Source: Novipirellula aureliae
Lineage (GTDB): Bacteria; Planctomycetota; Planctomycetia; Pirellulales; Pirellulaceae
NCBI RefSeq assembly: GCF_007860185.1
Contig: NZ_SJPY01000003.1
Location: 62,001-126,000 of the forward strand
DNA length: 64,000 nucleotides
Direction: 5' to 3'
The notes beneath the pieces were generated by a model, which ran no database searches, was not told the DNA's origin, and worked only from the letters and a program-made list of their open reading frames with translations. Made by a program: the position numbers and the translations under genes. Below, piece after piece: positions 1 through 64,000 of the stretch. The first letter of the stretch is position 1, and every line of letters starts with the position of its first letter.

Positions 1-1893
1 CTGAGTGTAACCACGTTTTGACATTCTCTGGACAAACTCATTGTGTTTCTGTTCCGCTTCGTTGTCCTTCTTCGCGCCGAAACTGATCACTGGCAACAAC
101 TCCTCGATCTGGCTAAACATTCTCTTTTCGATGACATCACGGATTTTCTCATATGAATTCCAACTTGGGTTTTGGCCTTCATTTTTGGCGCGGGCGCGGA
201 GCGCAAACTTGACGACCTCGTACCGGAAATCCTTGGTGTTTGCGATGCCCGCGGGATGTTCAATCTTTTCAAGTTCCTCGTTCAAAATATCGCGGTCCAT
301 TAATTGACCAGTGTCGGGATCTTTGAAGTCTTGATCGTCAATCCACGCATCGGCATAGGAGATGTATCGATCGAAAAGGTTTTGTCCATAGCTGTGGTAC
401 GATTCGAGGTAAGCTTTACGAATCTCGTTGCCGATGAACTCGGCGTACCGAGGCGCCAATTCCTCTTTAACAAACTCAATATACTCTTGCTCGACATCTT
501 CGGGTAACTGTTCGCGGCGGATCGATTGCTCGAGGACATACATCAAGTGAACGGGATCGGCAGCCACCTCTTCGGTGTCAAAGTTGAAGGTTTCGGAAAG
601 GATTTTGTATGCGAAGCGCGTCGAAACTCCCTCCATCCCTTCGCTAACGCCAGCAGCATCGTGGTATTCTTGGACCGTGCGAGCTTGCGGGTCGGTATCC
701 TTCAACGACTCACCATCGTAGACTCTCATTTTGGCATAGAGGCTCGAATTGTCATGCTCTTTGAGACGGGTTAGCACGGAAAACCGAGCCATCATTTCAA
801 GTGTATCGGGAGCACAAGGAGCGTTGCCGAGTTCGCTGTTTTGAACCAGCTTTTCGTAGATCATCTTCTCTTCGGTCACGCGTAAACAATAGGGGACCTT
901 CACGACACAAATACGGTCGAGGAAGGCTTCGTTGTTTCGGTTGGCACGAAAACTCTCCCACTCCGACTCATTCGAATGAGCCAAGACCGCTCCTTGATAC
1001 GGCATCGCGCCCACGTTCTCGGTACCCACGTAGCTGCCGTCTTGGGTCGCTGTTAGCAACGGATGCAGCATCTTGAGGGGCGCCTTGAACATTTCGACAA
1101 ACTCCAACAAGCCTTGTGTGGTCCGATTCAATCCTCCGGTGTAGGAGTAGGCATCCGCGTCATCTTGCCCAAAGTGCTCTAATTTGCGGATGTCAACTTT
1201 GCCGACGAGCGACGAGATGTCCTGGTTGTTCTCGTCGCCAGGTTCCGTTTTCGTTACACAGCACCTTCGCTGTTCCGATGGCACGACACGAACGACTGAG
1301 AATTTTGAGATGTCGCCGCCATACTCGTCGAGCCGTTTGACGGCCCATGGCGACATATACCCAGGCAATCTTCGCCGCGGAATACCGTAGTCATCCTCTA
1401 ACAGCATTCCCATCGTGTTGGGATCGAACAGCCCGAGCGGACTCTCGTAAATCGGGCTAACTTCGTCGTCGGCGCACAAAACGTAAACGGGCCGCTTTTC
1501 CATCATCCGTTTAAGTTGTTCGCTGATCGAACTTTTACCACCGCCAACCGGGCCGAGTAGATAAAGAATCTGTTTCCGTTCCTCAAGTCCTTGGGCTGCA
1601 TGACGAAAATAGCTGACGATCCGTTCGATCGTTTCCTCAAGCCCAAAAAAATTACTGAATGACCTGTAACGTTTGATTGTCCGGTTCATAAAAATCCGCC
1701 CTAGACGCGAATCTTGGGACGTATCAAACAGTTCCGGCTCTCCGATCGCATCGACCATTCGCTCGGCCGCAGAAGCGTAGAGCGAAGCATCTTTGGAGGC
1801 ACTTTCGAGAAACTCTTTGAGTGTCATTTTGACTTGTTTATGCTTCTCGTAATTCTCGCTGTAGAGACGCAAAATATCCGTTGGGTTCGTCAT
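1..1893 (-). CDS. prkA: PrkA-family serine protein kinase (3' end outside window)
   Basis: The protein reads from an ATG at 1893 and stays open to the window edge, giving 631 residues; the usual PrkA length is about 640-690, so only the last few tens of residues are missing. PrkA couples an AAA+ type ATPase to a C-terminal kinase-like domain and acts in stress and stationary-phase signalling, often beside yeaH and spoVR. Visible signs are the N-terminal LKEFLESA region, a Walker A GPVGGGKSS near residue 114, an acidic VYVLCADDEVSPIYESPLGL stretch, SHSNESEW-type sensor sequence (AHSNESEWESF) and the C-terminal EELLPVISFGAKKD motif that is typical of the family. No partner gene is visible because the left side is outside the window. 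It is transcribed toward the window edge. Confidence 0.95.
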   Translation of the reverse strand, partial: MTNPTDILRLYSENYEKHKQVKMTLKEFLESASKDASLYASAAERMVDAIGEPELFDTSQDSRLGRIFMNRTIKRYRSFSNFFGLEETIERIVSYFRHAAQGLEERKQILYLLGPVGGGKSSISEQLKRMMEKRPVYVLCADDEVSPIYESPLGLFDPNTMGMLLEDDYGIPRRRLPGYMSPWAVKRLDEYGGDISKFSVVRVVPSEQRRCCVTKTEPGDENNQDISSLVGKVDIRKLEHFGQDDADAYSYTGGLNRTTQGLLEFVEMFKAPLKMLHPLLTATQDGSYVGTENVGAMPYQGAVLAHSNESEWESFRANRNNEAFLDRICVVKVPYCLRVTEEKMIYEKLVQNSELGNAPCAPDTLEMMARFSVLTRLKEHDNSSLYAKMRVYDGESLKDTDPQARTVQEYHDAAGVSEGMEGVSTRFAYKILSETFNFDTEEVAADPVHLMYVLEQSIRREQLPEDVEQEYIEFVKEELAPRYAEFIGNEIRKAYLESYHSYGQNLFDRYISYADAWIDDQDFKDPDTGQLMDRDILNEELEKIEHPAGIANTKDFRYEVVKFALRARAKNEGQNPSWNSYEKIRDVIEKRMFSQIEELLPVISFGAKKDNEAEQKHNEFVQRMSKRGYTQ

Positions 1894-2058
1894 GGCTCAC
1901 TCGCACGGCAAGAGAAAAAGACTGCGAAGAACAATCGTGACACTATTATAAGATCGCATGGCGATTGCCCCCAAATCATTTGGCTCAAGAAACGGCCAAA
2001 GAACAAGCCCTAACTCATTGCTTGATAGAGGTTTGCGAAAAGAAAAGAAAACTGGATT

Positions 2059-2340
2059 TCACATCAAGCGACGGGGGGATGCGTCATCAGGTTCGGCATC
2101 CAACGGCCGATCGATCCGAAAGAGTAGCTGAGTCAACCATGCCGAGCGGCAACATAGAAACAGTCCAAAGACCAACGCGACCGTGCCGGAAAACCAGCCG
2201 AAGACTTCGGGTGGCTCCGTTAAGAAATAGCTAGCATATCGGCTTGCGAGAAACGCCCAAACGAATGCGGAGACGGCCCGAAACAGCAGCCACAGCCCGA
2301 GCAACTTGCAGGCAACGTTAAACAGGGAACGCTCCGTCAT
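2059..2340 (-). CDS. small membrane protein of unknown function
   Basis: A 93-residue protein with two hydrophobic segments (about residues 9-32 and 46-70) and a charged C-terminal tail (RIDRPLDAEPDD), so it probably sits in the inner membrane. Its ATG overlaps the stop codon of the upstream secreted-protein gene by four bases (ATGA), which indicates translational coupling. I do not recognise a family. The neighbour relationship suggests it works with, or is simply co-expressed with, the secreted protein. Confidence 0.7.
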   Translation of the reverse strand: MTERSLFNVACKLLGLWLLFRAVSAFVWAFLASRYASYFLTEPPEVFGWFSGTVALVFGLFLCCRSAWLTQLLFRIDRPLDAEPDDASPRRLM

Positions 2341-3167
2341 TCGCCTGACCGAAGTGAAAGGATGAGTGGTTCATCGCCAGCGGCGGCAATTTCGAGATCG
2401 CCCCAAACCCGTGTTTTGGAAACTCCGTCGGCGGTCCCTTTGAATGTCAAAGAGTATTCGCCTTTGGGTAATTTTGAAAAGGCAAACGCCGGCCTTGGTC
2501 CGCCCACTTCGATGTTCGCACCAGGCTCGATGTTGTCAGGAGCGGGCGATAGGGTGAATGTGCCTCGTAGGGTACTACCCGTATCGACGCGTCCCTTGAT
2601 GACTCCAGTTTCGGAACCGTTTTCCGCATCATCCGATTCCTCGTCTACGGAAGCCAATTTGTCGTCCGAGCTTACATCCGCAGTCGTGGATGAATTGCCG
2701 CTTTTCGCATAGCCCGCCGAAATCACTCGGTTCAATTTCTGCGAACCGTCGCTGGCGATCTTGATCGCATCGACATTCATTTTTCCATCAAGCACCGTCA
2801 ATGCGAAATGCATCGTTGCGTCGTCGGCTGAAAGCGTCGTAAAAGCAAGTATGGTATCCTTTGGCACACTCTCGTCCCCGTCAAACGGGGACAATAAATG
2901 CAGCGTTTCAGCAGACCCAAATTTACCTTGGCCCGATTGGGTTTGCAAAAAGAATTGGATCCCAAGTTGATCGCCCTGCAATGCGATTTCTAATTTGGGG
3001 ACCGCATAATTTGACTCTTCAGAAATCTCCCAAACGCCTGCGAGCGACTTCTGTTGGGCAGCCAAACTCGGTCGCTTCTCATCCTGGGCTCGCAAGACGC
3101 CTGGCGAAGACAAGCCAATTGCTAGGAAACAAACGACGCCAATACAAAGCCTCGACCTGGTTTTCAT
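2337..3167 (-). CDS. secreted protein of unknown function
   Basis: Start taken at the ATG at 3167; the frame is open to a TTG at 3179, but the ATG version begins directly with a clean signal peptide (MKTRSRLCIGVVCFLAIGLS, cleavage likely after LRAQ). The mature part, about 245 residues, contains an Asp/Glu/Ser-rich low-complexity stretch around residues 160-185 and a C-terminal beta-rich portion (GEYSLTFKG) that resembles generic carboxypeptidase-regulatory-like folds seen in planctomycete secreted proteins. The phrase SLAGVWEIS near the mature N-terminus recalls lipocalin-like or TIGR-type 'GTW' beta-barrel starts, but this is only a resemblance. It forms a two-gene unit with the small membrane protein downstream. 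Confidence 0.75.
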   Translation of the reverse strand: MKTRSRLCIGVVCFLAIGLSSPGVLRAQDEKRPSLAAQQKSLAGVWEISEESNYAVPKLEIALQGDQLGIQFFLQTQSGQGKFGSAETLHLLSPFDGDESVPKDTILAFTTLSADDATMHFALTVLDGKMNVDAIKIASDGSQKLNRVISAGYAKSGNSSTTADVSSDDKLASVDEESDDAENGSETGVIKGRVDTGSTLRGTFTLSPAPDNIEPGANIEVGGPRPAFAFSKLPKGEYSLTFKGTADGVSKTRVWGDLEIAAAGDEPLILSLRSGE

Positions 3168-3357
3168 TGCGATTCTCAACTCAAAATGGGATGACTGGTG
3201 AAATAGGGGGAAGGGATATCACCTAGCCCCCTCTTCCGAGACTGCCCCATGATAGCTTGAAACGAGAAGGAGACGTTGGACGCATTTGTAAGCCGGGTCA
3301 GATTTTCCGAAGAAATTCTAATACTTCTCAGAAAACGCCGCCGGCGATTGCTGCCGT

Positions 3358-3718
3358 ACTCCTTCTCGTGCTCCTTCTCGTACTCGTGCTCGTGCTCCTA
3401 CTCGTGCTCGTACTCGTGCTTGAAGTGTCGTGGGCGTCCGAACGCGAGCACGAGTGCTATTCTATTGAGCACGAGTACGAGTACCATTTCATTGAGCACG
3501 AGCACGAGTACCATTTCATTGAGCACGAGCACGAGTACCATTTCATTGAGTACGAGTACGAGTACGAGCACCATTTCATTGAGTACGAGTACGAGTACGA
3601 GCACCATTTCATTGAGTACGAGTACGAGTACCATTTCATTGAGCACGAGCACGAGCACGAGCACGAGTACGAGGACCGTTTCATTGAGCACGAGTACCAG
3701 CACGAGTTACTTGCTAAT
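3358..3718. repeat. inverted array of GAGYAC hexamers with CATTTCATT spacers
   Basis: This sits in the 810-base spacer between two divergent genes. The left part (about 3358-3422) is a run of CTCGTG/CTCGTA/CTCCT hexamers; the right part (about 3443-3718) is the reverse complement type, runs of two to five GAGCAC or GAGTAC hexamers separated by seven nearly identical 9-mers CATTTCATT (one is CGTTTCATT). Because unit lengths are multiples of three, both strands carry long open frames with repeats such as EHEYE, STSTS and LVLVL; these are products of the repeat, not evidence for genes. The two arms can pair into a long cruciform or RNA hairpin. The rest of the spacer shows nothing convincing. 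Confidence 0.9.
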
Positions 3719-3977
3719 CTTGGATCCGATTAGCGAGAAGTGTCGAAAATCTGAGTTTTTGGCGGGGGGGGGAGAGCTGCGAATGCGGTTTAACGACTAG
3801 ATCATTGAGCACCCAAGAAAACTCTGGATATGAATTGCACTGCCCGAAGCCGCCCATTTGCATTAAAATCGAAATTGAACGATCTGTCTCGCTTCCCATT
3901 GACTATTCTCATTGACTCGATCTATGTCTTCGCCATTGCCTTTATTTAACCAACGTCAAGCCAAGAGGTGGCTGCCG

Positions 3978-5930
3978 ATGTCAGTGTTGCGTCTTGCCGC
4001 AATGCAGGTTGTCCTTTTGGTTGGATTATCTCCCACGATCGTGGCTGCCGAGCAGACTGGCGGCGGCGATGATATTGCGTCGACCGCTATCGCTGAGAAA
4101 GAGGAAAGTCAAACAAGTCAAAGCCGGATCGATTTTCTCATTGAGCAACTCGGTAGCGAGAGCTATGCGACGCGAGTTCGTGCCCGCGAATCGTTACAGC
4201 GAATTGGGCTCGAAGCATTCGATGATCTATACTCGGCCCAGAATCATACTGATTCTGAAATTGCAATGACTGCACGGCACTTGGTTAGTAGTTTGCTAGT
4301 AAGTTGGTCGAAGGAAACCGATCCCGAAGCCGTGCGTCAGACGCTGCACGAGTATGGCGCGCAAAGCGAAGACGAGCGTCGCAGCCGAATTGCACGCTTG
4401 GCAGAATTGCCAAACCGAGCGGGCGTCCCTGCTTTGGTTCGACTCACTCGCTTCGAAACCTCATTGTCGTTGAGCCGCGTTGCCGCCCTTTCTCTGATGC
4501 AACAACCTGTAAGTGAAGTGAAGGCCTCTCGCCTAGAAACGGTAGAGAAAATTCGTAGCGATTTGGGTGAACGCAAACCAGATGCTCGGGCTCCACTCAA
4601 GTGGCTTGCTGCTTATGCAAACGATTTGGAAAAGGAAAAGTTTGACACTCAACGGTGGCGTGATTTAATCGCTGACCAGCGAAGGCAGCTCGACACCGTC
4701 AGCGCTGACCAAACGACTCGCTCCTCCGTTTTGGAATTGATTCGCTTGGCTGCGAACTTAGCTTGGCTGAATCAACAATCCGACGATGCGTTGACACTCG
4801 TTTCCGAGAATTTGGATCTGATTCCACCTACCACTCGTGACTTGAGTGAGGCCTGCGCGTGGGCAATCAAAACGGGTTTGTATTCGATCGTGTTGGAGTT
4901 AAAAGCTCGACACCAAAAGAACTTTGATAGCCAACCGATGCTGCTTTATTCGGCGGCCGAAGCGACCAAGGCGAGCGGTGAACGAGAGGAAGCCGAGCGA
5001 CTCGCACGATTGGCGTTCGAAATCAACGCGTTGCCCGATAGTGAAGCAGAGCGGACGAAGATCTCGCCCAACGATCTTTCGGAAGCCGCCGAATCGCATC
5101 GAGACAAAGCACAACAACTGCAGAGCCGTGGCCTATTCGATTGGGCCGAGAGAGAGTACCGAACCATTATCGATCACCTTGATGTCGTGTCCTTGACATC
5201 TGTACGATCTCGATTGTTGTTGTCTCAAATGCTGAGCGAACTCCAACGACATCAAGACGTGGTCGATCTGCTGACACCGCTCGCGGAGCGCGCCGAAAAA
5301 GACGAGGAGTTTCGTAAACGACTCAATTCGGTGCTAGCGAACTTTGATTTTGATAACATTCGCAGCGATATCCTTTGGCACCAAGGCTTGATCCACGTCG
5401 AGGCGTCAGAAATTGAAAAAGCGAAGTTGCTGTTAAAGGAGGCGTATCAAACAAGCCCGCGACAAGAGAATATCGATATTCTGATCTCAATGTACCGATT
5501 GGATCGCGATGACCCCCAATGGGTTGGCACCGTCAAGACGCTGCTCGAATCAAAAATTCATGAAACTCAACAATTGATTGACAGCATCGAGCGGATATTG
5601 CAGCGTCCCGGACGAAGTCTGCGTAGTAACGATGCACTCGCTGGCGCGTTAAATCAGTACGCTTGGCTGGTCGGAAACACCGATGGCGATAAGCAGAAAG
5701 CGGTGCACTACAGTGAACGATCGTTGACGTTGAGCCCGAATGATCCTGAAATCCTGGACACTTTGGCTCGCTGCTATTACTCCGTCGGCCAATTCGACAA
5801 AGCACTCGAAACCCAAAGGAAAGCGGTACAGCTAATGCCGAATTCCCCACAACTGCTCCGCCAACTCGAGCTTTTCAAAGCGAAGGTCGAAGAAACCTCC
5901 AACGCAAGTGTCAATCCAACGAAGAGTTAG
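3978..5930 (+). CDS. secreted or periplasmic TPR-repeat protein
   Basis: Start chosen at the ATG at 3978, preceded at a good distance by AGAGGTGG; this gives a 650-residue protein that opens with a signal peptide (MSVLRLAAMQVVLLVGL, cleavage near VAA-EQ). The frame is open upstream to an ATG at 3924 and a TTG at 3912, both without a ribosome site. Residues about 35-90 look like a HEAT-type repeat (ESYATRVRARESLQRIG, two-fold helix pattern), and the middle and C-terminus hold TPR-like helices, clearest in ILDTLARCYYSVGQFDKALE and the following RKAVQLMPNSPQLL. Such proteins are scaffolds; the partner is unknown. It stands alone. Confidence 0.85.
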   Translation: MSVLRLAAMQVVLLVGLSPTIVAAEQTGGGDDIASTAIAEKEESQTSQSRIDFLIEQLGSESYATRVRARESLQRIGLEAFDDLYSAQNHTDSEIAMTARHLVSSLLVSWSKETDPEAVRQTLHEYGAQSEDERRSRIARLAELPNRAGVPALVRLTRFETSLSLSRVAALSLMQQPVSEVKASRLETVEKIRSDLGERKPDARAPLKWLAAYANDLEKEKFDTQRWRDLIADQRRQLDTVSADQTTRSSVLELIRLAANLAWLNQQSDDALTLVSENLDLIPPTTRDLSEACAWAIKTGLYSIVLELKARHQKNFDSQPMLLYSAAEATKASGEREEAERLARLAFEINALPDSEAERTKISPNDLSEAAESHRDKAQQLQSRGLFDWAEREYRTIIDHLDVVSLTSVRSRLLLSQMLSELQRHQDVVDLLTPLAERAEKDEEFRKRLNSVLANFDFDNIRSDILWHQGLIHVEASEIEKAKLLLKEAYQTSPRQENIDILISMYRLDRDDPQWVGTVKTLLESKIHETQQLIDSIERILQRPGRSLRSNDALAGALNQYAWLVGNTDGDKQKAVHYSERSLTLSPNDPEILDTLARCYYSVGQFDKALETQRKAVQLMPNSPQLLRQLELFKAKVEETSNASVNPTKS

Positions 5931-5992
5931 TGCAGGCAATCTACACAATTCGCATGTGATGTTTCTGGGCCAATGACCCTTTTGGCTGCCTA

Positions 5993-6105
5993 GCGATTTG
6001 TCCAGATCAAAAATCAGGGTTGGTCGTAGTGGACGAGGTTACGAGTCCTTTACTGCACAGCGGTCCAAAAAAACTCGTTACCTCGTCCACTACCCTGAAA
6101 ATGGG
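5993..6105 (+). repeat. REP-like inverted-repeat element, copy 1
   Basis: A 21-base arm at 6026-6046 (GTAGTGGACGAGGTTACGAGT) is matched, with one mismatch, by its reverse complement at 6073-6093, leaving a 26-base loop. The 45 bases before and into the left arm, starting CTAGCGATTTGTCCAGAT, recur in inverted orientation at about 37263-37312. It lies just after the TPR gene, where it could act as a transcript-end hairpin, and directly before a second, unrelated repeat element. Confidence 0.8.
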
Positions 6106-6909
6106 GCTCTACAGAAGAATTTGTGGGTAAAAAGGAAGTCGCGGAAGTTTTTTTGGGGTCATGGTAGTCGCGATACCCATTGCCACACTTGCTCGACTCC
6201 CTCGATGCCTCGGAACAAGAAGCGACGCCGATCGAACATCACCTTGATGACCGCGAACGGTGTTTCGCCGAAATGACGGCGGCGACGGTACGCGATCTTG
6301 GACTCCTCCTTCGGCCTCTTGGCTCGGTGCCGACGATGGGCCGATTCGTGAACATCATCGATCACTTCTCGACCGACGTCGCATGGTTTCCAGGCTGGAG
6401 GCCGACATATCCTTGCCGGTGGTGTAAGCCACCGAATCCAAGGCGTTTAGGACGCCGCAAGGCCGGAGGCCGATACATCGATCGCGGGTGTGTCGCCCTC
6501 CGGGCGAGTGGTTCGGTTTCATCCATTTCGGTGGCTCACGCCACCGGCAAGGATGTTTCGGCCTCCGGCCTGTGGATCGTTTTGGCCTCCGGCCTGTGGG
6601 GCGTTTCGGCCTCCGGCCTGTGGGGCGATGGTGCAACTATCCACGGATCGAAGGGGCACGCCACCGGCAGCGGATGTTTCGGCCTCGGGGCTAGCTCTGC
6701 TGAGGAGCAACTTGCTTAGGGACAACGGGGTCAGGGAGGGAAGGATGTTTTGCTTGGCCTTGATAAAACCACTTGTTTTGCCGAGGTTTGTTTTTGAACG
6801 TTCGATTGCCGATACACCGAAAACATCCTTTTTGCCCAGCCGTGCCTGAAAGACCTACCCTTCGGTACTTGGGATGGATGAATCAACCCACGGATTCTTC
6901 GCTGGAGCC
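6106..6909. repeat. long dispersed repeat element, expanded copy
   Basis: The first 42 bases (6106-6147) match 27661-27701 and 57791-57832 almost exactly, and the last 68 bases (6842-6909, including TACCCTTCGGTACTTGGGAT) match 27861-27927, so the 804-base stretch is a longer version of the 267-base element at 27661. The extra middle is built from GC-rich units such as TTTCGGCCTCCGGCCTGTGG, repeated tandemly at about 6557-6625 and present in inverted form at 6388 and 6463. Open frames here, such as 6180-6719, have repetitive low-complexity translations and no recognisable motif, so I treat the whole 5931-6944 spacer as gene-free. It may be the remains of a mobile element. Confidence 0.75.
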
Positions 6910-6944
6910 AAACATTGAAGATTGACAAAGCGTTCGTCCCGATC

Positions 6945-7880
6945 TTAGTCCGAAAGGTATCGCCGTTGCGAGCGAATTGGATGAGCATGATCGGTGCGAA
7001 GTTTGGGGAAGTGGTGATGCTTGACTTCGATCGGGTCTCGAACAGGCTGGGTCTCTTGGTCGACTGCGTTGCTTTCTATCTGCCGGAGCCGAAGCGATTT
7101 GGCAACACCAAAGCTGTCAAACAACTCGACTGGAAACATCCCCATCACGCTGTCAGCTACTCGCCGATTGGCTCTTGGCAATGCTGGAGTCGGTGAAGTG
7201 CGACGAGTCAGCATATCATGCATGGCCAAATTGAAGAGCCAATAGGTGGTCTTCTGGGCCGCTGTTGTCTGGAGAACGCTCCAGCCGAAGTCGTCCGATT
7301 CTTCGGCGAAAGCAATCGCTCGATCCGCATCGATGGCATAGCGCACCGCACTACGACATTGCGGCATCATCCGTCCGAGAATCGCGTCGGTCCAATGCTC
7401 TACCCCTTGCCTCAAGCGGTTCAAACGCACCGCATCTCGTACCGAACTACCGCGTCCGAACAGCATCAGATGGTGGACGCGTGAACGGACTTCCATATGA
7501 CAATCGAAAACGCTTTCGGTAATCGGTGACAAATTCTGTTGCCCGCGTGACGCGTCGATATGATGTCCCACTGCAGCAACAATTCGGCATAACAATTCGC
7601 TGACGAGAATCTCCTCTAAAACACTGACATGGCGATTCCACCATTGTCCCATCGTATGGCGGTCGCCCTGTGATTCCGCACGGCGATAGCGAGCAATCAC
7701 TTGGTGCCACAATTCTAAGCGACTTCGGGTACTAACCCAGTAGGGTGTTACACTTGATGCAACCGCTTGTTCTTCGGCGTCTGTTTTTGAAGCACCACTC
7801 AATTGGCCAGCAAAATGGGTGACAGCGGGCACATGTTGTGACACAATGGCGGCAAGATCAGCGAGGTGGACAACATGCAT
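6945..7880 (-). CDS. conserved hypothetical protein, helical
   Basis: A 311-residue protein rich in His, Arg and Ala and predicted mostly helical by eye, with no signal peptide and no convincing membrane segment. I do not recognise a domain. Ordered features are a Trp-rich early part (residues about 47-60 and 80-86), a His/Arg-rich middle (MEVRSRVHHLMLFGRGSSVR) and a basic C-terminus (KHHHFPKLRTDHAH). Codon use and length support a real gene, and no other reading frame in the region looks better. Its 3' end lies 35 bases from the end of the long dispersed repeat. It is transcribed as a single gene. Confidence 0.65.
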   Translation of the reverse strand: MHVVHLADLAAIVSQHVPAVTHFAGQLSGASKTDAEEQAVASSVTPYWVSTRSRLELWHQVIARYRRAESQGDRHTMGQWWNRHVSVLEEILVSELLCRIVAAVGHHIDASRGQQNLSPITESVFDCHMEVRSRVHHLMLFGRGSSVRDAVRLNRLRQGVEHWTDAILGRMMPQCRSAVRYAIDADRAIAFAEESDDFGWSVLQTTAAQKTTYWLFNLAMHDMLTRRTSPTPALPRANRRVADSVMGMFPVELFDSFGVAKSLRLRQIESNAVDQETQPVRDPIEVKHHHFPKLRTDHAHPIRSQRRYLSD

Positions 7881-8421
7881 GAGATGAAAAATCCAAAGGG
7901 GCGTAAAGCGAAAGCGTTTCCTGGTTCTCTGTCAATTGAACCGGAAACATCGATGCTGTTACGAGATCGCAGATCCCGTACCCTCTAGGAAATTTCACAA
8001 TTAGCTCTTCTTCCGTATCGGCGCAAGTCCTTACACAGAAGAGGTTTGCTGAAATAGCGTCCTTGTTGAATTGCCGGCACTCATGGGAGGCATGTTGCAA
8101 AAAGGCAACCCCATGTTTCCATGCAGCGACGCAGTGGATGCGCAAAAAAACGGCCCAGGATTTTGCCCCCCGATGCAGAAAACGTCAAACGATTGCTGCT
8201 GAGAAAAAACCTAGACCGCTTTTAGGGAAGAGAAACGAATGAGTCACTTTGCCCCACACGTCGTTCGTCACTCGAATCAATACCCTTCTATGCATTAATT
8301 CGGCAATCGAAGTGTGTGACATTATTCGGATTGATTAAAAGGCTAATTTCAACGGACGAAGCGATAATCAGGAATATACCGGTAAACCGATAGAGAAGTG
8401 GACGGACGTATCGGCAAGAGC
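7881..8421. other. gene-free spacer between divergent genes
   Basis: This 541-base spacer separates the minus-strand hypothetical gene and the plus-strand cyclo-ligase gene. A 95-codon minus-strand frame at 7858-8145 overlaps the start of the downstream gene and has a composition unlike a protein, so I do not call it. The A+T content rises toward 8290-8400, where promoters for the cyclo-ligase gene are likely, but no clear -35/-10 pair stood out. Confidence 0.5.
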
Positions 8422-9012
8422 ATGTGTAACGATTTGGAACAAAACAACAAAGAACCATTCCGAAAGGCCGGGTATAGGGCGCGGCATTCATTGAAAGATA
8501 AATGCGCTGTCAGCGATAGGATTATTCAACGCGTCGTCCATTTACCTGAATTCCAACGGGCTCAGTGGGTCATGTGGTATGTAAGCACTCGATCGGAAGT
8601 CCAGACGCATCGGGCGATAGCGGAACAACTCTCAGACGCTAAAAAGATTGCGGTGCCCTTTTGTGAAGGGGGAACACTAAGACTGTTCCATTTGGAATCC
8701 TTGGCAGAACTCGAATCGGGGGCCTATAAGATTTTGGAGCCGAAAGTCGAACTTCGTCAGCGAAGTGGAAAAGTCGTCCGGCCCGAACAGCTTGACTTTC
8801 TATGTGTGCCTGGGGTCGCTTTCGATCGCCGCGGTGGTCGCGTCGGAAATGGAAAAGGCTATTACGATCGGTTTTTGCAGACCGTGCCCCAAACAGCGAA
8901 TCGAATAGGGCTGGCGTACGAATGCCAAATATTTGATCGAATCGTCGTGGAAGAGCACGACATCCTCATGCACCACGTCGTGACAGAAAATAGAGTGTAC
9001 ACTTGCGATTGA
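8422..9012 (+). CDS. 5-formyltetrahydrofolate cyclo-ligase
   Basis: Converts 5-formyl-THF to 5,10-methenyl-THF with ATP, returning a storage folate to one-carbon metabolism in the cytoplasm. The family signature is clear: an N-terminal RARHSLKDK Lys/Arg region for ATP, a central VWYVSTRSEVQT strand and helix, PEQLDFLCVPGVAFD and the hallmark GNGKGYYDRFL at about residues 145-155. The length of 196 residues is normal. Start taken at ATG 8422; a GTG at 8398 would add eight residues. It lies 76 bases before the GspE-type gene on the same strand and may share a transcript, although the two functions are unrelated. Confidence 0.93.
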   Translation: MCNDLEQNNKEPFRKAGYRARHSLKDKCAVSDRIIQRVVHLPEFQRAQWVMWYVSTRSEVQTHRAIAEQLSDAKKIAVPFCEGGTLRLFHLESLAELESGAYKILEPKVELRQRSGKVVRPEQLDFLCVPGVAFDRRGGRVGNGKGYYDRFLQTVPQTANRIGLAYECQIFDRIVVEEHDILMHHVVTENRVYTCD

Positions 9013-9088
9013 TTTTGATGCGGAAACCAATCGCTTAGCATCACTTCTGGGTAAGGCGATATTTCACTGAACACGAGGGAACGACCGA

Positions 9089-10330
9089 ATGCTAATCAAC
9101 CGCTTTGCTGACTTGGATCCCGAAACTTCTGATTTTGCGGTGAAGGTGGTAGAGCGGCTGGTGCCGTATGCAATCGAAGCGCAGGCGTCTGACATTCATT
9201 TGCAACCTCGCGGCGATGTGGGCTGGGAAGTCCTGTTCCGGATCGATGGCGTTTTGGCGGTCGTTGATACGATCAAAGCTAGCCGTTTGAGTGACCCGGT
9301 GGCTCGCTTAATGGTTCTGGCAAGTTTGCCCACGTATCGCAGCAGCCAACCGATGGAAGGACGATTAAACTGGCCTACCGCTGCGTCATCGCAAGGTGCG
9401 TCATCGAAAGGTGCGTTGGATCCATCCATCTCGATGCGGTTAGGCGTTTTTCCCACCGTCCATGGACCACGTGCAGTGATCCGGCTACTTCGCCAGAACG
9501 ATCGGTATGATCGGGTCGAATCGCTTGGCATGTCGGATTTCATTACGGCCGAGTTGGTTCGGTTGTCCCAGCAAACCGATGGAGCAATTTTGATATCGGG
9601 ACCAACGGGTAGTGGCAAGACGACGACGTTGTACGCGATGCTTCGCGAAATCGCAGCTTCGAACGTTCGCCGTAGCGTCTTGACGATCGAGGATCCGATT
9701 GAGTCCATCATCGATTCGATCAGTCAAAGCGAGCTTGACCCGAGCGGTGGAATGACGTTGGCTTCGGCGCTTCGCAGTGCGGTACGACAAGATAGTGAGG
9801 TATTGCTAGTCAGTGAAATACGTGATCCGGAGACCGCCGAGGCGGTGATTCAAGCATCGATGACGGGCCATTTGGTCTTTTCGACCTTGCATGCTTCCGA
9901 TGTCGCCTCGACGCTTCGGCGTTTCGTTCAATTCGGAACACCAACCTTTGCACTGCGAAGCGGACTTACCGCGGTCCTCTCACAGCGATTGCTACGGCGC
10001 CGATGCACCCATTGCCGCGGGGTTGACGGCGGTCTCCATTCAGAGCAAACAAAGTGCGGCGAATGTTTGGGTTCACGCTATCAAGGGCGAATTGCGATTG
10101 CATGCTGTCATCGCTTTGATGGGAGTGATCCCGCAGGTGAAGCGATGGCGGACGCCTTAGAAGCGGGTGGTTCGGTCGCAAAGATGCAGGCAGCTTCTAA
10201 AGAAGCCGGAGCGACCAGTTTACGAGAGGTTGCCGATGAGCTTGTCCAGAAAGGGATTACCGACCAAGCGGAGGTTTACCGAGTTTTAGGTCGTTGCGAT
10301 TTTCAACCGTCGCAATCCGACAGCAGGTGA
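9089..10330 (+). CDS. GspE/PilB-type secretion ATPase, short form
   Basis: A 413-residue ATPase of the type II secretion / type IV pilus superfamily, which powers assembly of a pseudopilus or pilus from the cytoplasmic face. It shows the N2-type DIHLQP region (residues 34-39), Walker A GPTGSGKTTT (about 171-180), the Asp-box (TIEDPIE), the Walker B/His box stretch SEIRDPETAEAVI and STLHASD, and a C-terminal four-Cys zinc site (CTHC ... CGEC). The family is usually 500-570 residues, because an N-terminal N1 domain precedes; this protein lacks it. The start has ACGAGGGA upstream. No other secretion gene lies beside it, so it is an orphan copy. Its stop codon abuts the stop of the convergent methyltransferase gene. 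Confidence 0.92.
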   Translation: MLINRFADLDPETSDFAVKVVERLVPYAIEAQASDIHLQPRGDVGWEVLFRIDGVLAVVDTIKASRLSDPVARLMVLASLPTYRSSQPMEGRLNWPTAASSQGASSKGALDPSISMRLGVFPTVHGPRAVIRLLRQNDRYDRVESLGMSDFITAELVRLSQQTDGAILISGPTGSGKTTTLYAMLREIAASNVRRSVLTIEDPIESIIDSISQSELDPSGGMTLASALRSAVRQDSEVLLVSEIRDPETAEAVIQASMTGHLVFSTLHASDVASTLRRFVQFGTPTFALRSGLTAVLSQRLLRRRCTHCRGVDGGLHSEQTKCGECLGSRYQGRIAIACCHRFDGSDPAGEAMADALEAGGSVAKMQAASKEAGATSLREVADELVQKGITDQAEVYRVLGRCDFQPSQSDSR

Positions 10331-10915
10331 CTATTTGCTCAGCGCGCAGCGATAGACGAACGCGGGGGGCAAGTTCTGCCATACGGTCCGACTTTTTTCG
10401 ACCGTGGCAAATGTTTGCTGCAATCGCCGCGAAAAACGTCGGCCAGCCGGTAAGGCTAAGCCCTGCCAATACGCAAAGGTGGCGAAACGAGCCTCGGAAC
10501 TCAAGACTCCCATCATGGCGTCGAATATCTCGGATTGAAGACTTGTTGAGAAGGAGGCCCATGGCAATCCGCAAATCACGCTATCGATTTGCTCGATGCC
10601 CTCCCGTTCGCATATCTCGGCAATCTGCGTAACGCTGTCGTGATAGACGGTGGCCGATGGACAACGTTCGCGGGTCGCGCGAACGAGCTCACTCGAACGC
10701 TCGATTGCAAAGAATTTAGCCTCCGGATGCAATCGTTTGATAATCGCTTCCGTGAAGACTCCGGTGCCGGGGCCGAATTCAACAACGTTTCTGGCGGTTT
10801 GCCAATCGAACGAATCGACCATCGCTGTAACCAAACCTGGACTACTCGGAGCGATCGCGCCAACTTGCGTCGGATGGAGAACAAAGTTTTTTAAAAAAGT
10901 AAGTGAGTTTTTCAT
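10331..10915 (-). CDS. SAM-dependent methyltransferase, phospholipid N-methyltransferase-like
   Basis: Start taken at the ATG at 10915 (MKNSLTFLKNFVLHP), giving 194 residues; the frame is open to 11032 but the extra 39 residues look like noise. The order KNFVLHPTQVGAIAPSSP, then VVEFGPGTGVFTEAI (motif I, SAM binding), FAIERSSELV (motif II acid), DSVICGLPWASF (motif IV) matches the small methyltransferases grouped with PmtA phospholipid N-methyltransferases and the rRNA adenine dimethylase fold. The substrate is therefore uncertain; phosphatidylethanolamine is one candidate. The 3' end touches the gspE stop with no gap, so the two transcripts converge without a terminator between them. Confidence 0.85.
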   Translation of the reverse strand: MKNSLTFLKNFVLHPTQVGAIAPSSPGLVTAMVDSFDWQTARNVVEFGPGTGVFTEAIIKRLHPEAKFFAIERSSELVRATRERCPSATVYHDSVTQIAEICEREGIEQIDSVICGLPWASFSTSLQSEIFDAMMGVLSSEARFATFAYWQGLALPAGRRFSRRLQQTFATVEKSRTVWQNLPPAFVYRCALSK

Positions 10916-11083
10916 AGTGGAATCGTAGCAAAAAACGACGGGGTTTGCTGCCGTTTTACGTGTTCGATCGGAACGGCTTGGTACGGTCGTGGCGGAAGTG
11001 TCAAGTCTTTCGATTTTGTCTGGAAGAAACACGGAATGGATGAACGTCTTGGCGACTTTCGCTACGATTTGATGTCCGGCGGG

Positions 11084-12124
11084 CTAGTGATCTAGCTCTT
11101 CGCTTTCTTCGATGATCGTCCGCTCCTCTTCGTTGGCGGTCCAGTAGAACACGGTTCCGACAATCGCCATCGTGATTTTAACCAATTCAAAAACCAACGC
11201 GACGAGGGTTCCTGATGCCATCGTTGGTTTGGCAGGTATGACTTCGTAGAGCCATTGAATGACCACTTCGAAAACCCCCAAACCGGCTGGAGCAACCGGT
11301 AGTGCGGCCGCCAGCATCCCGATAGGAACGATGACCAAATGATCGGCAAATGTGGGTGGATCGGCGTACAGGCTGCGAGCGATCAAGTACATGCTGACAA
11401 CGATCAATAGATGAACGCCCAAGCTCATCACGATGGCTAGTAGCAGCCCCATGCGGCGTTCTTGAAACATTCTTAATGGTGCGGCTACTTTCGCAAGGAT
11501 GGCACCCACACCAGGAATCGTCCGTGATCGGGCGATGATTTTGTCAATCTGTTTGCCTCCGAAAACCAGACACAGCAAACCAAAGGTCCCGGCGAATACT
11601 AGAACGGCCGTCGCAAACTTGATCTGATCGAGTCGTATTTGCGTGACATCGCTTGAGCCGGTTGGATTGGTAACGATGATCGCCGCTGCGACAAGAAGCA
11701 CCAGTCCAAACAACCCGACGGCCCGGTCAACCAGCACCGAGGCAACCGCTTCCACTCGTTTTCCCGGACGTCGTTTGGCCAGAAAAAGAGCTTTGAAGAG
11801 ATCCCCCCCCACGCTGCCGACTGAAACGAAATTGAACAAAAAACAGATTGCGCTAATCCGGAATGCCTGGATCACTGATAGCGAAATCCCTTGACATCGG
11901 ACCAGTAAACACCAACGAGCGAATGACAAGCTGACACCGGAAAGCGCGATCACAAAGGCAACCGCCAGCAGTCCGTAGTTCTTGGGCTGTTCCTGAAGCT
12001 GAACCCAATCGATATGAAAGGACAGCCAAACGACGATTCCAATGGGCAGCGCGAACTTCGCCGCGATTTTTAGGGCGGTCCACGGTATCGGGATACGAGA
12101 TGTTCTTTTTCGGGGGGCGTGCAT
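11084..12124 (-). CDS. UPF0104 / lysylphosphatidylglycerol-synthase-like membrane protein
   Basis: A 346-residue polytopic membrane protein with about eight hydrophobic helices and the family's markers: an early LSFARWCLLVRCQGI-type segment, FNFVSVGSVGGDLFKALFL (about residues 95-113) and AVASVLVDRAVGLFGL (about 125-140). This is the transmembrane part of the LPG synthase/AglD superfamily (PF03706), often thought to be a lipid flippase when found without a catalytic domain, as here. Start taken at ATG 12124, three codons inside a TTG. The C-terminus is acidic (EESEELD). Transcribed away from the giant secreted gene on the other strand. Confidence 0.88.
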   Translation of the reverse strand: MHAPRKRTSRIPIPWTALKIAAKFALPIGIVVWLSFHIDWVQLQEQPKNYGLLAVAFVIALSGVSLSFARWCLLVRCQGISLSVIQAFRISAICFLFNFVSVGSVGGDLFKALFLAKRRPGKRVEAVASVLVDRAVGLFGLVLLVAAAIIVTNPTGSSDVTQIRLDQIKFATAVLVFAGTFGLLCLVFGGKQIDKIIARSRTIPGVGAILAKVAAPLRMFQERRMGLLLAIVMSLGVHLLIVVSMYLIARSLYADPPTFADHLVIVPIGMLAAALPVAPAGLGVFEVVIQWLYEVIPAKPTMASGTLVALVFELVKITMAIVGTVFYWTANEEERTIIEESEELDH

Positions 12125-12336
12125 GCCTAGCAAGATAGTTTTCTAGCTCTGGCTACGTAAGGGCATCGATTCCTATTTACTTGCAGGCGATATTATGCGT
12201 AACCTTCGCTTTCAATCAGAATGATCTGCTTGCTGTTGCGGAAGTATTGGGCGATTTCCTAATCTTCCACGTAAACCATTTCTCAACGTGTAAACGCCCA
12301 AGGCGAGACATGGCTGGACAAGGACGTCTTTGCCGG

Positions 12337-15300
12337 ATGGACTCAATACGACCGCTTTTTTCGAAAGCGTACTTGATCTGCTGCGCTCTCGTTTCGCTTG
12401 TTTCTGGCTCGGTTTTCGCGGAAGGGCCCGGGGAAATCGCAGCTTTGGATTTTCGTCTCGAATTGAATTGGTCGCCCAATGCCGACGATTCTGCCTGCCC
12501 CCCGCAGCCATTTCGAATCGAAGTTGAAGTGGTCGATCCGAACTCGAATCGCGTCAATGGCTCAACCTCGCCAGCGACCATTTCTGAATTAGAGAACCGC
12601 TGCGACGATGTGTCAACTTGCAACGCCTTTTCGATCACGCCCCCGCAAGCTGCCTCCCTCCAGCAAACCGGCTGGAGTTTCGAATCGCCGCTTGTCTTTG
12701 GGAATCGACGCGCGAGGGTGAATCGAACAGCAACGAGCAAGGGTGGGGCACGATTTCGTGTCCAAGCTTCCGCTGAGGCGGAGCTAGTCGTGCGGGTCAA
12801 AAAAGTCGCTGCCTCCGGTCCATTGGCATCGGTATCGTCCGATGATGGTGATGTGACTCGAATAGCGATCGCTGATTTAGCCGCCCAACCGATCGACAAT
12901 CACGGTGTGATTCATTGGACATTGAAGCGTATCGACGGAGACATGCTTCGTATTTCGATGGCAGATGAAAGACTCGTTCGGGAACCCAACACGCCGCTCG
13001 AGATCGTCGTTCGAGCGAACTCGCTCGTTGTACCGCAACGAGGTTTGCCTAACAACGAACCGTTGCAATTGATTTCGTCCATGATTCGATTGAGCGACCG
13101 TGAAACCGTTTGGACTCAGACATCCACTTTCTCGCTGGATTCACTTGGGAATTCCCAGCCGATCCAAATCACCGATTCGACGTCGTCTCAGCCAGGCGTG
13201 TATGAGCTTCGCTATGAAGTGGCAACCGAGAGTCGACTTTGGTCAAGGCTACGCCGTCGGGGAGAGATCGTGACTCGCATCGGTCGTCCTGTCGTTGTTT
13301 TACCGGAAAAAGAAAGCGTGGGCGGAGCAATCGATTTTGCGACCTGGCCAACGATCCAAAAGATTAAGTTCACCGAAATTTCGGACTGGGCAATTTCAAA
13401 TTGGCCTGTCTCAAATTGGCCTGTCCGTCAGATGTTTTCATCACGAGGACCTGCCTTCTTTTCGGCTTCGTCAGCGAGCGTAAAAACACGACCTAGCGTC
13501 GAATCCACGCAACTGATCGAGGAAATCTATGAAGGCGAAAAGGTTGCTCGCGTCCCGATCGGCCAATCGTTTGAAACCTCGTTGCCCAAACTACGCATTG
13601 GCTATCCCCACCATATCTCGCTTCGCTACCCAGCCAATCGAACTCTGAAGTTACGTATCCAAATCACAAGTGATTTGTCCGGCGAGGAGCAATCCGGCGG
13701 CGCGGACTACGTGGTTCACGATTTCCCGCGTGCTTCGGATCGATATGACGATGAAAATCAAAAATGGCGCACACAATCGTTTTTGTACTATGCAAATGGG
13801 AACGAGCGTATTCACATCACAAATCTCGATCGGCTAGGCGATGCATTGATCGAGTCGATTGAAATCAAAAGTGGTCCCGCTAAATTGGCCACCGCCTTTG
13901 AGCCGCCCATTGACCGTTCGTCTGATGATATGGACGCGAGCAAACAGTCGTTTCGTATGACCGCTCTACGACTCACCAGCTCCGATTGGATCGAGGCATA
14001 CGGAAAGATTCCAAGATGTCATTCTCTCAAGTCCGATTTTTCGGTCGAATCGATCGCCATCGACAAACTGGTTACCGCGACGACACGTGTTTGTAATTAC
14101 GCAAGTCTTCTTGGCGCCGATACGTTGCTCGTTGATGCAAACGAGGGTGGAAAAACGTGGTTCAAAACGAATCAGTATGCACCCACTCGATGTTCGCACC
14201 GCCATGAACGCGATCAGTTAGAAATTCTACTTAGCCTAGCCGATCGATTGGAGAAGCGGGTTGTCGTTGGTTTGGATACCGTCATGCCAATCGACGCCAA
14301 TCCCAATGAGAAACAACGATCGTTAGTCGCGTTGACGAAGGAGGTCGTTAAGCGTTCTCTGTCGCACCGTTGTTTCGCAGGCATATGGCTATCGTGCGGC
14401 CAAAACGATCAACCGAAATCGTTAGATCAAGCCCGATTGTCCGAAGATGAACAAAGGCAAGACAGAGACCGTCAGCGGGCCATTTATGATGCCATTGCCG
14501 AGCAATGCCAAGGAAAAAGCCTCTTGCTAGTGGATTTACCTGATTCCGCCTTTGTCAATCGGAGTGGTCCATGTCTCGTCGACAAGTCATGGCCCAACCA
14601 TTCGCGCCGTTCCTGCATCGTGCCTGTTGCGACACAATTTCGAGGTGCTTATGAGTGTATCTCGGCCGAGATGGAAGCGGAAAAGCGAATCGCTCGGAAG
14701 GTTGCCGATTTGCAAGGCGTTGCTGGGCAAATCGGATTGTCCGTTCGCTCGGATTTGGATTCTGGGTTGATTGACCGAGGTTTTGCGGAGGAATTGAACG
14801 TGTGGGTCGATCGACTCGATCCGCTAGTCGTCTTGCATGATGACACAACCATGCAAATGGGTTTGCAGGATGGCCTACGGAAAACCATGAATCGCGTCGC
14901 AGCACTCACGATGCAAAAGATGAACGAATTCGCATCGCCGGATCCTGTGGCTCAAACGGTTCACCTAAAGTGGGGAGTCGAGAATCAGCATCTCGTTCTA
15001 CTCGTCACCAATCAATCCCCTTGGCCAAGCAGCGTACAACTAAGATGCCGAAAAGCGATCGAGTGGGAATCGATCGGGGATTCATCAAAAACAGTCGATC
15101 AAGTCGAAAATGGGCGAGTGACTGAAATTCGTCTTGATGCTGGCGAAATGAAGTTGTTGAGAAGTGCCACACGTGAAGAGCCTCAGGCACTTGGAATGTG
15201 GACCTCCAGTGTTCAAGGGGGGGCCATCCGAATTGAAAAAATCAAGACGGATGTTGCAACCATTGTCGAAAAACTCGGTACACTTTCCGATAGCACACCT

Positions 15301-16023
15301 TATCAAGGATTATCAAACGGCAGTTTCGAAGCAACGGGAAATGTTGGCATCAAAGGATGGTTGCATGCCCAGTATCCAGCCGGTAGCGTCATTGTCGACG
15401 ATAGCGAGGCGACCGATGGAAAGCGATCTCTATGCATGAAGACGGACGGTGCGGGGTCACAGCAGACTTGGCTTGTGACCGAAACAATCACGCCGCCTAA
15501 GTCGGGTCGCTTAGCTGTGTCGATGTCGCTGCGTGCTGAAGCAACGCATATCGGATCTTCTCATCAAGTCCGTGTCTCGATCGAAGGCACGCAATTTGGT
15601 CAATCGTTCCGATTCAGCGAAACGGTGGCGCTGCCGAGAAACGGGCAGTGGCAGCCTCGCAAAATAGTCACCGAGGCTGCGACATTGGTTCCAGAGGAAG
15701 TTGAGACGCTCCGTGTGACGATCGATAGTTTGTCACCAGGAAAAATTTGGATTGACGATGTGCGGTTACATGATTTTTTTCCCACCAATCAAGAGCGGAC
15801 TGAATTGCAAACGCAATCCTTCTTGGCAGTACAAGGTATTCAGCGAGGCAACTTGGAACCCTCTTCAAAGTTGCTGCAAAACCGCTGGGCTCAACGCTTG
15901 ATCGAAGCCAGTTCCACGGACGAAGCGGTCACCGTGGAAACGCAAAATTCGCCCGCACACGTCGATACGCCTGGAGTAGCCGAACGATTTCGTAGTTGGC
16001 TACCAAACCCCATCAGGTTCTAA
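12337..16023 (+). CDS. giant secreted protein with carbohydrate-binding-like C-terminus
   Basis: Start chosen at ATG 12337, which begins a signal peptide (MDSIRPLFSKAYLICCALVS, cleavage after VFA); this gives 1228 residues. The frame is open 52 codons further up to a TTG at 12181 without support. The N-terminal third looks like beta domains. The middle (residues about 540-860) has alternating strand-helix pattern with KRVVVGLDTVMP and CFAGIWLSCGQ, which resembles a TIM barrel of glycoside-hydrolase kind, though I could not place catalytic acids. Near residues 1000-1140 a jellyroll-like module (SNGSFEATGNVGIKGW ... KIWIDDVRLHDF) matches the pattern of CBM4/9-like ligand-binding domains. It is probably exported and acts on or binds polysaccharide; this is inference. 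The second giant protein at 17367 shares the DDVRL/FDNLRV motif. Confidence 0.85.
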   Translation: MDSIRPLFSKAYLICCALVSLVSGSVFAEGPGEIAALDFRLELNWSPNADDSACPPQPFRIEVEVVDPNSNRVNGSTSPATISELENRCDDVSTCNAFSITPPQAASLQQTGWSFESPLVFGNRRARVNRTATSKGGARFRVQASAEAELVVRVKKVAASGPLASVSSDDGDVTRIAIADLAAQPIDNHGVIHWTLKRIDGDMLRISMADERLVREPNTPLEIVVRANSLVVPQRGLPNNEPLQLISSMIRLSDRETVWTQTSTFSLDSLGNSQPIQITDSTSSQPGVYELRYEVATESRLWSRLRRRGEIVTRIGRPVVVLPEKESVGGAIDFATWPTIQKIKFTEISDWAISNWPVSNWPVRQMFSSRGPAFFSASSASVKTRPSVESTQLIEEIYEGEKVARVPIGQSFETSLPKLRIGYPHHISLRYPANRTLKLRIQITSDLSGEEQSGGADYVVHDFPRASDRYDDENQKWRTQSFLYYANGNERIHITNLDRLGDALIESIEIKSGPAKLATAFEPPIDRSSDDMDASKQSFRMTALRLTSSDWIEAYGKIPRCHSLKSDFSVESIAIDKLVTATTRVCNYASLLGADTLLVDANEGGKTWFKTNQYAPTRCSHRHERDQLEILLSLADRLEKRVVVGLDTVMPIDANPNEKQRSLVALTKEVVKRSLSHRCFAGIWLSCGQNDQPKSLDQARLSEDEQRQDRDRQRAIYDAIAEQCQGKSLLLVDLPDSAFVNRSGPCLVDKSWPNHSRRSCIVPVATQFRGAYECISAEMEAEKRIARKVADLQGVAGQIGLSVRSDLDSGLIDRGFAEELNVWVDRLDPLVVLHDDTTMQMGLQDGLRKTMNRVAALTMQKMNEFASPDPVAQTVHLKWGVENQHLVLLVTNQSPWPSSVQLRCRKAIEWESIGDSSKTVDQVENGRVTEIRLDAGEMKLLRSATREEPQALGMWTSSVQGGAIRIEKIKTDVATIVEKLGTLSDSTPYQGLSNGSFEATGNVGIKGWLHAQYPAGSVIVDDSEATDGKRSLCMKTDGAGSQQTWLVTETITPPKSGRLAVSMSLRAEATHIGSSHQVRVSIEGTQFGQSFRFSETVALPRNGQWQPRKIVTEAATLVPEEVETLRVTIDSLSPGKIWIDDVRLHDFFPTNQERTELQTQSFLAVQGIQRGNLEPSSKLLQNRWAQRLIEASSTDEAVTVETQNSPAHVDTPGVAERFRSWLPNPIRF

Positions 16024-16093
16024 CGCGATCCCTCTCGTTGAAATACTTCATTCGATTGGAGGAGCCGAGTCAATTTCCTTGATGGCTAAGATG

Positions 16094-16537
16094 TCAGAAA
16101 AGTCGCAAGATTCCTGGCCGAATTTCAAGTCGATTCTTATTTGCCGCTAGCCCACGAGGCGGCCGTTTGTCGTGCCAGGTAAGTTCGGCGACGAAGACGT
16201 TTTCATCGTGATCAAGGTTATCGTGATCAAGGTCATTGTGATCAAGGTTATCGTGATCAAGCAATCGATAGCTGCCTTCACAGCGACGCGAAACCGCTCC
16301 ACGACCTCGGCCGATGTCACCTTCGAAATCGAGATACTCGATGCGGTGATCTGGCAATTTCTCTGCGACGATACAAATCGACTGATCGAATCGTACGATC
16401 GGTTCGGTCGCCCATGTCCGTAGCACTCCGTCACTCTCGAACATCCAATCGAAGTGTACGTCGCCCGACCGACCCAATTGGTCGCCTGGCGTATGTTCGA
16501 GGACAACAAACCGATTTTGCAAAACGTCTTTCTCCAA
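16094..16537 (-). CDS. stand-alone LigD-type 3'-phosphoesterase domain protein
   Basis: A 147-residue protein that begins at a TTG (no ATG in range) nine bases after the stop of the upstream TIM-barrel gene. It follows the pattern of the N-terminal phosphoesterase domain of DNA ligase D (PF13298): NRFVVLEHTPG, HFDWMFESDGVLRTWAT, then LPDHRIEYLDFEG and GRGAVSRRCEGSY. The two histidines and the aspartate of the EH ... HFD pair and the DHRIEY pair are present; the arginine found after HYDF in classical LigD is Met here. The role would be trimming 3' phosphates or ribonucleotides at DNA ends. A 15-base minisatellite adds the residues DHDNLDHNDLDHDNLDHDE inside the C-terminal half. Confidence 0.75.
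   Translation of the reverse strand: MEKDVLQNRFVVLEHTPGDQLGRSGDVHFDWMFESDGVLRTWATEPIVRFDQSICIVAEKLPDHRIEYLDFEGDIGRGRGAVSRRCEGSYRLLDHDNLDHNDLDHDNLDHDENVFVAELTWHDKRPPRGLAANKNRLEIRPGILRLF
16204..16261. repeat. in-frame 15-base minisatellite inside the LigD-like gene
   Basis: GTGATCAAG recurs at 16208, 16223, 16238 and 16253, a period of exactly 15 bases with small changes. Read on the minus strand it gives alternating DHDNL and DHNDL pentapeptides. The period is a multiple of three, so the gene stays open. Confidence 0.9.
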
Positions 16538-16546
16538 ACGTCGGAC

Positions 16547-17335
16547 CTAAAGGTTTCCCAAATACTCGATGCCCTGTTGCAATTCTTCGAGTACGGTGTC
16601 GCTTGGCATTTGTTGTCGGCCAACCACGAAGTAGCCACGAAACGGAAAATCCTCTAGCATCCCCAGGAGTTCGGGAAAGTCGGCGGTTCCTTGCCCCAGC
16701 GGCACACTGATTCCACGACCAGCGGACAGATCGATCACACCATCCACTGCGCTAACGACTTGAATTCGATCTCCGAGAGCTCGAATCGCCTCGCGGGGAC
16801 TGTGCCGATTGATAATCAACTGCCCCGGATTCAATGCGGCAGCGATGTACGCATTGTCGTTCGACTTGATCAAATCAGCCAGTTTCTCTGGGGACTCACT
16901 ACCCGTTTCGGCTGCCAAAAATGCGCCCACTTTCGCACCGTAGCGGCCCAGGTCGTCGACGACGCCTTGCAGCGATGTGTACCGCGGATCGTCGGTCGTG
17001 TCAGGAATCCCACCGATTTGGTTGATCACGACGGATGCCCCGAGGCGGTAGGCCAGCTGCATCGCTGCCTTGGTCGCATCGACACGGCGATCCAAATCGG
17101 TGGGGTTGTCGTAGCCCCGACGGGTTGGAAATCGAACGGCGGCAACCCGCAAATTCAGATCATTCAGCATTTTCCGCAATTGTCTAAGCCCAGTGTCCGA
17201 TAATTCCGAAGGGCGAATGCCATTTCTTGCATTTATTTCCACCGCCGTCGCACCAAGTTGCGATGCTAGCTGCAATGCTTTGGAAAGCTGGACCGGCAAG
17301 CTATCAATTCGGACTGCTATTTTTATTTCCGCCAC
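16547..17335 (-). CDS. sugar-phosphate isomerase/epimerase-like TIM-barrel protein
   Basis: A 262-residue protein starting at GTG 17335. It follows the xylose-isomerase-like TIM-barrel pattern (AP endonuclease 2 superfamily): LQLASQLGATAVEINAR, RKMLNDLNLRVAAVRFPT, AYRLGASVVINQIG, AKVGAFLAAETGSESPEKL, then GYFVVGRQQMP near the end. Members isomerise or epimerise sugars or act as hydrolases on cyclic compounds with a divalent metal; the metal ligands are only partly evident (AAETG, where Glu is the usual first ligand). The GTG start lies 31 bases from the divergent giant secreted gene, and the LigD-like gene follows nine bases downstream, so the two minus-strand genes are probably one operon. 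Confidence 0.85.
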   Translation of the reverse strand: MAEIKIAVRIDSLPVQLSKALQLASQLGATAVEINARNGIRPSELSDTGLRQLRKMLNDLNLRVAAVRFPTRRGYDNPTDLDRRVDATKAAMQLAYRLGASVVINQIGGIPDTTDDPRYTSLQGVVDDLGRYGAKVGAFLAAETGSESPEKLADLIKSNDNAYIAAALNPGQLIINRHSPREAIRALGDRIQVVSAVDGVIDLSAGRGISVPLGQGTADFPELLGMLEDFPFRGYFVVGRQQMPSDTVLEELQQGIEYLGNL

Positions 17336-17366
17336 GTTGATTTCTCATTTTGCGATTTTTTTTCAG

Positions 17367-20300
17367 ATGATTCGCTCGTTTCGAACCATTCGACTAAGCG
17401 GTAGTTTACGCAACCGTGACTCGAGCGATAGAGCGCCCATCGATCGAAAATACCTTCCAGATCGATGGAGCGTTATTGCAATTTTGGCAATAGCGCTAGC
17501 TGCCTTCACGGGCACCGGACTCACCGATATCGGACAAGCAGGATTGTTGCAAGCAGAAAACATTCAGCAAACCGACACGGGGCCGGCCATGGGAAGTCCG
17601 ATCCAGGAAAAATTGGAGGAACTACAACAACGGTTTGATGAATCGCTAAAATCGTTCGTCTGGGATTTTTCCCGTTCAGCCGATACCAACTATGATGGTT
17701 GGCCCGATGATTGGCAACGTCGAACGGGCAATCGCTACCCACAATACGTCAAAATAGCGATCGAAGCCCATGATCTTAAGGTAATGCGTGAAACTCGCGA
17801 CGTCGATGCGACCGTCATGCGGTTTTGGCCGAGCATCCGAAAATGGTTTCCCTCCTTGCCTGTTTTGCCTCCGTCGCTTGCCGATCTATTGTGTGACCGT
17901 TATTTGCGGATTGAACTCGACGGTGGTTTGGCCATGGTTCAATCGCAAAAGGTGCCGACGAGTCGAATGTATCAATACAGGTTTTCGGCCGACATCATGA
18001 CAAGCGGACTGCGTCACGATACCGCGCGTGCCGAGTTGGTATTTGTCGACGAACAAGGGATGGAATTGGAGTCGCATTCGACACCGATCGTCCGCGGGTC
18101 AAGCGGTTGGAAAGAGTACGCCGTAAACAACCTCCGCGCTCCGAGGCTGGCAAAGTACATGTTCGTGCGGGTCTCCGTCGAGGGCGGTGAAGACGGCTTG
18201 GAAGACATTCGTGGTTTCATTGGTTTTGACAATTTGCGAGTGGAGCCGTTTCCCCAGCTTCAGCTCGTGACCGATCGTCCGCTTGGTATCTACGACTATG
18301 GCAGCGGGGTGACAGCAACGGCGGTAGTGCTTGGGCTACCCAAGGGTGCGTCCCGGGTTCGGTTTCACCTATTTGATGCCGACAAGAACGAAATGGCGTC
18401 GGAAGCGTCGAGCATCCGAAGCTTGGTGCAATCCACCCCGATCCCCTCGAACATCTCCGTTTCAAGTGAACCCAGCGAATCTCGCTCGGCGACGACGGAC
18501 ATGCGTTTCGATTGGAAAATGCCTCGTCTTTCGCCTGGGTTCTACACCGTGAAGGCGGTGATTGAAGGAACGGGCGTTGACGAATTGGAATCTCAAACCA
18601 CGTTGGCGGTCATTGAACCACTCGTTGAAAAACGGGGATTTGGATGCTTTGGATGGACGCTTCCCTACCAGAATCAGAGGGATACGGCTCGAACAGCTTT
18701 GGATCCATCTGCGATCCAAACGCAGGGTCAACATAGCACCATCGGGATTCCTCAGGACGACGGCACGATTCCGCCCCGCGATTTCGTGAATTGGTTGTTG
18801 CAAATCGGGGTCGACTGGGTCAAGTACCCTGCTTGGATCGCTCCTGATGATGAAGTTCGAGCCAGTCAGATTGCGGATCTGTTCACACGACTGCAAGACA
18901 GCAAAATTCAGACGGTCGGGTTGCTTGATCGACCACCGGAGGATCAGTTTGCGAATTACGATTTGCGTAGCCAACGTGAAATCGTTGCATCGGAGCTGTT
19001 TCGGGATTTCGAAGTTTGGCAACCGCTACTCGAACCGGTGATGAGTCGATTGACTCTAAAGGTCCGTAAATGGCAACTCGGTGCGGATGATGATTTTAGT
19101 TTCCTCGGGCGAACCCGCTTGCAAGAATCGGTCAAGTCGATTGCCACGGGGCTGCAAGGCTACGGACAACCGCTCGATATAACGATCAATTGGCCTTGGA
19201 ATGAACCAACCCTCTCATCGCAGCAACGATCTTGGAAAGCGGTTTGTCGATCGATCCAGCCCGCTTTGACCGCGGAAGAACTCGATGCCTATTTGTCATT
19301 GGATCCAGAATCCCGTCGGCATGTTGACGCAAAGACTTGGATTCTATTGAACCCATTGCCAAAGGGTCGCTATGACCGCGATACACGCATCTTGGATCTC
19401 ATCCAAAGAATGGCAACCGTCCGAAAGCACCGGGTCGAAGCGGCCTTCGTTTCGAATCCTCATGATTCGGAAACAGGCTTGCTGACAAGTGACAGCCGAC
19501 CTGATGAAATGCTGCTGCCTTGGCGGACGACGGCACAATTGATTGGGGATCTGCGACAAATGGGATCCCTCAAAATGCGTAGCCGAGCCAACAGCATCAT
19601 TTTTGCTGGTGAGACGCGAGCGGTGCTGATGGTTTGGGCGGATAATCCGACCGAAGAATTGATCTACCTAGGTGAAGATGTCTACGCAATCGACGTCTGG
19701 GGAAAGACCAGTGAATTGCCGCTCGAAAACTACGAGAACCGCCAGGTCCAGCGGGTTAAGATTGGTAAGTTGCCGACCTTCCTTGTCGATGTCGATCCCG
19801 ACCTCTTGGCCTTTCGAATGTCGGTCGAACTGAAGCAAACGCAACTCGATAGCATTCTCGGGCAAACCCAGCCGCTTGAGCTGAAATTTAAGAACCCCGT
19901 TCGCGATGGATTGGCTGGGAACGTTAGGATCCGCAGTCCAATGTCATGGAAATTTGAGCAGCCATCATTGAATTGGGAACTAATCGGCGGGCGGGATACG
20001 ACCGAACCGTTTAATGTGGTTTTAGACAATAGTGCAAAAGTCGGCCGCTACGAATTGGCTCTCGATTTCGAGTTGCAAACCATACCTCCTAAGCGGTTTA
20101 CCGTCTACCGAGAAATCAATGTCGGTCCCCATGGTTTGGAATTGAAAGCGACGACCGACATCTTAGAGGGTGGACAACTCAAAGTGGAAGTCGAAATGCA
20201 AAACCATTCCGAGAAACCACTTCTCTATGACTGCATGGTTTTTCCGCAATCGGGGCGGCAATACCAAAGACGCTTCATCAGTGTAGAGCCTGGCGAGACC

Positions 20301-20423
20301 GTTCGCCGCGATTTTTATTGGTCCGATGGGGCCGAATTGATTGGAACAACATTGCTTCTGCGAGCAGGCGAACAGGACGGCCACAGGATTTTGAACTACG
20401 AGATCCCGGTCCGTCGACAATAG
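17367..20423 (+). CDS. giant membrane-anchored or secreted protein of unknown function
   Basis: Start taken at ATG 17367; the frame runs 58 codons further up, but that part overlaps the divergent TIM-barrel gene. The 1018-residue protein has a hydrophobic N-terminal segment (RWSVIAILAIALAAFTGTGL) after a basic stretch, so it is exported or anchored. Residues about 85-110 contain DTNYDGWPDDWQR, a calcium-loop-like DxNxDG motif (EF-hand or thrombospondin type 3 style). A beta module follows (GFIGFDNLRVEPFP), like the C-terminal module of the giant protein at 12337. A central part (VNWLLQIGVDWVKYPAWIAP and GYGQPLDITINWPWNEPT) looks like a TIM barrel of glycosidase kind. The C-terminus is immunoglobulin-like beta. 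I cannot assign a substrate. Confidence 0.82.
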   Translation: MIRSFRTIRLSGSLRNRDSSDRAPIDRKYLPDRWSVIAILAIALAAFTGTGLTDIGQAGLLQAENIQQTDTGPAMGSPIQEKLEELQQRFDESLKSFVWDFSRSADTNYDGWPDDWQRRTGNRYPQYVKIAIEAHDLKVMRETRDVDATVMRFWPSIRKWFPSLPVLPPSLADLLCDRYLRIELDGGLAMVQSQKVPTSRMYQYRFSADIMTSGLRHDTARAELVFVDEQGMELESHSTPIVRGSSGWKEYAVNNLRAPRLAKYMFVRVSVEGGEDGLEDIRGFIGFDNLRVEPFPQLQLVTDRPLGIYDYGSGVTATAVVLGLPKGASRVRFHLFDADKNEMASEASSIRSLVQSTPIPSNISVSSEPSESRSATTDMRFDWKMPRLSPGFYTVKAVIEGTGVDELESQTTLAVIEPLVEKRGFGCFGWTLPYQNQRDTARTALDPSAIQTQGQHSTIGIPQDDGTIPPRDFVNWLLQIGVDWVKYPAWIAPDDEVRASQIADLFTRLQDSKIQTVGLLDRPPEDQFANYDLRSQREIVASELFRDFEVWQPLLEPVMSRLTLKVRKWQLGADDDFSFLGRTRLQESVKSIATGLQGYGQPLDITINWPWNEPTLSSQQRSWKAVCRSIQPALTAEELDAYLSLDPESRRHVDAKTWILLNPLPKGRYDRDTRILDLIQRMATVRKHRVEAAFVSNPHDSETGLLTSDSRPDEMLLPWRTTAQLIGDLRQMGSLKMRSRANSIIFAGETRAVLMVWADNPTEELIYLGEDVYAIDVWGKTSELPLENYENRQVQRVKIGKLPTFLVDVDPDLLAFRMSVELKQTQLDSILGQTQPLELKFKNPVRDGLAGNVRIRSPMSWKFEQPSLNWELIGGRDTTEPFNVVLDNSAKVGRYELALDFELQTIPPKRFTVYREINVGPHGLELKATTDILEGGQLKVEVEMQNHSEKPLLYDCMVFPQSGRQYQRRFISVEPGETVRRDFYWSDGAELIGTTLLLRAGEQDGHRILNYEIPVRRQ

Positions 20424-20440
20424 ACTGCCACTCATTGCGT

Positions 20441-20462
20441 TTCCCAGGCAGAAGCCTGGGAA
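20441..20462. terminator. hairpin between convergent genes
   Basis: TTCCCAGGC (20441-20449) pairs perfectly with GCCTGGGAA (20454-20462) around an AGAA loop. It stands between the 3' ends of two convergent genes, so it may end both transcripts. There is no T-run, so intrinsic termination is not certain. Confidence 0.6.
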
Positions 20463-20578
20463 CGCAGCCGTCAAATTACGAAAAAACCAGTTCGCCGCTG
20501 GAAAAGAAGATCCAAACAACGAACCGGTTGAGGGGGATGATGAAGAGTGGGCCCCACGGGCTCAACTCAATCTTGTGC

Positions 20579-21145
20579 TCAATCTTGTAACGCCTCACTT
20601 AAACGGGCCAATGCCTCTTGCTTTTCGGCACAGATCCGTTTGAACGACAGATAACTTGTCGACGCTTCGGCAACACGGTTTGCATGCTCAATCAGCGTTT
20701 CGCTTAAAATCGCCCAAACGGTCCCCGAGGATTGTTCTCGCAATGCTTCAATATAGGCTTGCCAAGCATCCCAAAGCTTTTCACTCGGTTTACGATCTAG
20801 CCAATTATCAATCAACTTCAAGACCTCGGGGGATTCGTCTTTGAGGTATCGTGAAACGATTGACATAACCGTTCCTCTCTCTGCATCCGTGATTCGGCCG
20901 TCGGACCAAGCAACAAAAACCAGCGGAACAAGTAGCAGCACCGGAACCGTTTGATCATTGATTCCGTGAAGAAGCAGTTCATCTAAAACATCGGTGTCAT
21001 CAATGTTGACTAAACGAGCCAACCTGCTGCGAGCTTCGTCTCGTAAAACCTTTTCGCGAAGCTGTTCACATAGCTTCAGGTCTACCTGGCGGAAGAACTC
21101 ATCCTCAAGAGCCCTCAAGCGACCGTCTAGTGCGTTGGTAATCAT
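20579..21145 (-). CDS. TerB-like domain protein
   Basis: Start taken at ATG 21145 (MITNALDGRLRALEDEFF), giving 188 residues; an upstream extension to 21259 has no support. The central LLVPLVFVAWSDGRITDAERGTVM (about residues 92-115) has the acidic pattern AWSDGxIxxxER of TerB/DjlA-type helical domains, which bind metal or act in tellurite and phage-stress responses. The rest is helical and amphipathic (RSRLARLVNIDD, WDAWQAYIEALREQ). Soluble. The gene is alone, converging with the giant secreted gene across the hairpin at 20441. The family call is by motif only. Confidence 0.7.
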   Translation of the reverse strand: MITNALDGRLRALEDEFFRQVDLKLCEQLREKVLRDEARSRLARLVNIDDTDVLDELLLHGINDQTVPVLLLVPLVFVAWSDGRITDAERGTVMSIVSRYLKDESPEVLKLIDNWLDRKPSEKLWDAWQAYIEALREQSSGTVWAILSETLIEHANRVAEASTSYLSFKRICAEKQEALARLSEALQD

Positions 21146-21601
21146 CTTGATCTTTCCTTGTGTGTGACAAGTAGGGATATTTTTGTATTGGGATGGTAGC
21201 AAGAATCCCAATACGAACTTCGCACCCCTTATTCTACAGTCATATGCTTTCGATTCCAATCAAAATGCCGAACTTTTCTCTACATTGCAAACGAAATCCT
21301 CCCAGGATGATTGGGGGGCGAGCGTAACCGAAGCATCGTAAATGCTGGCAAATTCATTTCCTTCCTTTCGTCGCTCGATTCCCTAATCGTCGACGCGTTA
21401 GCCAGTTGCGACAACGTTATCGCTTGTAGACACTTGGTCTTGAAAAACGCTTAGCGGATTTCGCTTTGAGTGTTACCTTTCCCCTATTTCTCCCCTGTTC
21501 TCTGGTCCGCATAAGTTGACACCCAACGTATGTTGCTAGCGGCTCCGCCCGGGCGACCCGGACGGAGCAGGATAGCGAATACAGGGAACCCGAAGGTTTT
21601 T
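21146..21601. other. spacer holding promoter of the TerB-like gene and a hairpin after hppA
   Basis: The 456 bases lie between the start of the TerB-like gene and the stop of hppA, both on the minus strand. At 21542-21568 GCTCCGCCCGGG pairs with CCCGGACGGAGC with one mismatch around CGA; on the minus strand this hairpin follows the hppA stop by about 35 bases and could be its terminator, although no T-run follows. I see nothing else here. Confidence 0.5.
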
Positions 21602-24349
21602 TTAAAAGATCCCGAGGGCAACCAAGCTGTAGCGAACGATCAAACCCGCAACAACGACGCTGACCATGCTCATCAACTTGATCAGGATATTGAGACTCGG
21701 GCCACTCGTGTCCTTAAACGGATCGCCAACGGTATCACCGACAACCGCTGCTTTGTGAGCATCGGTTCCCTTGCCACCATGCGCACCGGCTTCAATGTAC
21801 TTTTTGGCATTATCCCAAGATCCGCCCGCATTCGCCATGAAAATCGCGATACAAAAACCTCCCGTCAATGTTCCCACGAGTAGTCCCATGACTCCTCCAA
21901 CGCCGAGCAAGAGCCCCGTCACAACGGGTAGCAACAGGCCAAGTAGTGATGGCACGATCATTTCACGCTGAGCTGCCTTGGTACTAATTGCGACCGGCGC
22001 CGCGTAGTCGGGCATGTCGGTCCCTTCCATAATGCCTGGCTTTTCACGGAACTGGCGTCGGACTTCCTCGACCATCCCCTGAGCGGCACGCCCGACCGCT
22101 TTCATCGTCATTGCACAGAAGACCAAAGTAGCCATCACGCCCAAAAAGGTGCCAACCAATACTTTCGGGTTCATCACCGAAAAGTTGTAGTAGTCACTGA
22201 AGTCTTGAATGTGGGCAGTGGGTAGGAAGATCAGCTTATCGCCGGTCGCGGTGAACCTGGCTCCCGCTGGACGGCCGAATTCGTCGACCTTCATCGCTCC
22301 ACTCTCGTCCAGGTCGTAGGCGATCATGTCCGCGACTTCGACCGGACCTGCCTTGAAGGTTTTCGCTTTCCACGCGGCTTCAAGCTCTTCATCGGCTGCC
22401 AACGAGGTGGGCGAGACCAACCAGGTAGCCGAATGCATTTTGCCATTCGCATCACTGTACTTGCTGACGACAAAGCCGTCCGATGCCTTGATGAAATCGG
22501 CATCGACCACTTCCACGACCTCGTCACCCCAACGTTCAAAACCAATGCGAACTTCTTCGATGTAAGCAGCCATTAGCGCAAGTGCCGTCAGCGCCGCCGA
22601 TCCGATTGCAAAGCCTTTACCCGTTGCTGCTGTGGTGTTACCGAGGCTATCGAGTGCATCGGTACGTTGCCGGACAATCGGATCGAGTCCCGACATTTCG
22701 GCGTTGCCACCCGCATTGTCCGCGATCGGTCCATAAGCGTCGGTTGCTAGGGTGATGCCGAGAGTGCTAAGCATACCAACCGCAGCGATCCCGACGCCGT
22801 AGAGTCCAAGTGCAAAGAAGTTAACATCCGAGAAGTTCCAACCGTTTGCAAATCCAAAGGAAGCGAGTGTTGCAATACAGATGACGACCACGGGCGCCCA
22901 AACACTCATCATGCCATCGGCAATCCCGCCAATGATGATCGTCGCAGGGCCCGTCAACGATTGATCCGCCAAATTTCTTGTCGGCTTGAACTCATCACTG
23001 GTGGAATACTCGGTCCATTTGCCAATGATCCATCCGGCAACCAATCCGGTAATCACGCTAAATGCAACGCCGGGCAAGGCGATACCGCCAACCGTTATGG
23101 TCGTCCCCAGGGTTTTGGGCATCAACCAAGTACCGAGGAAAATCGCGGCAACGGCGACCAGGAAGGTGGAAAGATTGATCCCACGTCCAAGGGCTGAGAG
23201 CAAATTCTTTTGCGTCGCATCATCCTTTGTACGGACCACATAGATGCCGGCAATCGATAAGAAGATGCCAATACCCGCGATCGCCATCGGCAGCATCATC
23301 GCTTGCAGTTGAGCTTGCGTCCCGTTCATCCCGCTTGGAACCAACTCGCTTGTTGAAAACGCGGCGACGCCTAGAGCAGCGGTCGCCAAAATCGATCCGC
23401 AATAAGACTCATAGAGGTCAGCTCCCATGCCTGCGACATCGCCGACGTTATCACCAACGTTGTCGGCAATCGTTGCTGGGTTACGCGGATCGTCCTCGGG
23501 AATCCCTTGTTCGACCTTGCCAACCAAGTCCGCTCCGACGTCCGCGGCCTTGGTAAAGATACCACCGCCGACGCGAGCAAATAACGCTTGACTACTGGCC
23601 CCCATTCCAAAGCACAGCATCGTCACGGTGATATCAACCAGCTTCATCGTGTAATCGGGATTCACGAGCGGGAGTACCCAGTACAGCACGGCGAACCAAA
23701 GGGTAATATCAAGTAGACCGAGGCCGACGACCGTCAAACCCATGACCGCACCGGATCGGAATGCGACCTGCAACCCTTGGTTGAGCGACTTTTGCGCGCC
23801 AGCCGCCGTCCGATTGCTCGCCAGCGTTGCGGTCTTCATGCCGAACCAACCCGCTAAGCCTGAGAAGAAACCGCCTGTCAGGAACGCGAATGGAACCCAG
23901 CGACTTTGCACGTTGAGGCCAAACGCAGCATAGGCAAGAAGTGCCACAATGACGAGAAAGAATACGCCAACCACCTTGTATTGCTGGGTCAGGTAAGCGT
24001 TGGCGCCCTCACGTACATAGCCAGCGATTTCTTGCATCCGATCGTTGCCAGGATCGGAGGTCTGCATCGTTTTGTAGAACAGGTAAGCTTGGATCAACGC
24101 GCAAATCGAACCGATAAAAGCGATCGACCAAACGAAAACCGTCATCGTGTCGTCGACTGGTGGAATCGAGACGACGGGTGCGACCACGCTATCGGCTGTC
24201 GACGTAACATCAACGTCCGGTGCGCTATCATTGATCGCGGGCGCGCCATCTTGGGCAGCAACCGCGATCGGCAAACTCAGAATCAGTGTGATGGCGGTCA
24301 TTGCGGCGACCATCCTGAAACGTTGCCATTCAAAGATTTGTGTAAGCAT
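21602..24349 (-). CDS. hppA: membrane-bound K+-dependent pyrophosphatase
   Basis: An ion-pumping pyrophosphatase: it hydrolyses pyrophosphate and moves H+ or Na+ across the membrane. Start taken at ATG 24349 (915 residues), six codons inside a TTG. The catalytic [11 protein letters not shown] (about residues 270-280) and DNVGDNVGD pyrophosphate and Mg2+ ligands are intact, and about 16 membrane helices can be seen. The stretch [11 protein letters not shown] has Ala and Gly at the two positions that are Lys and Thr in K+-independent enzymes, so it should need K+. Which ion is pumped cannot be told by eye. Two oddities: an N-terminal extension that looks like a signal peptide ([17 protein letters not shown]) followed by a Thr/Val/Asp-rich linker, and an extra soluble loop of about 120 residues ([14 protein letters not shown] to [11 protein letters not shown]). 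This makes it longer than the usual 650-770. Confidence 0.96.
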
Positions 24350-24884
24350 TCTTAAAGCCCTATCCAATCATTTTAAGGGGGGGGAACGAAGTCATTGCCA
24401 TGTTGGCTCAAGCCCAGGGGATGCCGAAGGATCTCGCTGCCTATCCATCGAATACGATTCTTAGCCGACGCTCACGTTGCCCTCGGCATCCAATGCATTC
24501 ATCACACTAGTCCTTTGATTCGTCCCCACCAAGACACGGTTGAGAGGTCTACGAATGAGTAAACGTTTGCGGACGGGGAAGCACCGGAAATCGACGCTTT
24601 GCGAAGTGTTGTCCGCCATAAGTTCTGTGGGACATATTGTCACACGATTTGATTCGTCGTTCAATTCTTAGCATGACTTCGCCCGATTGCGCTCGGCTCT
24701 CCGAGTAGAAAGCATCCACTGGCGGGACCGGTCGATCGTTCGATCTGCGAACCCTTCTGACCCTTTAGCCCGAAAGCATTTTCCGCTCGGAGAGCCGAGC
24801 GGCGATCAGCGGGGGTGCAGTCGATTGCCACTTGCGAAAAGACGCGAGACGGGATATCGTTAGAAGGGACTTAGCCAAGCACAC
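24350..24884. other. spacer upstream of hppA and tRNA-Leu
   Basis: These 535 bases separate the hppA start (minus) and the tRNA-Leu gene (plus), so promoters of both must lie here. Small frames exist but none looks like a protein. The one clear structure is the inverted repeat listed at 24691-24800. Confidence 0.5.
24691..24800. repeat. 15-base inverted repeat with self-folding arms
   Basis: GCTCGGCTCTCCGAG at 24691-24705 has a perfect reverse complement at 24786-24800. Each arm can fold on itself as well (CTCGG pairs with CCGAG). The spacer between the arms is 80 bases with no gene. The core CTCTCCGAG recurs in the hairpin pair at 54619-54694. Confidence 0.85.
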
Positions 24885-24968
24885 GCGGATGTGGCGGAAT
24901 TGGCAGACGCGCTAGATTCAGGTTCTAGTGGCCGCAAGGTCGTGGAGGTTCAAGTCCTCTCATCCGCA
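24885..24968 (+). tRNA. tRNA-Leu (anticodon CAG)
   Basis: GCGGATG at 24885-24891 pairs perfectly with CATCCGC at 24961-24967, followed by discriminator A. The anticodon arm CTAGA-TTCAGGT-TCTAG carries anticodon CAG, reading CUG. The T arm is GGAGG-TTCAAGT-CCTCT-like and a long variable arm (TGGCCGCAAGGTCG region) is present, as expected for class II tRNA-Leu. No CCA is encoded. Length is 84 bases. Confidence 0.96.
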
Positions 24969-24980
24969 CTGCATAAAACG

Positions 24981-25016
24981 GGGTTTTCAGCAAATCGCTG
25001 AAAACCCTTTTTTTTT
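24981..25016 (+). terminator. intrinsic terminator of tRNA-Leu
   Basis: GGGTTTTCAGC (24981-24991) pairs perfectly with GCTGAAAACCC (24997-25007) around AAATC, and is followed by nine T. It begins twelve bases after the tRNA. Confidence 0.95.
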
Positions 25017-25202
25017 GTAGGCGTCGAAACAATCAACTCGGCTTCGCTACATGGAAGCTGATTGAAAGATACTCTCGAAGAGGAAGGGGGAAGCCCTGTC
25101 GTCGGAGGAAGTCGGCAAGCGATTGAGCGCTGTAGCTGGGATCGTCCTAAAAGAAAAAGCGAGATCGCTTTGACAGCGGAGAGGTTCAAACCGAAGCGTT
25201 CC

Positions 25203-25307
25203 CTAGCCCGGCTAATACGCAGACTGTTTTTCGAGCAATGAACGTAAACGCTTGAAGGCGTAGACGTTAGCAAAACAATTTGCAAGTCCATGAATCATCC
25301 GGGCTAG
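25203..25307. repeat. 105-base TIR element, copy A
   Basis: The ends are CTAGCCCGG and a matching ATCATCCGGGCTAG; the left end has drifted (CTAATACGC in place of ATGATTCGC). The interior, including ACTGTTTTTCGAGCAATGAA and the GTAAACGCTTGAAGGCG hairpin, is nearly identical to copies at 40906-41010 and the right end of 43909-44332. The element is too short to encode anything and looks like a MITE or REP-like unit. Confidence 0.85.
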
Positions 25308-25430
25308 GCGACCTTGCTTGCGGCGACGAATCATTCCAATCGCTCCCATCGCCCAGCCGAGCCGAGGAACTCGGCGAGGAACTTGGCTTGGGGTCGGATG
25401 TCACGGCAGTAATGGTGGTGTTGTCGAAGA

Positions 25431-25547
25431 CATGGAACGATGACATGGAACGATGACATGGAACGATGACATGGAACGATGGCATGGAACGATGACATGG
25501 AACGATGACATGGAACGATGACATGGAACGATGACATGGAACGATCA
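25431..25547. repeat. 13-base minisatellite, nine copies
   Basis: CATGGAACGATGA begins at 25431, 25444, 25457, 25470, 25483, 25496, 25509, 25522 and 25535, with one base change in the fourth unit. Since 13 is not a multiple of three, the same peptide pattern appears in all frames. It lies 350 bases before the symporter gene. Confidence 0.95.
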
Positions 25548-25896
25548 GTTGCGGCCAACGGTCGCATGACGGGTCATGAAGTAGGCAACGTCTGTGAAAA
25601 ACGACACCAACAACGCCGTTGGCGGCGATCAGCGATTCGCCCGAAAATCATTCTCCGTTCCCCGTCCTATCGGACGTGTAGGTGGCCCCTTTTATCCAAA
25701 GGGGGTCGTACAACAACGAAATTGCAATTCTTGTCTGGTGATAGTCAATGGGACCTTACAGTAGTAGAATCAGCCTCTATCATTTGGCGATCGTCGCCTT
25801 GTGCTCCCGAATACGTCAGTAAAACAATTGACGTCTGGAGCAAAAGGCGACGATGAGTCACTGCATCGAGCATTCATTATTCACGAGTTCATAATC

Positions 25897-27588
25897 ATGC
25901 AATTCCTTGACTGGGTAGTCGTTGGCGTTTATTTCATGGGCCTCGTTGGCATCGTCCATTGGTCATCCAAGCACATTACATCGACGTCGGACTATTTTTT
26001 GGCTGGCAGGCACGCTAGTTGGTTTGTCATTGGTGCGTCGCTTTTTGCTTCGAACATTGGCTCCGAACACATTGTCGGACTGGCGGGAAACGGTGCTTCA
26101 TCTGGGATGGCGATGGCTCACTGGGAATTGCACGCTTGGGTGATGCTCCTGCTGGCTTGGGTGTTTGTTCCCTTCTACTACCGCAGCGGCGTGTTCACGA
26201 TGCCCGAGTTTCTTGAGCGGCGGTTTGATTCGCGATGTCGATGGGTGCTATCGATCGTCAGTTTGTTGGCATACGTGTTCACCAAGGTGTCGGTTACCGT
26301 TTATGCGGGCGCGCTTGTGTTCATGAGTTTGTTGCCGGACACGTTCGGATCGCCAGAAAACGCATTCTGGGTTGGTGCGATCGTGACGGTGATAATGACA
26401 GGTATCTACACGGTCTTCGGCGGTTTGCGTGCGGTTTTGTATACCGAGGTGGCCCAAACGGTTGTCCTGTTGCTTGGTTCGTTTTTCATCACTTGGTTCG
26501 GTTTGAAAGAGCTGGGCGGATGGGGAGAGTTACAAGCGGCTGCATCTGCATCGAAAGCCGATTTTGCACTTTGGCGTCCACTGGTCCAGGAGGGTGTACC
26601 GTGGTGGAAGAACGGAGATTTTCCATGGCTTGGTATTCTGATCGCGTCGCCGGTGATTGGCATTTGGTATTGGTGTACTGACCAATACATCGTGCAACGG
26701 ACGTTGGCATCGAAAAATCTAACGGACGCACGCCGCGGGGCAATTTTCGGAGGCTTCCTAAAGGTGTGGCCGGTGATGATTTTCCTGATTCCTGGCATGA
26801 TCGGTTGGGCACTGCATCAAAAGGGGATTATTTCTATTCCATTGCGTTCAGAGGGCACGATCGATGGAGACCAGGTTTTCGCCACGATGGTAACAGGGCT
26901 GCTTCCATTAGGTCTGCGAGGATTGGTCGTCGCGGGTCTGATGTCGGCTCTGATGAGTTCGCTGGCATCTCTGTTCAATTCATGTGCAACGCTATTCACG
27001 ATCGATATTTACGAAAAGCTCAAGCCGGGTAAAACGGACAAGCACTACGTCTATGTTGGGCGATTGGCGACGGTGGCTGTCGTTGTCGCCGGTCTGGTCT
27101 GGATTCCGATCATGAAAGCGATGGCTGGCGGCGGCATCTACAAATACTTGCAAGGCGTCCAGGGCTATCTTGCCCCGCCGATTACGGCGGTGTTTTTGCT
27201 TGGACTATTTTGGCGCCGCGTAAACGCGACCGGAGCTTTTTGGGGAATGATTATCGGTTTCGTGCTCGGAATGGGCAAACTGACAATCGAGGCGGTGGTA
27301 ACAGCCCGTGGAATCGAGGAGGGAACTTTGGCGAATATTGCGGACTTCAATTTCCTTTACTATTCCGGCGTGTTGATGTTGATCAGTGTGTTCGTTGTCG
27401 TCGCACTTTCGCTTTTAACAGCAGCACCAAGCAAGGAGCAAACCAACGGTATCACCTGGGGTGGACTCTCTTCGGAGGACCGTAAGGCAATTCGCAACAG
27501 TTGGGATGCAAGGGATTTTATCGGCTCGGTTGTTGTTCTGGGAATGGTCCTTGGCGTGTATCTCTATTTTAGTTTTTGGTTGGATTGA
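25897..27588 (+). CDS. sodium/solute symporter (SSF/SGLT family)
   Basis: Start taken at ATG 25897 (MQFLDWVVVGVYFMGLVG), giving 563 residues; the frame is open 32 codons further up with no support. It is a Na+-coupled transporter of the SSS family with about 14 helices: helix 1 (VVVGVYFMGLVG), the unwound helix region GASLFASNIGSEHIVGLAGNGA, the WYWCTDQYIVQRTLASKNL stretch seen in SGLT-type members, MSSLASLFNSCATLFT (Na+ site 2 Ser residues) and LAPPITAVFLLGLFWRR. The substrate is probably a sugar or other small organic solute; it cannot be fixed by eye. The gene stands alone, with a long repeat-filled leader. Confidence 0.93.
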   Translation: MQFLDWVVVGVYFMGLVGIVHWSSKHITSTSDYFLAGRHASWFVIGASLFASNIGSEHIVGLAGNGASSGMAMAHWELHAWVMLLLAWVFVPFYYRSGVFTMPEFLERRFDSRCRWVLSIVSLLAYVFTKVSVTVYAGALVFMSLLPDTFGSPENAFWVGAIVTVIMTGIYTVFGGLRAVLYTEVAQTVVLLLGSFFITWFGLKELGGWGELQAAASASKADFALWRPLVQEGVPWWKNGDFPWLGILIASPVIGIWYWCTDQYIVQRTLASKNLTDARRGAIFGGFLKVWPVMIFLIPGMIGWALHQKGIISIPLRSEGTIDGDQVFATMVTGLLPLGLRGLVVAGLMSALMSSLASLFNSCATLFTIDIYEKLKPGKTDKHYVYVGRLATVAVVVAGLVWIPIMKAMAGGGIYKYLQGVQGYLAPPITAVFLLGLFWRRVNATGAFWGMIIGFVLGMGKLTIEAVVTARGIEEGTLANIADFNFLYYSGVLMLISVFVVVALSLLTAAPSKEQTNGITWGGLSSEDRKAIRNSWDARDFIGSVVVLGMVLGVYLYFSFWLD

Positions 27589-27660
27589 TAGATGGATCGT
27601 CTGGATGACGTTCCGCTACCCAAAAACGGAAATAGATAATCTTTAAGGGCGTCAAAAAAA

Positions 27661-27927
27661 GCTCTTCCGAAGAATTAGTGGGTGAAAAGAAAGTTGCGGA
27701 AGTTTTTTTGGGGGCATGGCAGTCGCGATACCCATTGCCACTCTTGCTCGACTTCCTCGGTTTCCTCGGTGCCTCTCCCTCGATGACTCGGAGCAAGAAG
27801 CGACGCAGATCGAACGTCACTTCTCGACCAACGTCGCATTGTTTCGGCCTCCGGCCTGCGGTGCCTGGAAAATCTACCCTTCGGTACTTGGGATGGATGA
27901 ATCAAGCCACGGATTCTTTTGGCGAGG
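27661..27927. repeat. long dispersed repeat element, compact copy
   Basis: This 267-base copy shares its left 190 bases with 6106-6290 and its right 68 bases with 6842-6909, including TACCCTTCGGTACTTGGGAT. It carries one copy of the TTTCGGCCTCCGGCCTG unit at 27841. It fills most of the 355-base spacer (27589-27943) between the symporter and the minus-strand Minf_1886 gene; frames within it are repeat-derived. Confidence 0.8.
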
Positions 27928-27943
27928 CATTTATATTGATGCC

Positions 27944-28390
27944 CTAAATCGAATCGACCTTGCTTTCTACGATTTCGAAATCAGGCTCAAATGCATTTTC
28001 AAAATCGTACACGTCGTCAAAATCCTCTCGGCGATCCGATTCGCTTTTCCGCATCTGTTCGATGCGAATCAAGTTGTAAACCAATTCACCAAAATCACTG
28101 GTTGAGTGAATTCCCCAATTCGACAAAACCATTTTTGCCAAATAGCCATACTGATCGATGGCATAAAGTCGGCAAGCTTCACAAAGTTGTTGACCTGTGA
28201 CGTGCGTCGGTTCTGGCAGTGGTTCAATCGATGTTTCGGCTGACGTATCACTTTTCACCGCTGCTTTCGCCAGCAAATCAAAATTCTCCTGAGCGAAATG
28301 CAACGATTCGCGGATAAATTGATAGGCTTCGATTCGGAAACGAGGGTCTTCTACTAAAAGATCTCGAATTGCTTGAAGTGGCGTTATCAT
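27944..28390 (-). CDS. Minf_1886-type conserved protein
   Basis: A 148-residue soluble protein matching the pattern of the Planctomycetes/Verrucomicrobia-restricted family TIGR04138: an N-terminal IRDLLVEDPRFRIEAYQFI, then ESLHFAQE, HVTGQQLCEACRLYAIDQYG and NWGIHSTSDFGELVYNLI. Its function is unknown; lineages carrying it use it as a marker. The C-terminus is acidic (RREDFDDVYDFENAFEPDFE). It is probably transcribed alone. The csrA gene lies 276 bases upstream on the same strand. Confidence 0.85.
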   Translation of the reverse strand: MITPLQAIRDLLVEDPRFRIEAYQFIRESLHFAQENFDLLAKAAVKSDTSAETSIEPLPEPTHVTGQQLCEACRLYAIDQYGYLAKMVLSNWGIHSTSDFGELVYNLIRIEQMRKSESDRREDFDDVYDFENAFEPDFEIVESKVDSI

Positions 28391-28665
28391 ATCTCGCTCG
28401 TGGCCGGGGAATGAAAACCGGGGACGCCTGAAAGGGCCGCCAAAATGGGACCATGAAACGGGCTAAATTTTTGTCGCGTTGCTAGGTAAACGCTACCCGC
28501 TCAGCCGACGAGCCTATTGTGACCATAGACGAGCAGAAATTCAATTCGTGTTCGTCGATAAAATGAGCACGCACGAACCTTTTTTGGGTTAGACGGGCAA
28601 CTTCTAACCGGCATTCGGCGTCGCGAGAAATGAGATTGCCGACCGGAGGGACCCATTTGTCCAAA

Positions 28666-28920
28666 TCAGGGTAAGACCGCACTTGTATGCGACGGCAATC
28701 GTAGCGGTGATACTCCCAAGGGGTCGGTCAATGACTCGATCGGAACGCAGAGCGTCTCACCTGCCCTGGGTTTTTCAACCAATTCAGCACGGCGAATGGG
28801 CGTTTCACGCGGTGCATCGATCCCAATCTTGACTCGCCCCCGTCCAATGCGGGTGACGATGACAACGATGTCGTTGCCGATACGAATCGACTCAGTTTCT
28901 TTGCGGCTAAGAATTAGCAT
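28666..28920 (-). CDS. csrA: CsrA carbon storage / translational regulator
   Basis: An RNA-binding regulator that binds GGA motifs in mRNA leaders. The N-terminal 60 residues are a clear CsrA: MLILSRKETESIRIGNDIVV, TRIGRGRVKIGIDAPRETPI and RRAELVE. Ribosome site AGGAAAG precedes the ATG. The protein is 84 residues, about 20 longer than usual, with an unusual C-terminal tail (TDPLGVSPLRLPSHTSAVLP) that carries no recognised motif. No flagellar or fliW gene adjoins it. A 66-codon GTG frame at 28482-28682 overlaps its 3' end and is not convincing. Confidence 0.94.
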   Translation of the reverse strand: MLILSRKETESIRIGNDIVVIVTRIGRGRVKIGIDAPRETPIRRAELVEKPRAGETLCVPIESLTDPLGVSPLRLPSHTSAVLP

Positions 28921-29185
28921 GACAACTTTCCTGCCCCTAAGGAGTGAAGTGTAACATTATTAGACACTAAGGGCGGGCTGGTTTCAATAGGTGTTTTTTA
29001 GAGGGGCGTCCGGGCGTCAGGAAATCGCTCGCCCGACAAAGCCGACCTTGCCTGGCAAAGCGACGTCGCATCGAGGGCGGTTCCGCGCTGCTGCACCTGG
29101 TTAGGGCAGCCATTTGGTAGCGAGGATAAATCGACTTGCCTTTTATCTTTGAGCCCATCAGTGAGCGGCTATCAGAGAGCGGCTA

Positions 29186-30205
29186 TCAGCCCAGTGAGAC
29201 CGCTGAGCCCGTTTTGATGCTTTCGGCCTCCGCTTCGACAATTCGAATCGTGTCAGCTGCGTTTTCGAGCGTCACTGTTTCCGGTTTGCGTTGTTTCTCG
29301 ATACAGTCGATAAAGTAGGCGAGTTGCAGATCGTATCCCATCTTTGCATCGACCTCCGGATACTCGATCGGTTTGCCAACTTCGCAGATTCGAAGCGATT
29401 GTTCGCGATTGATATCGAAATCGACGGTTGCGTTTTCGAAGTTCAGGTTGTAGGACATGCTAAACGGGAAGCCATCGCTCATCGCCCAACCGCCTTCGGC
29501 AACGACGAGAGGAACGTGATCGTAGAGGTAGCGAGTCACGACATGGTCGGGCTCGTTCGTGTTTTTTGAATAGCCAAAACTGTTCACACTTTTTGGCATA
29601 CCAAATAGATAATGGACGAAATCCGTATCGTGGATATGCAAATCCAATAGAGCGCCGCCGCATAGATCGCCATTCTCGTAGAAAGCGCCTTTGGGATGGT
29701 CGACGACTCGCCGAAACGTTGCCGCTAAAACCTTGCCATAGCGTCCATCATTGACTGCGTCTTTTAGCCACGCCCAGCCTGGCCAAAACCGCATACACTG
29801 ACCGACAAAGGCTAGGCCTTTGGCCGAGCGAGCGGCTTGGGCCAACTCGTCGGCGTCCGTGCTGTTACGTGCGAGTGGTTTCTCGACAATCAAATGCTGG
29901 CCAGCCAAAAGCACTTGTTTCCCAAAACGGACATGCAAATGGGTGGGCAAGCAAATGTCAACGACATCGACGTCGGCCGCTCCGATGACTTCATTCAAAT
30001 CGCTGCAGCGACGTACTTCGGCAGGCAATGATTTGACGGAGGCGTCGGCAGTTCCTTCGACGTTTCCAGTCGCCGTGGTCTCGCCAGACAATCGGTCGGC
30101 ATCCGCATCGCAGATTGCTGCAATCGTGACATTCGATAAGGATCGATAAACATTTAAATGGGTTAGCCCCATCATTCCCAAACCGACCACAGCAACACGA
30201 GTCAT
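29186..30205 (-). CDS. Gfo/Idh/MocA-family oxidoreductase
   Basis: An NAD(P)-dependent sugar dehydrogenase-type protein of 339 residues. The Rossmann motif VAVVGLGMMGLTHL opens the protein, followed by AICDADADRLSG, DVVDICLPTHLH and the family's EKP motif (LIVEKPLARNSTDADEL, about residues 105-115). The C-terminal alpha/beta part contains GGALLDLHIHDTDFVHYLFG, where GGG/DLxxHxxD residues bind substrate. The substrate may be a myo-inositol or sugar, unknown here. Starts at ATG 30205 and is divergent from the kdsD operon. Confidence 0.94.
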   Translation of the reverse strand: MTRVAVVGLGMMGLTHLNVYRSLSNVTIAAICDADADRLSGETTATGNVEGTADASVKSLPAEVRRCSDLNEVIGAADVDVVDICLPTHLHVRFGKQVLLAGQHLIVEKPLARNSTDADELAQAARSAKGLAFVGQCMRFWPGWAWLKDAVNDGRYGKVLAATFRRVVDHPKGAFYENGDLCGGALLDLHIHDTDFVHYLFGMPKSVNSFGYSKNTNEPDHVVTRYLYDHVPLVVAEGGWAMSDGFPFSMSYNLNFENATVDFDINREQSLRICEVGKPIEYPEVDAKMGYDLQLAYFIDCIEKQRKPETVTLENAADTIRIVEAEAESIKTGSAVSLG

Positions 30206-30442
30206 CGAAAAAACCTATCTATTTTTGTTTGAGCGGAAGCAAAGAATATCGAACGGACGTTCTTAGGGAGCTAAATAGCCTACGACGACAAGAGTCTGGG
30301 TCAAGGAGCCTTCAGCAGGCCCCCCCCCAGCCCAGGCAATCTCGAAATTTCCCTTGTGATGGGGATCGGTCTTGTTGTAGGCTCCGAGCTTCTACCTACT
30401 ACCTTAATCGTTTCGCTGCGAAGAACCACGGAAGGTCTCGAC

Positions 30443-31522
30443 GTGACTGCTGCTGAAAAATTGCCAATTCCTAGCGAATTGCCGTCTACATCAATGGTTG
30501 CCGCTCCAGGGAAGACGCTCATTGAGCGGCTTCGCATGCTGCGAAAAATGGTTGCTACCGAGGGCTACGCGATCCTGCATGCGGCGGGCGAACTCAGCAG
30601 TAACGCGGTGGAGGCTGCCGAGATGACTGCAAAATGTGAAGGCTGCGTCGTCGTCACGGGGGTTGGAAAAGCTGGCATTATTGGGCAAAAGCTTGTCGCG
30701 ACGTTGGCTAGCACGGGCACGCCTGCTCATTTCTTGCACCCTTCGGAAGCCGTTCATGGCGATTTGGGGCGAGTCCGCGAGAAGGACTTGGTTTGGGCAA
30801 TTTCCAACTCGGGGTGCAGTGAGGAAGTTGTTCGCATCGCTCCTCACTTGCGGGAGAATTCTGCGGGCTTGATCGCAATTACGGCGACCACGGACAACCC
30901 ATTGGCGGCGGTCTCGGATTGCGTCGTCGCGTTTGGGAAGCACCTCGAAGCATGCCCAAACGGTTTGGCTCCAACATCGAGCACGGCAGTGATGATGGCC
31001 GTCGGCGACGGGATCGCGATGCTTTCGAGTCAACTGCGTCGTTTTACTCCACAGGACTTTGCCAGATTTCATCCGGGGGGTGCCCTCGGCCAAAAATTGG
31101 CGGACGTCGACCAGATGATGCGGCGGCTTGATGCTTGTCGTATGGCGCAGAGCGACATTAGCGTACGCGAGGCTATGGTGCGGACGAGTAAGAATGGCCG
31201 CCGCACCGGCGCCGTGATGTTGGTCACGCCCGAAGGTCAGTTAGACGGCATCTTTACCGACAGCGATTTGGCGCGATTGTTGGAAACTCGTAACGACATC
31301 GCCTTGGACCAGCCCATTTCGGATCGTATGACTCGCCAACCGGTCACCGCGATTAGCGGTACGCTACTGCAAGATGCGATTGCGACCATGTCACGCCGCC
31401 ATCTTAGCGAGTTGCCGGTCGTCGATCGAAACAATCGGCCGCTCGGGCTATTGGACATTACCGATGTGGCTGCAATGCTAGGTGAACACGAAGAACCGTC
31501 CATCTTGAAATTCAAAACTTAA
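30443..31522 (+). CDS. kdsD: D-arabinose 5-phosphate isomerase
   Basis: Converts ribulose 5-phosphate to arabinose 5-phosphate, the first step to Kdo. Start chosen at the GTG at 30443, with GGAAGG seven bases upstream; an ATG at 30494 and a GTG/ATG at 30356 are alternatives without a ribosome site. The SIS domain is plain (VVVTGVGKAGIIGQKLVATL, HPSEAVHGDLGRV, AISNSGCSEEVV) and two CBS domains follow (TSKNGRRTGAVMLVTPEGQL and MTRQPVTAISG). About 360 residues, slightly above the usual 320-340. It is followed by kdsC after eleven bases and then the LptC-like gene, one operon. Confidence 0.94.
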   Translation: MTAAEKLPIPSELPSTSMVAAPGKTLIERLRMLRKMVATEGYAILHAAGELSSNAVEAAEMTAKCEGCVVVTGVGKAGIIGQKLVATLASTGTPAHFLHPSEAVHGDLGRVREKDLVWAISNSGCSEEVVRIAPHLRENSAGLIAITATTDNPLAAVSDCVVAFGKHLEACPNGLAPTSSTAVMMAVGDGIAMLSSQLRRFTPQDFARFHPGGALGQKLADVDQMMRRLDACRMAQSDISVREAMVRTSKNGRRTGAVMLVTPEGQLDGIFTDSDLARLLETRNDIALDQPISDRMTRQPVTAISGTLLQDAIATMSRRHLSELPVVDRNNRPLGLLDITDVAAMLGEHEEPSILKFKT

Positions 31523-31532
31523 GTACCACGAC

Positions 31533-32057
31533 ATGCCCGAACGACTGAAAAGCGACACCGCCGTCGCGGAGGAGATTACTTGCATTCTATCCGATGTGGA
31601 TGGAGTGTTGACGGATGGGCGGATCATTTATAGCGGCGAAGGAATCGAAACGAAGCAATTCCATGCTCGCGATGGGTTGGGAATCAAGGTTTGGATGCGA
31701 TGCGGTTTTGCGTTCGGTTTGGTGACGGCGCGATCGAGTGTCGTTGTCGAGCGACGGGCTTCCGAGTTAGGGATTGCTCATGTGTCGCAGGGTGCCGAAG
31801 ACAAACTTCCGGCCGTCAAGGAAATGATTGCGGCCATCGGCTGCAAACCGCACCAGGTTTGCTATCTCGGCGACGATTTGCCTGACCTTCCCGTCATGCG
31901 GTACGTTGGTTTGGCCGTGGCGCCATGCGATGCATCGACCGATGCACGCGAGACCGCGCAATGGGTCCTGCGTTCCGCTGGCGGCGCAGGAGCCGTTCGG
32001 GAAACGGTCGAGCGGCTGCTACGTGCAACCAATAAGTGGAAACAAGTCCTGAAATAG
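31533..32057 (+). CDS. kdsC: Kdo-8-phosphate phosphatase
   Basis: A 174-residue HAD-superfamily enzyme that removes phosphate from Kdo-8-phosphate. The HAD motifs are ILSDVDGVLTDG (motif I, Asp nucleophiles), LVTARSS (motif II), LP-AVKEMI Lys and YLGDDLPDLPVM (motif IV), in the typical YrbI arrangement. Length is normal. It follows kdsD by eleven bases, and the next gene begins two bases after its stop, so the three are translated from one message. Confidence 0.95.
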   Translation: MPERLKSDTAVAEEITCILSDVDGVLTDGRIIYSGEGIETKQFHARDGLGIKVWMRCGFAFGLVTARSSVVVERRASELGIAHVSQGAEDKLPAVKEMIAAIGCKPHQVCYLGDDLPDLPVMRYVGLAVAPCDASTDARETAQWVLRSAGGAGAVRETVERLLRATNKWKQVLK

Positions 32058-32059
32058 CT

Positions 32060-35000
32060 ATGCTTCGAAAGCTGACGCACTACACGACCGCTCTTGTTTT
32101 TCTCTGCGCGATAGCGGCTGTCTATCAGGTGGTGGTTGTTGCATGGTTAACGCCACCCGAAATCGAGCGAGTTGCCTTTGCACCGAGGACTCAACTTCAA
32201 CTTGGTGACACGCTTGGCGATCTCTTCGCGGAAGGATCGTGGCAGCGTGGGAAGTGCAAACGGTTGCAAACGGCTGACGGCATGCTGTTGTTCGAAAACT
32301 GGGAGCAAACGACGACCGACCAGTGGAAGTTGTGGCCAATTACGGTTGTCATCGGTCGCGGTTCCGACGACCAAGGTTCAAACGCGCCGATCGTGATGGA
32401 GGCTCACCAAGGGGCTGAGCTCAAGTTCACGGGGTCACTCGACGTAATGAGCGGTGGGGCACCACCGATTCAAAGAGGCCGAATGATCGGTGAGGTGACG
32501 ATTACTCGTCGTGATCCGACGACACCAGACGATGAGTTGTCGATTCGTACATCCAACGTCGGAATTGATAACCAGAAGATCTGGACGACTGAAAAAATCG
32601 AAATGGAGCTTGGCCAAGCTCGGATGATCGGTCGTGACTTGACCGTCCACCTAACGACTGCCGCATCACGACCGATGATGCAGCCTGGTGACGGTGGCTT
32701 GCTCGATCGGATGGAGCTGATCTATTTGGACCAATTGACGATACCGCTGGAAAACGGACCGCTGTGGGCTGCAGCGGATGCGACAGCGAACGATAGTCGC
32801 TACCAGATGCAGAAGGCGAGCGATGCGTTGGCGGTGGTGCGCATTCAATGTGGTGGGCGACTCGAGTACGACTTTGCGATCAACCAATTGATGCTGCGCG
32901 ACTCGGTCGCTCTGATTCACGAAATCGAGAATGCAAAAGCGGATCGTTTCGATTGCGACACACTCGAATTGACTCTTCGCGATCCCAGCAATGAATCGTT
33001 GGTGCGAGATGGGCCGCTCGATTGGATCACGCGAATCAAGGCAACCGGAGCACCTTTGGTTGCCGACCTTCCGAATTTGGACTTGCGATTCGCTGCCGGA
33101 CAAATCGATTTACAAGCGGCACGCGGTTTGATTCATGCTGATGGTAACCAAGGGATCGAAGTGCATCGTGCTGGAATCCATGCACGGCTCGAGGCGATCG
33201 TTTACCAGTTCGACCCTAAGATGCCCGCGGCCATTGGGACGATTGACGCTCGCGGGATCGGGATCGTTCAATTCGATGGTTCTGATTTACCGATCCATCG
33301 GGCCCAGTGGAGTGATGGGTTCAAACTTCAATCATTGTCGACCAAGGCACCAGGCGAATCGTCGGACCCGTTGGATGGAGACTTCGGTTTTTGGATCGAC
33401 GGGGAAGTTCAAACTTGGTTGGCCGACGGGGGGCGATTCAATGCGGGGTCGATCGAAGGAGTGTTGAAACCGGCGGTCATGACGCCCGCTTTCGCGACCA
33501 CAGACGCAGCCGGTGATGCCGAGACGGTTCGTCCGCGTCTGGTTCCCGATTGGATTTCAGCGAATGATTCGGTGCACTTGGATACCGCATCGATCGCTGC
33601 CGATACGGAGCAGTTGCAATTGTTTTTTGTCAATGCTGAGTCGGCGAATGGCAACAGGATGGAACCATCAGCGAATTCGACGAAAGGGAACGAGAATTCG
33701 ATTCGGCAACTGGTCGTCCAGCCAACATCCGGTTCGCCCACCACGGTGCCCGTCGCTCGCCGTCGTCCGACGATCCGAGGCAATCTGATTACGGCGAAGT
33801 TATCGATGAATGAGTCCGGAATCCATGCTGGGGATTTGAGTGTCGTGGGCGATGTGCTATTGACCCACACCGTTGACGTCGCTGGTGAGCCGATGTTAGC
33901 AAAGTTGACGGGCGAGCAATTGCGACTGATCGATGGCGGCGGCGAAGATGTCTTGCATTTGGGAAGCGGAACGACGTCCCCGGCGCGGTTCGAGCTTGGC
34001 GATGGCTACTTCGTGGGTCCCGTCATCCAGATTCGTCCAAGCGACAACGTCGTCTGGATCAACGAAGCGGGTGAGTTTCGGATCCCTACCGCAGCTCTAC
34101 CAAACGGATTGTCGAGCAATCGAAACAATCGTGGTGACGTCGACAACGGAGGATCCGAGCTGACTTGGGTGCAACCGCCACTGTGTCGCTGGGAGGGCGA
34201 GATGGTATTCGATGGAAAGACTGCCGTTTTGACCGAGGGGATTGAGATTGTTGCATCGGTGATCAACGGTCGCGATCCCTGGGACGTCAAAATCAATGGT
34301 GATCGAATGGAGATCGTTCTTAATGATGGTGTCCAAGTCCGCGATTTAAAGACGATGCGATCGGCGACGATCCAACGTATCGATTTAACCGAATCGGCTT
34401 CTAAACCGCTGATCGTCGAAGCGGTCCAGCATGCCGCAGATGGCTTGACCGAAGCGAAGCATTTACTACACGCGAAACAGCTAACCTTGGTTCCTGCTAG
34501 CGATGACGCTCCGGTTGGTATCGAGGCGGCTGCAAAGATTGCCGCCGGCGGAAAGCTATTCGGCACCGGGCCCGGTTGGTATCGAAGCTGGAATCGAGGG
34601 GATGCGGATTCGATGACAGGAATCCATCTGGCGTATAACGATAGGATGCAGGGTGACTTCGTCAGCCGAAGTTTGCAATTTTTGAAAGGCGTTCGGGTGG
34701 GTGTTCGTGAAGTATCGAATTGGGACGATATCTTTGACGCCCGAAACATGGATGCGCTCCGCAACGGCCAATCGACGCTCGATTGCGACCAATTGAGATT
34801 TTCGATTGCGCCCGATCAACGGAACGGTCCGAGAATCCCTGGCCTATCGACGCCTTGGGAAACCCAAGCCACCGGCGGAGTTGTTTTTCGGACTCAGAGC
34901 GAGCGAGGGTTGCTCGAATGCACGGCCACTCGAGCGGCTTACGCATCGGGCAAGGACTTGTTTACCTTGCAAGGAGCACCAAACCGACCCGCTATCTTTC

Positions 35001-35119
35001 GTCAAACCCGACCCGATGGGCAACCCGGCCCCGAAGGTGCTGTTTCGACCATGTCTTTGCGTCTAAAGACAATGGAAGTCGAAAACATGCAACTCGAACG
35101 ACTTAATATTGGTCATTAG
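32060..35119 (+). CDS. large LptC/LptA-like LPS-transport jellyroll protein
   Basis: Starts at ATG 32060, two bases after kdsC stops. A single N-terminal membrane helix (LVFLCAIAAVYQVVVVAWL) is followed by about 990 residues of beta-rich sequence. The part SIRTSNVGIDNQKIWTTEKIE, with alternating strands and acid residues, resembles the LptC/LptA/OstA jellyroll repeats; similar motifs recur (DAVRWSD-like, GNLITAKLSMNESGIHAGDL, MRSATIQRIDLT). Normal LptC is about 190 residues and LptA about 185, so this is far larger and may combine LptC and LptA strands in one periplasmic bridge. The operon position after kdsC, where lptC usually sits, supports the call. The family assignment is inference. Confidence 0.75.
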   Translation: MLRKLTHYTTALVFLCAIAAVYQVVVVAWLTPPEIERVAFAPRTQLQLGDTLGDLFAEGSWQRGKCKRLQTADGMLLFENWEQTTTDQWKLWPITVVIGRGSDDQGSNAPIVMEAHQGAELKFTGSLDVMSGGAPPIQRGRMIGEVTITRRDPTTPDDELSIRTSNVGIDNQKIWTTEKIEMELGQARMIGRDLTVHLTTAASRPMMQPGDGGLLDRMELIYLDQLTIPLENGPLWAAADATANDSRYQMQKASDALAVVRIQCGGRLEYDFAINQLMLRDSVALIHEIENAKADRFDCDTLELTLRDPSNESLVRDGPLDWITRIKATGAPLVADLPNLDLRFAAGQIDLQAARGLIHADGNQGIEVHRAGIHARLEAIVYQFDPKMPAAIGTIDARGIGIVQFDGSDLPIHRAQWSDGFKLQSLSTKAPGESSDPLDGDFGFWIDGEVQTWLADGGRFNAGSIEGVLKPAVMTPAFATTDAAGDAETVRPRLVPDWISANDSVHLDTASIAADTEQLQLFFVNAESANGNRMEPSANSTKGNENSIRQLVVQPTSGSPTTVPVARRRPTIRGNLITAKLSMNESGIHAGDLSVVGDVLLTHTVDVAGEPMLAKLTGEQLRLIDGGGEDVLHLGSGTTSPARFELGDGYFVGPVIQIRPSDNVVWINEAGEFRIPTAALPNGLSSNRNNRGDVDNGGSELTWVQPPLCRWEGEMVFDGKTAVLTEGIEIVASVINGRDPWDVKINGDRMEIVLNDGVQVRDLKTMRSATIQRIDLTESASKPLIVEAVQHAADGLTEAKHLLHAKQLTLVPASDDAPVGIEAAAKIAAGGKLFGTGPGWYRSWNRGDADSMTGIHLAYNDRMQGDFVSRSLQFLKGVRVGVREVSNWDDIFDARNMDALRNGQSTLDCDQLRFSIAPDQRNGPRIPGLSTPWETQATGGVVFRTQSERGLLECTATRAAYASGKDLFTLQGAPNRPAIFRQTRPDGQPGPEGAVSTMSLRLKTMEVENMQLERLNIGH

Positions 35120-35141
35120 TCACTGACTAACCAGCATCGAT

Positions 35142-36347
35142 CTAATCAACATCGATAAATTCGAGAGGTTGGGTTTCGGTGACATCGGCGACTCGGATCG
35201 CTAGTTCTCCGGCAAGGAGTCGGCGGAATGGTTTTCCGACAATATCGCCTCGCCATCCGACTAGCAACGAAGGCAACGAGTCCGATTTGCGTTGATCGAG
35301 TTCGTAGCCGAGTAATTCTCGGACATCGTCCGCATTGCCGACGATTGGTGGTGCGAGTTTGTGCTGACGACTGATACACGCGATCGAGGTAGACAAGAAT
35401 TGACTAAGCATCGGCGACACCGATTTGCGGTTCCCGCGCGCCCGTTGGGGAAGTTGGTCATCGGGGGTATCAAGAGCAACGGAGATCGCTTTGGCAATCG
35501 CCTCGTATTGTCCATTGTATCCACGTCGTTCGAGACCGCGAATGCCGCTGATTTTCTTAACATCGTCGCTGCCACGCTTGGCTAGTTCGACAATCAGATC
35601 GTCTCGCATCACGCGCCGCGGTATCCGGTCGGCCTGTTTCGCCCGATCTTCTCGCCAAAGCCAAAGTTGGCGTACCGTTTCGAGTTGACGCGCATTCAAA
35701 CCTGCAGAACCGCTCACGCGTCGCCAATTTTCGCGAGTCTCGGCTTCGATGACTTTGCGTTGCAGATTGTCCGCTTCCTCCTGCACCCATTCCAACCGCT
35801 CCAGCGCACTGATTTGGGACAATAAGGTCTTGTACATCGCATCGAGATCGGTCACATCTTGGAGGGCGTAGTTGATTTGGTCTTTCGTTAACGGTCGCTT
35901 ACGCCAATTCGTCCGAGTTTCTCCTTTTTGCAGCGATTTGCCGACCAATTTCTGAACCAAAGTGGCAAGCGATGCGGGATATTCCATCCCCACAAATCCG
36001 GCGGCCAATTGGGTATCGAACAGTCCCGCGATCGGTTTTCCCGTGAATCGGTAGCAAAAACGAATCTCTTCGCGAGCGGCATGAGCGATCACCGTCCGCC
36101 CAGGTTCGGCTAACTTTTGCCAAAACGGTTCCGTCGTCTCCAAAAGGTACGGATCGATAATCACTAATCGAATCCCGCCCGATGGATCGTTGGGGCGGTT
36201 TGGCAAGGCAACTTGGATTAGACAAAGCTCGGGCCGATAGCTATCTTCGGAAACGAATTCGGTGTCAAAACCGATCCAATCACTTTCTGAAATCTGGTCG
36301 CAAAGTTGTTGTAGTTCATCGCTGTTGTTAATCAAATCGTATTGCAC
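35142..36347 (-). CDS. rnd: ribonuclease D
   Basis: A 3'-to-5' exoribonuclease of the DEDD type involved in tRNA maturation. The DEDD motifs are FDTEF (about residues 27-31), HAAREEIRFC in place of the more common HAxxED, DTQLAAGF and YALQDVTDLDAMY. In the second motif the Asp is Glu, a mild change seen in related lineages. A C-terminal HRDC domain (residues about 215-290) and a further C-terminal part follow; 401 residues is normal. It converges with the LptC-like gene, with 22 bases between stops. Confidence 0.93.
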   Translation of the reverse strand: MQYDLINNSDELQQLCDQISESDWIGFDTEFVSEDSYRPELCLIQVALPNRPNDPSGGIRLVIIDPYLLETTEPFWQKLAEPGRTVIAHAAREEIRFCYRFTGKPIAGLFDTQLAAGFVGMEYPASLATLVQKLVGKSLQKGETRTNWRKRPLTKDQINYALQDVTDLDAMYKTLLSQISALERLEWVQEEADNLQRKVIEAETRENWRRVSGSAGLNARQLETVRQLWLWREDRAKQADRIPRRVMRDDLIVELAKRGSDDVKKISGIRGLERRGYNGQYEAIAKAISVALDTPDDQLPQRARGNRKSVSPMLSQFLSTSIACISRQHKLAPPIVGNADDVRELLGYELDQRKSDSLPSLLVGWRGDIVGKPFRRLLAGELAIRVADVTETQPLEFIDVD

Positions 36348-36468
36348 AACCGGCGCTTTTATTGTGGGGAATGAATGCTATTTGATCGCGACTTTAATCC
36401 TTTTCGTGCAAAACGGCTATCCGTTTCTCCTGTTTTTCTTCCCATCTTAACGCTGAAAGTATGCAATC

Positions 36469-37179
36469 GTGCCGGATTTGCTTGTTAGTGTACGCAGCTT
36501 TTCGGAATACCAAACCGTTGCTGCAGAGGATGTTGGGATCATCGATTTTAAAGAGCCTCGCAAGGGAGCGTTGTCACCCGTCGATCCGACGCTTTGGTAT
36601 CAAGTCGCTTCGTTCACCCAAAAGGGAGCAAGCAGGCAGTTTGAATCCGCGAAGCTATCAGCAGCTTTGGGAGAATCGGACGATTATAAATCGATTGTTG
36701 ATCAACTGCCGAGTGAATTCCAGTATGCCAAAGTCGGCCCCTGTGGCATCGATTCAAAGGAAGAACTGTTGCCGCTATGGGAAGCGGTCCGGGCCCGACT
36801 GCCGAAAACGACTGAATTGGTCGCGGTGGCTTATGCAGACCACGCGGCAGCTCTTTGTTTACCACCGATCGAGATTTTTGTGCTGGCACACAAGCTGGGT
36901 TTTCGACGGTGTCTGCTCGATACGTTTACGAAGCATGGCCAAACAACGTTCGATCATTTGACGATCGATGAGCTGTTGGAGTTGCAACAGTGCGCTCGTG
37001 AATCGGGGATGAAATGGGCACTTGCAGGTTCGCTGACCCGGCAACTTGCACAGGAAGCAAATCGCAAGGGAATCGCCCCCGATTGTTATGCTGTACGAGG
37101 CGATGTGTGCCGCGACGGCCGAACCAGCGAATTGTCGGTCGAGCGTTTAAGAAATTGGGTGTTGAATCATCCGGGATAG
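36469..37179 (+). CDS. mfnB: MfnB-like (5-formylfuran-3-yl)methyl phosphate synthase
   Basis: Makes the furan precursor of methanofuran from two glyceraldehyde 3-phosphates; planctomycetes carry this pathway for H4MPT-linked one-carbon metabolism. The protein (236 residues, UPF0264) has the MfnB pattern: IIDFKEPRKGALSP with the catalytic Lys, YAKVGPCG with the second Lys, FRRCLLDTFTKHGQ, and the closing APDCYAVRGDVCRDGRTSEL. Starts at GTG 36469, since the ATG at 36461 is in another frame. It stands alone between two convergently or separately transcribed genes. I judge the family from the motifs and length. Confidence 0.85.
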   Translation: MPDLLVSVRSFSEYQTVAAEDVGIIDFKEPRKGALSPVDPTLWYQVASFTQKGASRQFESAKLSAALGESDDYKSIVDQLPSEFQYAKVGPCGIDSKEELLPLWEAVRARLPKTTELVAVAYADHAAALCLPPIEIFVLAHKLGFRRCLLDTFTKHGQTTFDHLTIDELLELQQCARESGMKWALAGSLTRQLAQEANRKGIAPDCYAVRGDVCRDGRTSELSVERLRNWVLNHPG

Positions 37180-37262
37180 GCCAATTCAAGGGGCTCGATG
37201 AATGACGCCGACGCGGCAAGAAACCGGGAAAATGTGGAGTGCTTTGTCGATCTTTCATTTTA

Positions 37263-37312
37263 GGGTCGTCCACTACGACCAACCCTTATTTTTAATCTGG
37301 ACAAAGCACTAG
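37263..37312 (-). repeat. REP-like element, copy 2 (inverted)
   Basis: The reverse complement of this stretch gives TTGTCCAGATTAAAAATAAG followed by GGTTGGTCGTAGTGGACGA, nearly identical to 5997-6034. It lacks the right arm of the hairpin found in copy 1. It lies 80 bases after mfnB. Confidence 0.8.
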
Positions 37313-37375
37313 CGATGGGGGAAGCCGCAGATGCCGGGTCTTTCGCCCGTCGCCGCGGCCAGCTTACAAAAAGGC

Positions 37376-37606
37376 TCATCCGGCCCAGTTGAGATTGGTC
37401 ATGGCGATCAGACGTTCTTCGAAATTCCCGATAAGTCCGCCGACCATGCTCCAGCCATCGCGGTCACGAAGTTCGATCTCGCCAAATTTATTGATTCGTA
37501 AAATGGAATCGCCCGTAACGCCCGACTCGTGTAACTCTTTCAGATCAATTTCGCCTTCATTGACCACTTCGAGCAGGGTTTTTCCGGTAAGTTCAATGAA
37601 TTGCAT
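37376..37606 (-). CDS. small conserved protein of unknown function
   Basis: A 76-residue acidic soluble protein, MQFIELTGKTLLEVVN at the start. It has a mixed strand-helix pattern (DSILRINKFGEIELRDRDGW) that resembles small beta-rich regulatory proteins. I do not recognise a family. It has an ATG start and its length and composition fit a gene. It lies upstream of nothing on its own strand and downstream of the AAA+ gene by 125 bases. Confidence 0.65.
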   Translation of the reverse strand: MQFIELTGKTLLEVVNEGEIDLKELHESGVTGDSILRINKFGEIELRDRDGWSMVGGLIGNFEERLIAMTNLNWAG

Positions 37607-37731
37607 GATGAAAACCTTCGAATGCTTGTGATTAGAACGCCTATGAATGGCTTTCCGGTGTGTCGTAGGCTGTCGACCAAGACGTCCGTTGCCTGATTCT
37701 AATCAAATCCAATTCAATTTCACGCTCCAAA

Positions 37732-39369
37732 TCAGTCCATCACAGAGAAGTAGTTCTCGCAAGCGAAATCGAAATACTCATTTTTCAATTCGACTTCCAA
37801 ATTGTTGTACAAGCAAAAGTTTTTGACTTGCAGCAGCAAGTCACGCGGTTGGCAATTTCGAAAGGGGCGGTTGATTGGTTTGTAGTGCGTTTGAATGAGG
37901 TACTCGATCGCGTCCGCCTTGTAGGGGATCTTGGTGACTCGGCACATGATCTCAAACAGCTTTCGGAAATCGGACTCCGGTGGATTCGGCACTTCAATCT
38001 TGTAGGGAATCCGTCGCAAAAACGCATCATCGACCAAATCTTTTGGTTCCAAGTTGGTGCTGAAAATCACCAATTGGTCAAATGGGACTTGAATCTTCTT
38101 CCCGTTTGCCATGTTCAAAAAGTCATAACGTTTTTCAAGCGGGATGATCCAACGGTTTAGCAGTTGGTCGATACTCATCTTTTGACGACCAAAGTCATCG
38201 ATTACCAAGGTCCCACAATTGCTTTTTAGTTGTAGCGGTGCTTCGCTGATGTTACTTTCGGAGTTTGATTGGACCTCCAGCATATCCAGGGTTAACTCGC
38301 CCCCCGCGACGATCGTGGGTCGTTTGATTCGAACCCAGCGTTTGTCGAAGCATACCGTGTCGATCAACCCTTTACCCGCTTTGGGCATTGCCAATTCATG
38401 ATTCATTGGATCGAAAACACGTAGCACCGCTCCGTCGATCTCGATTGCTCGCGGGATCCACACGTATTTCCCGAATGCACCGGTCACACGTTCGGCGATG
38501 GATGTTTTGCCGTTACCTGGAAAACCGAACAAAAACATCCCCCGACCACTGGCGACCGCAGGGCCGAGTCGAATCAGCATTTGCGGATTGATCAGTAGAT
38601 CTTCAAAGGCTCTCTCCAGGTCAGGCTTCTTGGGGTATTGCCCTTCGATCGTTTGTTTGTGAACGCTGGAGACATAATCTTGTAGCCTGACCGGACACGC
38701 ACCGAAGTAGGTGCAATCCGAATTGAGATTTCGAGCCACTTCGCGGCCTGATTCTGTTAGCACATAGACGTAATCGTTGGTACTCGTTTTGTCTTTGTAG
38801 CCCACCCGTTGCTCCATCTTTAGGCGGTTTAGCAGCGGTTCCACCAGGTTGAAAGGCAGTTGCACTTGATCCGCGATTCGGCGGCCTTCGCATTCGCCAA
38901 TATTTCTCAGAAAACGATAGACGATCGCCTCAAGGAGTGATTCACTGATTTGCGACTCGGCTAAGTTTGTCGGCTCCGTTGGCCGCCAAGGTTCATCGCG
39001 GCTGGGCGAAAAGCCGCCACTCATCGGATGGCTTTTCGTCTCCGAACTCCGGATTCCGGTCGATGGTTGCGATTGAGACAACGAGGGTTGTTGTGGGCGT
39101 CGGGCGGGACGTTCGGACGTTGGGGCTGGCGATTGAGCGGGTCGAGGCGTTTGTTTCGCCGATACCGGTTCGGCGGGTCGTGGCGTTTGCTTCGGTTGTA
39201 TCTCTCGGTTTGCTGATCGTTGTCCTGATGAGCCGGTTTCGGCTCGCTCGCCGCCCAACGCATGAATTCGCGATAGCAACGCGTCGAGTTGATCACCGAC
39301 CGGCGTTCGTTTGGCACTGTCTGAATTTGGTGGTGCTGTATTGGTAGAGGGTGTCGTCGAACGGTTCAT
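37732..39369 (-). CDS. AAA+ ATPase with winged-helix-like N-terminal part
   Basis: A 545-residue cytoplasmic protein. Residues 1-130 are a disordered tract rich in Pro, Gln, Ser and Thr (SAKQTPRPAQS repeats). A helix-turn-helix or winged-helix-like part follows (ESLLEAIVYRFLRNIGECEG, LVEPLLNRLKMEQRVGY), then the AAA+ domain: Walker A GFPGNGKTS (about residues 284-292), Walker B-like TLVIDDFGRQ and VIFSTNLEPKDLVDD with a downstream sensor Arg region FLRRIPYKIEV. Such ATPases occur widely in planctomycetes and are of unknown role, perhaps in chromatin or secretion. It starts 256 bases from the divergent secretin-like gene. Confidence 0.85.
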   Translation of the reverse strand: MNRSTTPSTNTAPPNSDSAKRTPVGDQLDALLSRIHALGGERAETGSSGQRSANREIQPKQTPRPAEPVSAKQTPRPAQSPAPTSERPARRPQQPSLSQSQPSTGIRSSETKSHPMSGGFSPSRDEPWRPTEPTNLAESQISESLLEAIVYRFLRNIGECEGRRIADQVQLPFNLVEPLLNRLKMEQRVGYKDKTSTNDYVYVLTESGREVARNLNSDCTYFGACPVRLQDYVSSVHKQTIEGQYPKKPDLERAFEDLLINPQMLIRLGPAVASGRGMFLFGFPGNGKTSIAERVTGAFGKYVWIPRAIEIDGAVLRVFDPMNHELAMPKAGKGLIDTVCFDKRWVRIKRPTIVAGGELTLDMLEVQSNSESNISEAPLQLKSNCGTLVIDDFGRQKMSIDQLLNRWIIPLEKRYDFLNMANGKKIQVPFDQLVIFSTNLEPKDLVDDAFLRRIPYKIEVPNPPESDFRKLFEIMCRVTKIPYKADAIEYLIQTHYKPINRPFRNCQPRDLLLQVKNFCLYNNLEVELKNEYFDFACENYFSVMD

Positions 39370-39625
39370 CGAGAGTTCTGCTCAAAAGTAGGAACGCGGA
39401 CGAGTGTGAATGATCGACCGATTATTCAAGATTGTCGGCATCCGCTCTCGATCCCTATTGCCGATCCCCAATCAAGCGGACGATGGTCCCGTTTGCCACA
39501 AAACGAACGAAACGATTCATTCTTGCAATCGATACAACTCGATTGCACTTGCCGTCAATCAGACAAAGCGGCTATAGGGAACCGCACAAAAGAATCTGTC
39601 CCTTTCGCTTCGATCATTTTCGGCA

Positions 39626-40909
39626 ATGCAAATGACTTATCAATCTGCTCTTTTGGAGCGTTTCAGCCAACGAAAAAGCTGTCGCGTTTGCCTTCGCGTG
39701 CTTGTTTTCAGTGGTTTAACACTGGGAGTGATCTCGCTAGCGGATGCCCAGAACCCGTCTTCAGGGATGGGATTACCGCCTGGACTTGCTGCTGGGGCGA
39801 CTCCGCCAAGTTTGCAACAACCGCCGAGCGGACAATCTGCGACCGCTATGGCCCAAACTCCGCAAAGCCGAGGGCAAGGTGAAGTGACCGCTGGCGGCCA
39901 ATTGCCTCGTGCTGCTGGCCAGGAGCATCGGGTGTACGACTTGACCCCCTATACTCGCTATTTAACCAAGCAAGATCATCCGGAACAGGCGATTGTCGAT
40001 TGGATTTTGCGAGAAACCGGCACCGATATTTGGTTTTCCGAACCGTTCGGGTTTATGAACGCAACGCGAGATAGTTTGTCGGTCTATCACACGCCCGAAG
40101 TCCACCAAGTGATCGCTGGCATCGTCGACCGTTTTGTCGCGGGCGAGGTCGAGCCTCAGATCATGCACCTGCGTCTAATGACCGTTGGCAATCCAAACTG
40201 GCGGGCCAGAGCCCATATGTTGATGACCCACGTGCCCGTCGATTCGCCTGGCGTCCAAGCTTGGTTGTTGAGCAAAGAAAACGCGGCAATGGTTTTAAAC
40301 ATGCTTCGCCAACGCACCGACGCACGCGAGGTCCAGGGGGTCGATATGCCGGTGTTTAACGGGCAAACCGAACGAATCGCTCAAACCCGTGGACGCAACT
40401 ATGTGCGAAATGTTCGCGAATCACCTAACGGATGGCCGCCATACGAACCGGAAACTGGCGAAGTCCAGGAAGGGTACCAATTGGCGTTAAGCCCCCTTTT
40501 GAGCACCGATGGCCGTATCATCGACTGTATGATCAAGGCGGATATCGACCAAGTGGACAAGTTGAATCATGTCGATTTGGAGTTGCCGCTTCGTAACCAG
40601 CAAGTTCATCGCACCCGAATCGATGTGCCGCAGGTCGTTAGTTGGCGATTGCACGAGCGTTTTCGCTGGGAATCGGACAAAGTCTTGTTGCTTTCGTGCG
40701 GTGTTGTTGCCAGCCCCGAGCGGACAGGTGGATCGTCGCTGTTGAACTTGGACATGTTGACCGGTACGACCACAGGCCGTGCGGATGCACTCCTGTTTAT
40801 CGCATTCCGAGGCCGAGCTTCGGAAAACTTGCAAGCCCCAGCCGCTAGCAGTGCACCGATACGATCGGCAGCCAACCCGTATGGCGGATCGAATCGCGGG
40901 CGTTACTAG
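39626..40909 (+). CDS. secreted protein, possibly secretin-like
   Basis: A 427-residue protein with a signal peptide (CLRVLVFSGLTLGVISLADA, cleavage before QNPS), then a Pro/Gln/Gly-rich linker. The main part, VYDLTPYTRYL ... LSVYHTPEVHQVIAGIVDRF, resembles the secretin N0/STN-type domains of GspD; the later beta part (LALSPLLSTDGRIIDCMIKA) fits but no classical secretin C-terminal pore motif is obvious. Starts at ATG 39626, with a second ATG two codons later. Its TAG stop falls inside the left end of a 105-base TIR element that begins at 40906, so the last residues or stop may have been set by the insertion. Confidence 0.7.
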   Translation: MQMTYQSALLERFSQRKSCRVCLRVLVFSGLTLGVISLADAQNPSSGMGLPPGLAAGATPPSLQQPPSGQSATAMAQTPQSRGQGEVTAGGQLPRAAGQEHRVYDLTPYTRYLTKQDHPEQAIVDWILRETGTDIWFSEPFGFMNATRDSLSVYHTPEVHQVIAGIVDRFVAGEVEPQIMHLRLMTVGNPNWRARAHMLMTHVPVDSPGVQAWLLSKENAAMVLNMLRQRTDAREVQGVDMPVFNGQTERIAQTRGRNYVRNVRESPNGWPPYEPETGEVQEGYQLALSPLLSTDGRIIDCMIKADIDQVDKLNHVDLELPLRNQQVHRTRIDVPQVVSWRLHERFRWESDKVLLLSCGVVASPERTGGSSLLNLDMLTGTTTGRADALLFIAFRGRASENLQAPAASSAPIRSAANPYGGSNRGRY

Positions 40910-41010
40910 CCCGGATGATTCGCAGACTGTCTTTCGAGCAATGAACGTAAACGCTTTAAGGCGTAGACGTTAGCAAAACAATTTGCAAGCCCATGAATCA
41001 TCCGGGCTAG
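40906..41010. repeat. 105-base TIR element, copy B
   Basis: The ends are perfect 16-base inverted repeats, CTAGCCCGGATGATTC and GAATCATCCGGGCTAG. The interior matches copy A (25203-25307). The TAG at 40907-40909 is the stop codon of the upstream gene. Confidence 0.92.
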
Positions 41011-41173
41011 GCGATCGATCGGGTAGGCGGCGGAGTCGTAATGTCACTCGTAACGGATTGGATTGCGTTGTGCGTAGGCATCGTCTCATTGTTTCGTCGC
41101 GACGACGCAATTCACCCTCACACGAAGCCAGGGCTCGAGAGGAGAGCCGTAAAGCGAGCCTTTAGCGAGCTCT

Positions 41174-41266
41174 TCTGGCAGGGTTCTCTGGGCAGGGTTC
41201 TCTGGGCAGGGTTCTCTGGGCAGGGTTCTCTGGGCAGGGTTCTCTGGGCAGGGTTCTCTGGGCAGG
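41174..41266. repeat. 14-base minisatellite, about six copies
   Basis: CAGGGTTCTCTGGG recurs with period 14 from 41179, 41193, 41207, 41221, 41235 and 41249. It lies 250 bases upstream of the ketosynthase gene. The whole spacer 40910-41514 shows no gene. Confidence 0.93.
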
Positions 41267-41514
41267 TCGAACCCCGTGACGCCCAAACCCAAACGCAAGT
41301 TCGAACATCGCTTCGCTGGTTCGACTTTGCCTAACAAGTTTGGGGTGATTGGCATTGTCGCGGTAAGTTGCCTTGGGACTCGAAAGCACTGGCAAAATTA
41401 GCGAATTCGCCCCCCTCAAAGAATTCTCACAATTCGTTTAGAATCGGGTCTTGTCAGAATCGACCCACTTAATTCACCTTAGCGAAACAACCGGCCGTGG
41501 CCGTGACCTCTTTT

Positions 41515-42825
41515 ATGGACAGATCCGAAATTTGCCGCGTCGTGATTACCGGCCGCGGCGTAGTCAGCCCTCTTGGAAACGACCCTGCGACGGTGCTTTC
41601 GCGGTTGCGCAGCGGTGCAAGTGGCGTGCGTCCTTTCACGCAGGTTCCGCAAGGCGTCTTGTGCGTCGACCATGGTGCCGAGGCCGTCGACTTTACCGGC
41701 CATATCTCCAACTACGGTCCTCTTGAAAAGCCGCTCCAGCGAACGATCAAGAAGGGCAGCAAAGTGATGTGCCGGGAAATCGAAATGGGGGTAGCAGTCG
41801 CACAACTCGCCCTCCACGATGCAGCCCTTAGCGAAGATAAGCGTGATCCCAAACGCGTCGGTGTGGTTTATGGGTGTGATTACATCATGTCGCTGCCGGA
41901 GGAGTTCATTGCTGGGATCCGCAAGTGCATGGATGCCGATGGCAATTTTGATTTCGACCGCTGGGGGCAGGAAGGGCGCGTCGAAGTCAATCCTCTGTGG
42001 CTGCTGAAGTACCTTCCGAATATGCCCGCCAGTCACATTGCGATTTATAACAATCTAAGAGCAGCCAACAACTCGATCACGGTTCGCGAAGCGTCCGCTG
42101 GTGCTGCGATCGGTGAAGCGGTCTCGACGATCCAGCGAGGTCATGCCGACGCCTTGATCGTCGGTTCGACCGGTTCACGAGTGCATCCGCTGCGAACCTT
42201 ACATGCCTCCCTTCAAGAAAAATTGGCAGCCGACACGGAAGACCCCTCCAAGATGAGCCGTCCATTCGATTCGTCACGCGACGGAAGCGTCGTCGGCGAA
42301 GGGGCCGCAGCGTTCGTTTGTGAATCACTCCAACATGCGACCGATCGCGGCGCGAATATCTTGGGGGAAGTGGTCGGCTATTGCAGTAGTGCCGTCGGCC
42401 CAGCCGCAGGTGCTGACTTCCTCAAAAAAGCGGTCGTAAATGTTCTCAAAGGAGCACTCGGTACCGCGGATCCGAAATCGATTGGTCATATCCATGCACA
42501 TGGTCTGGGGACGATCGAATCGGACCGTAACGAAGCGATCGGCATCGCCGAAGTCTTCGGCCCCCCCGCCGACCAACCGCCGGTGACGACTGCAAAGGGG
42601 CACATCGGGAACCTCGGTGCCGGAGGCGGGATGGTGGAAGTGATTGCCAGTCTCGACTCGCTCGGTGGCGAATTGTTTCCGATTCTTAATTGCAATCGTT
42701 TGGATCCCGAATGCCCGATCAATGCCTGCACCAATGCGGGCACCCCAGCAGGCGACGAATTTATTAGCCTTAATGTGACGCCGCAAGGACAAGCTTCGGC
42801 CGTCCGCATCCGGCGTTTTGCGTGA
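41515..42825 (+). CDS. beta-ketoacyl-ACP synthase-like protein lacking the catalytic Cys
   Basis: A thiolase-fold protein in the FabF/KS-II family, about 436 residues from ATG 41515. The second and third catalytic positions are conserved (HAHGLGT and GHIGNLGAGGG, both with His). At the first position, where FabF has SIATACTSG, this protein reads SITVREASAG, with Glu 192 in place of the active-site Cys. Such changes occur in chain-length factor (KS-beta) subunits and in decarboxylating KSQ domains (Gln), where acyl transfer is not made. It may pair with a second KS outside the window. The remainder (RRVVITGRGVVSPLGND-type start, VGSTGSRVHPL) is normal. A GTG at 41497 would add six residues. 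It is followed by rsmH after six bases. Confidence 0.88.
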   Translation: MDRSEICRVVITGRGVVSPLGNDPATVLSRLRSGASGVRPFTQVPQGVLCVDHGAEAVDFTGHISNYGPLEKPLQRTIKKGSKVMCREIEMGVAVAQLALHDAALSEDKRDPKRVGVVYGCDYIMSLPEEFIAGIRKCMDADGNFDFDRWGQEGRVEVNPLWLLKYLPNMPASHIAIYNNLRAANNSITVREASAGAAIGEAVSTIQRGHADALIVGSTGSRVHPLRTLHASLQEKLAADTEDPSKMSRPFDSSRDGSVVGEGAAAFVCESLQHATDRGANILGEVVGYCSSAVGPAAGADFLKKAVVNVLKGALGTADPKSIGHIHAHGLGTIESDRNEAIGIAEVFGPPADQPPVTTAKGHIGNLGAGGGMVEVIASLDSLGGELFPILNCNRLDPECPINACTNAGTPAGDEFISLNVTPQGQASAVRIRRFA

Positions 42826-42831
42826 TCTGTT

Positions 42832-43752
42832 TTGACGGATATTGATAACTTGCCCAGCCGTTCCGACGGCGAACGAACGTGCCACGTTTCGGTCATGCCC
42901 GATGAGGTGACTCAGTGGTTGATCGAAGCATCGCCCGAAACGATTATCGACGGCACCTATGGCGGCGGCGGCCACAGTCGCTTGCTACTTGATCAGTTGC
43001 CGGTTGGACGAGGCCGAGTGATTGGACTTGATCGCGATCCGAGTGTGGCGTTGCGAGTCGAGTCCGAAACCCATGATCCTCGGTTGACCGTTTTTGTCGC
43101 CAGTTACGAGCAGACACCCAAGGCGCTTGCCCAATTCGACTTGGCACATGCCGACGCAATGGTTTTAGATTTGGGGTTGTCAAGCGACCAATTGGCCGAT
43201 CGTGAGCGGGGATTTAGTTTTACGCAAAACGGGCCTTTGGATCTACGTTTTGATCCTGAGAACGGCGTTCCGGCCAGTCGCTGGTTGGCCTCCCATGACG
43301 AGAAACAGATTGCTGATGCGATCTATCAGTATGGAGAAGAACGCTTCAGTCGGCGAATTGCCCGTGCAATCGTCGCTCGGCAACGAGAACGAAATCCGGT
43401 GGACACCGTTGATGACCTGGTCGAGATTTGTCGGCGCTGCGTACCGCGAAGTCGCAATCACGATATTCATCCTGCGACCCGAACGTTTCAAGCGCTTCGC
43501 ATCGCAGTAAACGATGAACTCGGCATCTTAGAGCGAACGCTCGCAGCAGCACCTGGTTGGTTATCACCAGGCGGACGGATTGCCATCATCAGTTTCCATT
43601 CGCTCGAAGATCGCATCGTCAAACACGCATTTCGAGACGACGATCGCTGGGAAATCTTGACAAAGAAACCGCTCCGCCCGAGCGAGTCGGAAGTTGCAAA
43701 CAACTCAAGAAGTCGAAGTGCAAAAATGCGAGTCGCCGCCCGAAGAGCGTAG
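42832..43752 (+). CDS. rsmH: 16S rRNA m4C1402 methyltransferase
   Basis: Methylates C1402 of 16S rRNA. The sequence is complete: CHVSVMPDEVTQWL, the SAM motif IDGTYGGGGHSRLLL, LDRDPSVAL, ADAMVLDLGLSSDQL, HPATRTFQALRIAVNDEL and the end GRIAIISFHSLEDRIVKHAF, then LRPSESEVANNSRSRSAKMR. 306 residues is normal. The start must lie before CHVSVM; TTG 42832 is taken, with a TTG at 42850 as the alternative. It probably shares a transcript with the ketosynthase-like gene six bases before. The usual mra/mur partners do not follow; a repeat-filled spacer does. Confidence 0.94.
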   Translation: MTDIDNLPSRSDGERTCHVSVMPDEVTQWLIEASPETIIDGTYGGGGHSRLLLDQLPVGRGRVIGLDRDPSVALRVESETHDPRLTVFVASYEQTPKALAQFDLAHADAMVLDLGLSSDQLADRERGFSFTQNGPLDLRFDPENGVPASRWLASHDEKQIADAIYQYGEERFSRRIARAIVARQRERNPVDTVDDLVEICRRCVPRSRNHDIHPATRTFQALRIAVNDELGILERTLAAAPGWLSPGGRIAIISFHSLEDRIVKHAFRDDDRWEILTKKPLRPSESEVANNSRSRSAKMRVAARRA

Positions 43753-43945
43753 ATGGGGACGGGGTACTCAAATGCTTCGCTTTTGAGCAGCTTGAGATTA
43801 TCTCCTTTTCGTTCCTGCCTTCGTCAAATACGCCGTTGGCGTATTGAAGGAAGAAGCGAACAAAAACAACGCATCACAATTGTCATCGAGTCGATCTTTT
43901 TGAGCACGTTAGCCCGGATGATTCATTAGCCGTTTTGCCGATAGC

Positions 43946-44061
43946 GGCCTGCTGATTTAATCGTTTAACGCTTAGCCGAAGGCGTCAGCTTTTCCGTAAG
44001 CGATCGCCTACGGCTTGTCGTTAAACAATCAGTCGAGTCAAACCGACTAAATCAGCAGGCC
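43946..44061. repeat. 116-base palindromic unit 1
   Basis: GGCCTGCTGATTTA (43946-43959) pairs with TAAATCAGCAGGCC (44048-44061). The interior is palindromic too (GTTTAACGCTTAGCCGAAGGCG against CGCCTACGGCTTGTCGTTAAAC, four mismatches). Confidence 0.9.
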
Positions 44062-44104
44062 GATAGCCACGGCTGCGTGATTTGTCGTGTGAACCGTGGC
44101 TAAC

Positions 44105-44220
44105 GGGCTGTCGATTTAATCGTTTAACGCTTAGCCGAAGGCGTCAGCTTTTCTATAAGCGATCGCCTACGGCTTGTCGTTAAACAATCAGTCGAGTCAA
44201 ACCGATTAAATCGACAGCCC
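44105..44220. repeat. 116-base palindromic unit 2
   Basis: GGGCTGTCGATTTAATCG (44105-44122) has a perfect reverse complement at 44203-44220. The interior differs from unit 1 in only a few bases. Lengths of the two units are the same, 116. Confidence 0.92.
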
Positions 44221-44448
44221 ACTAACGCCAAAACGGGTAATACGCAGACTGTTTTTCGAGCAATGAACGTAAACGCTTGAAGGCGCAGACGTTAGCAAAA
44301 CAATTTGCAAGCCCATGAATCATCCGGGCTAGGCTGTGTCGACGGGCAGGAGATCCGGCATCCACAGCTTACCGATCTGCAAACCATCCCTCGGTTGCTT
44401 GCCAGGTCTGCACCGCTATCGCAGCCAGGATCAGCTTGCGGTACTCGA

Positions 44449-46722
44449 TTAGGCCAAACCCCAGCGGCGGCGGAGGGTCCATTCGATGATCAATGCAGTG
44501 GCGAAGAGAGCGAACATCAGCCATCCGCTTAGCGGATCGTCGCCGACCGTGTACTTCTCCACCACCGGTGCTTCGGCCTGCTTTCGTCGCTCCGATATCC
44601 GCTCGATCAATGCGTCCATTTGCTCATACGAGAACGCGTCGCCACCATGTTCGGAGGTGATCTTGGCTAACTGTCTCAGGTAAACAGGGTCCGCCATCGG
44701 TGTCGCCATTTCTCGACTCTGATCAATCACTTGGAACGCCAACTGTTCCGCTTGCACCGACGAATTGGGTTCACTCGGACTTACCTTGAGCCGGTAATAG
44801 CCAGGTTCCAGTGTTGGGATCGAGCCACTGATCGAGCGAAAATTCGGCTCGCTTCGTTCAGACAAATCGGAAATCGCAATCACACGATCCGTCTCGTCAA
44901 CAATTTCGGCGGACAATCGAACGGGGGTTTCTGTCGCTGATAGAGTGGCAAGGGAAGCTTGGAATTTGGTTTGGGCATTGGTTGCAAAACGCCTGGATTC
45001 GAGTTCAATCACGATCTGCTCGCTGGTGTTTTCCTCGCGTGAAAGTAGCCATAGCATGGCTTGTCTCCAGAAACGCCGATGGGCTTCACTGTGTCCTTCA
45101 CGCCACCATCGCCATGTGGAGTCGAATGCGATCGCAGCGGTGCGACCTCGTCCAAATTCACCAACCACCAATAGGGGCTGCTTTTGTGGTGTTTCCAAAA
45201 GGACTTGGACGCCAGGGGCCACTTTCGGACCGACAAATCGATTGGCCCCGAGCAGCGGTGGCAACGAGTCCCATACTTGCTCGGGATCCGAGCTACCCAG
45301 ATTTGTGATCGGATGCGAGCGTGCCAACTCAATCTTCAAAGGCCCCGGAATTTGATCCGCTGCATCGGCTTGAATCTCTTCACTGATATCGCGGCGACGC
45401 GATGCATCCATGCGAATGGGTAATACGTCCGCAAGCGGTGACGAGGCATAGCCTCCCGCGTCATAAGTGTGATAGCCACCGAGCATCATCAGTCCGGCAC
45501 CTGCAGAGACGGCTTCGCGAAGTTTCTCGAGCTGTTCACGCCCGATTGCATCGGCATCGACATCGCCAATGATGTAAATATCATACTTTCCAACGCCGAA
45601 GGAGTTATCCAACGGTATTGGCCATCGCGATGCCGTATCGCTTGGAATCCATTGATACGTCAGATCCAAATCAGGAAATCGTCGAAGCGCCATCCTCAAG
45701 AAACGTTGCTCGTAAAGCGATTCACCTTCGATGTAAAGAATGCGTCCGCCCCCTTCACGAACATTCACGAACGCAGTTTGGCGATTATTGGTTGTCACCC
45801 ATTCACCCGATTGCGTCTCCGCGGCGACTTGCAGTCGGTAGATTCCAGGACGAGGAGCCGTGATTGGGATCGAAACCGCTTGTACGTCGCTAGCCGTCTC
45901 GACCAGGACATGACGTTTGGCAGCCGTCGTCACGTTTCCGCTGCCATCGATCCAACTCACTTCAACGGGAACCGAGATCCCGGCCAAGCCGCGGAGACTA
46001 ACTTGAAAATTGACTTGGAAGTCGTTCCCTGAAAACAGGGAATAGCTTTCGGGCAACGCATCGACGGAGACATCGCGATTACCAGCCGATCCTCCTGTTT
46101 GGCCGATCGGAACGGTCCATAGTGGTACGCCCCAATTCTTCAGCGTTTGCGCCACGCGTTGGGCACCGGTGCCTTGAACCTCAGACGTTTGCGTTCCATC
46201 GCCCATCAAAACCACACCTGCCAACGGCTGGCCTTGCGCAATCGAGATCGCGGATGTCGCGGCGGCATTCAAATCCGTTAACTCGCCCGTCGATTCTAAA
46301 TCATCGAGTGAACTTGGCCCTGGATTGCTTAGTTCGGTTGCGGTTTCGTTGTAGCCAAGCAAGCGAATGTTCATTGAATCCGCCAACGGGGCTAAACCGC
46401 TCGACAATGCCTGCCAAGCTTGTTTTTGATGCGTCCAGCGGTCGGCTTGGTCACCATCGGGCAACGTCATGCTACGAGATGTATCGACGGCCACGACCAA
46501 CGTTGCTTCGGCAGCCGCGGTATCGGTCTTCACCATTCCAGGACGGAACATCGCGACCACCAAAATCAGTGCGGCGAAGGCACGAAAAGCCAACAACCAA
46601 CGTCGTTGAATCGGGTTCTCGGCCGGCGGCGTGACCAGAAACAACACGGTAAAGGCGACCACCGAAGCAACCAAAGCAATGATTGCGGAGTCATAGATTG
46701 GCTCGATCAGGAAAGAGCTCAT
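44449..46722 (-). CDS. VWA-domain membrane protein (DUF58/MoxR cluster member)
   Basis: A 757-residue protein with two N-terminal membrane helices (IIALVASVVAFTVLFLV and WLLAFRAFAALILVVAMF), a von Willebrand A domain (ATLVVAVDTSRSMTLPDGDQ with DxSxS, and LMGDGTQTS), a beta part and a domain of glutamine-amidotransferase type (GRILYIEGESLYEQRF, GLMMLGGYHTYDAGGY). A C-terminal helix (LMFALFATALIIEWTLRRRW) anchors it, so both ends are in the inner membrane. Its ATG overlaps the stop of the BatA-like gene by four bases (ATGA). Together with moxR, DUF58 and the BatA-like gene it forms a tight operon, as in Bacteroides bat and many planctomycetes. Confidence 0.9.
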   Translation of the reverse strand: MSSFLIEPIYDSAIIALVASVVAFTVLFLVTPPAENPIQRRWLLAFRAFAALILVVAMFRPGMVKTDTAAAEATLVVAVDTSRSMTLPDGDQADRWTHQKQAWQALSSGLAPLADSMNIRLLGYNETATELSNPGPSSLDDLESTGELTDLNAAATSAISIAQGQPLAGVVLMGDGTQTSEVQGTGAQRVAQTLKNWGVPLWTVPIGQTGGSAGNRDVSVDALPESYSLFSGNDFQVNFQVSLRGLAGISVPVEVSWIDGSGNVTTAAKRHVLVETASDVQAVSIPITAPRPGIYRLQVAAETQSGEWVTTNNRQTAFVNVREGGGRILYIEGESLYEQRFLRMALRRFPDLDLTYQWIPSDTASRWPIPLDNSFGVGKYDIYIIGDVDADAIGREQLEKLREAVSAGAGLMMLGGYHTYDAGGYASSPLADVLPIRMDASRRRDISEEIQADAADQIPGPLKIELARSHPITNLGSSDPEQVWDSLPPLLGANRFVGPKVAPGVQVLLETPQKQPLLVVGEFGRGRTAAIAFDSTWRWWREGHSEAHRRFWRQAMLWLLSREENTSEQIVIELESRRFATNAQTKFQASLATLSATETPVRLSAEIVDETDRVIAISDLSERSEPNFRSISGSIPTLEPGYYRLKVSPSEPNSSVQAEQLAFQVIDQSREMATPMADPVYLRQLAKITSEHGGDAFSYEQMDALIERISERRKQAEAPVVEKYTVGDDPLSGWLMFALFATALIIEWTLRRRWGLA

Positions 46723-49166
46723 CGCTTTGCCCCCTCCGTTGCTGAGGTCAATGTGGACGAGGCTGAAACCGAGTTTTGCCGACGGCGGTAAAAACGATTA
46801 GCCAAGATCTGCTCGAGTAAAAAGACGATCAAGGCCAGCAACATTGCGGGCGAATGCAGTGAAACCCGTTGCGAAGCCGAATCGCCACTCCAATCGATCT
46901 GCTCCATGTTCGTCACGATCTTGAAATGGTCCGCAGAGAAAGCGGAACGTAGCTCTTCGGGGTCCACTCGGTCGAGACGCGTGGCTTGTTCCGTAATGTT
47001 CGCCGAAAATCCGGTTTTGAATCCGTCACCTCGTAGCCAATAGGTGCCTGGATTTCGGATATTGGTCAACGTTACCTCGGTAGCATCCGAGTCAACGTCA
47101 ATCGGAACCGCCGAGGATTCCTCGGGTGGAAATAGTTGTAACCGGTTTCGACGCGACTCATCAACGGTGTTGATCGAGACGGTAGGAGCGTTGCCAACTT
47201 GCATTGTTAGCGCTTCGCTGTTTCGATCCGTCAAATAGTCGACGACTTGACGTACCAATAGAAATGCGGGCCACGCTTCGGTCCCACTAAACAGTTCGTT
47301 CCAATCACGGGTTGTATCCGACAATGCAGGCAATGGCGTCGTCAAAAGCATCAAACGTCCGGGAGTAATCGGACTGCTTTCGTTGGCGTCCTGGGAGGTT
47401 GCAAATCGATTTCGCTCGACCATCGCAGGATGTTCGGTACCGGCATAAACAGCCAATTCGCGATCAAACGTTTGAGGTCGAATCTGCCAATATTGATAGA
47501 CACGAAACTCGTTCCATGGCACGCCGCCCGGTACACTTGTTAGAGGCGATATGGCTGGATGCATGCTGTCGCTAAGCTGTAGGAATGAGCCTGGACTTGG
47601 GACGCGCCAACGACGGACGATCGGCGGCAAAACGTCCGTCGGGTTCGTCATCGCTGATGCCGATGGGCCAAGCGCCGCCAACACGCCACCACCACCCTTT
47701 AGGAAGTCGCCCAATCGCTCGCTTTGCATCATCGGATTAGCAGGGTCAAGTAGCAACACAGCGTCATAGTCACCTAAGTCGACAACGTCAAAGTCACGAT
47801 AGCCAATCATTTCCACTCGGTACTCGGCATTTGGGTCGTCGATCGTGAACGGAGTGGTAATCGTTTGCCCGATCACTCTTGCCTCATCTTGGTTGTCGCA
47901 AACGATCAAAATGGGTGAAGCGGGTAAGACGTTGAGCGTAAAGTAGCGTATGTCATCCATCGAGAGCGGGTCATTGCCGACCAATCGGATCCGACCATGA
48001 TGCGTACCGACGCTGAGTGGTGGTACGTTTAAAACCAATTCGCTCGATGCATTTCCGCTAATGCGGGCACTGGCTCGATCGACGACTCGGAAGGTTGGCC
48101 GCTCGATCGTTTCGTCTCGAACAACCGGTAGCGCCGGATTGGGAACGGCCATTTCCAGTTCCGCCGTAACCGGCAACCCCTGATCCGACGCCGGTTCACC
48201 GTCGAGTTCAACCGTCGCGGTTACGGCAACGGGTGAGGACGCAGGTGGCGTCGAATCCGACACATTGACAGCGGACAACCGGCGATTGGTGGCAGCAAAG
48301 GAACCCAGGTCAAAAACAGTCAGCGCCACCGTTGGATCGACGGCGAGTTGCTCGCTTAACGTGGGATCGTCGACAATCCCTTTCCATGTCAGTTCGCTAA
48401 GATCGCTAATCACGACGACCGTGCGGCTTGGCAAATCACTCGTTCGTACGAGTCGAATCGCTGCATCGATTCTCGCCTCGAGCGGCTGGGTAACAGCAAG
48501 CGGGTGCGTTCCTTCCACCTGTGCGATGGCACTGGCGGCATCGAGCGCAAAAGATGGTGGGGCCGCCGATCGATCAAGGATGGCGATTCGGCTTGTCCTC
48601 GGTACTCGCGACACCAACCAATCAGCCAAGTCGTGCATGCGGACGGTTCGGTCGTCATTGCGAGTCTTCCACCCTGATGTGGGTGAGTTGTCGATGACAA
48701 TTGCCATCGCTACCGGCGATTGAGAATCGGAGGGAGGCGGGGTACCCGTTGCGTACATCACGATGGCCCAAAGGAGGGATACCACAAGAGTGACGATGGC
48801 AGCGACGAGTAACGAAAAACGAAGGGCTTTGGGTTTGCATTGCGAAAACGCAATTCCCGCGAAAACCAACAACCCAATACCTAGAAGGGCTATCAGTCCA
48901 ATCGTTAGCCAAGTCAACGATAGAGCTTGGTGGATCACCGGGCGAGCAAACGCTAAGGCGACAGCTGCGATGGCTGCGACGCGAAGCGCCAACAACCACC
49001 ATCGTCGAATTTTCAAGCGGCTACGGTTCGTCTCATAACGCTGAGTCAAAAAACGGATGGAAGAAAATACCACCTTCTGTGGCTCGCGACGCGACAGCAA
49101 GTGCAGTGCCACGGGCGCTGCAGCGGCAAGCAATCCAAATAGCAAGGTTGCGTTGAGAAAAGTCAC
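46719..49166 (-). CDS. BatA-like aerotolerance/VWA membrane protein
   Basis: An 815-residue protein that starts at GTG 49166, directly abutting the stop of the DUF58 gene. The N-terminus is the BatA_N pattern: MTFLNATLLFGLLAAAAPVA, then LHLLSRREPQKVVFSSIRFL and RRWWLLALRVAAIAAVALAFARP. A VWA-like part (VAMAIVIDNSPTSGW, VVVISDLSEL) and several beta domains follow, with a glutamine-amidotransferase-like stretch (DYDAVLLLDPANPMMQSERL). A C-terminal helix (MLLALIVFLLEQILANRFY) closes it. It is the second VWA gene of the moxR operon. Confidence 0.9.
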   Translation of the reverse strand: MTFLNATLLFGLLAAAAPVALHLLSRREPQKVVFSSIRFLTQRYETNRSRLKIRRWWLLALRVAAIAAVALAFARPVIHQALSLTWLTIGLIALLGIGLLVFAGIAFSQCKPKALRFSLLVAAIVTLVVSLLWAIVMYATGTPPPSDSQSPVAMAIVIDNSPTSGWKTRNDDRTVRMHDLADWLVSRVPRTSRIAILDRSAAPPSFALDAASAIAQVEGTHPLAVTQPLEARIDAAIRLVRTSDLPSRTVVVISDLSELTWKGIVDDPTLSEQLAVDPTVALTVFDLGSFAATNRRLSAVNVSDSTPPASSPVAVTATVELDGEPASDQGLPVTAELEMAVPNPALPVVRDETIERPTFRVVDRASARISGNASSELVLNVPPLSVGTHHGRIRLVGNDPLSMDDIRYFTLNVLPASPILIVCDNQDEARVIGQTITTPFTIDDPNAEYRVEMIGYRDFDVVDLGDYDAVLLLDPANPMMQSERLGDFLKGGGGVLAALGPSASAMTNPTDVLPPIVRRWRVPSPGSFLQLSDSMHPAISPLTSVPGGVPWNEFRVYQYWQIRPQTFDRELAVYAGTEHPAMVERNRFATSQDANESSPITPGRLMLLTTPLPALSDTTRDWNELFSGTEAWPAFLLVRQVVDYLTDRNSEALTMQVGNAPTVSINTVDESRRNRLQLFPPEESSAVPIDVDSDATEVTLTNIRNPGTYWLRGDGFKTGFSANITEQATRLDRVDPEELRSAFSADHFKIVTNMEQIDWSGDSASQRVSLHSPAMLLALIVFLLEQILANRFYRRRQNSVSASSTLTSATEGAKR

Positions 49167-50054
49167 CTAACCTCTTCCTTGACGTTGTAGCAAATACTCC
49201 GTTAATGCCTTGTCGAACGGCATGCTTGTGTCGAGCGGAACATAGTCAATTCGTAAACGGCTGCAACGTTCCTTGTATTGTTCACGAAACGCTTCCAATC
49301 CGGCCAGGTAGTCTTCGCGAAATCCCGTCGCATCGACCGTAATCGTCTCGCCGCTTTCGCTATCTTCGAATTGGACCGGGCCATCGTAAGGAAAATGGAC
49401 TTCCGCTTCATCGAGGATATGAAAAAGTATCACATCGTGTCCGCCATGGCGAAGTTGAGCGAGCGAGCGATAAACCTCCTCCGGTTCATCGAGTAGATCG
49501 GTGAAAAGCATGACGAGCGAGTGATGCCGCAGCATTGCCGCAATTTGTGTAATACAAGCGGCTAGATCGGTTTCGCCTGTGGGTTGAATGTTCGTCAATC
49601 GCGCCATCACATCGCTGAGGTGCCCCCGGCGACTTCGTGCAGGCAACTCCGCATTGACTTTGGCACCTAGGGTCAGTAACCCGACCGGGTCTTGCTGCAT
49701 TGTCATCAAGTAGGTCAACGATGCGGCCAAACAAGTCGCGTACTCAAACTTGTTCATGCTTTGCGAACGAGTGAAGCCCATTGATTTTGACAAGTCAATG
49801 GCTAAGTAGCCTGTCAAGTTTGTTTCGGCTTCGAAACGTTTGATATAGTATTTGTCCGTTTTGGCGTAGACTAACCAATCGATCAATTTCGGATCGTCGC
49901 CACGGTTATAGCGGCGATGCTCGCTAAATTGTACAGAGAATCCATGAAAGGGACTTGAGTGCAAACCTTGCAAAAAACCACGAATCACCATCCGAGCTCG
50001 AAGATCGAGCCGTTTGATTTGCTGGAGTGATTCGGGGGATAACAGGGATGCCAT
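49167..50054 (-). CDS. DUF58 domain protein
   Basis: A 295-residue protein with the DUF58 pattern: LRARMVIRGFLQGLHSSPF, the hallmark FSVQFSEHRRYNRGDDPKLI-type start and DWLVYAKTDKYYIKRFE. A VWA-like fold follows (YLAIDLSKSMGFTRSQS, DLAACITQIAAM, LVMLFTDLLDEPEEVY). It probably acts as the substrate or adaptor of the MoxR ATPase. It lies three bases after moxR and abuts the BatA-like gene. Confidence 0.93.
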   Translation of the reverse strand: MASLLSPESLQQIKRLDLRARMVIRGFLQGLHSSPFHGFSVQFSEHRRYNRGDDPKLIDWLVYAKTDKYYIKRFEAETNLTGYLAIDLSKSMGFTRSQSMNKFEYATCLAASLTYLMTMQQDPVGLLTLGAKVNAELPARSRRGHLSDVMARLTNIQPTGETDLAACITQIAAMLRHHSLVMLFTDLLDEPEEVYRSLAQLRHGGHDVILFHILDEAEVHFPYDGPVQFEDSESGETITVDATGFREDYLAGLEAFREQYKERCSRLRIDYVPLDTSMPFDKALTEYLLQRQGRG

Positions 50055-50057
50055 GTC

Positions 50058-51107
50058 TTACTTTTTCTGCATCTTTTCTGGTTCCGGAGCCGCGACATCC
50101 TTCATCAAGCGATCGATGATCGCGTCGGTATCCATCCCTTCGGCTTGCGCTTGGAAGTTGGTTGCAATGCGGTGCCGTAGGATCGGTTTAGCGATTCGCC
50201 GAATGTCGCTTGGATCGACGCTAAACCGACCATCCATCGCAGCAACCGCTTTGGCTCCGTTGATCAGGTTCTGGCCCGCTCGCGGCCCGGCTCCCCAATC
50301 GACCAACTCGCGAACGTAATCGGGGGCCGTTTCATCTTTAGGCCGAGTCGCGCGAACGAGCTGCGATGCGTAACGGATGACCAAGGGATTGACCGCGATA
50401 CTTGAAACCAATTTTTGGACATTCAAAATCGCTCGCGACGACAAGACCTTATTCACCGACGTCGCTTCACCTCGCGTCGTGGAGGTCAAAATTTGTTCCT
50501 CTTCGCTTGCCGACGGGTAGCCGACTTTAATGTTGAACATGAAGCGGTCAAGTTGAGCCTCGGGTAGCGGATAAGTTCCCTCTTGTTCAATCGGGTTCTG
50601 CGTGGCGATGGTAAAGAACGGTGGCGGAAGCGTGTACGTCAAGTTGCCGATCGTCACCTGCCGTTCCTGCATCGCTTCGAGCAGTGCGGCTTGCGTCTTA
50701 GGGGGCGTACGGTTGATCTCGTCCGCGAGCAGAATATTTGTAAAGATGGGGCCTTCCACAAAACGGAAACTTCGCTTTCCCGCATCGTCTTCCTCTAAAA
50801 CTTGGGTCCCAGTGATATCCGAAGGCATCAAATCCGGTGTAAACTGGATCCGCTTGAACGAAACGTCAAGAATTTCCGCCAAGGTGCTGACCATCAACGT
50901 TTTTGCCAAACCGGGTACGCCCTCAAGCAAGCAATGGCCACGCGTGAAAATCGCAACCAATAATTGCTCGATCGTTTCGGTTTGTCCAACAATAACCTTT
51001 GCCAATTCGGCTCGCATTGTCTGTTGATGCCCCGCGAATTCGCGAAGGACGTCACCAAGATTGCGTGCCGGCTGATTCGGTGTTGGTGGTGGGGGAGGAT
51101 TGTTCAT
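50058..51107 (-). CDS. MoxR-family AAA+ ATPase
   Basis: A chaperone-like AAA+ ATPase that usually matures or folds complexes with VWA partners. Start taken at ATG 51107 ([10 protein letters not shown], a Pro-rich tail), giving 349 residues; the frame runs to 51200 through the tandem repeat and is not likely used. Motifs: [19 protein letters not shown] (Walker A), [20 protein letters not shown] (Walker B), [20 protein letters not shown] (sensor 1) and [13 protein letters not shown]. It heads the operon moxR-DUF58-BatA-like-VWA. Confidence 0.96.
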
Positions 51108-51137
51108 GGATAATAGTTTATTAATAGTGTCCGCGCT

Positions 51138-51236
51138 GGTGCCGAAGCAAAACAGGTGCCGAAGCAAACGGGTGCCGAAGCATAACGGGTGCCGAAGCAA
51201 ACAGGTGCCGGAGCAAACAGGTGCCGGAGCAAAATA
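51138..51236. repeat. 16-17-base minisatellite, six copies, between divergent genes
   Basis: GTGCCGAAGCAAA-type units start at 51139, 51156, 51172, 51189, 51205 and 51221. They occupy almost the whole gap between the moxR operon and the DUF4159 gene, so the promoters of both are inside or next to the array. The ATG used for the downstream gene is at 51239. Confidence 0.92.
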
Positions 51237-51238
51237 CG

Positions 51239-53689
51239 ATGAGTCAAATAACGATGCAACGTAAAGATCTTAAACGTCTGGCCAGAGTTGCGGGAGGACG
51301 CAGATGGCGGATAGCCCATTTTGTATGCGGTTTGCTCGTCCTTGTTTTACCTAATCTGTTTAATCCGCCTGTTTGTGCTCAAGGACGTGCGGTAACGGTC
51401 GATCCGGCTAGCGTGCAACGGGCGATTGATCGCGGAGTCGCCTACCTTCGCAAGTCGCAAACCGACCGTGGTGGATGGAACGAGTACGGCGGCCAATCGT
51501 GTGGATTATCGGCGTTGTGTACGTTATCGCTGCTCAATGCAGGTGTTTCTCGTGACGATCCAGCGATCTCCAAGGCGATGAAGTACCTGCGTTCCTTTGA
51601 GCCGAACGAGACCTATTCGGTGTCGCTGCAAACGCTGGTCTATTGCCAATTGGGGGCGACGGCTGATTTGCCGCGAATTCGGCGAAATGTATTGTGGCTG
51701 GTGCAAAAACAAAATAAAGAGGGGGATGGTCGCCGTCGCGTTGGTGGTTGGAGCTATGGTCAGCGGATCGGTAGCGGAGATCCTTCCAATTCCCAATTTG
51801 CATTGTTGGCACTCGGGGCCGCAAAGGATCGTGGGATCGAAGTCGATGCCGAAGTCTTTGAGCGCGCACTGGAATACTGGATCGTCCACCAACGCGATGA
51901 TGGTGGATGGGCATACGGCAGCAGTCAACCGACGACGGGAAGCATGACGAGTGCTGGAATCGCATCGATCATCATTTCTCGCGGTGGCGTTTCGGGGACC
52001 AGTTCACGAATCCAAGGTGGGCGTATCGAGTGTTGTGGCAATCGTGGCGAAGGTGACGATCCGGTCGAATCGGCATTGACATGGATGGGCGACCATTTTT
52101 CGGTTGAAGTCAATCCGGGCGGCGATTCGATGACATTCTATTACTACCTTTACGCGCTCGAGAGAGTCGGTCGTTTGTCGGGGAGACGGTTTATTGGCGG
52201 CCACGATTGGTATCGTGAAGGAGCCGAACAGTTACTCGAACTGCACGATCCCTTCCAAGGATTTTGGTCGGGTGCGGCACCGATGGAAAACAATCGCGAC
52301 ATCGCCACATCATTCGCTCTGCTCTTTCTAAGCAAGGGAAAACGCCAAGTCGTCGCAGGACAATTGCAATACAAGAGCGACCGAGCCGACGCTTGGAACT
52401 CACACCCCGCAGGACTGAAGCAATTGGTTCGCCAAGTCGAGCGAGATTGGGGGCGTGATTTGACATGGCAAACGATTCGCGCGGAAGACGCAGACGGGCA
52501 AATCGTCAGCCTCGAGTCCCTGCTGCAAACACCTGTTCTGATCATCCGCGGCCGCGAAACATTGCGTTTCCCCAATTCGTTGATCGAGGTGTTGGGCACC
52601 TACATCGAACAAGGTGGCACCATTTTTTTTGAAGCCGATGGCGGCGACGGATGCGGAGATGCGTCCGCGTTCGAAGCGAGTGTGAACGAACTGTGTGCGA
52701 AATGGTTCGAGGGTTCGCGTTTGGACCGGTTACCACCAACGCACCCCGTATGGTTCGCTGAACGTGAGGTGCCACCATCGGCGATAACGAATATCGACAA
52801 AGATTTTTGGGTTTATGGAGTGCAGGCTTGCTGTCGCACGGCTGTGTTCTATGTTCCCAATAGTTTGTCATGCCGTTGGGAATTGAGCGATTCGATCCAT
52901 GGTTCGAAAACCGTAAACGATAACGTACGAAGCCAGATCGATCTTGCTTTACGGATTGGTGAAAACGTGATCGCTTATGCAACGGGCCGTGAGTTAACCG
53001 ACAAATTGGAAGAGCGGATGGTGATCGACGGAGGCGACCCCCCCGAGCCGAACCGTACGACGATCGAAATCGCGATGTTGTCGCTCGGGGCGGGGGGTGA
53101 AGAAGCGCGTCGAGCGATTCCCAACGCAACGGAGCTGATTCGGCAAAAACTGAAAATCGATCTCTCGGCTGCGAAGGAGCCGGTGGGTCTCGATGCGAAC
53201 ACGTTAAGCAATGTGCCAATTCTTTGGCTGCATGGACGGACCGCTTTTCAATTGACCGATTCCGAACGGAATGCGCTACGGGAATACATCGAAAACCAAG
53301 GCATGGTCTTCGCGACCTCGATTTGCGGCAGCGACGCGTTCAGTGAATCGTTTCGCCGCGAGATGAGCCTTGTTCTACCTGATTCGCCACTCCAGCGAAT
53401 GGATCCGTCGCACCCCGCATTCACACCGGCGGCCTATGGTGGTTTCGACATTCAATCCGTTATGATTCGAACCCCCAATGATCGTGGACGCAGCCAAGTC
53501 ATCCAGACCCGCAGCAGTGTCCCGGAGATCGAGTACGCCGTCGTCGATAATATGGCAGCCGTCTTCTTTTCGCCGCTCGACGTTAGCTGTGCGTTGGAAA
53601 GTCCAAATTCGGTGCAATGCCCAGGCTATTCGACGGAAGATGCGGCGAAGATTGTTGCCAACATGGTTTTGTACGGACTAAACCAATAG
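51239..53689 (+). CDS. secreted prenyltransferase-repeat / DUF4159 protein
   Basis: An 816-residue protein. Start ATG 51239; a GTG at 51221 lies in the minisatellite. A signal peptide follows (CGLLVLVLPNLFNPPVCAQ). The first half has squalene-cyclase or prenyltransferase alpha-toroid repeats (AIDRGVAYLRKSQTDRGGWN, ALEYWIVHQRDDGGWAYGSS). The second half has two DUF4159-like segments (TPVLIIRGRETLRFPNSLIE and ILWLHGRTAFQLTDSERNAL), each with a glutamine-amidotransferase-type fold. It is divergent from, and usually found with, the moxR-VWA cluster in planctomycetes; I infer a shared envelope role. Confidence 0.88.
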   Translation: MSQITMQRKDLKRLARVAGGRRWRIAHFVCGLLVLVLPNLFNPPVCAQGRAVTVDPASVQRAIDRGVAYLRKSQTDRGGWNEYGGQSCGLSALCTLSLLNAGVSRDDPAISKAMKYLRSFEPNETYSVSLQTLVYCQLGATADLPRIRRNVLWLVQKQNKEGDGRRRVGGWSYGQRIGSGDPSNSQFALLALGAAKDRGIEVDAEVFERALEYWIVHQRDDGGWAYGSSQPTTGSMTSAGIASIIISRGGVSGTSSRIQGGRIECCGNRGEGDDPVESALTWMGDHFSVEVNPGGDSMTFYYYLYALERVGRLSGRRFIGGHDWYREGAEQLLELHDPFQGFWSGAAPMENNRDIATSFALLFLSKGKRQVVAGQLQYKSDRADAWNSHPAGLKQLVRQVERDWGRDLTWQTIRAEDADGQIVSLESLLQTPVLIIRGRETLRFPNSLIEVLGTYIEQGGTIFFEADGGDGCGDASAFEASVNELCAKWFEGSRLDRLPPTHPVWFAEREVPPSAITNIDKDFWVYGVQACCRTAVFYVPNSLSCRWELSDSIHGSKTVNDNVRSQIDLALRIGENVIAYATGRELTDKLEERMVIDGGDPPEPNRTTIEIAMLSLGAGGEEARRAIPNATELIRQKLKIDLSAAKEPVGLDANTLSNVPILWLHGRTAFQLTDSERNALREYIENQGMVFATSICGSDAFSESFRREMSLVLPDSPLQRMDPSHPAFTPAAYGGFDIQSVMIRTPNDRGRSQVIQTRSSVPEIEYAVVDNMAAVFFSPLDVSCALESPNSVQCPGYSTEDAAKIVANMVLYGLNQ

Positions 53690-53812
53690 TTGGCATTTTT
53701 GATCAAAACACTTTTGGAGGTTGGCGTGGTTTGTTATGATCTCTGGGTAGGCGGGCGTGGATCTTGTAAACGGCTTGTCGATCAAAGAAGAAACAACCAC
53801 TGAGAAATCTTG

Positions 53813-54616
53813 ATGTTAAAGAAGCAGAAGAAATTAATCCTGACCGAAGGGCAGCAGGATTCGATGCGACGTGCAGGACGGGTGAACGCGCGGTTGATGG
53901 ATTTTTTGCGGCCTCACATTGTTGCCGGTATCAAGACTCAACAGATCGATGACCTCGTCGTTCAATGGACCAACGATCATGGGCACAAAGCGGCTACATT
54001 GGGCTACCAGAATTACACGAAGAGTTGTTGCACGAGCGTCAATGACGTGATCTGTCACGGCATTCCAGATGGCTACGAGCTTCAGGATGGCGACATCATC
54101 AATGTCGACATTACCACGATCGTCGATGGCTGGCATGGCGATCAAAGTGAAACCTTCCTGATTGGCGACGTTTCAGACGAAAGGCGGGCCGTGACACAGG
54201 CCGCATTCGATTGTCTCTATATGGCGATCGACGCACTCCAGCCGGGGTGCCCCGTGTCGACCATCGGAGAGGTGATTGTGCCTGAAGCGGATCGACGCGG
54301 GTTCACGGTGGTTCGTGAATATGTCGGTCACGGCCTGGGACGCCAATTCCATCTTGACCCATCGATCCCCCATTTTCCGAACCGGGAATCTCGCAAAGAT
54401 CGGTTGTATCCCGGCATGTGTTTTACCGTTGAACCGATGATCAATGCCGGATCGCGTTACACACGTTGCGATAAGAAAGATGGATGGACGGTCCGCACCA
54501 AGGATGGGAAACCATCTGCCCAGTTCGAGCACACCATTTTGATGACCGACAAAGGGCCCGAAATCCTAACGCTGACCGAGCACGGCCCCCGACGAGGCCA
54601 TCAGTTTATAAAGTAG
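53813..54616 (+). CDS. map: type I methionine aminopeptidase
   Basis: Removes the initiator Met from nascent proteins. Start ATG 53813 (a TTG one codon earlier is less likely). The metal ligands follow the usual order: GHKAATLGYQNYTKSCCTSV, ICHGIPDGYELQDGDIINVD (Asp pair), VREYVGHGLGRQFHLDPSIP (His), FTVEPMIN and FEHTILMTDKG (Glu). 267 residues is normal. It converges with pheS, with a hairpin pair between them. Confidence 0.96.
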   Translation: MLKKQKKLILTEGQQDSMRRAGRVNARLMDFLRPHIVAGIKTQQIDDLVVQWTNDHGHKAATLGYQNYTKSCCTSVNDVICHGIPDGYELQDGDIINVDITTIVDGWHGDQSETFLIGDVSDERRAVTQAAFDCLYMAIDALQPGCPVSTIGEVIVPEADRRGFTVVREYVGHGLGRQFHLDPSIPHFPNRESRKDRLYPGMCFTVEPMINAGSRYTRCDKKDGWTVRTKDGKPSAQFEHTILMTDKGPEILTLTEHGPRRGHQFIK

Positions 54617-54618
54617 CC

Positions 54619-54694
54619 GCGTCTCTCCGAGACGCGTGAGTTTTTGTCTCTTGGTCTCTAAAAGATGCTGGGATTTTGTGTCTCGGAGAGACAC
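54619..54694. terminator. double hairpin between convergent map and pheS
   Basis: GCGTCTCTCCGAGACGC at 54619-54635 folds into a 7-base-pair stem and is followed by a short T-run on the plus strand (map side). GTGTCTCGGAGAGACAC at 54678-54694 is a similar hairpin, and the two arms with their outer TAGC/GCTA ends are also inverted copies of each other. Either could end the two transcripts. Confidence 0.75.
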
Positions 54695-54701
54695 AGCTAC
54701 T

Positions 54702-55745
54702 TTAAAACTGGCTTAGAAACCGCATGTCGCAGCTGTACAGATCACGGATGTCGGTGATCCCGTGGCGTCTCATGCAAAGCCGTTCGACGCCCAGTCCGAA
54801 TGCAAAACCGCTGACCTTTTCGGGGTCGTAGCCGACCGATTCAAAGACCGCGGGGTCAACCATTCCGGCGCCACCAAATTCAATCCAAGTCCCGTTCCAA
54901 AGGAAGTCGACTTCGACGCTTGGCTCGGTAAACGGAAAGAATGAAGGGCGGAAGCGAATTTGGACATCACCACCGAGATAGTTCGTCGCGAAAACTCGCA
55001 AAACGGTTTTTAGATTGGCCATCGTCACATGCTCATCAACGTACAACCCCTCCATTTGGTGGAACATGGGGAAATGCGTTGCGTCGGGATCGTCGGGCCG
55101 ATAGACGCGACCGAGTGAGATGACGCGGATCGGTGGCGATTGATGCTCCATCACACGGATTTGCACCGTGCTGGTTTGGCTTCGCAGCAATTGTTCGCCT
55201 TCGACGTTGCGATCCGAAGTTGTCTTCTCAGACGTCGTTTTGGCGGTCGCCAGGTAAAAATTGTCAAGCGGATCGCGTGCGGGATGGTCTTCTGGGATGT
55301 TCAACGCAACGAAGTTGTGCCACGGGTCCTCGACTTCAGGGCCTTCGGCAGCCTCGAATCCCATCCGCCCCATGATCTCCATCAAATGGTTGATCGTTTG
55401 GGTGATTGGATGGACGTGACCGAGTTGCGGCCGGATACCAGGCAAGGTTGGGTCGAACGTCGGGGCAAGCGAAGATTGGTCGCCGCCACCTAAACGTGCC
55501 TTCGATTCATCAAACGATGCTTGGACCTTTGTCTTGAACTCGTTCAATCGCATCCCAGCGGTTTTTCGATCGCTCGGATCGATTGCGCCCATTTGCTTTT
55601 GAACATCCTTGAGCGCACCTTTTTTCGCCCCCAAGTAGCGAACGCGAGCCTCCTCGAGTGAGTCTGCATCGTTCGCTGTCTCGAACGCGTCTAAAGCTTG
55701 TTGCTGAAGATCGTCAAGTGTCGATAGAAAATTCGATAGCGACAT
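54702..55745 (-). CDS. pheS: phenylalanyl-tRNA synthetase alpha subunit
   Basis: Charges tRNA-Phe with PheT (not seen; pheT must lie elsewhere or beyond). 347 residues, class II: motif 1 region GRMGFEAAEGPEVEDPWHNF, motif 2 SLGRVYRPDDPDATHFPMFH and the closing GVERLCMRRHGITDIRD (motif 3). It follows rplT by eight bases. The stop lies eight bases from the hairpin pair shared with map. Confidence 0.96.
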   Translation of the reverse strand: MSLSNFLSTLDDLQQQALDAFETANDADSLEEARVRYLGAKKGALKDVQKQMGAIDPSDRKTAGMRLNEFKTKVQASFDESKARLGGGDQSSLAPTFDPTLPGIRPQLGHVHPITQTINHLMEIMGRMGFEAAEGPEVEDPWHNFVALNIPEDHPARDPLDNFYLATAKTTSEKTTSDRNVEGEQLLRSQTSTVQIRVMEHQSPPIRVISLGRVYRPDDPDATHFPMFHQMEGLYVDEHVTMANLKTVLRVFATNYLGGDVQIRFRPSFFPFTEPSVEVDFLWNGTWIEFGGAGMVDPAVFESVGYDPEKVSGFAFGLGVERLCMRRHGITDIRDLYSCDMRFLSQF

Positions 55746-55753
55746 GGAATCGA

Positions 55754-56110
55754 TTAGGCCGCAAGAACTTCTTTAACTTTTTCACACACTTGCTTAAAGC
55801 CGTCTTTGTCATGGATCGCCATTTCGGATAGCGTTTTTCGGTCCATTTCGATGTTGGCTTTCTTGAGTCCGAAGATGAACTCGCTGTAGCGAATGCCGTG
55901 TTCGCGAGCAGCCGCGTTGAGGCGCACGATCCAAAGTCGGCGGAAATCGCGTTTGCGAACGCGACGGTCGCGAAACGCATACACGCCACTACGCAGCAAC
56001 GTTTCCTTGACGGTCCGCGTCAGCTTACTGCGGCCTCCTCGAAAACCTTTGGCTCGCTTAAATAGACGCTTTTTGGACTGCCGACGTGCAGATCCTTTGG
56101 TGGTACGCAT
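55754..56110 (-). CDS. rplT: 50S ribosomal protein L20
   Basis: A 118-residue assembly protein of the large subunit. MRTTKGSARRQSKKRLFKRA, then GFRGGRSKLTRTVKETLLRS and RDRRVRKRDFRRLWIVRLNA are typical. It lies 173 bases after rpmI and before pheS, the usual rpmI-rplT-pheS order. Confidence 0.97.
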   Translation of the reverse strand: MRTTKGSARRQSKKRLFKRAKGFRGGRSKLTRTVKETLLRSGVYAFRDRRVRKRDFRRLWIVRLNAAAREHGIRYSEFIFGLKKANIEMDRKTLSEMAIHDKDGFKQVCEKVKEVLAA

Positions 56111-56283
56111 AGCTGAATACTTTCTTTTTCTAAAAGAGGCGGACCAACAGAATCATCTGTGTGGTCCCTCGGTTCAGGCCCCAGCGATCGTTTCGCTGAT
56201 GTTTCTGCCCAGCCGATTGGTTTCGTTCAATCTCGTGTTGTCGCAGAAGTCTTGACGACCTCCGTTACGTTTTTTGTTAGCGC

Positions 56284-56490
56284 TTAGTTACTGTAGCCGT
56301 TCAGAGCTGCTTGGATGGTGGATTCCATGGACTCGTGCAGAGCGGTCGTGCCACGCAAATTACGGCGGCGTTTCTTGCTCAATCCTTTTGCCAAGTGGCT
56401 CGTGCCGCTTTGACGGTGCATTGCTTTACCTGTAGCCGACAAGCGGAAGCGTTTTTTCGTTCCCTTGTGTGTTTTTACCTTCGTGCCCAT
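56284..56490 (-). CDS. rpmI: 50S ribosomal protein L35
   Basis: A 68-residue protein: MGTKVKTHKGTKKRFRLSAT and KAMHRQSGTSHLAKGLSKKR. The start is ATG. infC, usually just before rpmI, is absent here; the next gene on that side is pyrF, which is unrelated. Confidence 0.96.
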   Translation of the reverse strand: MGTKVKTHKGTKKRFRLSATGKAMHRQSGTSHLAKGLSKKRRRNLRGTTALHESMESTIQAALNGYSN

Positions 56491-56635
56491 TGAATTATCC
56501 GATTGGCTCGTTGTATTGAAAAGTAAATCTTAACGTGTTGTGTTGCTTTGAAATCAACTGTCTGCTGCCCTTGCCGTACTTATCGGGCCTGCGGAAGGGG
56601 AGAATCTTAACGAATCTGTCAAGTTTGGGAAAGTC

Positions 56636-57565
56636 CTACCGAGAAAAACGTTGGCGGAGCACTTCGTTCATTTCGTCGGTCGCCTCGGAAACGGCGTCTT
56701 GCCAGCGACGATCACCGTATTTTTCGGCATATGGTGCTCGTCGGTGGGCGAAAATGAGGTTCCTGGAGTTGTTCACGATCGCACCGCTGCCGTCGCTATC
56801 GAACCCCGCCAGCACATCTTTGGCACTTCCCCCTTGGGCTCCAAAGCCAGGAATCAGGATCCAACTATGCGGCATCGCCTTCCGCATTGCTGCTAATTGT
56901 TCGGGGTAAGTGGCCCCGACAACCGCTCCAACTGGCCCATAGCCGCTCTGCCCAATTCGATCCTGGTTCAATTCGGTAACCAATTGGGCGACTCGTTCGT
57001 AAACGGTTTGCCCATCGGTAGCACGGTCTTGCAACAACCCACCGCCAGGGTTGGATGTCTTGACCAGCACAAAAATGCCGGCTGCACGGCGGTCGCAAAC
57101 CTCGACAAACGGTTCCAAGCTATCCCGTCCTAGATAAGGACTCACCGTCAATGAATCGCAACCCCATGGACTGGTCTCTCCCGCTCCTAGATAGGCCTGA
57201 GCGTAAGCGGTCGCGGTGCTGCCGATATCGTTTCGTTTTGCGTCGCCAATCACCAACAGTCCCGCAGCCGACGCGTAACGAAAAACTTCGCCAAGGGCCA
57301 CCATCCCAGCAGGCCCGAGCTGCTCGAAGAAAGCCGCTTGAGGCTTGACACAGGCAACACGATCCTTGACGACGTCAATGATCTCGCAGCAAAACTGGCT
57401 ATAGGCCGCCGCTTGAGCGTCAGCAGCTCCACTATCGGCAAGTTTCTGTAGCGACTCAGGCAACTGGTCGAGCCTCGGGTCAAGTCCAACGCAAGTGACC
57501 GAATGGGTGCGGCGAACGGCGTCGGCAAGACGATCGGCAAAGGGAATCGATTCGGATGAGTTCAT
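56636..57565 (-). CDS. pyrF: orotidine 5'-phosphate decarboxylase (type 2)
   Basis: Makes UMP from OMP, the last step of pyrimidine synthesis. 309 residues, of the longer type 2 form. The motif GDAKRNDIGSTATAYAQAYL carries the catalytic Lys and Asp pair, and VTCVGLDPRLDQLPESLQ opens the protein. FVLVKTSNPGG and ILIPGFGAQGGSAKDV lie later. The gene ends 146 bases from rpmI and could read through to it, since no terminator is visible. Confidence 0.95.
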   Translation of the reverse strand: MNSSESIPFADRLADAVRRTHSVTCVGLDPRLDQLPESLQKLADSGAADAQAAAYSQFCCEIIDVVKDRVACVKPQAAFFEQLGPAGMVALGEVFRYASAAGLLVIGDAKRNDIGSTATAYAQAYLGAGETSPWGCDSLTVSPYLGRDSLEPFVEVCDRRAAGIFVLVKTSNPGGGLLQDRATDGQTVYERVAQLVTELNQDRIGQSGYGPVGAVVGATYPEQLAAMRKAMPHSWILIPGFGAQGGSAKDVLAGFDSDGSGAIVNNSRNLIFAHRRAPYAEKYGDRRWQDAVSEATDEMNEVLRQRFSR

Positions 57566-58253
57566 AACGGTCGAGTGATAGTTGTAGGATTGGCTTCGAG
57601 CCGGTCATGCTCTGCGGCAAAGGCAAAGCCAGAACGATGACACGCCTTTTGTCTACACTTTCGATCTTTTCGTCAAGCACTCAGCACCCTGTTTGCCTTG
57701 CAGCTTGCAGGATTTGGGACGTGCCACTTCTCCGATATCGATGGAGTTTGCAAGTTCAAGGCTGATTGCTTGACCCGTTATAAAATTGTGGCTCTTCAGA
57801 AGAATTTGTGGGTGAAAAGGAAGTTGCGGAAGATTTTTTCTTGATGTTTCCTACCCTTTCCCAATCGCATGTTTTTTGACAGTTTCTTTGCTAGAGCTTT
57901 GTCAAAATATAGCTTTCGAGTTACGTTTTTTTGTGGCTGTGGCTTCCCAGCCGCAGAACTGGGGCTGGAGGCCACCGTCACGTTATTCCGCATACCGCAC
58001 CCTCAATGAAAATGGTTGAAGCATGAATCATTTTGCTCGAAGGATAGGGCCGAACAGAGTTTTCCATGATCGTCGATCGTTTTTTGTGGTAGAAATTTTG
58101 ATGCGTGCGAAACGAATCATTCATGACCAATCTTTTTCTAGCTAATTTGTTGTGCCCCGGCTCTCGCGGAAGATCACTGGACCGATTTTGGACACCCTCG
58201 CGATTTTGGTCGACCGTCTTCCTCTTCGATTCCTTCATACCGAACAAAAATCA
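57566..58253. other. spacer with a third partial copy of the dispersed repeat
   Basis: The 688 bases between pyrF (minus) and the CehA-like gene (plus) contain, at 57791-57832, the first 42 bases of the long dispersed repeat (GCTCTTCAGAAGAATTTGTG and the following GGAAGTTGCGGAAG), after which the sequences diverge. At 57936-57970 GCTTCCCAGCC and GGGGCTGGAGG form a short GC-rich fold. A small minus-strand frame at 57796-57993 is repeat-derived. No gene is supported. Confidence 0.55.
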
Positions 58254-59891
58254 ATGAACTTGGTGAACACGATCCCGCTGTCATCGCTATTCGTTCTGTC
58301 GTTGGCGTCGATCCTTCACGCCGCTGGTGGGAAATTAACCGTAACCGTTTCTGACGAGGTGACGGGCCAGCCTACGATCGCCAGGCTGGAGATCTTTCGT
58401 GGCCAGCCAGGTGAAAAATTAATGCCGATGAGGAAAGTTGTCGCCTCGAGCGTATCGCCGTCGGCCACCAGTCCCAATAGTGTGGGCGTCGTTATCGACC
58501 GTTCGCTTGAATTGTCTTTTCCCGACGGTATCTACTCGTTTCGATTGACTCGCGGCCCGGAGTACCGAGTTATTCGAGGAAATTTTGAATTGGAACGCGA
58601 GAGTTTTGACGACCACCATGTCGTACTACCTCGAATGATTGAAATGATCGAGGATGGATGGGTAAGTGGGGATGCCTGTGTATTGCCATCGCCCAACAGT
58701 TTGCCTCTGAGGATGGCATCGGAAGATTTGCATGTTGCGGCCGTGATTGGGAGACAAGAGGCCAAGCCGATTCCTGGACGCGATCGAAGGGAGGAGATCG
58801 AGCATTCGCCAACATGGATTCGAGACGATGTTGTTTACGATCAAGGTCTGTTGTACTACGGGCTCTCGGAAACCAACGAGCTTGTGAAAACGGAGGAGCT
58901 TGTGAAAACGGAGGGGCCCGCGGAAACGGAGGGGCTTGTGAAAATGGAGGGGCTCGCGTCCTCGCGACTAGCCAATTTGCCTCGTCAGAGCGAACGCGTT
59001 CGCGTTGCCATCGAGAACCCTTTTGCTTGGCCGTTGCCGGTTTGGATCGCCAGTGAACGGATTGATGGGATTTTTTTACTGGGTGATTGGCTGCAGCCGG
59101 ATCGAAAGCGGATCTCGGTAGAAGAGGGACGCAATCCGGAGGAACCGCGGACGAAGGATCCAGCGGAATTGGGACGTTTTGCAACGCAGATCTATTTCAA
59201 ATTGCTGGAAGCTGGAATTCGCTTGGTGCCCTTAGCCGGCAGCGGCAATCAGGGAAAAGCGACCTGCGTCGGCTACAACCGGCTCTACGTCAACAACGAA
59301 GACACTACCTACACCTACCAAGCATCCGAAGAAAATGGCCTGGCAACGAGAATGGAAACCGCGGAGAGTTGGTGGGATGCGGCTTGGAAAGGAAAGAGTG
59401 TTGTGACGAACGGCCCCATGTTGAAGCCTCGCTTAGAAGGCCAAGTTCCTGGTCATGTTTTCTCAGCACGTTCAGGCGATGCGGTCCGTTTACAACCAGA
59501 GCTTCAGTTGTCGACGCGTGACCCTGTCGATTATCTCGATGTCGTTTGCAATAACCAAATTCATTACAGCGCTCGGCTCGATGAATTTGCTAAAGCGGGC
59601 GGCATTATCCCGCCCTTGGAACTGACCGAAAGTAGTTGGGTGGTGTACCGCGTTGTCACGCTTTACGAAGATCATTACCGCGCGGCATTGAGTGCACCTT
59701 GGTTTATCGAATTTGATGGAAAGCCGAGGAAAACAAGCCAAGCCGCAAAGTATTTTCGTGATTGGTTGTCCGAGTACGAGGCCATTTTGATGAAATTACC
59801 GCCTCAGGAGCTGGCCAAACACGTGCCTTACATTCGCTCCGCCCGAGCGTTTTGGGATGCTCGGATTTCTGATAGTGACGGCAATGAATAG
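58254..59891 (+). CDS. secreted CehA/McbA-type protein, degenerate metal site
   Basis: Start ATG 58254; a signal peptide follows (SLFVLSLASILHAAGG). 545 residues. The pattern of the CehA/McbA metallohydrolases (a PHP-related fold) is visible: GWVSGDACVLP where typical members have GDLHIH, ASEDLHVAAVIG (the EDLHV motif), LVPLAGSGNQGK then VGYNRLYV, and KSVVTNGPML. The Asp-Leu-His-His part of the first metal site is replaced, so it may not be catalytic. An 18-base tandem repeat (residues ELVKTEELVKTEG..., 58878-58955) interrupts the fold. It stands alone. Confidence 0.75.
   Translation: MNLVNTIPLSSLFVLSLASILHAAGGKLTVTVSDEVTGQPTIARLEIFRGQPGEKLMPMRKVVASSVSPSATSPNSVGVVIDRSLELSFPDGIYSFRLTRGPEYRVIRGNFELERESFDDHHVVLPRMIEMIEDGWVSGDACVLPSPNSLPLRMASEDLHVAAVIGRQEAKPIPGRDRREEIEHSPTWIRDDVVYDQGLLYYGLSETNELVKTEELVKTEGPAETEGLVKMEGLASSRLANLPRQSERVRVAIENPFAWPLPVWIASERIDGIFLLGDWLQPDRKRISVEEGRNPEEPRTKDPAELGRFATQIYFKLLEAGIRLVPLAGSGNQGKATCVGYNRLYVNNEDTTYTYQASEENGLATRMETAESWWDAAWKGKSVVTNGPMLKPRLEGQVPGHVFSARSGDAVRLQPELQLSTRDPVDYLDVVCNNQIHYSARLDEFAKAGGIIPPLELTESSWVVYRVVTLYEDHYRAALSAPWFIEFDGKPRKTSQAAKYFRDWLSEYEAILMKLPPQELAKHVPYIRSARAFWDARISDSDGNE
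58878..58955. repeat. 18-base tandem repeat in the CehA-like gene
   Basis: About four copies of GAGCTTGTGAAAACGGAG with substitutions, encoding (E/G)LVKTE-type hexapeptides. The period is a multiple of three, so the reading frame is kept. Confidence 0.9.
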
Positions 59892-60214
59892 CTAAACCAC
59901 GCGGCCCTGCGGACTGGCGGTTTATTGGACAACCGAATGCTGTGCGACAAGCATGCATTCGATTCCGATGCCTCCGCCAGCAAGGATTTCTTGCCAAATC
60001 GCTTGAATGGAATCGCAGAGTCCGTTATCTTGGCTTTAAGTGTCGCGAAACTTCCCTTGTGGCCAGGGGACGCGATTGTGGCTGGATCACGCTACAATGA
60101 ACGCTGACTGGCAATTGCCAACACGCCGCAATCAAAACGGGTTATACTAACGTTGGGCTGTTTTCTCAGGACGCTTACGATATGATTCGCAAGACCCGTA
60201 AAACGAGGTAAGCC
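59892..60214. other. spacer before the GYF-domain gene
   Basis: This 323-base spacer carries no convincing gene apart from a possible nine-codon leader frame at 60182-60211, listed separately. The stretch TTATACTA at about 60136 could be a -10 element, but no spaced -35 stands out. Confidence 0.45.
60182..60211 (+). CDS. possible nine-residue leader peptide MIRKTRKTR
   Basis: ATG at 60182, nine codons and TAA at 60209-60211, ending three bases before the GYF gene's ATG. AGGAC precedes it at a fitting distance. Its codons are similar to the in-gene stretch IRKTRK of the GYF protein (60250-60270), so it may be a partial duplication rather than a real leader. Confidence 0.3.
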   Translation: MIRKTRKTR

Positions 60215-60439
60215 ATGGGCGCTTCATGGTACTACATGACAACGAGCTGGATTCGGAAGACCCGAAAGGTCGGTCCGATTTCAGAGAGTGATCTATTGAT
60301 GCGGATCGATCAGGGTAAGATATCACCCGAGACATTGTTGCAAAGCTCGAAGACTCGCGGCAAGTGGGTTCCAATGAACGCCATCGGGCCGGCGATCAAG
60401 CATTGGAAAAAATCGCATCCAGAACAAGTTGAAGAGTAA
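60215..60439 (+). CDS. GYF_2-domain protein
   Basis: A 74-residue protein with the pattern of the GYF_2 domain (WYYMTTSWIRKTRKVGPISE, then LLMRIDQGKISPETLLQSSK and GKWVPMNAIG), which binds proline-rich peptides in other systems. GAGG precedes the ATG. Its stop TAA at 60437-60439 is followed in the same frame by the membrane protein with no other stop. In many planctomycetes GYF_2 is fused to membrane proteins, so this small gene may be a detached part. Confidence 0.8.
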   Translation: MGASWYYMTTSWIRKTRKVGPISESDLLMRIDQGKISPETLLQSSKTRGKWVPMNAIGPAIKHWKKSHPEQVEE

Positions 60440-60508
60440 CCGCCGATTACAGCAACGACTGCACGCAAGACGGTTTCGGATTATGCGGCGATCGCGGTAT
60501 CGCCACTG

Positions 60509-62428
60509 TTGATCTTTTTAATGATTAGCAGTTTGGCAAACTTCTTAATGCTAATCCTCTATCATGGCAGCTATCCCGAGCGCACCGCTTGGACTCTTTT
60601 GATGTTCACCATGGGCGCGGTCGCTACCGCTCGCATTGCAATCGAGAATAACCGCAGCTACGCACTTGGGTATCTGTTCGTTCTCGGTGCGGTCAGCTTC
60701 TTCGCCATGTGGCGTTTGGTTCAATCGCCTGTCTTTAGCTTGTTTATCCTCTCCTTGATCGGCTATCTAGCCGATCGCATCGTTCACGATTGCACGCTGA
60801 TTGATGAATCGGTTGACGCCAGCGGTCAAGGGTTGGTCGACAGTGGCCGCTTGTTTGCACGAGCCAAAATACAAGAACATCGACAATCGATCGCTAGCGG
60901 CGACAAAAAAGGGTCACCCTTGGCAACACCGAACACCGCCAAACGGAATATGGCGCAAAAGAAGACACATCAGCCGGGCAGAACGGTGATGTTCTTAGCG
61001 CTCGCCGCCGTTCCGCTATTCGGCTTTGGGCAGTTCTTGATACCGAGTGATCCAGCCACTCATGCCCGTTCGTTGTGGTTGTTGGCGGTCTACTTGTTTG
61101 CCAGTCTATCGTTGTTGGTGGCGACCAGCTTTCTCGGGCTGCGTCGGTACTTGAGACAACGAGACGCCGAGATGCCCAATAACGTCTCGGTCGCATGGTT
61201 GGTGGGTGGTTTGATATTGATCGCATTGATTCTTGGGCTTTCCTACTTCGCACCTCTTCCAGGACAAGCCCTCCTCTCGATGAAAATGCCTGAGTTCTTG
61301 AAACCAGATACCGATTTTGAATCGAACCCATTTGGCTGGGGCGACGAGGCAGCAGAAAGGAGCAAGAAGGGGAGTCGGGGAGAAGGGGAGTCGGGGAGAG
61401 AGGGAGAAGGGGAGTCGGGGAGAGAGGGAGAGGAGCAGGAGGGAGTCGGTAGTGGTGGAAAAGCAAAGCCAATACCCGATTCTTCTGGGAAGTCCAACGC
61501 GTCTGAAAAAAAACAATCATCGGACTCCCGCGAACCAGCTGGTAACGGAAAAACAGAAGCTTCCGATCAAAGCCAATCTGGCAAACCGAGTGAGGGTGGC
61601 AAACCCAAATCGGATTCGTCCAATCCGTCCGATCAAAAACAAGCGGGGAAACCAAGCGACGGTGGAAAGCCACAATCGTCCGAGCAGGAGCAGGCCGGTA
61701 AAGCGGGCGAGGGAGAAAAGTCAAAATCAAATCAGTCAAATCCATCCGATCAGTCAAATCCGTCTGATACGAATAAGCCATCGGATACGAAAAAGCCGTC
61801 GGATCAACAGCAAGCCAGCGACACGAAAGACGAAGGAAATCAACCGTCTGGGCAAGCGGGGCAGCCTGAGCCGAGGTTTGGGGAAGAGCAGCCGCCTGAT
61901 AAAGAGTCATCGTCGAATTGGATGAAGTCGATTGGGACAGCGATCGCGCTACTCGGGTCACTTTTACGTTTTCTGTTAATACTGGGGCTTGCTACCATCG
62001 TCGCTGCTTTTCTTTGGCTCAATCGGGATGCGATCATGCAATGGTGGTATTCGCTGTGGAACCGTTCGACCGCAGAGGATGATAATTTGGGGGAGGCCGC
62101 AAAACCATTGGATTGCGTCGTGCCGCCGCGACCATTTTCTTCGTTTCGAAATCCGATTGGAAGGGAGAACGATCCACGGAAAGTGATTGTCATCACCTTT
62201 CAAGCTCTGGAAGCTTGGGCTCGTGAGCAAAACGTCGATCGCAGAAAAGATGAAACACCGAACGAGTTTTTGAAGCGGATGGCGGCCCAGAACCCGCGCA
62301 TCGCTACGGCTGCACTTCAGGTGGTCGATGGTTACAATCGTGTCGTTTATGGTAATAGCGTCGCAAGCAAAAAAGACATTGCGGCTGCAAAAGACGTTTG
62401 GCAAACGATGAGCCAACCCAATGTTTAA
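60509..62428 (+). CDS. membrane protein with disordered linker and DUF4129-like C-terminus
   Basis: The first normal start is TTG 60509, followed by ATG 60521. However, the frame is open back to the TAA at 60437, and the upstream codons (RKTVSDYAAIAVSPLLIF) look like the true membrane-protein N-terminus; ATT at 60446, with GAAGAG nine bases before it, could be a rare start. About six or seven helices are seen (for example LIFLMISSLANFLMLILY, VMFLALAAVPLFGFGQFLI, AWLVGGLILIALILGLS). A long Ser/Lys/Gly/Asp/Pro-rich disordered tract (about residues 290-460) with repeats such as SDQKQAGKPSDGGKP follows, then a helix, then a C-terminal DUF4129-like helical domain (ALEAWAREQNVDRRKDETPN). It overlaps the kinase gene by eight bases. 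Confidence 0.75.
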   Translation: MIFLMISSLANFLMLILYHGSYPERTAWTLLMFTMGAVATARIAIENNRSYALGYLFVLGAVSFFAMWRLVQSPVFSLFILSLIGYLADRIVHDCTLIDESVDASGQGLVDSGRLFARAKIQEHRQSIASGDKKGSPLATPNTAKRNMAQKKTHQPGRTVMFLALAAVPLFGFGQFLIPSDPATHARSLWLLAVYLFASLSLLVATSFLGLRRYLRQRDAEMPNNVSVAWLVGGLILIALILGLSYFAPLPGQALLSMKMPEFLKPDTDFESNPFGWGDEAAERSKKGSRGEGESGREGEGESGREGEEQEGVGSGGKAKPIPDSSGKSNASEKKQSSDSREPAGNGKTEASDQSQSGKPSEGGKPKSDSSNPSDQKQAGKPSDGGKPQSSEQEQAGKAGEGEKSKSNQSNPSDQSNPSDTNKPSDTKKPSDQQQASDTKDEGNQPSGQAGQPEPRFGEEQPPDKESSSNWMKSIGTAIALLGSLLRFLLILGLATIVAAFLWLNRDAIMQWWYSLWNRSTAEDDNLGEAAKPLDCVVPPRPFSSFRNPIGRENDPRKVIVITFQALEAWAREQNVDRRKDETPNEFLKRMAAQNPRIATAALQVVDGYNRVVYGNSVASKKDIAAAKDVWQTMSQPNV

Positions 62429-64000
62429 TCTCGCCCTTGAAACGATTGGTGATTGGTCGCCGAAGCGATCGCGATCTCGGCAACTGGTGGTGCTGTGGAC
62501 TTTCTGCTTAGCCGCGACGATTGTGCTATTAGGGTTGTACTTTGCCGTTCAGCGATCGATGCAGCAAATGGCTCGCTCCACCCTTGAGACCATTCTTGAC
62601 GCAAACATTCGAGCCCACCAAGCCTACCTTTACGAGCGAGAAAGCAAGGGTGGGGAACTTCTGCGCGATCCGCAACTTCGCTCTCTCGCCGTAACGCTGC
62701 TTTCCCGCTATGGCCGATCGACGGCATTGTCGGACTCCGCTCTAAAGGATGACACGGACTTTCATCTGCTCCGCGATCGAATCGCCAACGCCGTCAAACA
62801 AAACGAAACGCATTTTTCGATCGTTCGATGGGGACTTTTTGATATGGGAGGTCGATTGGTCGTTTGTAGTGATCAAAGTTTACAAGGTCTTCCATTCCAA
62901 CTCCCCGATGAGTCCCTGAGGCGAGTGATCGAACGAAAAGTCACGTTCACTCGGCCATTCCAGCCAAAGACCGATTCAAATTCGAATGAAGAGCTGGGGA
63001 TGTTTTACACCCCAATCGTGGCTTTGCTCGTTCCGATTTATGAGTCGTCACGTGTCTACGGCAGTTTGGCTTTGATGGAATGGCCCGCTGGGGAATTCGC
63101 CGATGAATTCGCCGAGGGATTGGGGTGCATGGAAATGGCTAATGAAGCGCACGATTCAACAAGCCATTTGTGTCAGAGCGAAACCTACTCGTTTGATCGT
63201 AGGGGGTTCATGCTAAGCCGAAGCCGATATGAGCCCCAACTTCGCGAGCTGGGATTGATGGGATCGGATCCTTCGTCAACACCGATCTTGCAGGTTCGCA
63301 TCGTCGATCCTGGTAGGGAACTTCGCAAGTCCGAAGCTCCGTTGCCGCCGCTGACATCGTGTCCACTCACCAAAATGGCTGATCATGCGACTCGCGGTGC
63401 GACGGGGAATAACGTAGCGGGCTATCGTGATTTTCGAGGCGTTTGGGTCGTTGGAGCATGGAAGTGGATGAGAGAGTGGGGCTTTGGAGTCGCGACCGAG
63501 ATCGAATATGTCGATGTCTACAAGCCACTCATTTGGATGCGGCGGATCGTTGGCACAATCGTAGGCCTACTAGCGGTTACCGCTGCGACATTGTCAACCA
63601 TTGTCGTGTTTCCGCAATTGATGTCATCACCCCAGGGAGAAAAGGATTCGGTTCGTCAATTGGGACGCTACCGGCTAAAGCGTTTGATCGGAAGTGGAGC
63701 GATGGGATCGGTTTACACCGGTAGCCATGAGCTAATCAAGCGAGACGTTGCCATCAAGGTATTAGAAGCCGACCAATTGACCTCGATTGGTGCGGCTCGA
63801 TTCGAGCGTGAAGTTCAATTGACAGCGAAACTTCGGCATCCCAACACGATTGCCATTTATGATTATGGACGAACCGAGGAAGGCACATTCTTTTATGTCA
63901 TGGAGTATCTGAAAGGGATCACATTGCAAGAATTGGTCGACCACTACGGTCGCCAAAGTGCTGATCGAGTCGTCTATCTAATGTTGCAAGTGTGTGGATC
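62421..64000 (+). CDS. sensor Ser/Thr protein kinase (3' end outside window)
   Basis: Starts at ATG 62421, overlapping the stop of the preceding gene by eight bases (ATGTTTAA), and stays open for 526 codons to the window edge. An N-terminal membrane helix (LVVLWTFCLAATIVLLGLYF) is followed by an extracytoplasmic sensor part of about 330 residues, and a second helix (IVGTIVGLLAVTAATLSTIV). The kinase domain begins with LGRYRLKRLIGSGAMGSVYT (Gly loop), then DVAIKVLEAD (Lys) and ARFEREVQLTAKLRHPNTIA (Glu) and a hinge YVMEYLKGITLQEL. The catalytic loop is beyond the window. It belongs to the bacterial Pkn2/Hanks type and is translationally coupled to the membrane protein. Confidence 0.93.
   Translation, partial: MFNLALETIGDWSPKRSRSRQLVVLWTFCLAATIVLLGLYFAVQRSMQQMARSTLETILDANIRAHQAYLYERESKGGELLRDPQLRSLAVTLLSRYGRSTALSDSALKDDTDFHLLRDRIANAVKQNETHFSIVRWGLFDMGGRLVVCSDQSLQGLPFQLPDESLRRVIERKVTFTRPFQPKTDSNSNEELGMFYTPIVALLVPIYESSRVYGSLALMEWPAGEFADEFAEGLGCMEMANEAHDSTSHLCQSETYSFDRRGFMLSRSRYEPQLRELGLMGSDPSSTPILQVRIVDPGRELRKSEAPLPPLTSCPLTKMADHATRGATGNNVAGYRDFRGVWVVGAWKWMREWGFGVATEIEYVDVYKPLIWMRRIVGTIVGLLAVTAATLSTIVVFPQLMSSPQGEKDSVRQLGRYRLKRLIGSGAMGSVYTGSHELIKRDVAIKVLEADQLTSIGAARFEREVQLTAKLRHPNTIAIYDYGRTEEGTFFYVMEYLKGITLQELVDHYGRQSADRVVYLMLQVCG

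Follow-up and report, generated by a model that had tools for sequence, protein, structure and literature searches.

Bacterial MITEs tend to be presented as straightforward derivatives of a single IS. According to an excerpt of PMC3281130, MITEs are moved by IS elements, and IS1247, a member of the IS1380 family, is 1672 bp long and produces a 5-bp duplication. The outermost component of the locus described here, termed shell A, resembles IS1380 elements and IS-derived MITEs in its inverted ends, its short target duplication and the presence of an autonomous partner in the genome. It differs in that the duplication is 4 bp long and nearly always CTAG-like, and in that its interior consists of other mobile palindromes and not of IS remnants. 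A second comparison is offered by REP, BIME and REPIN sequences with RAYT, as outlined in excerpts of PMC2817692 and PMC3116915: the stack shares with these their short, many-copy palindromes and mosaic arrangement, but departs from them in its target duplications, in the DDE partner of A and in having no association with RAYT. Thirdly, IS elements are known to insert into REP sequences (excerpt of PMC1525189). Element C of the stack is likewise over-represented in hairpin loops, several of them REP-like, yet it differs in being non-coding, 116 bp long and flanked by a 4-bp duplication. A text search of PMC3733652, on GTAG/CGTC palindromes, gave 0 occurrences of CTAG, Rhodopirellula or nested, and among the open-licence papers listed in literature searches, judged by title or abstract opening, none described such stacks. 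What is unusual is the CTAG-jointed stack, which also exists in another genus.

Layout of the stack

The window, meaning the whole 64,000-nt stretch of Novipirellula aureliae DNA that was analysed (contig NZ_SJPY01000003.1, positions 62,001 to 126,000), contains the stack at 43909-44332. To its left lies an MraW-type methyltransferase gene that ends at 43752, and to its right an opposite-strand gene (44449-46722) with a glutamine-amidotransferase-like domain. The nested order, from outside to inside, is A(B(C D C)), and two solo copies of A lie elsewhere in the window:

43909..43924, + strand: TTAG target copy at the left border (43909-43912), followed by the left terminal repeat of shell A, CCCGGATGATTC (43913-43924); from exact pattern match and sequence
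43925..43940, + strand: left arm of palindrome B (ATTAGCCGTTTTG..); from inverted pair I1 and an empty B in locus L080
43946..44061, + strand: first C element, 116 bp (118 with the bordering C..G); from inverted pairs, pattern matches and extracted copies
44064..44102, no strand: palindrome D (TAGCCACGG..CCGTGGCTA), between both C copies; from sequence, as part of inverted pair I2, and from other stacks
44105..44220, + strand: second C element, 116 bp, with perfect 18-base ends; from inverted pairs, pattern matches and extracted copies
44226..44241, + strand: right arm of palindrome B (CGCCAAAACGGGTAAT); from inverted pair I1
44242..44314, + strand: filler F of shell A, about 73 bp; from sequence and blastn against the IS1380 element
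44317..44332, - strand: terminal repeat at the right end of shell A (44317-44328), followed by the CTAG target copy on that side (44329-44332); from exact pattern match
25203..25307, + strand: solo A containing filler F and bordered on each side by CTAG; from sequence and A-unit search
40906..41010, + strand: solo A containing filler F and bordered on each side by CTAG; from sequence and A-unit search

An earlier note had described nested palindromic elements at this locus, and each part of that description that was checked holds at its place. The outer ends equal a 105-base element that is matched in the window at 25203-25311 and 40906-41014 (92-94% to the reference copy), a second inverted pair lies inside them (43925-43966 / 44200-44241), and the two inner units, both C, have the same length of 116 bp. 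The 17-nt outer arms (43910-43926 / 44315-44331) are 100% complementary, and the two interior copies share a 120-nt stretch that is 92% identical, with starts 159 bp apart. Folded as single-stranded DNA, the stack reaches -124.8 kcal/mol; shuffled sequences average -63.1 (z -14), and 0/100 of them do as well.

Other repeats occur in the window. Left of the stack, at about 43771-43853 (around AATACGCCGTTGGCGTATT), it is 84% identical over 74 bp to the left flank of another stack (L033), and because of this match the stretch seems to be a further dispersed repeat. Short tandem arrays lie at 41177-41274, 25425-25558 and 3440-3736, with units of 14, 13 and about 27-33 bp, respectively. Two pairs of stretches 21 kb apart (6106-6204 / 27661-27759 and 6836-6899 / 27855-27918) are about 90% identical, and a GGCCTCCGGCC palindrome is found near them.

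Shell A and its candidate mover

In the whole genome the terminal pattern of A has 112 + 111 matches, compared with 1 + 3 for the reversed control, and a search with the whole unit gave at least 40 long matches to the 105 bp (40 of 144 candidates scored). These 105 bp count a CTAG at each side; without them the element is 97 bp. Identical flanking 4-mers were found in 46 of 70 end-paired candidates (39 CTAG, 5 CTAA, 2 TTAG), a set that still includes false pairs with poor ends (e.g. L037, L043, L052, L080, L082); several of the 24 candidates without identical 4-mers are such false pairs. The CTAA and TTAG pairs are true direct repeats as opposed to extended palindromes. The commonest lengths are 257 bp (20 candidates), 97 bp (17) and 416 bp (7). 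The window's own A has TTAG at one side and CTAG at the other, a minimal A, CTAGCCCGGATGAATCATCCGGGCTAG, is present in L140, and other fillers lie between the A ends in L147 and L152. The solo A at 25203..25307 has the left arm CCCGGCTAATACGC, as if a nested B had been lost through deletion. The targets of A show no preference for hairpins, with 0/59 having 7 or more stem pairs.

A DDE_Tnp_1 profile search of the genome returned four loci, L187-L190. L189 holds a complete 1684-bp IS1380 element that lies between two copies of CTAG; counted with CTAG, its inverted ends are perfect over 21 bp (CTAGCCCGGATTATTCACGAG); its ends, CTAGCCCGGATTATTC, differ from the A ends, CTAGCCCGGATGATTC, at one position in 16. 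The 482-aa ORF of this element is an IS1380 transposase by NCBIfam (NF033539, 287 bits, cut-off 180) and Pfam (DDE_Tnp_1_4, 5e-99). L190 is a partial IS1380 copy with one A-type end; L187 and L188 showed no A-type ends. With DDE_Tnp_1_4, nine matches were found at seven places in the genome, five of which adjoin A-type ends (one end having two mismatches), and the two places below the family cut-off (C5:284k, C7:579k) have no A-type ends beside them. In other genomes this family was matched in 12/13, in 11 of them above the cut-off. Among 30 IS1380 loci fetched from relatives, 14 (five genomes) have paired ends CCCGGATTATTCAC, CCCGGATATTGCATCC, CCCGGATTATGCA or CCCGAACATTGCATCC, which are of CCCGGAT- or CCCGAAC-type, with nine CTAG and five CTAA duplications; the remainder are fragments or have different ends.

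Shell A thus shares terminal repeats and a short, IS-like duplication with a family whose transposase is present in the genome. Judged by these IS1380 ends and the same duplications, including CTAA/TTAG, A is a new IS1380-family MITE, and it is presumably moved in trans by the L189-type IS1380 DDE transposase. The filler F is unlike the IS1380 interior in a blastn comparison, besides the ends and one 10-nt match. IS1380 itself sits at stack joints in L156 and L213; in L156, from the same genome as the window, its end abuts B shortly before a run of N, and in the other case, in genome G234, a complete IS1380 element occupies a CTAG joint with a D-like palindrome beside it. The earlier note had called for a transposase that may move the units, and one was found whose element bears A's ends, though it belongs to the DDE IS1380 family and not to the Y1/REP-associated tyrosine type suggested there. 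Similarly, that no named family fits the units still applies to B, C and D within the searches made, but A belongs to IS1380.

The inner palindromes

The terminal pattern of C matched 155 times forward and 165 times reverse in the 7.27-Mb genome, against 0 + 0 for the reversed control, which corresponds to about 160 copies. Among 93 distinct copies extracted, 92 are 116 bp long and one is 130 bp. With its terminal inverted repeats, fixed length, many copies, target-site duplication and lack of coding capacity, C looks like a second MITE-like family by structure. C occurs in both orientations within A, and its end variants differ between both sides in 32 of 84 classifiable copies.

A script filter found 75 of the 93 copies to adjoin a B-, D- or C-like stretch and 18 to be solo, having left out copies that by eye are possibly solo, two with equal 4-mers (L008, L014) and two with unequal ones (L005, L017). 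Read as C-GG..CC-G, solo C elements have identical flanking 4-mers in 13/18 cases, with three one base off and two two bases off, compared with agreement in 12/306 mismatched copy pairs. Duplicated flanks, proposed earlier as a check, are present for A and for C. When the C targets are joined, 5/18 reach 7 of 8 stem pairs round a four-base loop, compared with 1.5% of window positions and 1.55% of 7,560 neighbouring positions (p = 6e-6), although these five are not fully independent since three lie in one REP-like target family; in L097 and L100, which belong to the five, the duplication is not exact. At 6 stem pairs the figures are 6/18 and 12% (p = 0.016). A palindrome tagged GTAG (GTAGTGGATCTTGTTAAAGATCC) recurs in L190 (674-729 and 957-1012) and in L076, L105, L108 and L130, and in the last three loci its loop carries an inserted C.

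No autonomous partner of C, B or D was found among the fetched IS1380-like loci, nor, using pairs of C ends, in 304 loci. These contain eight pairs of C ends that have equal 4-mers and a spacing of 700-3500 bp; the two longest prove to be distinct C copies on either side of host genes, and the others fall within arrays of C copies (L266, L287; L291 overlaps L287). IS1380-like elements with other ends (CCCGC.., CCTCAATCAAGCG..) were considered as the inner mover and have no match to B, C or D.

B and D are palindromes smaller than C. B has no clear target duplication, and D is also seen in other stacks. The inner core of C, termed E (GTTTAACGGCAAGCCGAAGGCG and its palindromic partner with a variable loop), also occurs by itself in intergenic positions of several other Pirellulaceae genera, with no target duplication visible round the lone copies (e.g. 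L112, L113, L117, L161, L168, L173, L177, L181). Its borders, GTTTAAC..GTTAAAC, appear to resemble the boxes of integron attC sites, which were considered as a candidate identity for E.

Origin and spread of the stacks

A family-wide search of 241 genomes, with two candidates scored per genome, gave a match in 22 including the window's own, which is no count of stacks because many match the inner palindrome E alone. The full C was absent from two genomes of the same genus, one of which has a 33-nt match. A pattern of the B-CTAG-C joint matched 45 stretches in a named genome collection. Of these, 20 were examined: 18 from Neorhodopirellula pilleata Pla100 (Pirellulaceae), one from Rhodopirellula maiorica SM1, and one from an uncultured Pirellulaceae bacterium that is no stack, which leaves 19 stacks; the other 25 are, by title, mostly from other phyla. 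A right B arm is recognisable in 15/19 stacks, and in 15/15 of these there are as many CTAG as joints, with CTAG at the first joint by design of the pattern. A D-like palindrome is present in 12/19, and C D C in 3/19, of which two have both B arms. The N. pilleata stacks include B(C), B(C D) and B(C D C) with CTAG joints and mostly lie within another outer shell: both ends of a different shell, TGCTTTGTC..GACAAAGCA, are present in 13/19 stacks. The place of the C core is taken there by E, by a second palindrome (AACCCGAAGCGTGAGCGAGGGA) or by a further nested one. Round this shell (L238, L239, L253, L257, L261) CTAG usually stands on both sides; inspection by eye shows TTAG at L261 and GTAG in one side-pair of L257.

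The architectures found include A alone, A with an empty or near-empty B, A(B(C)), A(B(C D)), A(B(C D C)) and A(B(C C C)), as well as an array with four C and three D. The 4-mers that border C in 20 single-C composites are mostly one derived pair and not duplications: ATAG/CTAA (11) with its reverse complement TTAG/CTAT (5), followed by CTAG/CTAG (2), TTAG/CTAG (1) and ATAA/CTAA (1). This derived pair, common to 16/20, points to common descent of the composites. A comparison of 495-bp flanks from six copies of A(B(C D C)) gave a single match, between the left flanks of L031 and L033 (84% over 74 bp).

The stack is best explained as a composite non-autonomous transposon that arose by nested insertion, after which composites spread as units. 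We place the probability of this reading at about 0.8, since we infer the movement of the composite as a unit. Shell A, an IS1380-family MITE with palindrome B, would be moved in trans by an IS1380 DDE transposase; C, a 4-bp-duplicating family of its own that is often in hairpin loops, is seated at B's centre, with D as a third palindrome at the joint between C copies. As the CTAG joints suggest, insertion at CTAG would place CTAG on both sides, and these would act as new targets by which the stack could grow. Composites would then spread whole, most simply via the A ends, as the derived borders common to different sites indicate. Because C has unequal end variants in 32/84 copies and lies in both orientations, the composite is no frozen unit. 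Of the earlier suggestion of repeated insertion, or of a MITE or REP family that prefers palindromes, the nested mobile elements and the enrichment of C in palindrome centres are supported; the Y1/REP-associated transposase is not supported.

It is unlikely that each A landed alone and was filled stepwise by B, C and D at every site, so that the composite itself never moved. The target duplication of A would look alike in both cases, A alone and A with a near-empty B exist (L140, L080, L153), and C has its own duplications elsewhere in addition to both orientations in A. However, identical derived, non-duplicated C borders in 16/20 single-C composites, and 20 A elements of the identical length of 257 bp, are unexpected from independent insertions.

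There is only a slight chance that the branched fold itself is selected, as a structured RNA or DNA device in which the B stem closes the hairpins of C, D and C. The fold is very stable, B(C D C) also occurs in N. pilleata, and across 92 C copies there are 57 double changes in 42 pairs (45.5 in shuffles, sd 4.3) and 126 broken cells (139.8, sd 5.6), but this covariation excess stems mostly from three end positions that have two variants. The unequal C ends, the roughly 160 scattered copies and the several architectures also speak against it, and no Rfam family fits, the best match being 23.6 bits against a gathering score of 90. With so many copies, no Rfam family near threshold and slight covariation, the single RNA gene considered earlier is not supported.

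Least probable of all, with hardly any weight left, is that a Y1 tyrosine transposase moves the palindromes as REP-like hairpins: they are short, of high copy number and in mosaic arrays, the genome has 13 Y1_Tnp matches, and core E is a lone palindrome in other genera without visible duplications, but A and C have 4-bp duplications, the DDE partner of A had already weakened this reading for A, and a copy of C lies at 1 of the 13 PF01797 loci (fetched with 1.5 kb on either side), about the expectation from 160 scattered copies in 7.27 Mb. The Y1 transposase loci L128, L132 and L134 bear other, unrelated palindromes (e.g. CCCACGGGGCAAGCCCG arms in L134), which may be the REPs of those transposases.

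Several families are interlocked here as ordered stacks, which are found again in another genus, and the outer shell has a concrete candidate mover. Tentatively, CTAG could be the common joint of several unrelated Pirellulaceae MITE families, each insertion leaving two CTAG targets so that stacks seed themselves, and the B(C..) cassette could be a passenger of different outer transposons in each genus (IS1380-type here, TGCTTTGTC-type in Neorhodopirellula pilleata). If so, these elements would be parasites of parasites, spreading through whichever outer mover is active. The stacks would be a natural example of target sites that seed themselves and of a single transposase that carries elements from other families, and the nested-stack account would explain many palindromic intergenic stretches in these genomes.
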